Part shown: piece by piece, positions 1 to 64,000 of the stretch
How positions within the stretch are numbered: the stretch's first letter is position 1
Layout of the letters: each line of letters opens with the position of its first letter
Assembly (NCBI RefSeq): GCF_964204865.1
Contig: NC_135255.1
Span: 14,723,135-14,787,134, forward strand
DNA from: Styela clava
Taxonomy: Eukaryota; Chordata; Ascidiacea; Stolidobranchia; Styelidae
Length of the DNA stretch: 64,000 nt
Reading direction: 5' to 3'
The notes under the pieces: generated by a model
What the model was told of the DNA's origin: nothing
The model's database searches: none
What the model saw: the letters and a program-made list of their open reading frames with translations, nothing else
Program-made: the position numbers and the translations under genes

Positions 1-2670
1 ATTTATTTGCTGCCGTTTAGCGAACATGAGTGTTTTATTTTGTTATTTCAAAGAAAAATCAGGCAGAGAAGAGTTGATCTTTTGCCTTTATTCTTTAAGC
101 CTACATGGTAACAAACTTTAAAAGACATAAAGTACGCATGGATTATCACAAAATTGAGTGTTATTCGATTTTTCGTGCGCGATGTTTTTTTTCCCTGATA
201 ATTCCCTAAAAAAACGCTTGGAAACCGCCAAACTATGGTTTAAAAACCTTCAGATCTGCTCAATACCACAGTTGTAGAGATTCACACTTTTATGTTCAAT
301 ATTTGCGTGAATAAATAAGAAATCTTGCAGTTTTAGAAAGTCATAACAGCCATTCTCTTCACCGTTGATACAATTTTTCCGTAATTGGTTTTGGTGTCAC
401 TTGGTGCAAATCTCATAGAACAAAAATGAAAACCGAACCTTTTTAATAAATTATTTTTATTTCGACGTTCACCACAAAAATAAGACAAAAGAAAGGAAAA
501 AATAAATAGTTAGAATAATAAATAGTGGAGACAAGCACTGACCTTATAAAGGCGATTTGTTTTGTGCATTGAACCTGGAATTGGCGTCAAACCTTTATGT
601 TCCAACCTGAACGCCAGGCGGTCGCAAATTCTACGAATTTTGTGGGATGCCAGATTTAATAGGTCGAAATATTCACATTTATTTATTTTTTGTCATTCAA
701 ATTATTAGAATGGAGTGGGATTTACGAAATATCAAAGAGTGGGTTGCAAATAAAGGACCGACAAATACACCAGACTTGCTTATTCAAAGAAAAACAATAT
801 TTTAAATACTCGATCAAGTATGGCACTTTGATATTGATTCTATCCCATCACACTCCATGCTTGGCAATAAATTCACTTTCTACTTTGTCAGAAGATGACG
901 TAATAATAAATAAATAAATAACACATAAAAAAATAAACAGCAGAATAATGACGTAACAATAAAAACATTCACCGAATGAAATATTACACAAATGACATCG
1001 ACTAGCATAAGGCGTTACGAATGCATAGCAAATTTTTCTAATATTTTTAGCAAAAAATGTGAATGACATGAACTTCAACCATTGGTGAATTTTATTTTTG
1101 ATTTTGAAAAATCTATTGGTACTTATGCAATATTTGATTGAGAAACAGATAGGTCAAAAAATCTAACTCGAGGAATGGAGGAAATTTATGAGAAAATAGC
1201 GAGAACATGTTTTAATTGTGGATTTTATTGGATTGGACGTTTCGGATAATATTTTTTGTTATCTGAATCATCTAAGAATCTCAATATTGTCATTAAAATT
1301 AGTTGTACCCCATTTTCAAAATATCGGCATTTTCGAATTATCGAAATATTTATATAGATAAACAGAGAAGCATCTACTAGTCTAGGGCTGTGTTTCGGTT
1401 GAAAGTGTTCAAATATTGTAAAATACGACGATAGCATGTAAACAACTTTACTAATAAAATAAATAATTCGTATAAAGAATATTTTAAACAATGTGACAGA
1501 CACATAAACAAACAGACAGACAAACAGACTAAGACAAATAAAGTGTTAAAAAGACAAATATTAATAATAAATAACCTGAACAAATAGAAATTACAGTTAC
1601 AGGAGCACAACAAAATGGAGAACATTACAACGAACATTTTAAGCAATGTGACAGACACATAAACAAACGAACAGACAGACAAACAGACTAATTTGCGTGT
1701 CAAAGACAAATAATAAATAACTTGAACAAATAGGAATTACAGTCACAGCAGCACAATAAATTAACAATAAAAATAGCGAATTAAATTAAAAAGCACAAAA
1801 TAAATACATAAAAAAAAATGATTAATTTTCCATAAAATTAGGCAATATATACATAATACATCCGTATATTACGATCACTAATTAATGGAAAACTTTTGGA
1901 ATGTTTCGCATGAACTCGTCTTAAATTTTTATTATGAATAAAAAGTGGTTAAAGGGTTATTGTTACAAAAAAGTGTTATGAACTTCAACATTAACATACT
2001 ACCAATAGCGCGTTTGATGCGTTTTTGGTCCGATAATTATATTAGCTGATTCAAAATTATTTATAAAAGCCAATTATTGTTGAATGCCTTATTATTTGCC
2101 ATATTATCAGTCCAGGTAACTATCATTTGGGGTGTATTGATATTTTGTGTTGGTGAATCCGTATTGGTATAATGCAAGGATGCTGTAGTAAGCATAAAGA
2201 TGGCCACGTTATATAAATTCATTTGTGTTATTGCACAACAAGACCATTGGGTCGCAAAGAAATTTAATTTGAATCTGACGCAATATACAAGGCACATACT
2301 GGAGATATAACAATTGAAATTCATAACATATAAAATTGACTACAGTGATTGAAAATTCAACATTTTTTACCAATACGTATTATGTCACACTGTGTATCGT
2401 TGTGTTTCTCTAGGTAGTTTGCTTAGTAACATTGTAACACAACTTGATTAACGAAGCTTGCAAGTAGCAGACGACTTGTAAGAGAACTATTTATGACATC
2501 ATAATGTTCCAATAGTGTCACAATTGGATAATGTTCGCTAGTGAGCAGTTTGGCTATCAAGGACCGATCACTCGTTTACAAGACAGGACAGGACAAACGT
2601 TTATCAACATATTTTGTTCGTATTGCATTTTTGGCACCAAATTATTTTGTCAGTTTGTAGTGAGTTTAGA
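1..2670. other. Intergenic, 3' of the SLC6 gene
   Basis: No coding exon is recognisable here. The stretch is AT-rich and contains one local direct duplication (1481-1760, listed separately). Several short open frames exist but none has codon structure, splice sites or similarity that I can support. Confidence 0.5.
1481..1760. repeat. Direct duplication of about 130 bp
   Basis: Two diverged copies lie in the same orientation about 155 bases apart (about 1481-1615 and 1637-1760). Both share CAATGTGACAGACACATAAA, a run of ACAGACAGACAAACAGACTA and the phrase TGAACAAATAG followed by AATTACAGT. They look like a local tandem duplication rather than a dispersed element; no other copy was seen in the window. 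Confidence 0.7.
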
Positions 2671-5600
2671 TTATACAAAAACGTTTTCTTTAGGATTTTT
2701 CTTCCCTTGTAAATCCGCTTGAATATAGGGGAGGACGTCTGAAAAAGAACAATACGATTTGATTAATTTCATAAAATATCTCATATACCTCGACATGGCC
2801 CATTTATAAGTTCTACACAACCGAATACATTTACCGTGCTCACTATAAGAAATACAGACAAATAAGTGGAATTGCATTACAATTTTCACTGAAGTTTTTA
2901 AAGAATTTTGAAAATAATCGAACAAGTTCGGAGGTTATTGCAATATCACCACATATTATAATTAGAGGGCAGTCATTATCAAACCACAATTTAATCTAAT
3001 CGTTAAAATTTGGCAATTGGACGCGTTCAGATTATAAAAGTCCATCAAGATTATCGCTATAGAGGTTTCAACAACTTCATCTAGGCTCTACTCAGATCCA
3101 GACTAAACGTATTATTTCTATAAATGTCCACGTAAACTAAAAGAATATAAAAAAAAATCGAAAGATGTTTAACTTACTTCGCCATCTTAATAACGCTATC
3201 AAGGGAATCCATATAACGCTACATGTGATCAATAACACAATGACAGCTACGACCCACGACGGATATTCGGTTTCTTGAGTAACACCTGGAAAAAACATCA
3301 AGATTCTCAATGAAATAGACGATAACTGAAATTTCTATTCTATATCAAAACCACTATCGAAAATGTCAATTTTCAAAGACCTCAACTCTTGTCTGCTTTG
3401 ATCAGACTCATAATAAAAGAGCGATGCTCAAATATATGGACACGGAGGCTAAAACAAAGTCGTACGGGTATGCAATACCAACAACATAATAACAAAACGA
3501 TCCATATGTACTTTGTGTTCAAAAATTGAAAACGACAACTATTCGGTCGTAATCCTATGGGAGTTTAAGTATGAACCAAGAAAAGACTCACCAATTGTTT
3601 TGTCATAAACGTCATAGCTTGGAGTTTTGAGACCGAGTGATACCAGAGATGAAATAAATAAAACAGCCATACAGATCGGTGATATGGCATACCAAGTAAT
3701 CTTCCAATACCACCCAGGAGGTCCTTTGCCCATCATTAACTCGATATCTTGAGAAAACCTAAAAAAGAATGACAAAATCTTGAAATTTATATTTACTGTC
3801 AATTGTTGAGTACTAGGATATTGTATTTGTCATTTTCAAGTTGGCTTTTGTACCAAATTTCTCAATTACCGATTTCGAAGTTTTCCTTCGATTAATCGAA
3901 AAACAAAACACTGGCAATAATAAATGAAAAATAAAAATGTAATTTTCAAAAAAATCGAATTTATATTTTAATAAATGGGGCATGGAAGCTGATGTTTTTA
4001 AAATGCATTTCAATAATTATTTTAAGGCGTAAGATGAACATTTTAGACAATTAGAGAGATAAAAAGAGAAAAAAATGCATTCGAGAGAAAACACTAGTAT
4101 TAAATGTTGTTAAATCGATCATACCAGCAAAAATAAAATCAACTGTCAAATCGAATTATATTTTTATAAATATTATAAATTACAGTAAAATTAACTAAAA
4201 TATATAAGTTATCTTACTTGTCCATTCCATAAACATAAACAACAGCAATATTCTCAAAGAATGCAATAAGAAGTAAAGGTAACGTTCCTGCGTATGTATC
4301 GAACAATCCTAGGACGTACATTCCGGATTGCAAGCAGAATATGAGACCGATAGAGAAAGAGACAACGCAGAGAATACCTGGTAAATGTAGAATAAATAAT
4401 GATTATTCCTTGAAAATCTTGGACCAATCTATCTCCTGATTTCAAAAATGTTCACACCTAAACAATTTATCGATTTAAGAGATTTGCTGCCAACTAACAC
4501 AAATATATTTTTCTGTAACGTTTTGTCTGACCGAGGTCAGACTTTCTCAGAAAGGTCAGAAATCTGACTTAGGTCAGACGAAACGTTACATTGTTGAACT
4601 ATGTATGTATATAAGGAAGTCTGTCTGGCCATTGTCCGACAAAACGTTACAGAAATATATTTGTGTTAGTGTGCAGCAACACATTTGAATCACTTAGGAT
4701 AGTTATCTTTTCTCTTGCTATAGCATCTTTGTATTATTTATATACCAATCTACCCGCACAAAAAAGGAAGGGTAAGTACTTAGTAAACAGAAAACAAATC
4801 AATAACGTAAAATATGTAGATAATGAAAATTTAATTGTTGTCATCGATTGACTTATTTTGACTTGCGATTATTAAGCCTCGTGGCGTCTGAAATTCCCAG
4901 TTCAGGAGCACGGCTGCAATAACATTAAAAGACTTCAATTCCACAGTCATGTGAGGACATTGGATATAGTTCTAGTCTAGTTCTATCCAACCCAAATTAT
5001 GAACTATTATACCCAATAGCTTTTCAAGTATAAACGACTACTTGTTCAGAGTCTTGCTTGCATTGGAGTAAAATTTGACGTAACAATAACAATTAAACAC
5101 AACATGCACTCACCGACGACGAGTTCTTTTCTTATTTTGACGCCCAAATCCTTTAACGGTGTTATGATGCCCTCTAGTGTTCCAAACATAGATCCGAGAC
5201 CAAGGTTTATCAACATGGAAAAGAACAAGACACTCCAGAACGGCGCACCTGGCATTCTGATCATAGCTTCTGTGAAGGCAATGAACGCAAGCCCTGGTCC
5301 CGAAACAGCCTGAGAATAAGACATTGAGGTTTTTACAAGAAAAAAGTTTAGTCTAACTTTACAAGTATTTTGGATTGAAAAGGCACAATATCATTTTTAT
5401 GACTTTGCTGAGGATAACAGTCGAAAAGTCAAGTCACTGGGACCTCCAGAAGTATGTGTACCAAGATGGCGCACAACCTGAACGTAGTATGTGTACCGAG
5501 TTAGGGTTCAGGTTTTGCGCCATCTTGATGCACATTAAATATATGTATTCTATGTCAGTTTGCAAATTCCATGTATTTTTAATGAATCAAAGCTTTTTAC

Positions 5601-8600
5601 CCGTAATATAGTGCTAGGCAATATTTTGTATAACTCACCTTTTTCAATTCTTCTGGAACACTACATTGTGAAAATTCAGTCACTGATGTATTCGTAAATG
5701 ATGACCAATCCTGAAGTAAGTTACAGAGTTTAGTATTTTGAAATTTTGACATACATTCTCCGGGTTCTTCAAACTGGGGGTCCCGAACCCCCGGTGGGCA
5801 GCTCTCAATGGGGGTCGCGGTAAAATATTTTTGTGATACTAACTTATGTTAAAACAAAATATCGATGAAATTCGAAAGATTTGGAACCAGTACTGACCTA
5901 ACCATGGCTGAAATAGAGCCAAGATTCGATCTTTATGCGAGTATGTGCAAGCAAGTTGGTTTCATTACAAATATTGTCAATTTAATCATTATTTTTTTAA
6001 TATTTTCTGTATTATTAAAGTTTACTTTACTTATCAAAGTTTTTGTTGTTCAACTAAGAAAAGATAAATAGTATCTACTTACTGAAATAAGATTTGTTTC
6101 GTTATTATAAATAGTTTCATTGATGTATCCGAATAAATGTTCGTAATTTTTTCGATCCAGAACATTAACAACATGCAATAAGTCATGCGATGGACTGTGA
6201 ATATGAAAGAATTCTCGAACATGAGCAATGTTCCTGAAATGAAGATAATTGGAATTTAGTTAATAAATAGAACAAAAGAGCATAGCTCAAATACATGGAC
6301 ACGGTGGCCGTAACGAAGTAGTGCCGGTATTAAAGCTTCTACAGTACCGGTATTCTACACTCCCGATTTTGACTTAACACCAAAACCGAAGATTGCGAAC
6401 GAGGGACCGTCACCAGGTGCGCAATTTATAATTTCGATTACGTCATCATACAAAAATTCATGGTGAAAAACGAATCCCATAGAGCTCACAGAAATTTAAA
6501 ATAAATAAAGATAATTCCTCCTAGCAAAAATACAATGGTTAACCACTGAAAATTTCGAAGCAAATGGCCTAGTAGTTACTGAGAAAAGCGATTTTTCACA
6601 TCAACAAATAGAACAGTAATAATACCAACAGCCTAATAATATAATGAACGATGTTATATTAAAATTTTTTTTGAAATGTTGATGTTGTGAAAGGCTCATA
6701 AAATCAATGATTGCAAGTCACTAGCCAATACCTGTCCAAGCATTCCTCATTCATGCTGAAAGCTTTGAATCCAAGAACGGCGAAAACAACAATTGAGGCA
6801 AAAATACTTGTTGCTGAATTTATAATCGACACAGTGAGAGCATCTTTCCTGCAATCGTTCTTTATATCATTGTAAGAAGAATAAGCAATTACTCCTCCGA
6901 ATCCAAGTCCCAAAGAAAAGAAGATTTGTGTTGCCGCGTCTCTCCATACTTCGGGGTCTTTTAATCTGGAGTACTGCAAGTATAGATATTTCATTAGTTC
7001 ATTGTTTGATTGCAGTTTTCAGTTCAGCAGACAGTAAAATGGCTTATCCTATATTGGATATCTATATACTGCGTCACGAGGGACGATCGAAAATGTTAGA
7101 TAACAAGATGTATGACTACCACGGTTATTACAGAAGTCTTCTAACCCAAATGAATCAGGGCGCGCGAACACAGAAAAATAAGAATGTTTAGGTTACGACG
7201 AAAGCAGATATGAGTCGTTTTTGAATTCAGTAGTTTAAGGCCACACTATCGGAGTTTCAAATGCATGAACTGTATGTAATATGTGTAATCACTTGGGTAA
7301 TTTCAGGATTTACGTTGAGTCGACATGAATTCAAAGTGTAGACCAGTGTTTCCTAAATTTGGCTCCACGGTGTGACTCATCTCTGATTACTCTGCTTAGG
7401 TTCGCAGGAATCAGCATTGCAAAGAAAAATGTTCCTGATTTTAATTTTCCATGTAGGAAGGGTCATTAGATGGCGATAAAGCGACGAATAAAAAGCACAA
7501 ACAACTACTTACATAATCGAGAATCAACATTAGCAAGTGGTAACGCATCGAAATATTTTTCTAAAATTTTTAGGTAGTAATATACTTACATCAGGAGTGA
7601 CCATGTACAGTAGTCCACCCACCGCTCCCTCTAGTGTTATTGCACGGAAGAAAAATATAAGAAGTACGAGATAAGGGAATGTTGCACTGAAGTAAATCAC
7701 CTGAAAAACAAAGAGGGTTATCATTAACTTCATTCAAAGAAAAGTGAAGTAAATTTATACGGAAGAGATTTCTAAATTCCCAAAGTACAGTTATCAAGAC
7801 AAAGGAGTTTTTTCTTTCTAATCAGTTCCGGTAATATCTGTGTATGAAGCACAAACTTATCAACACTGAATGATAGCCTTGGCATTTTATATATAACTCC
7901 TTCCTTTTCTAAAATATTGCTCTCTCATAGAAGGTTATTCTCCGAAAATATTAAAAATCTACTGTGCTGTAAAGTACCAAAGTTGGGCCACGGATATGGA
8001 TTACTTAGTCAAACCAAGCACTTCTTGAATGCTTGTCTACTGGTAAGCCGCATTACAAGTATCGTTTACCTAAAAATTTCGAAAATTCGACAATTATCAA
8101 CAAATAAGTGGAAATTACCGAGACAGGATGCCGTTGGTAAACCACAATCGAAGATTGATTTAATTCTTAACGTGGTTTTCGCGGGTTCAAATTGAAAAAA
8201 GCGTAAAATCTATCAATATTTCGTTATCATCTCATATATGAAAAAAAACGCCGTGAGCATATTATCATGAAAATAGCAAACGAATTTTTTTTTTCTTAAA
8301 AATTGGGTACGTGTAATTCCTGGTAAAATTTACCATTCATATGTCAATTTATCCTGGTAGGAAATTTGCGGGATCCAAATAACTACTTGGTGTGATAACA
8401 ACTAATTTGATTGAATATTGGAATTGGAAATTCATTAACACGTATAGTCAAAAATTTATAAAATAATCATAAATAATGACCAATTACTATCAGAAATAGG
8501 ATGTTTTATGCTAAATCCAGATTCAATAATAGAATTTTATTAGGCATAATGTTAATTTTACTGGTCACAGTCAATGCGACGGTAATTTTTGTTTGAAGCC

Positions 8601-11600
8601 GATATTTACGTTTCTGTAAACCTATACCTATGATCGCAGTAGTACGGTATTAGCCCTGGAGGCCTCGTAAGATTACAATACCATCAAAGGAAAAGCATTC
8701 GCTGGTGTTTTCCCAGTGCGATTTGTAATGTCCGCGTGCAAAATTACGCATTCACGCAAGCAAGCAAATCAAGCGCTGTTGGAGAAAATCTTAACTCACG
8801 CGATATGAATGACAGCCACCAAATAAGGCATCTACGATGGAGGCAATTAATATGACTTGGGTTTTTTATTCATCCAAATGTTTACCAATGCGACAATAGT
8901 TTACAACTGATAAATCAACAATCAAACCCCACCAAGTTTTATATGGTTTCTAAAATAGTCATTCGGCAATAATAAAACAACGAAAGTAGTCACGAAAATA
9001 TGCGCAACATTCAGTATTTCATATCTTTCAAATGATTCATGTCCTTCAAAATAAAGGTAAAATGAAAAAAAAACATTTTTATTTTGCTGACTAAATACTT
9101 TAATGACGTCATAAACCTTACAAAAACGGAATAAATGATTCATTCTAGACGTGATCCTCAATAACACCTCAAAATATTGTGATTTATGAACAAATACATG
9201 ACAAAGAATTCATGTGAATTTTATAGTGAATCTATAAACTGAAGCAAATGACGTAAATAGAAGTATTTTCAACGATATTCTCAGATACTTTCCGATTCAT
9301 GCTTTTTGTGTTCAGTTTCATTTCATTTTGCATCGAAAGTTCATATAAAAGCGAAACTGTTTTAGAATTCTTATAAACAGCAAAAGCTTGGTGTGGTAAG
9401 AATTGTTTATAATAGGCCTAACCAACAAATATATTTAACGATGAGTGTTATTCCTATCTCTTTTAAAAAATGTTCGAAGAATTTCGTATCCTATCCCAGA
9501 AAAATACTATATTCAAAATATTTCCCAAGACATCGAAACTGCTAATGCTGCACGAATAAATGCAAAGGGTTGTAGTGAAGGTGGAAAAGCACTAGTAAAT
9601 GAATGGATTTCTCTCTCGGCAACCGAAACAGTGATTTGCACCTTTTTATATGGACGAGTTTCAGGTAGCGTGCTTTGATATACGCATTGAATGCGCTCAA
9701 AGTGGCCGTATTTCATATCGGACTCGTGGAATTTATAGCGCAATGGACAATATTTTCGATTCTTCAATATGTCAGCCATACTGTGATATCTCACAATTCA
9801 AGGCCACAGCCCTGATCATACCAGCTGCATGTGAGATAAAACTTAAAATTGAACGCGATTGTGAGAATACTAGACTACTCAAAAATATTTTCTATTCGAA
9901 GTATGCCTATCATATTCAACGAAACGCTCAAATTCTCAACATAAGAGCGGCAGAAGTTTTACAAAAACGTCCCCCATTTTCCACGTGGTGAGCGCATGTG
10001 AGTTTGAGAAAATGACGAAATTCACTATCACACGAATATTTTCGATCCATATTTACATTCCCCCGCCCTAAAATGTTTATTCATGCTCTGCAAAGGTTAT
10101 AAATAATTGTATATGTTGACATTTCCTGAACTAATATTTGGTTTATAGAGAAACACGTCATGTTGAGAGGACGTAACCCCGCGAAAATAATTTTAAGAAA
10201 AAAGAATCGAAACCAAAAATCAACATAGACTACGACTATATACCGTCATTATCTACCGGTTAGAATTCTGACTATTATCAATGATTTCATGTATTTAATC
10301 TACTGCTGTCAGCATATACTCGAAGCAAATTTTTTTTTTTTTTAATATTTCTTACATAGAATGTTGCTATTAGTAGGCTGTACTCGATTCATATTCGAAT
10401 TTAGCAACATAAAGCACAAAAAAGTTTTTATTTTATTTTTAAAATATAACGTCTGGTATTCAAGAGTCCCAAAACTGAACATTGACCCTATTAAGGTATG
10501 CGATAAGTCGGACACGATGCTTATTTTGGCTCCGATCATTTTGGCCTACAACACTTGCTAAGTACTTGCTATGTATATTTTAGGCATGCAGTGTTATATC
10601 AATAAAATGTGAGGCCATTCGTGTAACACCAGCAAACGATTCATTATGACTAGAAAATAGTGAGTGCATGGTATAATTCCAATCAAACGACAAGTAATAC
10701 CGGATAGGGGATGTTTTAAGTATGCAGTGAGTGGTTTGGAGTACGTTAGCTGAATCATAGTTTATGTGTTTCCGTGGATACAAGACAGTATCGATGTATG
10801 TGATGCGTGGGGTCGCGGTCAGTCTGTTCTGTGGTCACGAAGGGGTGTTTCAAAGGTGTGTTTGTGTGAACGCCCCTTACACACCTCTATCTGATTCAGT
10901 CAGCGTTACACAGGAAAAAACATCATTTGTCAACTTTTTATTACTCAAAATTTACATGAACGAGGAATTCAACAACATTAGCCTTTTGGTCAAATATTAG
11001 GTGAAATAGGTGAAATTTAACTATAGCAAAGACTAATTTCGTTGTTTTGAATTTAGAATAACTTTATGCTCTTTGATAACCTCTAGTAAACGGACGCAAA
11101 ATTGAGTCATATCCTACTTAGTCAATATGGTAACGAAGAACAATATAAAATCATTTCCTGGTGGTTTTTGGATGAAAATTATGTTCAATTTTTTAAAGGA
11201 AACCTACCGGACTAGTATAATTGAAACAACAAATTTGATTTAAATCAAGATAAGCTATGATAATAATCGAATTGAATAAAGTTTAATGACAAATTACATA
11301 CCATTTTTAGGCGGTTTTCAAGCCCGCACTTTAAACGTTTTTCGTATATTTCACAAATTCATCTTATCGAAATGCTTGTTTGAGATTTATGCAGAGAGTA
11401 AAAAGAGTAAGAAAATCTAATTTTTGCGGCTGTTTTTTATATTCAATACATACAACGGAATGACTTTGGTAATTTTCCCACGATGGGATCGGAATTCTCT
11501 TCTCTATTCACAAAAATAGCAACGTAACGGTTATATTGTCCAAGGCACATTTATACTAAGGAGAAAGTATTTTTAATTGTGAGGTAGTATTCTCGCGGAA

Positions 11601-14600
11601 AGCGGACTTTCTATGGTTTGTTGTCTAATCTTAACGAATAATGACGTAAATTCCGTAAAATCATTATCGTGTCATCTTACGGCTACGAAAATCGTCTTTG
11701 TCACGAGTTCGTGATTCACATTGTTACAGCTTAATTATGTCGGAAAAATGTTGAATTGCTTTTTTAATTCAATTGTGTCGTTTATAATATTGTCAGTATT
11801 GATTTTAAAGGGGCTGTAATAGTATTCCGTCAAATTTATTTTCGTATGTGACGTTTTCGCCAAAATAGATGCTAATAATGGGCCGATGCGCTGTGGTCAG
11901 CAATTTAATAATCGGAAATTGCAATTCTGGGAACGAAATTTAAATTATTCAAGAGAAGAGAACACTAGACTTGAAAATATATTATTCTAACTGAGTTTGA
12001 TGCTATATTCTCGCTATTATTAAAAGATAATACATTTATAAAGAAATATTGGGTATTATAAATCATAAAAAGTAAAGTTTACTTAATAAATGAGACGAGG
12101 GCTAATAACTTTAAAACATCAGTTAATTTGCTACAATGTAATATATCACAATGTTGTTTTAGACGCATTCCACCACGTATTAGTCGTATGATTCAAGTTG
12201 GCATTTTACGAGTGTTTGAAGTGTACTCTATCTTCCTACTTCCTGTTGCATTGGTTTTAACCCACGCACTCAAAAACCTCGGTGACGAGATCGATTACTA
12301 AATTTCGTGGAATTATTTAACATTATTTCAATGCGTAACAATGTATACATACGATACAAATATCCTAATTTCAAAGGATAAACGGTTGTCATTATATGTG
12401 CTTTGTCGTAATTAATGATTTCTATGTGAATAATCTGATACGGGTAATATAGACCGTCAATTGTATTTTGCGCAGACATTAGAATTCTCACCGACTTTTC
12501 ATTCGGTATAGGGTTAATGAGTATAGAGCAATATGGACAATATATAGGATCGATCTCGGTTCACGTGGTACTTGAATGTAACCTGCCTATAACCATCGTC
12601 TAATACTCGAAACGAGCTAATAATATCAGACATATCCGTCCTTAGATGCACTCCAAATGCACAATTGAATATTACTAGTATCCACCGAATTGGGTATATG
12701 GTCACGGCGATAAAAAATGATAGAAGTGGCACTACTTTCTGGTCACAGGATATTTCAACCCCCTAAGTGTGACACCTTAAAATCAAAGCATCACTAACCT
12801 TTCCAGAAGATTTGATTCCCTTAAAAGTTCCGAAGAAAACGACAGTCCAAGCTAACAACAAGCATAAAACCATTCTCCATTGTAAGATACCAGGTTCTTC
12901 TATAGCAGGCGAAATGTCTAGCGTATCACGATACCAAAAGTATGAGGTTTCACTACTGATGTCACATTCTTGAACTGAAAATAAATAATACTGAAAATCT
13001 TGATTCTGCAGTAACTGTTAGGATACCACAGTTAGCCAATAAACAGGCCTGGTACCACAACTTGACATAGTTATTGGACACGAAGTGGACATAACGATCG
13101 TTTCAATATTATGTTGTTGTTGTTGTTCTTGTTCTTTGACACGTTTTTAAAAAGTCGCTTTTCTCTTCGAATACTGGACCAATTGCTTTGAAATTTTCAG
13201 TGGTTAAAGATTAATTTTTTCGCTAGAAGGCTATTACTTTTATTTATTTCAAAATTTTGCGTGAATTCTATGAAATTTGATATTTCGTCTAAAATTTTGC
13301 TGTATTATTTTTTATCCATGGGAACACGGATTTTAGTCAGTGTCATGACTGGCTGTACGTTTTGATTCTGCAAAATTCTTGCTACTGGAAATTCAGAACT
13401 TTTTTGATGGTACCGGTAGCGTCAAAGGTACCGGTAAGGACTGATTCGCTCTGGTCTAACGTGTCCATATATTTGTGCGTAGCTCTCTTGTTTGCAAATG
13501 ATTATGTTTAGTTGGGACCAGAGATGGAGCTGGAATCGGAGCCTGGATCCGAGCTTACCATGTTAGATGGAACTGTGGCCGGAGCTACCAAAAATTTTAG
13601 TGGCTCAACCTCTTAACCCTCTGATTGGAGCCGGATCCGGGGCCGAACTCTGACATTAAAACTGAAGCTCCGGAGCTGGAACCGGACCCACTGTGATTTC
13701 CCAGCCCCCTAAGTTGTACAAATTATTATAATACGAATACTTCAAGTTTATAAATCTGAAATAGTCGAATAGAAAGTATCTAGTAATATTTGTGCAATCA
13801 AATTACTTTACAAACCTGGTATAGATAAGTTCGTCATAGGATCTTCAACTTCTGGACAATTTGCCCAAGGTAATGATTGAAACGAATTAAGAAAATAAAA
13901 CATTGCCCACGATATGATCACATTATAGTATAACGCAATGAAGAAGCAAACCTGGGGTAAAAAGAAAAATGTCAATAATCGAATAAAACGATCTTTTTAT
14001 TGTATTGGCATGGAAAAATAAAGGCACCGTTTTGTTTTTGCTCAACCACTTTTTATTTTATTAATCTTAGGCCAGTTCAGGTTGGAAATATGAGAAAACA
14101 ACAAACCTAACAAACTTTGAACAGAATCAAAATAAACAGATCGTAAAATTAGTCGTAGTACCGAAATTTATAATAACTTCTCATATATTACTTACCACCA
14201 TACTGGCGATACCGACGCCTCCTAACAGGGGATGTATGTGATTCCAAACTCCAACGCTTCCTCTGCGAAGTCTTTGGCCGATTGCGATTTCAAGATAGAA
14301 CAAGGGAATGCCTTCAAACACCATCATAATGAGGTAAGGTATAAGGAAGGCTCCACCACCATTCTTCTGACATAAATAAGGAAATCGCCAAACATTTCCA
14401 AGACCGACCTAGAAAGATAAAAAATATGCGTTGAAACTATAAATAGTTTACTATGTCATTTCCCAAATTTCAGTTGAGTTACAAGAGCGATACATGGGCA
14501 TGGTTTAACGATGATTAAATTTGAATTTGTACAACAATCGAAAAACAACACCTGCGAGAAGAATTATGCGCAAACAATTAATTTTCATAGCCTTTTGCAA

Positions 14601-15310
14601 CATTTTTCTAAAGTTTCGTATCTGTCCTAGCACAGAACATATCATCAATTTTTATTTGCTTACAAGCACTATGTTTCAAGTTACTAGTTCGCGTTTAATT
14701 TCTCGGGTAAAATCAGCGCTTAATTGAAAAAAAAAATTGAAATGACGCATGAGTATCTGAATCGCTATTTTTTTCTGCTCAGTTGAAGAAAAACGCACCA
14801 CTGCAATTTTCTCAGCAGATGTTCAATATTGTTTGAGAGGTTAAAAAACTTTAAAGAAATTTCGATTGAAAATTCAGCGACCAAATTAATCCCAAGTACC
14901 GTTAAACAGAATGAAACATAATATCAATTTATGACATCATAGCGAGCCAATCCTAAAGGGGAGCTGAATCTGATGACAGGATTACCGTATCTCCCAGTCT
15001 ATAACTTTTCGTATGTTGTATAGTTTTATTGTTGCAATGCAGCAATGCTTGTTTCCTGGTTGGCAAAATAATAAATCTCTCTCTAATCTTACAAAATAAA
15101 AACAACAGACTCAACATGAAATTAAAAAAGCCGCCATCTTACCGCAAATCCGATTTGTGCTAGTAAGTATTGTATCTTGTTGTCCCACTGACTTCTTTTC
15201 TTACCATCTTCTGTGAGATCTTCATCTTTGTCAGTGGGATCTTCTTGAATTCCACCTTTTCCTACTAGCGTTGCAGCGGAATCTGTTCCTATATTTTCTT
15301 CTTCATCCAT
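2671..15310 (-). CDS. SLC6 family Na+-dependent neutral amino acid transporter (13 exons)
   Basis: Predicted plasma-membrane symporter with 12 membrane segments that takes up neutral amino acids with Na+ (and, in some members, Cl-). Coding exons, 5' to 3': 15310-15143, 14408-14196, 13951-13816, 12974-12799, 7700-7590, 6973-6732, 6233-6083, 5710-5639, 5309-5114, 4377-4218, 3758-3592, 3285-3178, 2738-2671. They join in phase to 655 aa plus TAA, close to the 630-730 aa usual for the family. TM1 carries the SLC6 signature [20 protein letters not shown] (about residues 55-75). Then come [35 protein letters not shown] (TM6), [24 protein letters not shown] and [16 protein letters not shown]. The mix of B0AT1-like and SLC6A15-like stretches places it in the SLC6A15/17-20 clade without fixing one orthologue. 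N-glycosylation sequons lie in the loop near residues 390-415. The fourth intron is 5.1 kb. The ATG at 15310 is the only in-frame start ahead of the acidic N-terminus. Confidence 0.95.
3417..3532. repeat. MITE family B copy (short)
   Basis: Begins AGAGCGATGCTCAAATATAT followed by GGACACG and ends near TTTGTGTTCA, with AACAACATAATAACAAAACG between. This matches the other ATATGGACAC elements in the window. It lies in the intron between the last two membrane-segment exons of the SLC6 gene (3286-3591). Confidence 0.75.
4484..4679. mobile_element. Small inverted-repeat element (about 196 bp)
   Basis: The two ends are near-perfect inverted repeats over roughly 45 bases: TTGCTGC..ACTAACACAAATATAT then CTGTAACGTTTTGTC at the left, and the reverse complement at the right. 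The middle carries further short inverted copies of AGGTCAGA. No clear target-site duplication was seen. It lies in the SLC6 intron between exons 4377-4218 and 5309-5114. It is probably non-autonomous because it has no open frame. Confidence 0.8.
5440..5535. repeat. MITE family A copy (short, internally deleted)
   Basis: The arms are AGTATGTGTACCAAGATGGC at the left and the inverted GCGCCATCTTG at the right, with GAACGTAGTATGTGTACC and GTTAGGGTT between. It matches the longer family A elements at 31653 and 53482. It lies in an SLC6 intron. Confidence 0.75.
5757..6060 (+). repeat. Family D repeat, possible hAT transposase 3' remnant
   Basis: Starts with CGGGTTCTTCAAACTGGGGG and shares about 300 bases with the copy at 56405-56745, including GCTAACTTATGTTAAAACAA or close variants, and GCCAAGATTCGATCTTT. 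A frame reading [13 protein letters not shown] resembles the C-terminal tail of hAT/ZBED transposases. That resemblance is weak and from memory. It sits in an SLC6 intron. Confidence 0.6.
6274..6657. repeat. MITE family B copy
   Basis: Opens AGAGCATAGCTCAAATACAT then GGACACG, and contains GTACCGGTATTCTACACTCC and AACCACTGAAAATTTCGAAG, the family B core. The right end is diverged (AATATAATGAACGATGTTAT). It lies in an SLC6 intron. Confidence 0.7.
7701..12798. other. Large SLC6 intron (5.1 kb), contents unassigned
   Basis: Bounded by the exon pair 12974-12799 and 7700-7590. I recognise no nested gene. Around 9445-9991 open frames of about 80-115 codons overlap on both strands. They do not resemble any family I know and show no splice sites, so I leave them unannotated. 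A short poly-T run at 10330-10342 and no clear transposon were noted. Confidence 0.45.
13073..13492. mobile_element. MITE family B, full-length-like copy (about 420 bp)
   Basis: The ends read TTGGACACG at the left and CGTGTCCATATATTTGTGCG then TAGCTCTCTTG at the right. It is nearly identical, in reverse orientation, to 23304-23719 across the whole length, including TACCGGTAGCGTCAAAGGTA and AGTGTCATGACTGGCTGTAC. It has no open frame and is therefore non-autonomous. It lies in the SLC6 intron between exons 13951-13816 and 12974-12799. Confidence 0.85.
13508..13710. repeat. Palindrome-rich GGAGC/CCGGA repeat
   Basis: This GC-richer island begins near CCAGAGATGGAGCTGGAATC and ends near GGAACCGGACCCACTG. 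It carries many short copies of GGAGC and CCGGA in both orientations. It resembles a small DNA-transposon relic starting with CAG and ending with CTG, but no target duplication could be matched. Confidence 0.4.
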
Positions 15311-18300
15311 AGCAAAATATTTGAGTTTGTAATAACTATATATATATTTATAGAAATACAGCTAATTCTGAAAAGGATAGTATATAATAATTGCATTTGT
15401 ATGTGAGTTATAGAATCATATAAATCTTCCAAACGTTTGAGCTTTTAGAGTTTCGCATACTTTTATTATATGAATCAATTTGATCGCATAAAGTTCTCTG
15501 ATTCTCAAAATACATACAAAATTTTTTTCAGTGCCAAAGCATAAACCGCGAGATAGACAAGAAAACAGAAAGCTCCGTCGGCGCGGCGTGGACGCCATTG
15601 ACTGACCATTCTCTCGGTTATCTCGCCTATATATGTTACAAACTCTCTCATTTTTTCGGATTCTCTCGTTTTGTGTTATGACGTCTCTACTATAGTAAAC
15701 AAATGAATGAATCCAGAGTCAGGATTTTATATAATTTTGGTCCCATATCTTATTTATATTTCTTGTCCGTACATTTCTTTTTTCAAAAATTTAAGTCAAT
15801 TCTCAAAACAAATGGAAAGTTTGAATAAAATTTACTCCCTACATTAGAAAATAAGTTTTGCATTTACAACGAAACTTCATGATAACGGTAAAAAAAACAT
15901 GTTTTCGACCTGAATTAAAAATAATATTTTGTATCCCTACACTACAAATGGGGAAAATATAAAAAGGTATCCGTTTAATCTTCCAGTATCTATCATGGAA
16001 TTTGACAAAACGTCCATTCCATTAACAGCAAGGTCTAAGAACTGAGAGATGAAAAGTATCTATGGATGATTAGCAAGATATTGTTGACGCAATCGCTGGG
16101 AGCCAAATATAGAGTTTATCAACTCGAAAAGGATGTCAGCAAATACCGGTTAAATCGAAACAACTCAACGTTGCGTTATTAAATGTTTACCGCCACAAAA
16201 CAATTTGGTTGAAAACACGAGATTTCCTTTTTTATAATGTCTAATTCTATAACATGACGGCGAAACCGGCTGCAGTACATTAGTGTCTTACAAAAAATAC
16301 TAATAGCGATTTCGGATAAATATTTTGGTCCGGCCAAAAGATTGGTAGTAATTTTCCTCTAAAATTTTCATGAATGGGAATATTTTTCGCGTATAATCAT
16401 TCAAAACAAAGTATTCACATGGTTTCAATGACGTCAGACCATAGCGACGTATGGAAACGACATATGATATACTCGTCCGCCGAGCCTACGAAACGCCCAA
16501 ATGTTTTTATTCACAATACAGCTATTGATTTTCGTTTCCGAGTCTTTCGCAGCGTGGTTCACTGTAAGTACGGGAAATGACGCTCTGGGCATAACGTAGA
16601 CGCACGCATAGATGTAAACAAGAACAACGCAACATTCTTGCATATATTCGCCCTAATTTAATAACGTGAAAATACCACAAAATTTAATTATCCTATTATA
16701 CATTATGGAGGCACTATTCCTGGACACAAGACGACTAAAATAGCTACCTCGGGACACGTCACACTCAGAAAATCGCTGAAAATTCTTAAAATGATAAAGG
16801 GTCGACTTTTTGCATCAATTCCTAATAACCGCGCGCGCAATATTTTGCCTGATTTGATCGTTTTTATTTTGTGGGATAAATAGTAAATTTAATCTGCAGG
16901 AGTCAGTATCGATTTGAGAACTACGGAATCCGTTTACCAAAGCTAAAAAACTTAAATTGGGACTGACTTTGAGGATAAGGCTTAGTAACATGGACCGTTA
17001 TGGAATTTGTTTTCTACGGGCAGAATTATTTAGGGTTACTTATTATTATGATTATTTTATTCGTATATTTATTTACATGTAAATATTGTGTAGTATGTAT
17101 AGAATTTTTATTTCGAATTGATTAATGGCGCAAAAGACCAATGATGTTATAACGCGAAAAACATTCAGAATTCGCATTCATAGAAAATATTGAAGGTAAT
17201 ATTAAATCAAGTTGAATAAGATTACGACAATTCAATTAGTCAATGTGAATTTGAAACATGTGTTCATGTGACTGCTTAACTCAATATAGTTTGTAAAGAC
17301 CAAACTTTAAAAGATGATGATTGGAAGCCTTGAATGCACGGTAATGCCCATTTGGGGGAATATTTCAAAAGCTAAAAACGCCGCCCCCTTTGCTTCTCAC
17401 GACTATCCAATCATATTTCTTGTTGAATCAGTGCGAAATCACCAGGTTCCGCGGGAAACTTTTAGCTGGACAATCCTCCAGAACGCCTTCAAAAATATCA
17501 CCAGGAACTGTGAATATAGAAACTAACACAATTGCAGTAAGCTTGACGTCCTTCCTCTAATGTTCCAACAAATAATATAATCACCTGCTATTTGATGAAA
17601 TAAATTGAGAATCCAGATGAACGAAAAAACATAAACAGACTTGTTTCTGCATTATTTATCAGTCTCAGTATGCCCGTCATAGTATTGAATAATTTTATTG
17701 AAATTTGAACAAATGATCATTTCTTGGAGCAACATAGTGAAAACTTCAAGTTTTAGTACGATACTGTTGAAAAAACTTGTCAATCGAATGCGATTACAGT
17801 AATCCCAGGCTGTTGTACTGTAGAATACGTTGTTTATTTCGTGACGTGACGTCAAGTATTGCTTAGAATCTCCACAAATAACAAGATATTCTATTAAACA
17901 TCAGCGGGATGTCATTCAAAAAAACTTAAATCTTCAACAATTGGATTAGATGCTTTTCATATTAAAAATATATTTCAAACAGCGTGACGTCAGATAAACC
18001 TTCGTACTTATGTTTTCCCATGCGCATTATATTAATGAAATTTCCCATTATTAATGCTTTGAGTGGCGGATTTCAATGCGGGACATCGATGAACGAGTAA
18101 TAATGGGAATATCTCTAATGGAAAATTACAAGAGGCACATATGTAAACATTTCTCGAGTAATAGAATGCATGTAAATATTACAGTTTGGCAAAAAAGTTT
18201 CTGCTACCAGCTTTAGTATAATTTTACAATCTTTTTAGAGTGGCTATTCATTTTAAATGAACTTTTTTTATTTGACTGCATAATCTCAAAAATATCGAAC

Positions 18301-20992
18301 TTCATCAACATTTGAGTAAATCTAAATTCAAATTTAGTGGCCAATTTAACTAAATTTAGCAATAATCATACTTTAAATACACAGTAACACATTTTCCTAG
18401 AACCAAGGATAAGTCATCAAGATAATTCTCTTCCAGAGCATTATTCATATTGAATAGGTAGACACATATATATTATAATATAATTGTCTTCAATTTAGAA
18501 TACTCGGTGCCAAATTGAAATAGTCTCAAAAGTTTGAGAATACGATTTCGGTATAGTATTTTACAAGTATTTTTCCATTAAGGGTGTTGAAAATATATTG
18601 AATTCCAATGTTGTGACGCAAGACTGAAACCGTAGCCAATTACTTTTAAGTTGGTCTGGTCGCCGACGCCGTAAGGGCGTTTATATATTTTAACCCTTTT
18701 AAAACCATAAAAAAACACGTGGATACTGGCGCTGTAGTTTGTAGTCGCGAATGCTATATCTCATCGCCTCCGACGTATCTTTTGCAAAATGTAGTGTCTT
18801 TTTAAATATCATGAAATCTCGCAAGACTCAAACAATGATTTGATTGTATTTTTTGTTTTGATACTATTGTCATATTTATTTCGAAGGAGAGAATCACATT
18901 GGTCAAATGAACCTAAAAATGGACTCTCAAGATTACACTTGAAAAGTTTAAAAATCTACATAATTGTTTTATCCAGAAAAAATCACCCGCTACATAGCAA
19001 CACAACACTTCGAAATATTCGCATGACAAATTGCGATATCCAATACAATAGCTTATATTTTGTACAAAATTCAGTACCGTCCATTAAATCAATTGCGAGC
19101 GCATACAGGGTCAAGAAAGACATCGGATATAGGCAAATCTAAATAAAGTGAGTCATACCCATTGACGGCGCACGGAATGTTAGAGTAAAATTCCGTTGCA
19201 ACGAGTAGGAAATCAGTTATTCATTTTCAATATCTTAAAGGCTTGTCGTGGGCCGTTGGCGTGTGATGATACTGTTGTACCAATTTTGTCAGGTTGCAAA
19301 ACGGTATTTTATTCAGGTAAATTTTATTCCATTCCATTAATAAAGATACATCGAAGCCTTTCAATTGATCTGAACTGCGATAGAAAGTAGCAATCTTATT
19401 TAAAATTTTTACGGAATAATATACAGAACACAACACTGTTTATACCAGGGATTCCTATTACTTTTTGTTCATCGGTAACCATTGGGCAATTTAAGATTCG
19501 CTCGTGCACCCCCAAATTGGCTTGCATGCTGTGATTGGACAAAATAAGTCATGTGAACTGCAAAGTAGACTTGGTAGTTGTAGTTACAGTTTCTACTCTG
19601 ATGAAAATGTGACTTCCTTAGAAGTTCTTTAACTCAGGTTTTTAAGTTATCAATATCAGGCGATAAAAAATATTTTAAAGCAGATTAGAAGTGATGGAAA
19701 GAATATCAACACACTTAATCGAATGTACCCCTTGAAAAGTCGAGATGTATCTCCTGGGATACATGTATCCCAGTTTGGGAACCCCTGGTTTATATACCGC
19801 ACATGGATGAAAACTTGCAATACGCAAAATACCGCAATAAGTTGCATTCACTTCCGGATAAGATATCCCCCATACTGAAACAGTAAGTCCTGTACGCTCA
19901 ATAAAAAAATTCACAAGATGATTTCAATAATGTAAGATTTGATCGCTTTTAAATCATTGAATGATTTGGCCACATCATTCATTGGATAAGATGTCAATTA
20001 ACGGGGTGGCACAACCACAGTTTTTGCTGAACGTTTGTTAAAATAATGAAAATGAAAAGAAAACCGAAAACAAAACGGATGTGATATATTATAAGTCTCT
20101 GTATTACGAATTAAAAAAAGGTTACGACTCAAAGTTGAAACATTGCGCGCGAACCTATAATATATGCGCCCATTATCATTCATCTTTCAAATGCGAAGTT
20201 TGGAGTCTGGAGTCGGGTTTCCGTCAGCCACCATTTGAAGATCGGAGTCAAATTTCTAAATACATAAGGAGTTGTGAGCAAAATGGATATTTTCCCCGAC
20301 AACCATGCTGTAAAAAGCAGTAGAATGCGGCTCCACCTTCCATACTTACGGATGAGGAATCACATCATATCATACATCCATTAGGTGTCCCCAGTAATCT
20401 GGCGTAATCGCTCGTCGTGGTGAAAACATGAGCTCGGTGATTAGCATCGAACAGCAGTAATGACAACCTATTAAAAATGCGATGTTTGCACATTTAAATA
20501 TCGGCTATGTTTACAGAGCGAATTTCATGTAAACAAATGGATGGGCTTGCTTCGCGAATTCAGTTCTTGTTGTAAGCTGTGGTCACAGTCCAGGTAATAT
20601 GGAAAACATGAATACGCAGTATTTCGTAGGGGATGAAGTACATGTCAGCCAGCAACTTTAACTGTGTGTTCATGTCCAGTTATCAGTACCGGTATGGCGT
20701 TACAAGACTTTGCGAATAACCATTTTGGACAGAAAAATATGTCAAAGGTCAAAGAGTTGCACTGAAAGACTACGAAATTAGCAGACATCGTTACCGCGGA
20801 GTGCTTTGCCTTTATTTCGTCTTATCTTACGCTACGGTATTGTTACCGCAAATATAAGTTAACAGAAGTCGCTTATTTATTCTTGCATAAATGAAATAAA
20901 ATGAAGCTACATCAAACCATGTGTGATATGTAACCGTTCAATATACTATTTTCCGGTCTAGACTCTAGACACCTATCAGAAACAAAACTGCG
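15311..20992. other. Intergenic between the SLC6 and HD-domain genes
   Basis: The two flanking genes are divergent, so both promoters should lie here. A TATATATATATTTA run at about 15340-15353 sits just upstream of the SLC6 start codon on the minus strand. A fragment GGGATACATGTATCCCAG followed by TTTGGGAACCCCTGG (about 19757-19790) looks like a hAT-type terminus. No coding exon could be supported. Confidence 0.5.
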
Positions 20993-23206
20993 ATGCGCTT
21001 CGAAGATATTGAAAGGTTGGTTGAAGATGTATTTGAAAAATATGAAAAGTGAGTAACAAGTCTTTAGTTTTTAAGTGATTAGGTAGTTGTACAACTAACC
21101 AAACAATACCACTTTAGCCCTATTGCACCTTGCAAGTAGTGGTTCGGCCTCAAATTTCATTTACATTAATTCAGTTGTGTTTAGTTGTGGTCTCTATATA
21201 GCAGCATCCGCATTTTAAATCAGGTTGAGCCAAAAAACGAACACTACACATCGCGTTATCTATAAAATAGATATCACAATTCACATTCACAAACTTTTAC
21301 CACCAGCCTTTAAAATTAGGAAATTTGAAGCATTGCACTGTGTTTTATAACTATAGGTACGCAAATGTGAAATATGATGGAGAGGAAATAACATTGCTTG
21401 AGCATTCATTGCAAATTGCCAAACTAGCTGAAGAACATGGAGCATCAGAAGAAGTGAGTTACAGCAGATAAATCTGTGAATGGTTGTGTGAGAGTGGAAA
21501 TTCCCTACGTTAAAATATGCGATGTCAATACGCAAGAGTCAGAAGTAAATTTTAGGATATTCTCGAAAAACGACAAAGATACATAACCAAACCTAATCGA
21601 TCAACCACGTATTTTATCAGGAAATGAATATGACAAACTCACAACTTGAGCATGAATGTATTTTGAAAACATGCAAAACATCACAATAATATTTTCAACA
21701 TTTGGAAATATTTTTGTTCAAAGTATAGTTTCCCGCGCCCAAAAATAAATAAACAGTTTTATTTTATCATGTTTTTTCATTGATATGATACACTTACGGC
21801 ATTTCAGGTAATTCTTGGTGCATTCTTTCATGATATTGGGCACGTTCTAGAAGTGGAACAGAGTCATATGCCGGAAGAAAACTGGAAGTACATTGTTGGA
21901 AAACATAACGAGGTAACGCTCACAACGTGGGAATTTGTTAAAATGAAATTTCATTGCAGAATCCCAACGAATAATGATATAAGTTAAAATTGAAATTTGA
22001 TACATCTTCTATGGCAAAAATTTATCAGAAACAAAAAGAACAATATTTCAATAGAATTTCAGCATAAACATTCAGTCATTTTCAGCGATCATACACATCC
22101 GATTATATTTATTTTTAATCATAATATAAGCTTGTCATACAAAGATCGAACAAGTCAACTCGCTCCGGTCGAGTGCTGAGATTTAAAGAAAAATACTCTG
22201 GCTGGCAGGGGTAAAAATATTCCCAATATATATCTACTTGTTGGTATCATTTATTCTCTTTCCCCTGATATCTTTATTGGTGATTATAAAAAGAGAAGCG
22301 TTAGCAGCTTCAATTTACTTCCAGACTGGCCACCAGTTCCTAATCGAAAAAAATTTTCCGAACTCGATTGCATCGCCTGCTAAGTATCACGTCAACGCTA
22401 AAAGATATCTTGTGTGTCGAGTAAAGGAATACCATGACGGTAAGACAATAAAGATTGAACTTATAGTTGACTTTTCAATGCTGCAAGTAGGCCGGCCTAT
22501 GTCGTAGTAATTGACTTAACTGCCGTGTTACTTCAGCACTTATTTCAAATGTATTCGGTTCGAAATGTTGACATCACTAAGAAGAACCTATTCCTGACGA
22601 CTAAACCCACGCTAATAAGAGTAGATTAGCAGTCATGGTGGAGTCGATCGGCACTTACTGTTACTGGTAAGCAAACTACGGCCCGCGGACCAAAGCAGGC
22701 CCGTTGGGCAATTTAATCTGGCCCGCCTAATGCTGCCACAACCAAACTAAAACCAAATTTTGATGTTTTTGCTAAAAATAGCCTAAAAAATTGTTGTAAT
22801 TGCGATTGGATTTAGTCTTGGCATCATTTTTCACTTTTGTTTTTGTAACACTGTAAATATTGTTCATAAAATGTAACTTTTACCGGGTCCAAAAACCTTG
22901 TCCACACCTATTCTACAGCAAAGCTACGACAAGGAAGCCGACATTTGCATGATATATGAAAACCCATACCCTAATTATCAAATTAAATATATAGATCTAT
23001 CAGAATGCAGCAAACGAACATTGATTGGACAAGACGGACCAATGAGCGAAAAGGAAGCGAGGGAATTTGAACAACTGCCTTACTTTCAAACAGCAGTCAA
23101 TGTCAGAAAATGGGATGACAAGGCAAAGGTTATTGGCCAAACAACTCCAACTCTGGAAAAGTATAAATCGATGTGTCTAGATTATCTTGTGCAAATAATG
23201 AAATAA
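20993..23206 (+). CDS. PhnZ/TmpB-like HD-domain oxygenase (5 exons)
   Basis: Predicted soluble HD-domain enzyme of the mixed-valence diiron oxygenase type, the group in which bacterial PhnZ and TmpB cleave C-P bonds. Exons 20993-21048, 21357-21453, 21808-21912, 22325-22439 and 22995-23206 join in phase to 194 aa, the usual length of PhnZ. Visible residues: Y25 and E28 in YDGEEITLLEH, H35, the H59-D60 pair in GAFFHDIGH, H84 in GKHNE, H108 and K112 in HVNAKRYL, QDGPM at 137-141, and D165 in VRKWDDKAK. From memory these match PhnZ Y24, E27, H34, H58-D59, H80, H104, K108 and D161. I chose the last acceptor (22994/22995) because it restores EYHD-DLSECS, as in bacterial homologues; an upstream AG at 22918 is out of phase with the 22439 donor. 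The start ATG lies 12 bases after a TATCAG acceptor-like sequence. The substrate is unknown; the family also includes myo-inositol oxygenase relatives. Confidence 0.88.
22665..22910 (+). repeat. Family C repeat (hAT-like) in the last HD-gene intron
   Basis: Shares GCAAACTACGGCCCGCGG, AACCAAATTTTGATGTTT, ATATTGTTCAT and the end TCCAAAAACCTTG with 39626-39923. The repeat ends about 85 bases before the chosen last exon of the HD-domain gene, just ahead of an unused acceptor at 22918. Confidence 0.75.
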
Positions 23207-23303
23207 ATAATCGAACTTGTTATCCATCAGATTAATTGCATAGGTGTCGATGAGTTTTAGAGTAGGAAGTTTTCCAGCTGACTAGGACCATCTTTGCTAA
23301 TTA

Positions 23304-23719
23304 AAACAAGAGAGCTACGCACAAATATATGGACACGTTAGACCAGAGCGAATCAGTCTTTACCGGTACCTTTGACGCTACCGGTACCCTCAAAAAAGTT
23401 CTGAATTTCCAGTAGCAAGAATTTTGCAGAATCAAAACGTACAGCCAGTCATGACACTGACTAAAATCCGTGTTCCCATGGATAAAAAATAATACAGCAA
23501 AATTTTAGACGAAATATCAAATTTCATAGAATTCACGCAAAATTTTGAAATAAATAAAAGTAATAGCCTTCTAGCGAAGAAATTAATCTTTAACCACTGA
23601 AAATTTCAAAGCAATTGGTTCAGTATTCGAAGAGAAAAGCGATTTTTTAAAAACGTGTCAAAGAACAACAACAACATAATATTGAAACGATCGTTATGGC
23701 CACTAAACGTGTCCAATTA
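23304..23719. mobile_element. MITE family B, full-length-like copy, inverted relative to 13073-13492
   Basis: Starts AAACAAGAGAGCTACGCACA and ends CGTGTCCAATTA. It is close to the exact reverse complement of the element at 13073-13492, with only scattered differences. This implies recent movement or recent conversion. There is no open frame. Confidence 0.85.
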
Positions 23720-24116
23720 TTCGGGAAAATACAGGACTACGCCTCACAGCCAACCATTTTGTGAAAACGAACCGAACTTGAAGTTTGCTCTCCCAACGGG
23801 GTGGAACAGCAGGTAAGTCCAAGAGGAGACCAATAGTGCGGAGAAACTAAGCTATAAGTTTTTAAAACGTAATTCTAGGCTCTTATTCTAATTCTAAAAT
23901 TGCGGAACAATGCTATGGAACTAAGTTTAATCCCTAGTTTACAACTGCGATTATTTTCACACATTTATTTTGCTTCTTTCCGTTTAGAATTTAGAACCTT
24001 CACCGCGCAGTTTAAAATTACACTGGTTGAGTTGTTTTGTTTCAGAAACTTTCGCCCGATCGTAATATGTATCTTATCGCTTCCTTCAGTACTTCCAGTC
24101 CATCAACATGCACAAT

Positions 24117-24382
24117 AGACAATGCTCAGATATATGGACACAAAATCAAAAACAAAGTCGTACGGGTGTTCAATCTGTTATAGTAGACCGGTCCAGCAGT
24201 GTTTACGACCATCGCGAACACGGAACCGCCACAAGATGCGCAATTTTTGATGACGTTAAAGTAAAATAAAAGTAACAACCTTCTAGCAAAAATACAATCG
24301 TTCACCACTGAAAAAGCAATTGGTCCAGTAGTTTTTTTCAAGAACAACAACAAAACAAACAATATGTTCCCTTTGTGTCCAA
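24117..24382. repeat. MITE family B copy (diverged)
   Basis: Starts ACAATGCTCAGATATATGGA and ends TTTGTGTCCAACTG. The interior contains ACCTTCTAGCAAAAATACAAT and CACTGAAAAAGC, which are degenerate forms of the family core. Confidence 0.7.
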
Positions 24383-25018
24383 CTGTCAAATAAACATGTG
24401 GGGATACCAATCATTTGAGATTTTGATCGATGCCAATCTTGTTCGGTGTGCTCATGACAGACTTTTTTTCGACAATTTCCCACAGTTCAGGCCTTAGACT
24501 CTGAGAGGAAGCTATATGTCAAGTTTTATTTGAAGTTACACCGCTTTTTATACGATATACAAAAGTAAACTCGAATTCAAATTGTAATTTCAAAGGTATT
24601 CCTCTTACTGTCACATGATGATAAATTGTATCAGACTTCAATAAGAACTGAGGCTAGGGCTAATTATTGAGCGAGAAATAAAAATTCCACAAACCAAAAG
24701 TAGCATTGTTCTCGTGACAAGCGTCCACTTGACAAGACTGGAATACCTGACAATGAGTGTTCGGCCAGATAGTGGTATGCCTAAGTACTCAACTCACAAA
24801 CAGCATCTCTACGTACTGTTAATTCGTTGAAGAGCTACTTCATTTGCGTTCAATACTAAATCTAGAAGGCAAGCTAGGCCGCTGTAGAATTGGATGTATG
24901 TGGTATTAGCGGTGAGTGTGTGGGTCGGCAAGACTTACGATAGTAGTTGTTGCGTCGGATAATTTGTGACAAAAAATATCTGACTTAGACCACATTTGTA
25001 CACATTTACCGTGAAAGT

Positions 25019-28000
25019 ATGAAGGGTTTCATAGCTGCAACTACCCAAGGTAAGTTACTGTAACCTTAGATTGTAGCAGTAAAAAAACAATAGCAAGATC
25101 ACAGATAAAAGTCACAATGAGTAAGCACTGGTGCCAAAAGAAATTCATGTCAGTATAGAATTCAGTAAATTAGCTTGTTGCATGCCTCTTTCTAATCCAA
25201 CTCTTTGCCTTGAGTATATCTCAGAGGAATTATTTCATTCATCATATTGTTATTTCAATTTCAGACCTCTGTAAATCTTGGGAAAAAGAAGTTTTGGGGC
25301 AATTCCAAGTTCTCATCAAAGATCCTGCACTTAGACTCAGCGTGGTATGGTGCGCTGGAGCAATCGGACTCGTTGTCATCTGCATGAACTTCCTTGTAAT
25401 TTGTTCAATTATTCGCGCGAAAAATTTGCGACACAATTCCGTCTATATCTTTGTATTCAGCATGGCGGTTGCGGATCTTCTAGCGGCAATTGTGTTTCTT
25501 TCTATATTTCTAAGTAAGTTAAATCTTGAATTTGATATTGTTTCTTTGTCTGTAACGTGTATGAGTGTATAAGAAAGCAAAAAGAAATATTTATGTAACG
25601 TTTTTGAGGTAATATCGTTGTCTTTTATAAAAAATAGTTGATTTAAGTTAGCTACCAAACAACATGGCACACCATTCTGAAGATTCTAATTGATTGGATC
25701 ATCTTCAGTAGGGATGGGTATTTCGAATCGAACAGTGAATAATTCGAATCGTTCCAGACGAGAATTTCGAATCGCCGCCATTTTTTTTATTCGCACAAAA
25801 TCGAGGTCAATCCCTCATTTTTTCTCTTATTTAAACCATATTTTTAAAATGCAATTCTAACATTTATATGACTCTTTTCTTCCGATTGAGTTATCGATGA
25901 AACATGATTATCGATGATTGTGTGAAACACTCAACAAACTTTCCGATTCATGGATAACGTGTTTTCAGTAGCTTATGTGTCCGAAGATTCCATTAAGGTA
26001 AAAATCAGATACAATTACATATCTTCCAGGTATTCGAGATTCGATTCGAAAAAATATTCGATTTTATTCTGACACGATCAAATATTCGGAAATGCCCATC
26101 TCTAATCCTCAGTCAAAATATACATACGATAAGCTTTTTATATTCATCTCTATTTATCATTTATCTATATTTAAAATAAGTTATTGAATTTTCAGGATTT
26201 CATCTGACAAATGATGAACAAGGAACAGATGATATTCCACGAAACAGTACAGTTACAGAATTGTATCAGTTACTTAAGACGAACGACAGGAAACTCCAAG
26301 GATATCTCATCCAACTAATGATGGTGACCACATGTTTCACTGCTTCTGTTGGAAGTTTGGTACTTACTGCTGTTGACAGGTGCCAGATTATCGATCTTAT
26401 TATAGGTTTTAGATGTAAAATTAGGTTGATCATCAAAAATTAATTAGTTACAAATTTTCAGAAGTACTGAATCGAATAAGTTTGCACCAATTTTCATTGT
26501 CTCATCAACTGGCCATGAAGACTTGAAATATTACTGTCTCACTTGTTTAAAACAAAAGTAGAAGTTTTCCACTTTCAAAGTTTTTTTTTATATCATGTTT
26601 TCAGATTTATTGCAGTGGTCAAGCCATTCGAATATCATTCCGTAGCCACAAGAAAACGATGTGTTTTCGCTGTTGTTCTGATGTGGGCAATTTCGATTCT
26701 AGTTTCCTCTCTGCCTGTAGCGGGATGGAGATGCTCATTTGGATGTCAAGGATTTCCAAAACATGGTTGTTCACAGCTGTATCCGGGGATATCTCGAGGA
26801 TACCTGACGTTTTATGTTATTTTTATTGGTGAGATAATATCAGTTTATATTATCGCAAAAAATGTGATGTCACAAATCAAACACGAATACCCAAACCCGC
26901 ACTGTCATCATATAGTCAGCTTAATAATGGAAGAGAATCTTAATAATCATAAGTGATGTGAACCAACGTCGTACTCCAGAGATATTACGGAAAATGTCAC
27001 ATTCGTCAAATTAAAAATCAGTATCTAAGGTATCATGTTAAATAGCGAATACCTTCATAATAATTACTCAATGGGATATCTCCATTTTTCAGTGTCTCTC
27101 CTTGTGTTCGTAACAAGCATGTACATTTATATATTTACTGTTGTATGGAAACATTACAAACATAACTGTGCTGTGGCATCAAAACAGAAAAAATATTTAA
27201 ACTATCCATCATCGACTTGGCCCAGAACAAAAAATACCCCAATAAAGATGCCAGCTAATCATCGAATCACAACAAATCTGAATGCGCCAACGAAGCCCGA
27301 TATTCAGTCAGGAAGACGGACAAAAATACTACCTGGACTCAACAACTGTCCTTGTAAAACTGAAAGCAAATCCAGCCAAGAATCAAGTCTTTACGAACTC
27401 GAAATGGTGAACTGTAACCCGCGGGATAATTCTTTAGAGAAAAGCAGAAGCGGGTCAAGATGCTACGAACTTCGCAAAGAAAGTTTTCGTTTCGTTTTGA
27501 TCGTTGAGGAGGAAAATGACGAAGAATTCAGTGCTTTTAAAAGAGAAAAAGAAAGAGCAACGAGTTTTAGAGGTTTTTTGTTCTATGGAAATACTGAAAA
27601 TTCAACACCCCCTACAGCAGAAAGCGGGTTAGTTATGTTATTGAAACTTGATATAGACAAACGGAGAAACAAAATAGCAAATTCCTCCATCTTCCCTGAC
27701 AAACAGAGAAATCAAAGGGAAAATACACATATTACCATAGATTCGGAAATCGTTTACAATTCGATTCGATTTTTTGATACGAAATGCTGATGTGGGCCGT
27801 TTTCTTATTATGTCGTTGTTCTTGTTTAGATTGGATTCAGATAGCAAACCCACAATATCGCCAATCAAGCCAGCAAAAAGAAGGTCAAGCAGGTTTGACT
27901 TCAAAAGAAACAGACATCAGATGCAGATTATACAGACACTAATATTAATTCTAGGTGAGTGTGAGATAGGTACTGGCAACTTAGTTTTAAATTTTTATCG

Positions 28001-29657
28001 TGGTGATGTCGCTGCAATGATCCACGAGGCAGATTAATCCACAACTCTAATAAGCACAATCCGGTATGATCCGGCAATCCGGTAGAATTCGTCGTTTCCA
28101 TTCTTGTTTTTGAAATAAGCTTAGAAGGATCAGTAGTTTGTGTTGTGTCGACACTCATGCAGTGGACTCTGCCTATAGCTCAATTTATACACACAGAGAA
28201 AAGGCAAAAATATGTTTCTCGATCTTGGCTACTAATAAGCACAATCCAAAAACTCATGATCTGCATACTCAAACTTCTGCTACCCTACTTTTTTTTTTAT
28301 CTACACACAGGTATACTTATCATTTGCTGGGTGCCATCATTGACTTTCATGATTCTGGATCTTCTCATGAACATTAACAAAGACATGAAGAAAGTATTTG
28401 CGTTTCTGGCACTATTAACTTTACTAAATTCAGCAGCTAATCCTGTTGTATACGCAATAAGGTAAATTGAAAAGTGACTACTAAGATTTACGCGGGCGAT
28501 GATGATCATCAACGTGCTCAATTGAGTCTAAACTAAACACTGATACCTAGTTATACAAATTGCAACATGGTTCCAGGCCCCGCGCCGGATTAAGCACCAC
28601 CACGCTGGATTGTAAGAAGGTACCGCATTAAGAGACACAAGTGACTAGACGTATTGCAAAACATGTTTAGGACTGATGATAACAATATTATCAAATTGTA
28701 GCCAATGTAAGCAATGCGCGGCGTCTCAAAAATGCACTGTCCACTTAAGTTACACTCCATATATTAACTCAAACCTTGCAAGCAGAGGTGGGATTCAAAT
28801 TTTTTGTCAGCTGGTTCCATCGTACAAATGTCGAATTTTCAGGAGGTTCTGTTACAAAAGGTCATGTAATGCTAACCGGTTCGCTGATCTCATAAAATTC
28901 CGTGAGACGGTTCTATAGAACCGGTGCGAACCGGCTTAATCGCACTACTGCTTACAAGGTATTATGTATATCTTAACCCAGAACATGAGATGAATCCAAT
29001 CGCATATGCTAACTTAAACCCTTATCCCCGCAATATACGCCGGCATCTACCTACCTCAAAACAGTGTCATATGCGGTCAAGTTTGACAAATGTGTTACAA
29101 AGGGGGACAAGTGTCACTAAAATGTGACTGTTTTGAGACACAGAGCAAAACAACCACGGCTGTGTAAATTCCAGTCGAAGGGACTTGTAGAAAAAATTGT
29201 GCCAGTATTCGACAAATGGCCCTCAAAACAGAACCCATAAATTTCCTAATGACTTCTACGAAAGCGAAACTTTTATCGCCCTGGAAGGAATTGGAATATA
29301 TTCTAGAAAGAACATAACTTTTGTACAGAGCGTCCTAGATTTTTCAAACTTTTCAGTGTCATCATACGATTCAAGTATAAAAAATTAAATAATTTACTCA
29401 AATTTCAAAATAATAACTGAAAAATTTATGGGTTCCATTTGATTTTCGGGTCAACCTGCAAAGAGAAACGGTGCAACTCAGGCGTTACGACTTATTCTGT
29501 ATAGTCTACAAATCAGACGGGGGAAAATATTTAAATCAGGTAGTGTTTTACAACTGGAATGACGATAATTAATCTCAACTATTTTTACAGATTGAAAGAA
29601 CTGCGGGGAATCGCTAGTACACTGCTATGTTGCTTAAAACGTCCTCGACAAAGATGA
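25019..29657 (+). CDS. Cannabinoid-receptor-like class A GPCR (8 exons)
   Basis: Seven-membrane receptor, predicted G-protein-coupled at the plasma membrane. Exons 25019-25049, 25265-25513, 26196-26379, 26605-26828, 27093-27627, 27830-27954, 28311-28461 and 29591-29657 join in phase to 521 aa. Similarity to CB1/CB2: FSMAVADLL (TM2, D2.50), FTASVGSLVLTAVDRF (TM3), VVLMWAISILVSSLPVAGW (TM4), a cysteine-rich second extracellular loop ending CSQLYPGISRGYL, CWVP (TM6), and VFAFLALLTLLNSAANPVVY (TM7), then a C-terminus ending in CCLKRPRQR. Oddities: DRF replaces DRY, glutamine stands where CB1 has K3.28, the third cytoplasmic loop is about 180 residues, and the C-tail is very short. Exon 5 could end earlier; its donor GG|GTTAGT was chosen because it is in phase 2. 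A CB-receptor orthologue (CiCBR) is known from Ciona intestinalis, and this is probably the same gene or its counterpart. Confidence 0.9.
25709..26104. mobile_element. hAT-type non-autonomous element with 8-bp target duplication
   Basis: Ends are TAGGGATGGGTATTTCGAAT and the inverted AAATGCCCATCTCTA. It is flanked by ATCTTCAG (25701-25708) and ATCCTCAG (26105-26112), an 8-bp duplication with one mismatch. The interior is rich in ATTCGAATCG and ATTCGATT motifs. It has inserted in the second intron of the GPCR gene. Confidence 0.85.
28783..28950. mobile_element. hAT-type MITE (168 bp) with 8-bp target duplication
   Basis: The left end is CAGAGGTGGGATTCAAATTT and the right end is the inverted CTTAATCGCACTACTG. 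Flanks are CTTGCAAG (28775-28782) and CTTACAAG (28951-28958), 8 bp with one mismatch. The interior has GGTTCTATAGAACC and AACCGG palindromes. It lies in the last intron of the GPCR gene. Confidence 0.85.
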
Positions 29658-30448
29658 CAAAGTCCGATAAGCATCAGGACAAGTTTTGAGTACAAGACAT
29701 TTATCCTCCATCAACCAAAGCGAAAACGACGTCTCGCTACAAAACGCCTCTACAAAATGTGACAACTTTTCTTAAAATAGTTATTAACTTTATTCATGAA
29801 GTAAAAAGGAAAAATACAATGCTTTTATTGTGAAAAATGGAAATTCAGTATATAGTGCAAAAGCGTAATTAGTAATGTTTGGTATATTATGAATGTGGCT
29901 AAACAGAATGAATGGAATTATATATTAATTCATAGATACCATATTTACAAGTTGTTACAAACTACATAATCGGAGATAGTTCTTGAGTCTAGATATAGAA
30001 GGTATCCTTGAATGTACTTACTAAATATCGATTCATATTATAAATGTGAGAATGAATCATTCTCCAGTTCAAAATATTGGTTTTGTAATGGATGAGAATT
30101 TATATAGAAATTTAGTCACACAAATCTGCGCTTGAATTTGATCGTGTACAATTTTGGCAGAGCAAGCAAACAATTTACAACAGCAATTGAATCTAATGAG
30201 CGGTTATTCTGAATACTCAAATCATAATACAAGGTAAAGCACTGCAAACGCAATATTACAAAAAGTATAAATATATTTATATATGTATAGATGTTTCCTT
30301 TTGAAGGAATGGAACCAATTTTGTTGGTCATATTACAGATGTTTGTTAGCAGTGGGTGATAATATTTCCAGTAGAAACAATTTTATCAGTCTTTCTCATA
30401 AAGACCCAATCCGATTTATCACATCTTGAAAAGTTTATTCCAGCAACA

Positions 30449-30632
30449 GCGCTCCAGTAGTATGTGTACCAATAGGGAGGTATCTAATTTCGTACACCTA
30501 TTTTACATCAAGTTGTGTAAAGGGTCTGCAACCTAAGGGCAGGGATATATTAAATTGGCTAAAACATAGGCAGTCCCCCAACTCGTAATAGAACTAAAAA
30601 TGGGAAAAACGAAGTAAAATTATGGCCTTACA
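30449..30632. repeat. MITE family A, subfamily copy
   Basis: Starts GCGCTCCAGTAGTATGTGTA. It shares its middle with 35294-35506: CTATTTTACATCAAGTT, GGGCAGG and CAACTCGTAATAGAACT in close variants. The right arm is degraded after AAAATTATGGCC. Confidence 0.65.
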
Positions 30633-30659
30633 CTAATACCCGGTTTTTTGTATACCCAA

Positions 30660-31050
30660 TTTTTGTAGTATGTGTGCGCAGAAATTTTGGTGTGTGCGCA
30701 CTTTTTTGGAAATGACTAATATTTGTGCAAAAACCAATGAAGAAATTTTGGCGTTCTAACCGGGTAACAAGTGGGCTTAAGAAAATTTTGGTTATTCAAT
30801 AAGTTTTTCTATAGATTGTAAATGCTTTAGTGAAGGCTATATGTTATCAGTAGATAACAATGAACATACATGGAAAATAGTAAATGAAATTGATTGTAAC
30901 AGATGGTTTTATTTGAATTCAAATAAAGGGTGAAAAAAGAACATTGTTACATTACATCGAAATACGTCTGTGCGCAGTAAATCCATGCGTGTGCGCAGCC
31001 TCTGAAAGCTGTGTGCGTGCGCACACGCCCACACCTTAGAGGGAACACTG
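30660..31050. repeat. hAT-terminus-like repeat with GTGCGCAC motifs
   Basis: The right end CTTAGAGGGAACACTG (to 31050), preceded by dense GTGTGCGTGCGCACAC sequence, is the reverse complement of a CAGTGTTCCCTCTAAG terminus seen in hAT-like elements of many animals. A second cluster of GTGTGCGCA lies near 30670-30705 and may mark the other side. No target duplication was matched, so the left edge is uncertain. Confidence 0.5.
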
Positions 31051-31509
31051 CCTGGTACAAATTTGATTGGGAGCAAGAAAAGAGTTTGCATCAAAAAAGT
31101 TATTTTAGCAAACCAGCCCAACCAGGCGTTTCAACAGTGAAACAACTATTATATATCTTCTATAGAAATTTTTGGTTTTGCGAAACCAAATTATTAAGAA
31201 TTTAGAATTAATAGTAGATAATTTAGTAGATTAATGTTGATAATCAAGTTTAAATACTTTTAAACTTTGCACTTACCGATATCAAGATCAGCCATACACT
31301 AAAATTGTTCAAGGCAAGGAAGATATCATGCATGTACCAAATGTAACAGATCATCCAAAAACATTTGTCACACCTTCAAAAAGGTATTATACTTTTAATA
31401 CTGATATGATAACCCATTTCCCTGGCTGATTTATGATTTTAATATAGGTTATTCAGCCAGCATCACAAAAGTTCATGCGGAGACATATTTTCCACATCAC
31501 AAATGATCT

Positions 31510-34500
31510 TCAGTTTTTCTTATACTTTGTGAATAAGTTGTATAAAACTCTCAATGTTGACTTCAAGTCACAGTTTGCCACATCTGTAAGTGAAAATGAG
31601 AGACGGGTCAAAAACTTATACCTGTGTTGATAAATCATGTTACTAAAATGAAGGTGCTCCCGAAGTATGCGAACCAAGATGGCGGACTCGGAACGTAACA
31701 TGGGTAACAGGTTAGGGTTAGGCGATAATTTTTTTCCAATTTCCCTTATTTTAGTCCTATTATCAGTTCGAAGACTAGCCAAGAGCCTCCCGTGGTATTT
31801 ATTCCTAAAATTATGGCCTAACCCTAACCTAGTACACATTACATTCCGATGTCCGCCATCTTGGTTCGCATACTTCGGGAGCCCCAATAATTGATTCTTG
31901 GCACATTTACATCTATGTCTAAACTCTACTAAACAATGTCTAATCTATGCTACACAGATATACAAAATAAATATTTATCTGGTACAGAAGTGAAAGCTAG
32001 ACCTATATTCTTGAGAATCTAAATCTAGACAGAAATTTCACAGCGATTATATATCTCCTACCTGACTTTTAAAATCCCACCTGAGTTGATATAAGCACGA
32101 TAAAATGTCCATTCTTCTAACATGACTTCCCATCAGAAACTTGCTAGAACTGCATAAAAACAACCTTATACTATCCCCCAGCTTTTATTCATGGTTATGT
32201 TTTAATCTGTAACCTTCATAAAACACCTATGACAATGTTCTTCTCACAATGATATACACTGCTAATCCGAAGAACTGATGCTTGAAAACTTGAAAAAAAC
32301 AACGAAACTTACAATTCCTAAACCTTGATGATATTCTCTACTTTCCAAAACTGTCCATCAGAATGAAGCATTATACAACACACTATTTTTAAACTGTGTA
32401 TTCCTAACTGTGTACAAAACAGCTCACTGGTGCTCATATCATGATTGCGAGGTCATATCGGTTCAAAAGACAGCAGGAAATAATCTGCTTTCTGTTTGCA
32501 TGGTTTGTGAATCATCAACACAGAATGTAGGCTTGTGAATGCAAAATCATGTTGGAAATATTGTTACGATTCAATATATATTTTAATGAATGTCTGCTTG
32601 AAGCAAGTTAGTGAACTGCTGAAAGATGTATGAAGAAAATATGACTACTGTACCGCATGTGATATTAAATTTTAGATAGATAATTTCATTAGAATTTTAA
32701 TATGCATATTTTGTGTTCTCAAAATTTTCAAGGATTAGTTAACTTTGAGTGAAAAGTTTTCTTTATTCATACAAGTTTTTTCTTTCTTTCTGTCTGTCTG
32801 TGTATATATAGACTCTTTATGCCTTAAGGTACATGGTGCAACTGACATACCATAGCTAAGTAGCCTACGTCAACTAAATATATATTCACACAATCCGATG
32901 CGAAAAAATATTCCTTACCTAACTTAACCTAAACCTCTATACTTCATTACTTTATCTGTTTAATGATGTGTATAAACACATTATAACACAACTGATAATT
33001 ATAAAATATGCATATTCTAGAAATACGCTTTCATCTCATATGCCTTAACATACATCTTTGAATCAAACTATTTTCATATTGTTAGTGTTGAATTAGTTCG
33101 CCGAAAGCTAAATCAATACCTTCTGGTCTTGCTTTCGGTGTTGGCAGTCCTGCATCAGTCATAAGTTCAAAAGCGAATTTTACATTGTGGACTTTATGGT
33201 CAAATGATTCTGGCGTGAGGTTGAAACTATGTAAAGGAACAAAGTATCCCTCCAGCATGCCCATCAATAGAACAAGATATACTCCATCAGCAAACTAAAA
33301 ACAGATGTAAATTGGCAGTTCACAAGAGATTGCAAAGTAAAATATGAATAATCAGGACCTGATGGTCAACATTTACCCAATCATAATTCAACCTAAAATA
33401 ATGCAATACGCATAAGTTCATATGAGTTCATATTTACGCCTTAAGATCTGTGATACAGAATATATTTGTTTTCATACCTGTGTGTCTAAATCTGTGACAG
33501 CGAGGTTGAGTTTGTCCAAATGACGATTTGCAAATTCTATGAGAGATCTTTTTACTATATTTAGTTTGTCGGGTGCATGATCAAATAGGGTATCAAAGGC
33601 ATCTCGTTCTGAAAATAAATTCATTGGCATTTTGATGTTAGTTGAGCTATTAATTTAACATGGTCCTAAAAGCTGAATGCAAGTACCAATTCATCAAACA
33701 TTCGTATTCAATAACAATTTAATATATATGAATGGAGTATTCTAACAAACTTCTGTTCTTGTCCAATCTGCGATTCCCCGAGAAAAATCATATTTTGTAA
33801 TATATATGCATTAAAAATATGAACAGATCTCTAAGATCGGTGGCTCCAACCTTATTCATTAAATTCCCTACTTTGCCTATTTTGAAACTCATCATTCCTC
33901 CCTCTGTATATATGGAATCATGGAAAGTACTTTGTTTAATTTAATTTAGCTAGTGTTATGCGCAAGTCGCAGTCTCGCTTTTGACTGGTCCAATGTGTGC
34001 ATGAATAAGCATTATAGTAATAATTAAGAACTAAAGAATAATATTACTGATACCACAGCAGGTACAAAGAAAAATTTCTCCCTGGGGAGCAATTCCGCTC
34101 CAGTTCGGAAATGAGATTTAAGATTTAACTTTTACAATGTTTCATATAGCTGAAGGACATTGCAAAAAAAGCCAAGGGCAATAAAAAGTCTCTTACCAAA
34201 TTTGCCTCCTGTCATTTGGCTGTAAAACAATATGAACTAATTAGAAACAAATATTCAATTGTTAAAAAAATGTTTGCTTTGCTTGAATAAGCAATTTGAG
34301 CCTGGAACCTTTGACATTGTATGTTAATCAGGCCAAATTGTAGAGAATGAAAAAATCCAAATGATTGAATTTCAATAATTTTTCTAATGATTCATTCCAC
34401 CCAGATCAATAGGGTGTTTGTAATATAAAGATCTAGTCCTGTCTTGCATGTGAGGAAAATAATTTTAACAACATATTAGTTTAGTACTGCAATAAAACAG

Positions 34501-37500
34501 AGGGCTATTTTGTCAATTAGGCAAACTTTTCTTTCACAGGACAAAAACATCACTCGATTATAACGAATGATACCTATATTTCAATTCATTATTTATAACA
34601 TATCGTAATTTATTACAAAGCAATTGAAATAATTAGATACATTTTACAATTCAACTTACTCCATGGTAGAAGTGATTTGCTCCTCAACCATTCTGTGTTC
34701 TAACTTTCCACCAACTTTCTTGACAACAACAACCTAAAGAAAAGTGTTTCAATCGTTTAAGAATAATTGAAGACAGACAAAAAAGAAAGTTAATGAGTCC
34801 ATAAATATCAAGTATTGACCTGATGATATACAAATACATCTACAACCTTATAACAGACGGACAAAAACAATTGACATTTAAATTGTTATATAAAAATGTC
34901 ATGAATACTGAAGATTCCTTATTTCAAAAATGATTATGGGATAAAAATAAGATTTGATAAATGTAAGTAATGATCACATGAAAGGGTATTTATCTGCAGA
35001 AGTTGGAATTGCATAATTTACAATTAAGGACTTGATTTATCAAGCTAGAATTAAAATATATCACAGCCAAATACACAAATAATAATAGAATAATGATACA
35101 TAAGCAGCATATAAAAACAACATACTTTAATATGAACATCTTCTGGCAATCGTATCGGTGCTTTATAATGGGCAGCAAGTGCTACTAGTAAATGAAGTAT
35201 TGCAATAAGATTCTTTGAATGGATACCTGAAAAAGGTGAAAAGTCATAAACACAGCAGTAATGATTTCAGAAAAACACTGAATTAAAAAAATTGGCGCTC
35301 GAGAAGTATGTATGCCAATATGGAGGTCACCAATTTTGTTCGCCTATTTTACATCAAGTTATGTGAAGGGACTGAAACCTATGGGCAGGGGGATATTTAC
35401 TCGGCTAACACAGACATTCCTCGAACTCGTAATAGCACTAAAATAAGGAAAATCGAAATAAAATTATGGCCCAACCTCAACCTGGCACACATACTTCGGG
35501 AGTACCAAAAAATTTTAGGTAAAATATGTCTCGAAAGAGCTTGTCTATAGTCATGGAAATGGCATGGTGTGGTTTTGAATCCTTACAAGATAATCAAGTG
35601 TGTAGTGGGCTAGTAACTGGATGAGATGTCATAATTAACAATATAATTAAGCTGTCTTATAGGCTTCACTCTTTCCCTTTAAAATATGAAAATCCTATCC
35701 TATTGAGATAAGTCAAAAAAAACTGATGACACAGAATGTTCCGATCATAATCATTTTCAGAAAGCAGTCTTGATAATTATAATTAACAAAAATGCGAGCT
35801 AAAATTTAAATTTTATTTTCTTGGATTATGCTTGTGTGTGTCCTAAAAAAAATTACATTGTAAAATACTTACTATCAACACTCCATTTAGTTTCATTCCA
35901 GCTTTGTATTTGTAGTTGTTGACTGACTTTATCTAGAACTGCCCTGAGTTTATCTTTTTGTCCTTGAGCTGTTTGCGTAACTTCCGGAACCTAAATGTTT
36001 CGTAGTACAATATCATATTTTTGTTGTATAGGTATACAGAAACAATGTCATGTCTAAATTTGAATTTATCTTGGAAAGGTATTAAAAATTATATTACAGA
36101 AAAACTCCCCGTTGTAATTGACTAGCTATCTCATTAAAACAGTGAGTAATTTTTACACTCAATATGAGCAAGATTGAGATAGGTTTGGCAGGAGTAAAGA
36201 AATAGAACGATAATAGAAAAAAGTCAAGCCAACCTGTAACTTGACATCACCAAGTTTTTCTAAAAGTTTCTGCAAAACTTGTCCATCAAACAAATCTTCT
36301 TGTATATTTTTAACAATAATTCTTTGTTCGACAAGAACATCATCAATCCATTCCATGAGAACCTAAAACAGAAGCAATCAGAGTAAGGCAGTGGTTTCCA
36401 ACCTTTTATGGCTCATGGCTTTCCTGTTTATTAAATCAGTGATATTTATAGTGTTATCTTGATTGGTAGATTTCAAATCCCAATATGTTCAAACAATTTA
36501 TACTCAGCAAAGTGAAAACACTCTGCGAAATAACCTTATCGAGCAATGAAACTAGGAAGAACGCGAGGTTTTCTTGTAAAGTGAAAAGTAAAATGAGTTT
36601 TGCGTCTAGCATTGTGGCCTTCTCTGACTGCGTTGTGGCCCCCTTGGAGGAGAACAGATGGAATAGGGTTTGTTCAAACAGATGAAACAGCCGGAAATAC
36701 TACCAGACTAGACCTACTGAAATTTTTTTTATCTATATAATTTACCTATTAGCAAACATGAGCTGTCAAGATTAATAATTAGGTAATGTCCTTTGACAGG
36801 GTTTTCATCAACCATTATAATCAATATATTAACAGTAGTATATTAAACAAAAAATTAAATAAGAATAATGATATATTATGTAGTTTTTTTAATATTCACA
36901 CATAAAGTGAGTGAGTAATGTAACGAATCCAGAGTTGTCAATCACACGCACATACTATTAGGACTAAATTAAACAAAATTAAATAATTTTTTTAAAGTAT
37001 TTATTAAGAAATTTATGTGTTCTGTTTTTAGGTCACCCTGTACAACTCTAATGAAATTCAATTCACACCCGCTCAAGATCCACAACATCTTTAGCTTCTC
37101 TTGATTTTTGATCGATCATAGATCTCTCTTCTCCTTCTTCTAAATGGAAACTCGAAGGATCAATCTCTTGTGTGACTGTACCTCCATCAATTGCATCTCG
37201 AGCTTCTATGTCCAATGCATTTACTGCAAGAGAAAATCAAAAGTTAGAGTACACACTCACATTAAAATAGTTTCGAAAAAAGGAAGGAGTAAAAATTCTA
37301 ACGATTTTAACAAAAGTAATTTAAGATACCACAATTATAACAATGTTTTTACTCGCCAAAGGCCAAGTTGACAAAGTTATGATTAAAAATATACTTTTGA
37401 TGACAGTTGATAATAAGATTTGTATGATCAAAATATGGCCACATAAAAATTACAATTTGTGGCTTTATATTTGATTCAATATCAACTACAAATCAACCAA

Positions 37501-37833
37501 TTACTTGGTGACACTATTCTGTAATTGGGTAATTTGTGGCATTAGTACATTGAAAATTTGAAATAGAAATAGCAACACAGGTCTTTATAATTTAACAAAA
37601 ATTAATTTATATTTGATTCGATAACAAAGAACCTAGAAATCTACAATAGAAAAGGGGAGCGGCAACACCAATCTTTATATGATCTGACAAAGAATTGCCA
37701 ATGTATGATAAAGTTCCATCCAATATCTGAATATACCAGAATCTCGTTGCTTTTTCTTGCGTCCAAGTGTTAATGAAAAAAATCCTTCAGATTTTTCCGG
37801 TTCCCTTCTTGCGGGAGATTTCTGGTATGACAT
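31510..37833 (-). CDS. Parvin, focal-adhesion CH-domain protein (10 exons)
   Basis: Cytoplasmic adaptor that binds integrin-linked kinase and actin in the ILK-PINCH-parvin complex at cell-matrix adhesions. Exons, 5' to 3': 37833-37737, 37223-37069, 36362-36234, 35990-35873, 35226-35126, 34733-34660, 34219-34197 (23 bp), 33608-33478, 33294-33120, 31583-31510. They join in phase to 358 aa plus TGA (human alpha-parvin is 372). The N-terminus has the GFFSLTLGRKKKQR basic stretch that matches the vertebrate LGGTLARRKK region. CH1 spans about residues 83-190 (VLMEWIDDVLVEQRIIV, DLFDGQVLQKLLEKL, HSKNLIAILHLLVAL). The linker contains APIRLPEDVHIKVVVVKK. CH2 spans about 248-356 (RDAFDTLFDHAPDKLN, FADGVYLVLLMGMLEGYFVP, ANCDLKSTLRVLYNLFTKY). 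One gene in this position matches the single pre-duplication parvin expected outside vertebrates. The last intron carries a family A repeat. Confidence 0.95.
31653..31885. mobile_element. MITE family A, full-length-like copy (233 bp)
   Basis: An imperfect palindrome. The left arm is GGTGCTCCCGAAGTATGCGA then ACCAAGATGGCGG. The right arm is the inverted CCGCCATCTTGGTTCGCATA then CTTCGGGAGC. GGTTAGGGTTAGG and CCTAACCCTAACC occupy matching inner positions. It has no open frame. It lies in the last parvin intron. Confidence 0.85.
35294..35506. repeat. MITE family A, subfamily copy
   Basis: Left end GGCGCTCGAGAAGTATGTAT, right end CACATACTTCGGGAGTACC. The inner part matches 30449-30632 rather than the 31653 element, so two subfamilies share the arms. 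It lies in a parvin intron. Confidence 0.75.
36390..36720. repeat. hAT-like relic in a parvin intron
   Basis: Starts CAGTGGTTTCCAACCTTTTA then TGGCTCATGGC, a typical hAT-family terminus. The inner part contains GCGTTGTGGCCCCCTTGGAG. The right end and target duplication could not be matched, so the extent is approximate. Confidence 0.5.
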
Positions 37834-38090
37834 TTTGTATATCCGTTGTTTAATTTCAAATTACAATGCTTCTAATTCAACTGAATTCATAAGTTTCAGA
37901 GTTTGGTGATGTGTTCATCAATTGTTATCAATTAATTCATTCAAATATTGAAATAATGAGGTACAATAATTTCACTATATCCAGATATATGTATACTGGT
38001 ATATGCTGCTACCGCTGTTTCAGAATTAACAACATCTCCTTTCTGCCACATTCTGACATTGACAGAAACTGTTGAATGTTCGCGGATACC

Positions 38091-38110
38091 GTACGGTACC
38101 GGTACCGTAC
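38091..38110. repeat. 20-bp perfect palindrome upstream of parvin
   Basis: GTACGGTACCGGTACCGTAC equals its own reverse complement and lies about 260 bases upstream of the parvin ATG. Shorter GGTACCGGTA pieces occur in family B elements and at about 38461-38475, so it may be repeat-derived rather than regulatory. Confidence 0.6.
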
Positions 38111-38509
38111 CTCAGCAGTTCAAACTGCGGAACTGTGTTCAGTTCAGTTACCGTATGCTACAACGGCACAATGGATTTTTGTGCGAATTCCATGTTAGAT
38201 TATCATTTGAAAAACTGAACACTCTAGTCTATTTGTTATTAATATAATATAGTTCAACGTCCCGGTACCTCAAAAATCTAAATGATCTGTCGGGGAAGCC
38301 AAACGCACATATTATCCTGAAAACGCAATTACTGAATTAAGAATGAGCCGTATACGGCGGCAATACCTATGACGTCACTGGCACACCCACCGGTGCTGCC
38401 TCCCACCAAAACAAATTTGTATAAGTCTAATCACCGAAACCAAATATTCTTACAAATAAGTACCGGTACCGGTATCCAATCGGTTGTCTCATTCTACCGA
38501 TGTCTGGCG

Positions 38510-39361
38510 TAGAGTTGGATTATCCGGATAGCGGTTATCCGGATAACCGATTAACCGAGAGGTATTTTACTATCTGATATCCGGATAATATTGTGACGGT
38601 TAACCGGATAATAGAGGAATATAAATAATGTATATGCGCATTAGTAATTTTTATATTTTTTGTTGAGTGGCGTCTTGACATCTCCCAGACTCCAGAGCAT
38701 ATAATAACACCTTCTATTCACACTACTCTGCCCATATTTAGCCACCAATTAGGTTGAAAAGCATTGAATGTGTGGGTGTGGGTTTGTGGCTTTTTGGTCA
38801 GGTGTGGCTTTTAGTTTATTGCGTGTATTGAAGGAACGCATTTCATGCTGGAACAAGCCATGACTTAATTCCCAATACTTCGTAATCTATGTGATCTGTG
38901 TAGCATTTCTAAATTTTTGGTTTACGAATGCATGTAATGTGCATGTTTTCAACTTCTTAAATTTTTCTATTGCGCAAAATAACCAATTTGTGGCTGATTC
39001 GAGCATTTTAAAATGTCTTTCCATAATAACTCTGTTCAACGTATCTCTCGATTGCGTCGACATACGTTGAAATTAAAGCACTTCTACTATAAAATGCCAC
39101 CGCATTCTGCATATATGAAAATACGTAGTAAGCTGCACAAATAATATCAGTTTTTATTCGTATTTTTGCGATCTTGCAAATTTGAGCTATTAACAATAGA
39201 ACTGTGTGGTGGTTTTTGATCAATTCGCCGTAAAAATCTTGCGAAATCGGATCTTTAAAATTAGCAGTAACTATCCGGTCAACCGGATAGTTAAAATATG
39301 GAATACCCGGATATATCCGTTATCCGGATAGTAAAAATTATAGGTATCCGAACTAACCCTA
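38510..39361. mobile_element. hAT-type element with perfect 8-bp target duplication (852 bp)
   Basis: Flanked on both sides by GTCTGGCG (38502-38509 and 39362-39369). Termini are TAGAGTTGGATTATCCGGAT and the inverted ATCCGAACTAACCCTA, imperfect inverted repeats. Subterminal regions hold many TATCCGGATA and AACCGGATA motifs, as expected for transposase binding. No transposase could be recognised; one short open frame on the minus strand (39223-39008) is of unknown nature. Confidence 0.9.
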
Positions 39362-39625
39362 GTCTGGCGGATAGGGTAGTTTATCGCGCTATCCGCCAGA
39401 AATGTTCATGCATTGCAGCATTGGGGGCCCATTCAAATATGCGTAAGGATAACTCACACACAGACCGACCCTTCAGACGTCTTCAAAATGGAAAACCAAT
39501 AGCGATGAACGTACGATCCGACCTTCGATTTGTAGAATCAACAGGCAGGATAAATATTCAATTCCGCCGAACTGATTGAGAGGACATCGACAGTTTGTCG
39601 TTTGAGGTTTGTTGGTTTAACTGGC

Positions 39626-39923
39626 ATGAACAAACTACGGCCCGCGGGCCAAATCCGGCCAGTTGAGTAATTCAATCTGGACTGCCTAATGCTGCCATAC
39701 CTAAACTAAAACCAAATTTTGATGTTTCAGCTAAAAATAACTAGGAATTTGGTAAATTTGCGATTCAATTTAGTTTCGGCACGAGGCCTATTGCTTTCCA
39801 CGTCTGCTCTTGTAACACTGTGAATATTGTTCATATAATGTAACTTTTACGTCACACTTACATGGCCCGCCAATGTGGATGGGCAAATTTTATGGCCCTG
39901 GGTTCAAAAACCTTGCCCACCCG
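39626..39923 (+). repeat. Family C repeat (hAT-like)
   Basis: Starts GAACAAACTACGGCCCGCGG and ends GGTTCAAAAACCTTGCCCAC. It shares most of its length with 22665-22910 and is longer by about 50 bases near the right end (ATGGCCCGCCAATGTGGATG). Confidence 0.75.
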
Positions 39924-40541
39924 TAAACAGTGAGCTTGCTTTTGATTGCCAAAATTCATTAGATCTTGACTGATAACTCGACGCGAGGCAGAGGAGCACC
40001 ATAGCCTATATGATTTGCAGTGTTTTCTCTTTTTCTCATCCTCCAGCTATTTTGAAGCCGGTACAATCCGGTCCGTGTACAGGACTCTCATATCGCCATG
40101 GATAACTTTTATTTCATTTTTTATTTTAACCTGATTTTTGTCATCTTGTATTTTATAACAGTGCACATCGTCCAGCAATTCATCATTGTGGATGGCTAAA
40201 ATCTCCCAAATCATTCCACGGCACTTTTGCTTTAGTTGAAGTGGCGAATCTTGTGGTCTGATGGGTCTTTGACATGATCTCTAGAGGCCGGTTATTTGTC
40301 AAAACCATTCATGTTCAAGAAAACTAGAAAACCATTGGTTCAGTAGTTTTCTCGAACATGAGCACGAACAACTACAGGTTAGCAAAGCATTTCAATGGTC
40401 CACTTCAAACTCACTTAAGTCTGCTGTACCATGTCACAAATATTTGTGGTAATGCCATAACCATTGAAAGTAAAAGAAATGAGTGTGTTGAATTGATAGG
40501 CCTAGGAATAAACATGACAAATAATCGATAAAAATACTTAC

Positions 40542-40584
40542 ATTCATCTTTATTTTCCCAATTCGACCAAGCCATGTGCGCCAT
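40542..40584 (-). CDS. Candidate alternative first coding exon of parvin
   Basis: On the minus strand ACAATGGCG gives a good start context and the exon encodes MAHMAWSNWENKDE, ending in phase 1 at a strong donor (T|GTAAGT). Its phase is the same as that of parvin exon 1, so it could splice into the parvin exon at 37223 and replace the basic N-terminus. Vertebrate parvins are known to use alternative first exons. No transcript evidence is available; it could equally belong to an unrecognised gene or be chance. Confidence 0.35.
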
Positions 40585-43500
40585 TGTGAATATCTTTTCT
40601 TTAGCTTTCTTCAATACGGTATCACAAAAAACACGTCTAGAAGTTGTATTGAACAAAACTAGCTAATTGACACAAAATTTGATATAAATAAGCTACTAAA
40701 AATTAATTATCAACGGATTTAATCTGCAATGAATAATTCAAAGAACATTCATTTCAATAAGTAATGCTTGTTTACTAGTCAAGTTCCAATGGAACGATTG
40801 TCACAAAATATAAATTAGGTTCGGAATATATTCTTATTCATTTACAAAAATTCCTCTTTCACTTCATAAACTCAACCAAACCAATCCTGACGTTTAAAAG
40901 AAATTCATTTGTTTGAAAAAGCACCGAAATCAATGAAAAATCACTGAAGAGTTTCAATAAAAAAAATCGTGGAATCATTGACAAATCCCTTTCTACAAAG
41001 GCTTTCGCCGTACATGTGGAATAGAATGCTCGCTTGACTTTTTAGTTTAAATCTAATACAAACAATATTCTAAGTACTCGCTTTCTTAGCCATAAAACTA
41101 TTTTTCTCCCTATGTTTGTTAGTTTTACATATCCTGTGTATTTCTCGTTCATACTCTGACAATGTGGTGATAGCTATTGATCCTGCCTAATCTAAAAAGT
41201 ATTCGCAATTCGAAAATACCTATACACACCATTGGGCTAAATATATTATAAGAATGCTATGATGTAAGTTTATGTGTCGACAACATCCATACTTAAACAG
41301 ATCTTCGTGTGAATATTGTTATATGTATTGTGTTCTCATACGCCGACGTCTGTGCAATCAACGTCACAAAACTACAATATATTCCCAAAACGTGCATTTT
41401 ATGCACTTAAAATACGTGATCAATATTTTATTCTGGGATAGAGTTTTATCAGTCTTTGTGAATTTATGTGAAGTCTGAAAGTCGATAAATTTAGCAAAAT
41501 CGATTAACAAATAATTGATCAAAAAACTTCAACGTGCTTGAGAAAATTCACATTTGAAATTTTAATCTAACTAAAATATTGGGATGAAAATATGTTTGAA
41601 AATATCATAAAATAATAATCATCTTATATTGCTGTCGTTAGAGTACAATGTCGATAATGGTACACTAAAAAGAATGAACGACTTGTAGTAAGAACAAGGG
41701 CAATATCTATCCACGGTACTTTATATTTCCATCTTTCGTTATCACCTTCTAAGGCGCCATAGAAATAGAACGGGGAAATTATATATCCATTAAATTCGTC
41801 CCGTTTCGGATTTATTTTGATCACGAATTAAGACACATTACAACAATCCAAGTTTTCTCAGAAATGCGGATCAATTGCTTTGATTGTATGAGTTAATTTG
41901 TCTATATATAAAAAAAAGTCGATAGATAAATGAATGCCAATTTTATACAATAATTAACATAGTCCACTACATATTGCGATTTTTTAAAAATAACTAATAT
42001 AAGATCCCGATTCATGAAAACTTTGCAACAACAAATCACAAAAAATGAAATTTTCTGTCATTTTAACCATAAGTGCCCCTTGTCTTACTCTCTCCATTCA
42101 AACTTCTCTCCATTCAAAAGCATAATTTACTTGTTCTATCACGTTTTAGGGAGTATAGAGTTCCAAATAAATACTCTGTCGAAAGAAAGCAGTTTAGGTA
42201 CATTCGGTTCTTAAATACCATATTAGTTTTACATGGCAATATATTGCTGAAATCATTATCATTTGCCACCACTATAGTTCACTTTTTTACGGAACCTAAG
42301 AAAAGTATCGATTATATAGTTGTTTGCTACATTTGAACATTTCTCACCTGCCTGATCTTCCTTCATTATCTGAACACATTAAATTGACATTGAAACTCAA
42401 GCTTATTTCATGAAAGGCACAAAGTAATTACGTTTTTCGTTTTACATCAATATAATGAATAGAATTTTGTGAGTTTTATTCGTTTCAATATTTACATCGA
42501 TCACTCTCTATATGTATTTTTCGCTTGAATGTGTAATGAGACAATTTGACACATTAAACTATAATATTAATTATGGTACTGCAGCAAAATTGATCAAGTT
42601 CAAAACTATATAATAGATCAATTTTGTCAATAACAGTTTACTTATAGATTACTGAATGACCTAATACGGGTTGCTATATAACGAAATAGCAAGCAAACTA
42701 TTGCGCAATCACAAATCAACTACAAATTTACGGTAGTGGTATATGTATGTAAAAATAACAAACCAATGCTGTGCAAATATATACAATTCTGATTCCATTA
42801 CAACATATATTTTCGTTTTTTAAAAATCATAAGTCATTTTCATATCAAACCTCAACTGTTGTAATGAAAATATAAAATCGAGATGAATCAAAATAACAAA
42901 CAAACGAAAGTAATTGAAACTTTGCTGTCTGCCCACAGACCGTGCGCTAAAACTCAATGCGATTCCAATATCTTGTACTATTGCCAATTCAAAACCATTA
43001 CTTGTTGCATTACTGCCATTTCCCTGTCATGAGATGACGTTTTTATGTGCAATGCCAAAGAAGAAATCTATATAGTCAGGCATTGTGATTTCGGACCAAA
43101 CTTGGCCAAACGTAACCAATCAGACAATTTCACATCCGGAAATCGACCCTCACTTGCTTTAAGACCGGAAATGCAAGCAATATTACAAATCGTCCACGTA
43201 GTGAATTTCACTTTTCAATAGAACCAGTACAGCCGCATACAGGTCAAATCCCCTCAAATTCTGTAGACATCATTGAGCCGTGATGTATTCATGGCATTCA
43301 CATTATTCAGGTGAACGAGGAACACATATCATCTGTTGAGACGATAGTGGAACCGAAAATAAAATATGACGAAATATGTTTTCTATACTACCTCACACTA
43401 TAAAAAAGTCAGAAGGTCATTCCCACCAACTCTTCAATTGTTTGCCTAGAAACATTGGAGTTTTGAAAATGAAATTCCAGAATTATGAACTGCATTCTTG

Positions 43501-44701
43501 AATAGGTAGTATTGTAGAGATTAGAACTGTCTACAGGGCAGTATCATGGACTTCGGATTCAGAGGCCCTAAGTACTTTACTTTTTTCACCTTGGTGACCT
43601 ATATATAAAAATAATAGTAATGTAACTAGTATTACGTGTTATTTGAAATTGAATATATAAGTTCCAGTATTCATTACTGATTGAGAGAAAGACTTATTAT
43701 TCCTCAACCAAAAAAAAAACAATCTTGATGGAAAGAAATAAGAATATCGTTTCTTGGGTAGATACTGGATGGGCGATACGACCATACGGTCATCGGTCAT
43801 TAATTTACATGATATTTTTTGGAAATAATTTTCATACCTAAAAACACGGAGAGGTTAAATGATACATGAGAAAGAAAAATGAACAAAATTTATTTCAACC
43901 GTGCCAATATTGAAGTCTAAATCGTCTGACCAATCATTTCATTCAACACTAAGGTACTATTGAAAACTCGGCTATGAATAATTATGTATCACTTAGTACC
44001 TTGAATACGTGCTTATTTTGCTTAACGTTGTAACCCAAACGAATACCTTCGGTGAAATCGAATATTAGCTGTATTGAAGTTACGGTGGAATGCTATTTAA
44101 ACGTTTAACGACTGAGGCTTTTTAACAGTATTGAAGGTACGGTGTAATGCTATCGTTCAACGACTGACGCTTTTTAACAGTACTGTTACGGAAGTGTGGA
44201 TCCAATTAGCATATTTTATAGATATTTTAAACGGCCTTCGTCCAGCCGATCTGTACAGATTCCCGCTTGGCCAGTAACGTTCTATGCCTGAAGTTTGTTC
44301 CCAGAACCTTCCTTCTCTGTGTAGATTTCAAGCTGTATAGCAACGATGGGCAAACCGCGGCTCGCCAAGGTTTTTATGCCGCTCTTTTCGCCAGCATTAA
44401 TTATTTTCCAAATTTAATTAAGAGAAACTGTAGTGTAACAGCTTTCTTTTAATTTATTAGTTGGTAGAAGAAGTTTTCATCAATGATTAAGACAAATTAT
44501 GTTTTAGTATGAAAATCCTTGTAGCGTGGAATTTTAAATCAGTCAAGCGACCGCAAGCAATCACTGATGAGCTGCTAACTCAGAGTAAAGTCAGCAATGT
44601 CAAATGGCACCATGAAACGAATCACAAAAACTTCGGCAAGAAAGACAGCAGAGATTTATGATATCATTTGGCAAGGAATCCGATGCATCAACTGAAGCTA
44701 G

Positions 44702-44954
44702 TTGGACACGTCAGTGTACATAACGATCGTTTCAATATTACGTTGTTGTTCTTGTTAGTATCATTCTTCTCTTTCGTCATGATTGCTTTGAAATTTTCAG
44801 TGCTTAAAGTTTGATTTTTTTGCCAGGAGGCTATTACTTTTACTTATTTCAAAAATTTCGGTGGACTTCAAGAGATTCGTTTTTTATGTGTCAGAATACA
44901 AAATAGCGACACTTTGTGACGTGTCCATATATTTGATCACTGCTCTCTTGTTTT
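44702..44954. repeat. MITE family B copy
   Basis: Left end TTGGACACGTCAGTGTACAT then AACGATCGTTTCAATATT. Right end CGTGTCCATATATTTGATCA then CTGCTCTCTTG. The orientation matches 13073-13492, with an internal deletion. Confidence 0.8.
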
Positions 44955-45211
44955 GTTATGTCATGGAATATTGCTCGTGCTAATCATCCATACTCTGACT
45001 GTATTTTGTGAAAAAAAATATATTGCTAATGTTCTCAGTCAATAGCCCAAACGCCGGTTTTGCGTCGCACTATACAAACTACACGCATCTCCAAATTAGA
45101 ATCGATGTAACAGTTCCAAAGCAACATGCTTTGATGAGCTCTTATTTTAATAATTTCAAAAAAGTCACATAAATCTGACTTGCGGCATGCGGTTCTTATA
45201 CTAAAAAATTT

Positions 45212-45311
45212 GGCGCTCCGGAAGATGACGCACAAACTGAACAACCCTAACCTGGTACTCATACTATGTTCAGGTTGTGCGCCATCTTGGTACGAATACT
45301 TCGGAAGCACC
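45212..45311. repeat. MITE family A copy (short)
   Basis: Arms GGCGCTCCGGAAGATGACGC and the inverted GCGCCATCTTGGTACGAATA then CTTCGGAAGCACC, with CCCTAACCTGGTACTCATAC between. It is mostly the right arm plus a truncated left arm. Confidence 0.75.
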
Positions 45312-46180
45312 AAAAATTTTGCCCACCCCTGCTATATAGCTACTGCTTCCCCACTGTAGTCGTTTGCGACTCTTCGGTCAGTACTCTTTCGAATCTTTGT
45401 TCAAGTTTGGCTTGAGAACTAAATGTTATATGCAACAGTCTAACTCAGAGATCGTTGAAAAGTTCAAGTTGTTCAAGTTTAGCTTGAAAAAATGCAACAT
45501 TCTAATTCAGAGAACGACAAAGTAGTACATGAAAAAAATATATACATTTGACCAACTAACGGTGAATATTTGACACCTGGAAAGTTTTATATAGGCGTTT
45601 TATCAATCATATTCGAACTCCGAATAGCTTTACGGAACCCTCAGAAAGTACCGTGCTGTGTATATGGTTTTGTTATCGTCCGCTTTCCTTCAACAGTTCA
45701 TTGTATCAGTTCTGTTACTTGATCTGATATTAACTATTATTAAATTAAGTAGGCAGGTGCTGAGGTACAATAATATGATGAACAAATATAGGTGATACTT
45801 GTGTGATCTCAGTGATTTTAGTTAGAGTTAAAACTGAATTCCATGTGAATGTTTTAATGGGACCAATGCATACCAGAATGACAACCAAATATCCTATGTT
45901 CAATGCCTATTGCTGTAACGTTACCAATATTTGCTTAAACTTTCTAATCCCGAGATGAAACATAATGATAATATCAAGTATCCCTTTCCATTCGTTTCTA
46001 GATTATTGATGACACAACACAGCCTATAAGGGGAATTCTGATACACCCATGGCTAGGGGTTGAACAATGAATACGGTTTTGATATTTCATTTATTTATAT
46101 CGTAATAAACAGATACGTTGCGTTCAGCGCACTTGTTTTGTTTCTTTTAAAGGATTTGGATATTTCTACGTTTCGCCACG

Positions 46181-46322
46181 ATGGAAGTTTTTCCGTCTGT
46201 GCTTTATATGGTTCTTGTGATTACTATATTCAGCAATATGGCAAGTTTAGTTGGGAGCTGTCGATTTATAACAGATCAGAGGCAACAAGAGAGAAACAAC
46301 CCATCCGAAACTGATTGTAACA
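46181..46322 (+). CDS. Candidate signal-peptide first exon, gene unknown
   Basis: ATG in a good context (CACGATGGAAG) opens a frame with a signal-peptide-like start, MEVFPSVLYMVLVITIFSNM, then a cysteine (GSCRF) and ETDCN, ending in phase 1 at the donor A|GTGAGT. The design (signal peptide, then DCN, phase-1 donor) resembles exon 1 of the lectin-like gene at 50798, so it may be a paralogue's first exon or an alternative first exon of that gene. No downstream middle exons were found. Confidence 0.35.
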
Positions 46323-47441
46323 GTGAGTTACAACCTAGGCTGGTTGGTCATTCATATTTCCAAAGTAATATTCATAGGTTGGTGGATTTAGCGAGTTTTA
46401 CTAGTGGTTTTTAAGTCATTTTCACGCTTTAGCGAGTGTTTCAGTGAATTTTTAAGGTTTGCACGTTTTAACGAGTACATTGGTGGTTTTGACGGATTTT
46501 AAGTTGCCGATAAGGAGGTGGTCTCAATTAAAAGTGGAATGAAAAACTGTGACATCACACTGCGTCGTTCCTGTAAATAATGGCTGTTTTGCCCATTTCG
46601 ACGCATTTAAGAAGCTTTTGACATCTATCATGAAATACATACACTCACATTTTCTCCAAGAATCGATTTTCATCTCCAAATCACAGAGAATTCGATAAAC
46701 ACAACGTGTGAATGTCGCATATTTTTGGAGATGTATTTGACTATTATTTGTATTCAATTCGGGTAACCAATGTCGGGTTTTGCTAAATTCATGAAATATT
46801 TACGGAGTTTATGAGCTTTAAAGTGACATAGAATAGCAACTTTGCCAAAGTGAGTTTCACCAAATTCAGCTCTGTAATGGCAAAATATCATTCACTCTAG
46901 TCACTGTGCTTTTTGGACGTTTTTTGTAGGTGACATACACTTATAAACACAAATAAATTCGTGACACGTTCTAATTTAATTTTGTATGAAAACCAAATTG
47001 TATATAAATTGGTGGAGGCGAAGCAAAATGAGTTTTTTCCAGTAGCCAGTTTAACAATAATAGAAAACCTAATAAGTATTTGATTATGAAGAATTTGGAC
47101 GATATAGGCCTACATATATTGTATTAATATAGTCTCTCGGATTTGAATGTAAACTTGAAGGGAACACCTGGTGTGTGCTGGGGTGCCGCGGAAGCCTGAT
47201 TGAAGCCCACTGGGTTAGATGAAAGATAAAAACAGTTGTCGGTAGAAAACATTTTTAAGTTTCCAAGTTTCTTTTACTTTAGATTAGCCATTATAGAATG
47301 AACTCTTCGCAAATGAACTGTTAAAACTGTTTTTTTTTTACACCAGACTTCGGTCATTTTTTATTTAATTTAATTCTTCTTCAGCAAGATTATTAGAACT
47401 TTCACTTTGGTATCGAACTAGGTACAAAGTGAGAAAAACTG

Positions 47442-47683
47442 GGTACTCCCGTAGTATGTAAACCAAGATGGAGGACACCTGAACATAGTATGTGTACCAG
47501 GTTAGGGTTAGGCCATAATTTTATTCCAATTTTCCCTATTTAAGTACTATTATGAGTTCGGGGATTGGCCAAATGACTTCCGTAGTATTTGTACCTGAAA
47601 CTATGGCCTGACCCTAACCTGGTACACATACTATGTCCGGTGTCCGCCGTCTTGGTTCACACTTCACATACTACGGGAGTACC
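47442..47683. mobile_element. MITE family A, full-length-like copy
   Basis: Left arm GGTACTCCCGTAGTATGTAA then ACCAAGATGGAGG. The right arm is inverted, with CCTAACCTGGTACACATACT and ending CTACGGGAGTACC. The middle TTTTCCCTATTTAAGTACTA and GAGTTCGGGGATTGGCCAAA matches the 31653 element. Confidence 0.85.
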
Positions 47684-48300
47684 GTAAACTGTCGCGATCT
47701 ATACCAAAATAGAACAGTGATATGCACGGCAGGCACAATATTTCCCACGCATAGTCAGCACATGAATGATCAGGCAGTTAAGGCCAGCCTATTATAGTGT
47801 CAATAACAAGCTTTCAACGAGTGAGAGAATTTTCACCTTGACGATAAAAATAATATAACATAATTATCGAATTCTATTTATATAGCGTCGAATATTGATT
47901 CAAGTCTATTTGACAACACACCATCGCGATGCAACTGAACAGTAATGTGGACAAAAATTTAAAATAAACAATCATATCAAAGCACCTTGTGGCTGTTTTG
48001 TTCATAGTTTCGGTTTCGATTCGAATAATCACGCGTATTCAGATCGTTTATTGTCACAAGCAAGTATGGGACACGTGTGAATCTTGCCATTATTTCCTGG
48101 TCCATGTATGCTTATGTATGGAAATATTTAATGAAAGTCACTGACGTACTTCAAAATATCATGTGAAGTTGAATTCATATGAAGGTATAATAGGATGTGG
48201 CTTGTTGCGAATGTCTGTCTTTACTTCTATGCCATGTATTTATCTTGCGTGGCGCAGGCTTCATTAAAACCTTATCATTATCAAAATGTTTACATATCAG

Positions 48301-48391
48301 TAGCACGAATTGTGCCGTTACTGTACTTGTTGTCGTGATTGTTGTTATAATTGCCCATTTTCTCCGCAACAAACGGGCCAATCAATTTTAA
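48301..48391 (+). CDS. Candidate C-terminal membrane-anchor exon, gene unknown
   Basis: After an acceptor-like TTTACATATCAG the frame reads STNCAVTVLVVVIVVIIAHF, then LRNKRANQF and TAA. A single hydrophobic span followed by a short basic tail is the usual last exon of a type I membrane protein. It needs an upstream exon ending in phase 2, which I did not find, so it does not join directly to 46181-46322 (phase 1). Confidence 0.3.
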
Positions 48392-49670
48392 ATTCTCAGC
48401 ACTAAATGATGGAAAAAGTGTCTGTAAGGCTATTTATTACTTTTTGTTGTCAAATTGCCTGACACTTTTAGGTCGTATGAGAACACTTGGTTCCTTCATG
48501 TTTTTCTCCATACCTTTTTATCGAGCTTGTGCTCAGCTGAAGCTTTGTGTGCAGATAGTGACGCACAACCGTTGTCTTCATTTGTGAGCACTGGTCTCTT
48601 GTTTTTGTGACAGTTTTGACAGAAAATGTGGTTACCTGGAAATATTTTTGATGTTTATAACTGAGCATTCGTATAAATACTTGAATACTAAGTAATCATT
48701 TAAAACCAAGCAACGAAAAGTTGCCGCCATTTGAAAAAACAAGTTAGCGCGTGGGAGTTGATTGATAGCAAATTTCGAACCATAGCGGCTGGTCTGGAAA
48801 AATAAAAAAGGCTGACCCGAGAATGGGTAAACATAACATAAAGAATCGCAATACAGATTATAGAATACGAATAGATACTGTTGAATGTGGATCAAATTAT
48901 CTAAATGGATTGTCAACTACGGAAAAAGGTGCGTGCATGCTCATGAAGTTTGACCACGAAAAAACTGACATTTTAATTAAGCAAGCTCTCGACTCCTAAC
49001 TCCAGGAAAGTTACAATTTTGATTCCGGTTTCGGGAGCTTGGAAATGTAGTAAGTTGGCTCCACCACAGTCCTGCCTTAATGTTCTGAGGTGGGATTTTT
49101 ATATTTGCGTATACGGTATATATGTGCTTTGGCGGTATAGGTCGGGGGTGGTTCATTCAAACAATAAATAGTTTCAAGCGCAAGTCATACTCCAAAATTA
49201 TACAAGAAACAAAGTGCACTCGGGCACGAATGAATTTTAAATGCCCCAGGACTTTCCTTTAATTTAGTTTTCCGTCTTCTTGTTTGAAACTAAATAAAAT
49301 CGTATCTGTTATAGGCGTTACAGTACTGTACAGCGTCAAAGTAAGAAAATTATCTAAAAAAATATACCATGCAAAATCCCCTCGGAGATATTTATATGTT
49401 ATTTTTCATAAGCTCGTTTTCGGGAGTTTTTACGACGCAACAATGAAATTCTATTTTGAAATTCTTACAATACAACGCAACAAAGAGACACATGAGGCAC
49501 AATACGTCGCACACCCTGTTCTGATGAAGTAATTCGAATAGTTTATTTCAGTTCATCTATTTGAGATAGCTCGCTAAGCTGGGTATCTGATATTGACTAA
49601 CGTATACTTCAGGAAAAACCTGTAGCTATGAAAAATTGTGAGTTGATAGTAAAACATTTCGTTATGGATT

Positions 49671-49703
49671 TTGTGTCCATATATTTGAGCATAGCTCGTT
49701 TGT
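49671..49703. repeat. MITE family B end fragment
   Basis: TTGTGTCCATATATTTGAGC then ATAGCTCGTTTGTT matches the right terminus of family B; no left part is present. Confidence 0.6.
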
Positions 49704-49897
49704 TAGTTATAAAGAGCAAAACATATTCAGCATTAAAAATATACTTCGTGAAGGCGCTGATGGACACATGTATAATAGTTATGAATATAAAATTAACAAA
49801 GTCCGTAAATTTCGTTGTTTTGCATGTCTCTTCGTACATGTACTCTTATTCAGTAGACTCTAAACCTAAATTTAACAATCTTTATTGAATTTCATTC

Positions 49898-49980
49898 CAA
49901 TGGGAATCCATGGGATGGGATGGGACAGGCATATTTTCGATGGGATGGGAATGGGACAGAAAAAAATGTCCCATGGACAA
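49898..49980. repeat. GGGATGGGA-rich short repeat
   Basis: Several GGGATGGGA and TGGGACAG units are followed by the inverted TGTCCCATGG. Likely a simple-sequence or decayed element. Confidence 0.5.
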
Positions 49981-50720
49981 GCCTGCAAAATGGTAATTGA
50001 TGCATCAGTACACGGGCGGGACTTTGGTACGTCATTTAAATGAAGAAAGTTAAAAGAACAAATGTTAATGTGAATAAACTAAAAGATATGCAATTATATT
50101 CGTCCAGAGAGCGTCTTGAAAGGGTAAAATGCACCGGCGATATAGAGGAAAGAGCGAAGCTATTTACATCTCTCATTAATCATTGCTGCAAATTTAGCAA
50201 AATTGCATAAAAATGACTGTTCTTTTATCCCACACTAAGCTTGATTATGATAATATTGCAATTTGTCACCGTATCAGTTTTCTTCATATAATGCAGATTT
50301 TTATTCCTGATTAGCTGGACGATTAGTAATATTTTGTTACCCTGTGTGACTGTGTTATGGATACTAAAAATAAAAACAGAATGTTACCCTCTGTTCGAAG
50401 TATTTTTCGTTATTATTAAACCACGATCATTTAAAAAACACAATGGAAAGGAAATGGCAGCTTTAGATCCAGTAATTTTCTTATTTGAATCGGACATTCC
50501 TGATTAAAACTCACAATGTCATACCGTATTCTATTATACGCATTAACGTAATCTGTTCCAAGTGAAAATTTTTTAGACTATATTTATCTGTAGCAAAGTA
50601 CGGCGAAAATCATCCTATAGGGAATCACAAACACCCCCTTTGAAATATCTTTTGTAGCTGAATAGGCGACTCAAGTTACAGTGTAAACACAGTATATAAT
50701 ATCAATTCATATACAGTTCA

Positions 50721-50734
50721 TATATATATATATA
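50721..50734 (+). promoter_or_regulatory. TATA-like run upstream of the lectin-like gene
   Basis: TATATATATATATA lies about 65-75 bases upstream of the start codon at 50798. The spacing suits a TATA box with a short 5' UTR, but plain TA repeats are common in this AT-rich DNA. Confidence 0.4.
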
Positions 50735-50797
50735 GCGCTATAATGAGCGTGCCATTGCTGTACAGTTGTATCATTTCGTCAACGAACTTCTGATAGA

Positions 50798-53700
50798 ATG
50801 ATGACTCCGATTGCAATTTTTTACATTTTCGTGATTGCGTGGATTACCAGCGCCAGTACACTTCCAGTTCAAGGAGGGGACTGCAACGATCAAAGTAATC
50901 TTATTTTGCATATAATTTAGAATAGATCAAGCTGAATTAATGATTTTGTGTACTATTATCATTTTCTTTTGCACGGTGCCGGATAAATCTTTATATAGGA
51001 AATGGGAATGTAAAAATTTATTAGTGTTTAGGTTAAATAATTTCAAGTGTCTGAAACCTATTTGGTCCACGCTAAACCTAGATATTAGAACAACATTTCT
51101 TGTCGTAATTTGAAGATATATTCGACAATGGTTCGGTTTTTAATGTTTAAATTTTGATTGAAACATTTGTTTTCTTGCAGTAGATTTGGTTCGGTTTTTA
51201 ATGTTTAAATTTTGATTGAAACATTTGTTTTCTTGCAGTAGGTCTTGCTGTAGATTTGCGAACAAGTTTCAAAAACTGGTATGATGCAAAAGACGAGTGT
51301 GAAAAAAATGGTACAATACTCATGCCGTTTCCATTGAGCAATGCTTGGAATCAAAGTCACCTTAATTCGGCGACCATGCAGTGCAAGAACTTTACACTTT
51401 TTGTCGGAGAGAGTAAGTAAATGGAATATAAAGCAGAGCGCCTAACTGGATAAAAATAGTTGAAAATACACCAACTGCCTTGAAATATTAATCCAAGCAT
51501 AAATATGATAAATAGAATTAAAAAAAAATTAAAGAAATTATACCACCCCTACCTAGTCTTTCTTTTCGGGATCATCGTGGTGTTTTATTTATTACAAAAA
51601 AAACATAAGAGAGAAACAATATTTGGATTCAAATAGGGTTTAAATCAGATCATTATATCCACGTCTGTACGGCTTGCAATAAACTGGACACAAAATGTCT
51701 CACTTATCTCGTGAAATCGGCTCTTTCGCACCTCAGCAGTCACCATTTACATATCGTCACGCTAATAACCGAATTGCGTAAGTCATTTTTGGCGATTTTG
51801 AGTTTTTATTAAAATAAGTATTTATGTAAGGCTGCGCACCTGTCTGTTAACTCAGATTTTATTTTAGGAATTCCGAAACCTATAAAAATGGCGATTTAGT
51901 ATGACATGCACATTTGTGCAATTGTTTCGTCATAATGATTTATCATGGTTACCGCAGGACTATTGTGACGTCACAAAGGCAAAATAATCTCGGTTAAGTA
52001 TTTTCCAGTTTTTGCATCTCGGATTCTAGCTTAGCGCGTATTAATTTGAATTTATACTACAGTATAGGAAGACGTGCACTTGTGATATTCACTGTCCGAG
52101 TCCAATTCACCTTGGTTGGCTTTTATATTGGGTGCATTGCTGTTATATTCTTTATATTTATTCTCATTCTCATTTCGGTGGGTGTGCAGAACATGTTATA
52201 TTGATGAAACATATATTTTTAAACATAAAAAATAATGCAATTGAAACTGATTAGCTATTTTGGGGATTAGACATTGTAGATACTGAGAATTACATTCGTT
52301 TTTGGAATGTTTAGTTTTCAGGACTGGTGCATATAGTAAAGTTGCAAAATTGCGTATGTCCCCAAGTCATAGACACATTTCTGCCTAAGTCACAGTGCGC
52401 CATTATGACGTCACTTAACTGCGTCATACAAATTAACTTAAATCCGGCTACGATCAAAAAATTGAACCATGGCAAATTATTGACTCTCAATTGCATAACA
52501 ATATCATTAGGAAGTTTTTTACGTTTTTCTCAAAACTGCTAAAAATGACTTACGCAATTCGGTTATTAGCGTGACGATATGTGGTGTTGTCTAGTTTCCT
52601 TATTTGCTAGTTGTTTTGTGGACTTGATCTTATACTTATCATCTACACACGTATATATTTCACTGTAATGGCATTACCTATTCTCGACATCCTATTCTCA
52701 TTCATATGTTATGCTTTAAGGAAACGGGTCGGAGTGCCTGACAATACGGAGAGATACAAGTGATAAATACATTAAAGAATGGGTCAGCTGTTACAATGAA
52801 GAATACTTTCTTTGCATTGTGAACGGTGAGTTTTAGAATTAATTTATATATATATATATATCTATAACTATTGTGTCAGGTGTTACGGTGAAACATACTT
52901 TCTCTACATTGCGAGCGGTGATTTTACAGGTAATTTTCAGTATATAACAGGCAATATTCTTTTAGTCTATAACCGCACAATGACTGCTCGATTAAAAAAA
53001 TAGGTTTACCCTTAAATAGATTTACTAGAATGCATTTACTAGAATTTAAATTTAATCTTGGATACTTTGCGCAAGTAATAAAGACGACGTAACGTTTTAA
53101 ATTTGTATAATGACTCATCTGGGACTAATGTTTATTCACTTGATTGGTTTATTATCATACAAAAATGAGGTGGGGTTTCATTATTGAAATTTGCTTGCAG
53201 AAGCATCACCCAATATCACAGATACAACAACTGATTCAGCAGTTACGTCTACCACTACTGAATCGACTACATCGGCGACAAAGGGTAAAAACTTTTATCG
53301 ACAAAATTAGAAATTTCTCTTTTCTGAATTTGTTTGGTAACAATACAATCGCAGATAATACGATTATGAATGCTATTTATCCTGAACTGAATTTGAACAC
53401 TTCTGGATTCATAGTGACCACGCTCTCAAAATATCAAAAAAGTACGTTTGTTACTGGAGAGAATGTTTCCGGATATTTTTAGGTACTCCCGAAGTATGTG
53501 AACCAAGATGGCGGACACCGGAACGTAGTATGTGTATACCAGGTTAGGGTTAGGCCATAATTTCAGGTACAAATACTACGGGAGTCACTTAGCTAGTCCA
53601 CGAAATCCTAATAGAACTAAAATAAGAAGAATTGGAATAAAAGTATGGCCAAATCTAACCTGGTACACATACTATGTTCCGGTGTCCGCCATCTTGGTTC

Positions 53701-53881
53701 ACATACTTCGGGATCAGCTTTTTTTACATCATTCCAAACATATAGATAGAACACCACGACAATCGTAATAAAATAATTTAAAGGAAGACTACTTACGTTA
53801 CAACTTTGTTTTAAAGGATCTCAGTCGGGACTAGGGTTGTTAATCCAACCAGCCTTACTTTACCTATTGCTGAAATGGTGA
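50798..53881 (+). CDS. Small C-type-lectin-like surface or secreted protein (5 exons)
   Basis: Exons 50798-50894, 51239-51412, 52721-52825, 53201-53284 and 53817-53881 join in phase to 174 aa. A signal peptide (about residues 1-22, MMTPIAIFYIFVIAWITSAS) precedes a short domain with the C-type-lectin pattern: NWYDAKDECEKNGTILMPFP in the middle and WVSCYNEEYFLCIV at the end. Seven cysteines are visible and the calcium-site EPN and WND motifs are absent. Then comes a Ser/Thr-rich stalk (TDTTTDSAVTSTTTESTTSA), and the protein ends in SGLGLLIQPALLYLLLKW, hydrophobic to the stop, which suits a GPI-anchor signal or a tail anchor. The true acceptor of exon 2 is the second of two tandem copies; the first would run into a stop. 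A second ATG directly follows the first. Function and ligand are unknown; the short length makes a carbohydrate-binding role uncertain. Confidence 0.75.
51131..51247 (+). repeat. 58-bp tandem duplication spanning a splice acceptor
   Basis: The unit starting GTTCGGTTTTTAATGTTTAA and ending TTGTTTTCTTGCAGTAG occurs twice with a period of 58 bases (starts 51131 and 51189). Each copy contains a full polypyrimidine tract and CAG acceptor of exon 2 of the lectin-like gene. The copies are almost identical. Confidence 0.9.
51750..52581. mobile_element. Long-terminal-inverted-repeat element in a lectin-gene intron (832 bp)
   Basis: About 50 bases at each end are inverted repeats: CATATCGTCACGCTAATAAC then CGAATTGCGTAAGTCATTTTT at the left and the reverse complement at the right. 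The interior has CRE-like TGACGTCA cores near both sides (about 51968-51975 and 52407-52414). No transposase frame was recognised. It fills most of the second intron. Confidence 0.85.
52844..52861. repeat. TA microsatellite
   Basis: A run of about nine TA units just downstream of the donor of exon 3 of the lectin-like gene. Confidence 0.8.
53482..53714. mobile_element. MITE family A, full-length-like copy
   Basis: Left arm GGTACTCCCGAAGTATGTGA then ACCAAGATGGCGGACACCGG. The right arm is the inverted CCGGTGTCCGCCATCTTGGT then TCACATACTTCGGGA. It is among the best preserved copies and lies in the last intron of the lectin-like gene. Confidence 0.85.
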
Positions 53882-55051
53882 AGACGCGACTGATGTAAAT
53901 GACAGTAAGGAGAAAATCAAGCTGCTCACAAGCTCACAGAAGAACAAAGCGTGCAACCTCTTTTTGAATTGCTAGTTTCAGAAGACGATCACGTTCTATT
54001 TCCCCAGTTATCACATAAGCGTTTTGGGATCGGTTAGGGCAGCGACAACTAATTCTAATAATAAAGAAAACCTGTCAGATGAAGCCGGGATCACAATTTT
54101 GGAAACATATACATCCCATTCGGATTAATAGAAATATTTGATGATGATACTTCGAATGGCAGATGGAATTCAAAGTTGGAAAAGTTCGTGAAGTGGCGCA
54201 GACGAAATATGTCGTTTTCACTGAAAAATACCAAGTGGGAGAAACTAAAAATAATAAAATAACCAGGATTATATCAGCACCTTATTTCTTCTGAACTTTC
54301 TTGCCCTCGATGTGACATGAAATTGAAATATTATATTCAACAAAATATGATCATCGAATAACAGCTAGTGATTGCCTATATATATTAAAATGTAATGCTA
54401 AAATGCCAAGTATTTATTTCAGTGCTATTTTGTATTTTCACATATTGAGGGCGCAATGACCTAGATCTTCCAACATTGTCGTATATTTTGTTACCGAAAG
54501 TGTTAAAACTCCAGGATTGGGAACCTGGCAGGATAGACCATTATTGACACATGCCAGGACAGGCTATGACGCACCATACCGATCCACGTTTTTCTTCCCT
54601 GTCTTGAGCATGAATCTTTATGAGATGTATGATTGTAATCATTTTTTAGATATTTACTGAATATCGATTTCGAAGCCGAAGTTGTATTTTAGCTTCGTGT
54701 AAATCGTGCAATATTTCCGTGTTTCCCGTCATTGCTACATTTTAGCAAACGTTCTTATGATAAAAGTGAGTCAGCCAGGCTTTGCTCTTGAGGAAAGTAG
54801 ACATTTCTTCCATGTTTATAATAATGCCTGTGTATGACATACCTGGTACCCATATTCTAACGAATCAAAATTTTATATATTATTATTTTTTAAGATATTG
54901 CACTTTTATTTGCCTTTTTTTACAATAAACGCTCACCGTCTGTAGAACTACGATTTATATTGTGTTTATGATTTGTAAAGTCCAAGATGATATTTTCGGT
55001 TATGCGGATGATTTTTAATAACCGTACCAGGAACATTATGTATTGAATTTT

Positions 55052-55250
55052 GGGTACTTCCGAAGTATGTGAACCAAGATGGCGGACACCGGAACGTAGT
55101 ATGTGTACCAGGTTAGGCCATAATTCCAGGTACAAATACTACGGAAGTCACTTGGAACTCGTAATAAAACTAAAATAAGGAAAATTGTAATAAAATTATG
55201 GCCTAACCTTAACTTGGTACACATAATACGTTCCGGTGTCAGCCATCTTG
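55052..55250. repeat. MITE family A copy, right end truncated
   Basis: Left arm GGGTACTTCCGAAGTATGTG then AACCAAGATGGCGGACACCG. The right arm stops at CCGGTGTCAGCCATCTTG without the terminal GGTTCACATACTTCGGGAG. Confidence 0.8.
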
Positions 55251-56404
55251 ATATTTTGTCTGTTTGCCATGTACAATTGTCCCTGAATCGATTTAATTTA
55301 AATATATATGTATATTAATGGTTAATTTAGACTTGTGGGCTGTGCAAAAGATGTAGCACGTCAGATTTGCGCGGATTTCGCTATTTGAGAACATGGATAA
55401 ATAATACTTTGAGAAAACTAATTAACAGTGACGTAATCTGCTGATAACACAAATAAAACTTTAGGTCGAGCGAACGCAAACGTTGAACCCCAAGTAAACC
55501 AAAATCGAGGGCTATTACTGAGCTATTTTTTCACTGTCTTCATACAACTTTAGATCATTAAAGCTACATAAGACAGGACAAGTTTACATTGAAACTATGT
55601 AATTCGTACCGTGAAATGGCAAGAGAAATAGATCAAAGTACTGCAAATGCAATATACAAATGGTTAAGCAATATGAGAATGCATTAAGTATTTCGCATTA
55701 TTAATATTTAAAAACGAAACTTAGTTTAAATGTACCGCTTAGAGACAACTGATGTAGTGTGATTCATAAGTAATTATCCTTTAGTCTAATTCAGGATAGG
55801 GATAGTATTTGTATTTATATATACCCCGGGGAGAGGAAAGTCGATAAGACGGCCTGTTTATATGGGGCGCCACGGTCTCTTGTCCGGTTACCAGTCCATG
55901 TCGGGTGTGGGGATGGTTAACCAGTTATTTGTTTCAGGTTAAAAATAAGAATTCATATTCAAAATCAATTCCAAATGCAGCAATTTTTTTTCATAAAAGA
56001 TAGAATAACAATTATTTGAGGGTAAAATCACCGTCACCATTCTATTTAATTATCATAAAATAAAAAGCATTAAATATGTTAGAGTGCAATATAAAACATG
56101 CGTGAGTATGTAATATTAGTTAAAAGATCTCATTGCCACGCTAATATCCAAAAAAAGTACAATGTAGCAAGAAACAATACTAAAAAATGGACTACTTGTT
56201 AAATTATTTCTTATACTATTCATTTGAAGCTGGTTATTCTGGCAGTGCATGGCATGAACAAATACGAAATAAAATGAGGTATAATATATACGGACGTTAC
56301 ATTGTTTTACTCCCGCAAGACATGATACTCAACACTGGATTCCCGTTCTCAACATGTCAATTTTTACATGCAAATCTCACAAAATTTTTGAGGAGGATAT
56401 GACT

Positions 56405-56745
56405 CTGGTGGGCCCGACCCTCTCGTGGATCGCGAAAGAGCAATGGGGTTGCGGTAAAATCCTTTTCGACGCTAACTTATGTTAAAACAAAATATCAATC
56501 GAATTTGAAAGATTTGGAATTCGTCACGAGACTCAGCATTACGAAACAGGGCCAAGATTCGATCTTTTGTGCGAGAATATGTAAGCACTTCGGTCTTATT
56601 AAAGGTATTGTCAATTTTATAATTTTTTTTTTAATATTTTTTGCATTATAAAACTTTAATTTATTTTTATTTCAGTTTCTAAGGGTTGCGAAAAAATTTG
56701 GCCGTGACAAGTTGGTCGTGATGAAAAAAGTTTGAAGAACACGCT
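56405..56745 (+). repeat. Family D repeat
   Basis: Second copy of the 5757-6060 sequence, sharing GCTAACTTATGTTAAAACAA, GGGCCAAGATTCGATCTTTT and a T-rich run. It extends further at the right (GGGTTGCG, CAAGTTGGTCGTGATGAAAA, TTTGAAGAACACG). Confidence 0.65.
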
Positions 56746-57235
56746 AATACATGATTTCAACCTGGGTAAAACCCATCTGCTTTTTATTAGAATAGCGGAT
56801 TGACAGAGACGATGGATAAACGCTTACACTCAATTTGAAACAAACGTACATTCAAATTTTCAAGCGCCTTCGCCATAGGCATACCATCAGATTTCAGATT
56901 AAACAATTCAAGTTCCCAATCATGCCTCCAAGGAATAATACCATGTTACGGGAAACAAAATAAATAAGAAGTGGCAAGTATAAGCAACATAGAATGATGA
57001 CTAATGATATATAGTTCAAAACACATTTCATTTTATAACATAGCGAATAAAAACCCCGATGTGCATATCAAAAAATAATTGAAAATAAGAGGAAGCAATA
57101 TCATGTGTGAAATATATTTTAGCATTTACTATTGTGCAATAAGCCTAAGTAGTAATTAATGAGGAGCAAATCTTTTCAATCCTATCGTAAGGACCACACA
57201 ACTGGAACGACATAGGAAGAATTTAACTTACATTA

Positions 57236-57585
57236 AACAAGAGAGCGATGCTCAAATATATGGACACGAAGGCCAAAACAAATTAGTACAAATATTTTAC
57301 AGTACCGGTAATCTAGCAACCAGATCACTGAGGTGTGATCACGAAACCACGGCACGTAATTTTTTATTATGATGACGTCATCACACAAAACTTCGAAGTA
57401 AAAACGAATCCCATAGAACCCACAGATATTTTTGAAATAAATAAAAGTGATGGCCTTCCAGCGACAGCAACAAGTTTAACCATTGAAAATTTCAAAGCAA
57501 TTGGTCGAGTAGTTGAAAAAAACAACGATTTGTTTAACAACAACAACATAATAACAAAACGATCCACAGGGCCACGAGACATTTT
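57236..57585. repeat. MITE family B copy
   Basis: Left end AACAAGAGAGCGATGCTCAA then ATATATGGACACG. The core ATTGAAAATTTCAAAGCAAT is present, and the right side ends AACAACATAATAACAAAACG then ATCCACAGG. It lies about 95 bases beyond the stop codon of the ABC transporter gene. Confidence 0.8.
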
Positions 57586-57678
57586 TATATTGGTTTCAAG
57601 CATTGTTTGGTGTTTTATAGATATTTACTTATAACACGAAAATAAAAATTCCATTGGTTTCATTTTCTGCAAACGTTT

Positions 57679-60600
57679 TTATCCCATAGTTGAAGAAAGT
57701 AATTTCGACAGGGCGGAATCTGGATTTTTTGACAAGACATCAGGAGTATCGAACTCTTCGACCGTGCCTTGGTCCAACACCATAATACGATCGCAAGTCA
57801 TTACTGTATGCAGTCTATGTGCAATAGTAATTAACGTACAATCTGAAAAATATTCGTTTACAGTATCCTGCACAAGTCTATCTGTTCTTGCGTCGATTGA
57901 CGCGGTGGCTTCATCTAAAATAAGCACCTTATTGCGCCTTAATAATGCTCTCGTAAGGCACATTAATTGTCTTTCACCAACGGAAAAATTACCGCCGTTT
58001 TCGCTTACTGGGGCTTCTAGTTTCATAGGCAGGGATAATATAGTTTCTTTGAGATGTGTCCGTTCTAAAGCAAGCCAGATTTCTTCTTCCGAATATTGAT
58101 CAAACGGGTCGACATTGTATTTGACTGTACCCGTGAATAAAACTGGTTCTTGTGGAATGATTGCAATTTTTGATCGCAATTGGGATAATGATAATTCTGC
58201 TATATTGACACCATCAATTTCAATGCTGCCTCCACACAGTTCAACAAGTCTAAATAACACAACCCCCAAAGATGATTTTCCAGATCCCGTGCGTCCAACA
58301 ACTCCGATTTTTTCGCAAGTATTTATAGTGAATGATATATCCTGTAGAACGAGAGGCAGTCCGTCTCTGTACCGCATTTTCACGTTGTTGAATCGAACAG
58401 AACCAAACTCAGGCCATTTTGGATCTAGATCAGCCTTACCGGCAGATTTTGGCTCCTGTGGAACAGTGGTTATGTAGTGAACGATTCGTTCAGCGCAAAC
58501 AAAGTTAGCTTCTGCTTCTACTGACGTTCGTGCCGTGAATTGAAAGATCAGTGACAGCATAAGTGTCGAAGTAATTGCTAGACCGGCATATGCTGCCTGA
58601 ATCGCACCATTAGTGAGAACTATAAGCAGAGAACTGAGAACGACTAGTGATATAGCCATAAAATCGAGTCTGGTGACTAGCCATCGATTAATAGCAACGT
58701 AGAGAAAATATGGGATCGAATTTGTGTCCAAAAGTTCTTGAAACCGAACGAGAAAATCTTTTGTTCGATTGTAAGCTCGAATTGTGTGGATACCAGTAAT
58801 TGAAGTGGTGATGTGGGATATCCATGGCGAACGTGTTATATTATCCTGACGTTTCATCTCTGTAACAGCTCTTTTAAAGATGAAAAATGCAGCCAAAAAT
58901 ACGGGGACATAGATCACCATAGAAGCAAGGAAGTACGGAAACACATACGCGATAAAAATAAGACAAGAAAGAATTAGAACCCAAAATGACAGAACTAAAT
59001 CCACCAACATCGGAATTATAGTATCCAACATATCTTGATCCTTTTGAAATCGATTCAGTATTCGTCCAGTCGGTGTTGTATCAAAAAATTCCATGGTACT
59101 GTGCATTATTTTGTCAAATAACATATTATGTAGTCCATGAGATGCACGTAAACTCAATGTGGCGAAGACATAAGCTTTTAACATCATGGAAAATACAGAA
59201 GCAGCAATAGTGTATCCAAAAACAGACAGATAAAAGTACAATTTTGGGTTATCAATTACTCTATCTTCAACAAAGGGCAGGGGCGATACCGTAGTTTGAC
59301 TTGGTGTTAGACTAGTTGAAACAGTAAAATCAAACGTAGAGTTAAAACCCGACGAAAAATTTGCTTCCCTTGGTAGCCCCGTAAAATTGTTGACAATAAC
59401 TTCGATTGTTGAAACATTGCGACCAGATCCTTGTTTTAGCCAATATGACATCCACGCCGATGAAAATTGCTGACAACCAATGAACAAAATAAAAGTGAAA
59501 AAGTTAAAAATAGTTACGAACCAACCTCCAGCGGCTTTAATGTACATTCTATAGGCTTCGGCGCTTATAGCTCCCTTCGCTTTTTCCTCTATGGTCATGA
59601 GTCGACCACGTTTCATTTTTTCTGCATGGCTGTAAATTTCATCATCAACGGAAGGCAATAGTTTCTCTTTTATTGTATTTTTCGGTTTCTCTTGCTGATC
59701 GCCTTCTTTTTCTTTTGACCACATTTTATAAAGTTGGTAATATTCGTCTCCGTCATTCAAAAGTTCGTCGTGAGTTCCTTGTTCCCAAATGCGACCATCT
59801 TTCATCAGAACTACTTTATCACAGTATGGTAAATACTCAAGTCGATGTGTCACTAGCACTATTGTTTTTCCCATATTTTTCAAAAGTTTCACAATTGCAT
59901 TTTCAAATAAAGCTTTCCCGACATGGGCATCAACCGCGCTGAGGGGATCGTCTAAAAGATATATGTCTTTATCCATATAAATCGCTCTTGCAATATTAAT
60001 CCTTTGTTTTTGGCCGCCGCTCATATTGACCCCGCGTTCACCGACCTCAGTGAAATCTCCACTTTGTAATATGTCAAAGTCTGGCAACAAACAACACGCC
60101 TTTACTATTCTATCATATTTCTCAGTATCATATTGTAATCCGAAAGTTATGTTATCACGAATCGTATCGTTCATTATCCACGCTTGTTGAGCGCAGTAAG
60201 CAATCGATCCGCTTACAGCTACGGATCCATCATCTAATTGAAGATAACCGAGCATGCTAGATACAAGAGAACTTTTTCCACTTCCAACACGGCCACAAAC
60301 ACCGATTAACGACCCTTTGGCTATTTCCATGGTAATGTTGCTGAGGCACGAAGATGACTGTGTCGATGTGGACAATCCATTTTTAGTCAATCCACTCTTT
60401 TCAACATCAATGCTATTTGAAACGTCGTCAGATTTTTCAACACTATTTCCGCCATCCGCGTTCGAACTCTCCGTAGGCCACGATAGAGTTGCTTGATTCA
60501 GTACAATAGGAACGTCTGGTGATTTTATTTCTTTCGTCAAATAATCGATGAATTCTCTTCGATTTAATACTTTTTGAGCTCTGTCAATCGCCACCCCTGC

Positions 60601-62440
60601 TTCTGCGACATTCTTCATAGCCACAGGTATGACCTTCAAACTGAACGACATGAGATGAAACATTGAAAAGCAAGTAAAAGCCTCGGAACTTGTGATGTTC
60701 TGACCCAGTAATATCGCTAAGACTATTGTTACTATCGTGGCCACGTAAGGTGTTAGTCCGGCCAACCCCATATTAAAACTTTGAAGAAACATTGCACGAT
60801 GAAGATACTTCCATTCGTTATTTCGTATATGATGAACAACTTTAGTGAAAGATTCCTCCCATGCATACATTTTAATAAGTTTAATGGAAGAGAGAATTTC
60901 ATTGATTGATTTTACTCTCTGGTCTGTAAATTTGACAGCTTTTTGTCTTAAAAGATTCAAAACTTTCATCAGACCAATTTGAAGCAGTAAAATTAGAATA
61001 AAAATACCGCAACCACTCAATGCAATTGGTCCAACTAAAAAACAAACGTAAGTGGTGCCAACCACGAACATAATAGGACCAGTTAACAGCAAATGTCCAA
61101 CATTAATAGCGTCAAATACGCGGTCACCATCGCTAGAGCATAAATTCACAATTTCTCCAACGCTCGAGGATTCTGTTGGTGGTACTTGGAGTATTTTTTG
61201 AAAAACTGCCATTGTTAATGCGGCCCGAGTGCGGGCTCCAGATCTCATGCTTACAGCAAATGACATGGAGAAGCAAATCAATCTTATCACTTCAGCTATC
61301 AGCATCCCAACGACTAGTAATATCCCGGCTTTCAAGTCTGAGTTTGAGGTTTCAACATATTGCAGCAAATACCTAACGACGATTCCATTACTTGCAAACT
61401 GTGCAAGAACAAAAAATAATATGCATATTGTAGAAACGGCCAGTCTTGTACGTATAAAACGGAAAATAACCCGTTTCAAAGATGCCAAGTCCCCTCTATT
61501 TTTTATCTCCTCAGACCATAATCGAACGAACCTCTGGCAGTTGGTTTCGGCAGCGTCATACTTTGGAACTTTCCACAGGCTTTCAATTGGAACTGGAGAC
61601 CTAAATACATATAGTATTAAATCACAGCCGATAGTAGATAAGAATTCATACCCGCTTAGTCGGAGTATACTATTAGACTCTCAGATATCAGCGATGTATA
61701 ATTGAATTGCATTTAATGCTTTAAAAAAATCATTTGCAAGTTTCCGAAAATGATCGCCAGTGGATCATACAGGCAGAAAATGCATAAATAATGCATCAAA
61801 AAAAAAAAAAATTGAGCTCGAAAAAATATAAAAAGGAGCTGAAATATAATGTTTTTATGAATTTCCAGCAAAATTTTTTATTTCATGTCACACTCGTCGA
61901 TTATCCTGCCACTTCAGAGTTTTCCTTGGGTACTCACTTGTGCAAACATGTTCCAAATTATTCAGGAAGTTTTTAATTTCACAGGGTTATGTTAGAACCG
62001 TGGCTGTATAACAATAATTTCAAACTGAAATATTTCGATAAGGCGGTTATCGCCGTACTGCAGTCTGTAATATACAAATTCCAGAAAATTTATCTCTTGT
62101 TATTTGTTACGGCACGGTGGTATGCATGCCCAAATGCTTCCGACTAAACTAGACATATCATTCACATATATATTTATATTACATCAGCGACTACCACAAA
62201 AATAAACTATTGGAATAGGGATTGAATATTAAACAACTTAGTAAATGCTCACCTGTATAACTTCCATACTAAGCCGGTTACCCACGAATAAAACACAGTG
62301 GAAAAGAATCCAGCATTATCAATGGGATGTCCGATTGCTTTCTTACTCCGATAAGGCAACAATGCTTTTGCAGAATTTCTGTATTTTCCACCTCTGCGAA
62401 ATTCCACATTAGGTTTGTTGTCTTTTTTATTACCTCCCAT
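57679..62440 (-). CDS. ABCC subfamily ABC transporter, ABCC5/11/12-like (2 exons)
   Basis: Predicted ATP-driven exporter of organic anions in the plasma membrane. Exons 62440-62253 and 61600-57679 join in phase to 1369 aa, the length of short MRPs (no TMD0). The N-terminus has GHPIDNAGFFSTVFYSW, as in ABCC5. Order: TMD1 (about residues 105-400), NBD1 with Walker A GRVGSGKSS (about 497), signature MSGGQKQR (about 588) and Walker B IYLLDDPLSAVDAH (about 608). Then TMD2, whose first extracellular loop has several N-glycosylation sequons (NVS, NFT, NFS, NST). NBD2 has Walker A GRTGSGKSS (about 1165), signature FSVGERQ (about 1267), Walker B VLILDEATASID (about 1288) and H-loop AHRLHT. NBD1 has Asp where NBD2 has the catalytic Glu, the usual ABCC asymmetry. 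An acceptor-like AATATGCAG lies 24 bases before the ATG. Almost the whole protein is one 3.9-kb exon, unlike the many-intron vertebrate ABCC genes. Confidence 0.95.
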
Positions 62441-64000
62441 GACAGATTTTTTTTTATAAATAACTGCATATTTAAAACAATGAGTAAATTACATTGATCA
62501 TAGCTCATATTGATAGATGATATTGTATAGACTATGAGATATAACGGTTCCGCTGCTTGGACAAGCCCAATTTAGCAAGCAAGTCAAATTCTCTAGATCT
62601 ACAACACACAACGAAATCGTATTCTCAAATATAGCTAAACAAGAAAACACGACGAGACATTATGGGACAAAACCCATTTTAAGGTTATTACCGAAGCCTA
62701 ATATAAAATAAGAAAATTGTACCCGGACTGTAACAGCCAGTCGCAAAATGATCGATACTTTCGTTTCTAGAATCAGGGAGGTATATGTGAAATATAAATC
62801 TTTCTCTTGTTGCGTAACAAGCAATGATTTTTTTCCAGGAATGAAACCAATAGAATTCTCTCCCTTTTTCTCCACGTAACGAGGCTGATAAACAAATCTT
62901 GTCGATGAACTATTTACACCGTAAAATCACAGGCCGTCCGTCAGTCAGCATGAAAATACTCTCCCTTACGAATTTCCAATCACGAATGCAGAATAAACGG
63001 AAACGAAATACTCTCCTATTTCAAATTTCTGATTTGGAAGCTGGGAATATCGAGCTTACCGATTGCGTATTTCAACACTCAGCAATCATCATCAGTACAT
63101 ATCTTAAAGTGGCCTCAAAAATGAATTGAGAAGTATTGGCCAGATCTTGGCAAGCTAGTGATAAGTTGCGATCAGAAAACATTTTTTAATAACGGAATTA
63201 GCCAATTTGGTCTCAAGCAATTAAACGCACGATATTTTGCTAAATAACTTGTTTTTACCAATTTATTCATATTCATGGACAGCCATTAAAAATATCTACC
63301 AGGCCCATTAGACTAGAGCACTAATGATCTACTAAATGTACAGCGATACTTTTAGGCGGGATATACGTACAGGTACAAAACTATTCAGGAATTCCGTCAA
63401 CATCCTACAATTCTTTTTTGCTGTGTGATCAGCCGCAATTCTGATTATATCTTTAGCATTGTCTATACACAACTTAAAATCATCTTGATAGTTTCGACCG
63501 CATCTACTTCTAACTCATTTAGTTTGAAAAGAATGCCGTCGTGGTAAATATTTAGAGAATAATTTTTCGCCCGACTCACAGGCAAATTCTTTGCAAGGAT
63601 ATTTATTACAAATTGTGGTACCGACACATTTTCATTTGCCCTACAGGTATATACGCGCTGGGACAATATACGGGATAAGTATACACATTACAACCTAGTC
63701 ATCACTTAATTAAAATTGATAATATATACAGCAGCTTGCGATTCTGTCATGCAGAGAATATCGGAAGTGGCACTATACACAGATCGTGTGAAGTCATTAG
63801 TGCTGTATGCGTGACTGCCACGGTGATGGCGCTAACGACCGCCAGAATTCGTAAAACATGTACATATTGATAATGGCGTTTCTGAAGTAAGCGTGATTAA
63901 GTTGCTTGAAAATTGGAATATTAACTTCAAAGAGATCACGTGACATACCATTCGCAGAAACTACCACAGGCAATAAATACAGTAAAATTGCGTAAAGACA
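62441..64000. other. Upstream of the ABC transporter gene
   Basis: No certain gene. On the minus strand, after an acceptor-like CCTGTAG, 63637-63463 encodes about 58 residues (VPQFVINILAKNLPVSRA, then a tail ending ETIKMILSCV) before a stop, with AATAAA (63263-63268) about 200 bases downstream. This could be the last exon of a gene lying beyond the window. I do not recognise it. Confidence 0.35.

Follow-up and report, generated by a model that had tools for sequence, protein, structure and literature searches.

A five-exon gene lies at positions 20993-23206 on the forward strand of the window, the 64-kb stretch of Styela clava DNA that was analysed. Its spliced product of 194 aa has no internal stop and ends in a stop codon, and all four introns are of the GT...AG type. 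Exon 1 (20993-21048; donor GTGAGTAA), whose position was recovered by tblastn, is coding from the ATG and holds residues 1-18 plus two bases of codon 19. Intron 1 (21049-21356; 308 nt) is followed by exon 2 (21357-21453; acceptor ...CTATAG, donor GTGAGTTA), with the gate residues Y25 and E28 and the iron ligand H35. Beyond intron 2 (21454-21807; 354 nt), exon 3 (21808-21912) carries H59, D60, H63 and H84, and beyond intron 3 (21913-22324; 412 nt), exon 4 (22325-22439) carries H108, K112 and Y122. Intron 4 (22440-22994; 555 nt) ends in ...TTAAATATATAG, directly followed by AT of exon 5 (22995-23206, with the stop codon), which carries L126, S130, Q137, the odd residue D138, R162, D165 and K169.

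The product was compared across the exon joins with 82 relatives (the best 80 of at least 210 loci, plus PhnZ and TmpB). The exon 1/2 join was free of indels in 79 of the 82 and the exon 2/3 and 3/4 joins in all 82; the exon 4/5 join was also free of indels in 82 of 82, a fit that is partly built in because this acceptor was selected with the family pattern in view and restores the family Y-x3-L-S spacing. The five-exon model put forward in the earlier note was borne out by the GT-AG introns, the single 194-aa frame and the joins. With tblastn, the protein matched these exons and otherwise gave only two weak matches (E 2.9 and 4.1), so that no second copy was seen within the 64-kb window.

Exons of a sodium:neurotransmitter symporter were placed by eye at about 2.6-7.8 kb on the reverse strand (8 of 100 left-half frames matched), and the frame at 5049-5390 (reverse strand) had neutral amino acid transporter B(0)AT1 as its nearest PDB match. 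A rhodopsin-like receptor has its exons, also placed by eye, at about 25174-28462 on the forward strand (3 of 100 frames matched 7tm_1). Between them, the frame at 27029-27787 (253 codons) had no Pfam match with an E of 0.01 or lower. A frame resembling ABCC5 (MRP5) runs uninterrupted for 1333 aa at 57682-61680 on the reverse strand, with two stretches each of transmembrane and ATPase regions; it would form a single, very long exon and may be a retrocopy or a gene with few introns. The symporter, receptor and ABCC5-like frames mark the window as animal DNA. From 33 to 64 kb, 1 of 95 scanned frames matched the calponin homology domain (4.8e-6).

Bacterial contamination was ruled out by the introns together with the animal-type neighbours, in agreement with the earlier description of a resident gene. 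The GC3 of the PhnZ-type coding sequence (0.344) was close to that of the ABCC frame (0.342) and of the frame at 27029-27787 (0.344). It was also close to that of 2 of the 7 bacterial relatives measured (L001, 0.323; L040, 0.345), so that GC3 alone is no proof of a host gene.

In an inverted repeat pair of 373 nt (13121-13493 and 23304-23676; 98% complementary), the second arm begins 98 nt downstream of the stop codon of the PhnZ-type gene, and the stretch at 44782-44885 is partly similar to it; the 373-nt repeat looks like a recent dispersed element. A direct repeat of 109 nt (22672-22780 and 39631-39739; 87% alike) has its first copy inside intron 4. No Rfam family matched the window at gathering thresholds, and no tRNA was predicted in it by ARAGORN under the bacterial code.

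Family assignment and conserved residues

The best model for the product was NCBIfam TIGR03276 Phn-HD, the phosphonate degradation HD-domain oxygenase (residues 8-185, 178.5 bits, E 8.7e-53). It was followed by the TmpB model NF049941 (138.2 bits, E 2.7e-40) and the hydroxymethylphosphonate dioxygenase model NF052439 (131.8 bits, E 2.1e-38). The matches to the Phn-HD, TmpB and PhnZ1-GIM8 models were full-length. A PDB search gave PhnZ (103.4 bits, E 1.3e-28) and TmpB (96.7 bits, E 1.5e-26), and no other molecule matched at E up to 1. A chance match or frame artefact was ruled out by the Phn-HD and PhnZ matches, the intact 194-codon frame and the joins fitting the family.

Generic HD domains and MIOX gave far weaker matches than the PhnZ-type models (Pfam HD, 31.5 bits, E 2.3e-7; MIOX, PF05153, 13.9 bits, E 0.04, under the gathering score of 25). 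The HD domain shared in these matches would also suit a protein related to MIOX or a common HD phosphohydrolase, yet such an identity is strongly disfavoured and extremely improbable against a Phn-HD match across nearly the whole length, a PDB search that at E up to 1 returned PhnZ and TmpB only, and a YxxE gate that is described in PMC8177086 as absent from MIOX.

For each of the three PhnZ-type NCBIfam models, the product scored below the curated cut-off (214.6 bits for TIGR03276, a hypothetical equivalog model, and 300 bits each for NF049941 and NF052439). The Phn-HD cut-off does not exclude the product from the wider family, because the 171-aa piece of PhnZ itself scored below it (189.1 bits), as did the bacterial relative L001 (213.8 bits). 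On these scores, no equivalog name is assignable to the 194-aa protein. The identification in the earlier note of a PhnZ/TmpB-type HD-domain oxygenase is supported, as judged by sequence, by the Phn-HD and PDB matches and by the catalytic residues.

Twenty alignment columns were invariant in the 82 relatives (the best 80 of at least 210 loci, plus PhnZ and TmpB), and the product keeps 19 of them: Y25, E28, H35, A43, H59, D60, G62, H63, H84, H108, V109, K112, Y122, L126, S130, Q137, R162, D165 and K169. They include the YxxE gate loop (Y25 and E28) and the six iron-ligand positions (H35, H59, D60, H84, H108 and D165), the latter invariant in 82 of 82 relatives. Every catalytic residue named in the earlier note (the gate pair, the six ligands and K112) is present. 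Counterparts of PhnZ Tyr24, Glu27, His34, His58, Asp59, His62, His80, His104, Arg158 and Asp161 are likewise all present. Among the active-site positions, H63, R162, K112 and Q137 correspond to PhnZ His62, Arg158, Lys108 and Gln133, of which Lys108 and Gln133 are taken here to be active-site residues. The roles of the PhnZ iron ligands and of Tyr24, Glu27, His62 and Arg158 are described in PMC8177086 and PMC7916636; the latter ties His62 to the substrate hydroxyl and places Arg158 within the active-site proton chain, and the former gives the YxxE gate a role in PhnZ-type enzymes.

The sole departure among the 20 invariant columns, one that the earlier note passes over, is Asp138, directly after Gln137, where 82 of 82 relatives (from the best 80 of at least 210 loci, plus PhnZ and TmpB) have Gly. 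A Gly after the conserved Gln (QG) is conserved, and is not known as a defining feature of the family. When columns conserved at 95% or more in the same relatives were considered, 30 of 32 were kept, the other departure being Ala21 for Gly. Because Asp138 replaces a universal Gly next to Gln137, the active-site pocket may differ, and this residue is the strongest hint in the sequence that substrate or kinetics may differ as well.

Bacterial relatives, their gene neighbourhoods and the origin of the gene

A scan of genome contigs confirmed at least 210 relatives, and the analysis went on with the best 80 of them. Closest by identity among these 80 were Bacteroidota (L001, 46%; L016, 45%; L005 and L006, 44%). 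Two scans of viral contigs yielded 5 and 47 pattern matches, not one of which was confirmed as a relative.

Predicted genes within four on each side of the 80 loci were grouped by single-linkage clustering, and ten cluster representatives were scanned. Seven of the ten matched phosphonate-type models (PhnX-like hydrolase, HpnW FAD oxidoreductase, phosphonoacetaldehyde dehydrogenase, TmpA, PhnA, aminoethylphosphonate transporter permease PhnU2 and a methylphosphonate hydroxylase-like protein), and three matched none. At least one of the seven clusters occurred near 62 of the 80 bacterial relatives (the best 80 of at least 210) and none near the other 18, a count that stands without a random-locus control and in which single linkage may have admitted distant FAD or aldehyde dehydrogenase relatives.

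At the 33 Bacteroidota loci among these 80, individual scans covered 126 of the 137 neighbours listed, and 20 matched PhnX-like, 14 HpnW and 19 the uncharacterised family DUF5690. No alpha-ketoglutarate hydroxylase family was among the Pfam families matched by at least two scanned neighbours at these 33 loci, so that the Bacteroidota group may use a ready-hydroxylated substrate or a hydroxylase encoded elsewhere. The FAD enzyme PbfD of aminoethylphosphonate-degradation clusters oxidises N-methyl-aminoethylphosphonate, as described in PMC10590968, and we infer that HpnW corresponds to it.

A gate loop one residue shorter (Y-DE in place of YxGE) was seen in L010, L019 (Poribacteria), L056, L068 and L070, and L010 adjoins a methylphosphonate hydroxylase-like gene. 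The gate-loop gap extended to 10 of 82 rows (the best 80 of at least 210 loci, plus PhnZ and TmpB), including L067 and L077. The shorter loop was not relied on as a mark of methylphosphonate enzymes, L067 and L077 not being known as that kind; the Y-DE form may, at most, mark the L010/L019/L056/L068/L070 branch.

A tree of 83 rows and 195 columns was built from the window protein, PhnZ, TmpB and the best 80 of at least 210 loci, with no other eukaryote. The window protein had the longest end branch of the 83 (2.2 changes per column) and fell outside a 46-row group with PhnZ, most Bacteroidota and the Pseudomonas-type rows (support 95/90). Constrained placements with the TmpB clade (p-AU = 0.296), with L001/L002/L005 (p-AU = 0.308) and with L010/L019/L070 (p-AU = 0.297), groups that were named after the tree was seen, were not rejected. 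No close donor appears in the tree, and with these three alternatives and so long a branch, none is claimed.

The four introns, and an identity of at most 46% to the best 80 of at least 210 loci, argue against recent transfer. A copy newly acquired from bacteria that is decaying or unexpressed, or an assembly artefact, would be in keeping with a gene known here from its DNA sequence, flanked by the 373-nt repeat pair and with a GC3 also near that of 2 of 7 bacterial relatives measured. Such readings are nonetheless improbable for a 194-codon frame intact over five exons that retains 19 of 20 invariant residues, reaches no more than that identity to its relatives, and sits with its introns among animal-type neighbours.

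Proposed function and comparison with known systems

The gene probably encodes a small diiron HD oxygenase of the PhnZ/TmpB kind that would cleave the C-P bond of a 1-hydroxylated aminophosphonate, with its substrate drawn from the animal's phosphonolipids or food. The six ligand residues would coordinate a mixed-valent Fe(II)/Fe(III) pair of irons, and Y25 would cap the O2 site when substrate is absent. Once a 1-hydroxylated aminophosphonate is bound by the oxygens of its phosphonate and hydroxyl groups, E28 would move inward to contact the substrate amine and Y25 would leave; O2 would next attach to the second iron, and cleavage of the C-P bond would yield phosphate and an amino acid. The amino acid would be glycine if the substrate were (R)-2-amino-1-hydroxyethylphosphonate. 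The likely source would be 2-aminoethylphosphonate from the animal's own phosphonolipids or from food, which another enzyme would hydroxylate beforehand or which would enter the animal already hydroxylated. The use of iron and O2, the product and the mechanism are predicted by analogy with the family; which substrate is used, where it comes from and which hydroxylase acts beforehand are proposed more tentatively.

A phosphonate substrate, which the earlier note had suggested, is reasonable in view of the catalytic residues and the phosphonate-type genes near 62 of 80 bacterial relatives (the best 80 of at least 210), and its identity stays inferred. Counting against a phosphonate oxygenase are Asp138, the missed cut-offs, the longest branch, the 18 of 80 relatives (again from at least 210) that have no neighbour cluster of this kind, and the lack of a partner gene: among 194 of the 236 frames of at least 58 aa plus the ABCC frame, nothing else in the window was recognised as a hydroxylase or another phosphonate gene.

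Several of these observations would also be met by a PhnZ-type diiron oxygenase with the same O2 chemistry whose substrate in animals is another one, not a phosphonate or unusual in some other way. The Asp beside Gln137, at a position held by Gly in 82 of 82 relatives (the best 80 of at least 210, plus PhnZ and TmpB), the longest branch of the 83 rows and a window with no recognised phosphonate partner gene (frames of at least 58 aa) are in line with such an enzyme. It is nevertheless the less likely of the two, since just one of 20 invariant residues has changed and the product retains H63 and R162, the counterparts of the PhnZ residues whose roles are described in PMC7916636, and phosphonate-type neighbours occur at 62 of the best 80 of at least 210 bacterial relatives.

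With cleavage of a hydroxylated aminophosphonate as the preferred activity, a wider proposal is possible, at somewhat under even chances: a resident animal oxidative route in which hydroxylated aminoethylphosphonate from phosphonolipids would be cleaved at its C-P bond to phosphate and glycine, by an enzyme separate from its bacterial relatives for long enough to have acquired four introns and an altered residue next to the glutamine that binds the phosphonate. Because the intact gene closely resembles bacterial enzymes that break C-P bonds with iron and oxygen, the animal may have the capacity for phosphonate recycling, and a PhnZ-type gene this well conserved makes oxidative C-P cleavage in animals directly testable.

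What is new is a PhnZ-type gene in an animal; the enzyme is of a known kind, and the system as such is not novel. Some invertebrate proteins carry automatic NCBI names of the form '2-amino-1-hydroxyethylphosphonate dioxygenase (glycine-forming)-like', so that the family is probably already present, unstudied, in animal databases. Foreign genes in bdelloid rotifers have reportedly been the subject of a published study. No paper on an animal PhnZ enzyme was found among the search results listed for a mostly open-access literature. Precedents for the handling of phosphonates by animals are the genes for aminoethylphosphonate synthesis reported in corals (PMC3640398) and, in snail haemocyte proteomics, annotations of phosphonoacetaldehyde hydrolase-like and aminoethylphosphonate transaminase-like proteins under phosphonate catabolism (PMC6281880).

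Among characterised enzymes, PhnZ of the marine bacterium HF130_AEPn_1 (PDB 4MLM, 4MLN, 4N6W, 4N71) is 38% identical to the product over the aligned piece. The six iron ligands, the YxxE gate and the counterparts of His62, Lys108, Gln133 and Arg158 are all in the window protein; PhnZ differs in being bacterial and in having Gly at the position of Asp138. Its tandem partner is the hydroxylase PhnY (PMC8177086). TmpB of Leisingera caerulea (PDB 6NPA) is 41% identical over the aligned piece and has the same ligands and gate, but the product reaches 138.2 bits with the TmpB model against a cut-off of 300; TmpB acts on a trimethylated substrate, with TmpA (PMC10574752). The Bacteroidota members of Phn-HD are the closest by identity among the best 80 of at least 210 loci, and the product scores below the cut-off of that model. 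MIOX, the animal myo-inositol oxygenase, has the same HD-type mixed-valent diiron chemistry (PMC8177086) but differs in its sub-cut-off match (13.9 bits) and in having no YxxE gate. A PhnZ-type enzyme in a eukaryote is not new as such, because PhoF of the fungus Fonsecaea multimorphosa, a PhnY-PhnZ fusion, has been published (PMC10574752). By description, PhoF and the Styela clava product are both eukaryotic PhnZ-type proteins; PhoF is fused, whereas the product corresponds to the PhnZ part alone.
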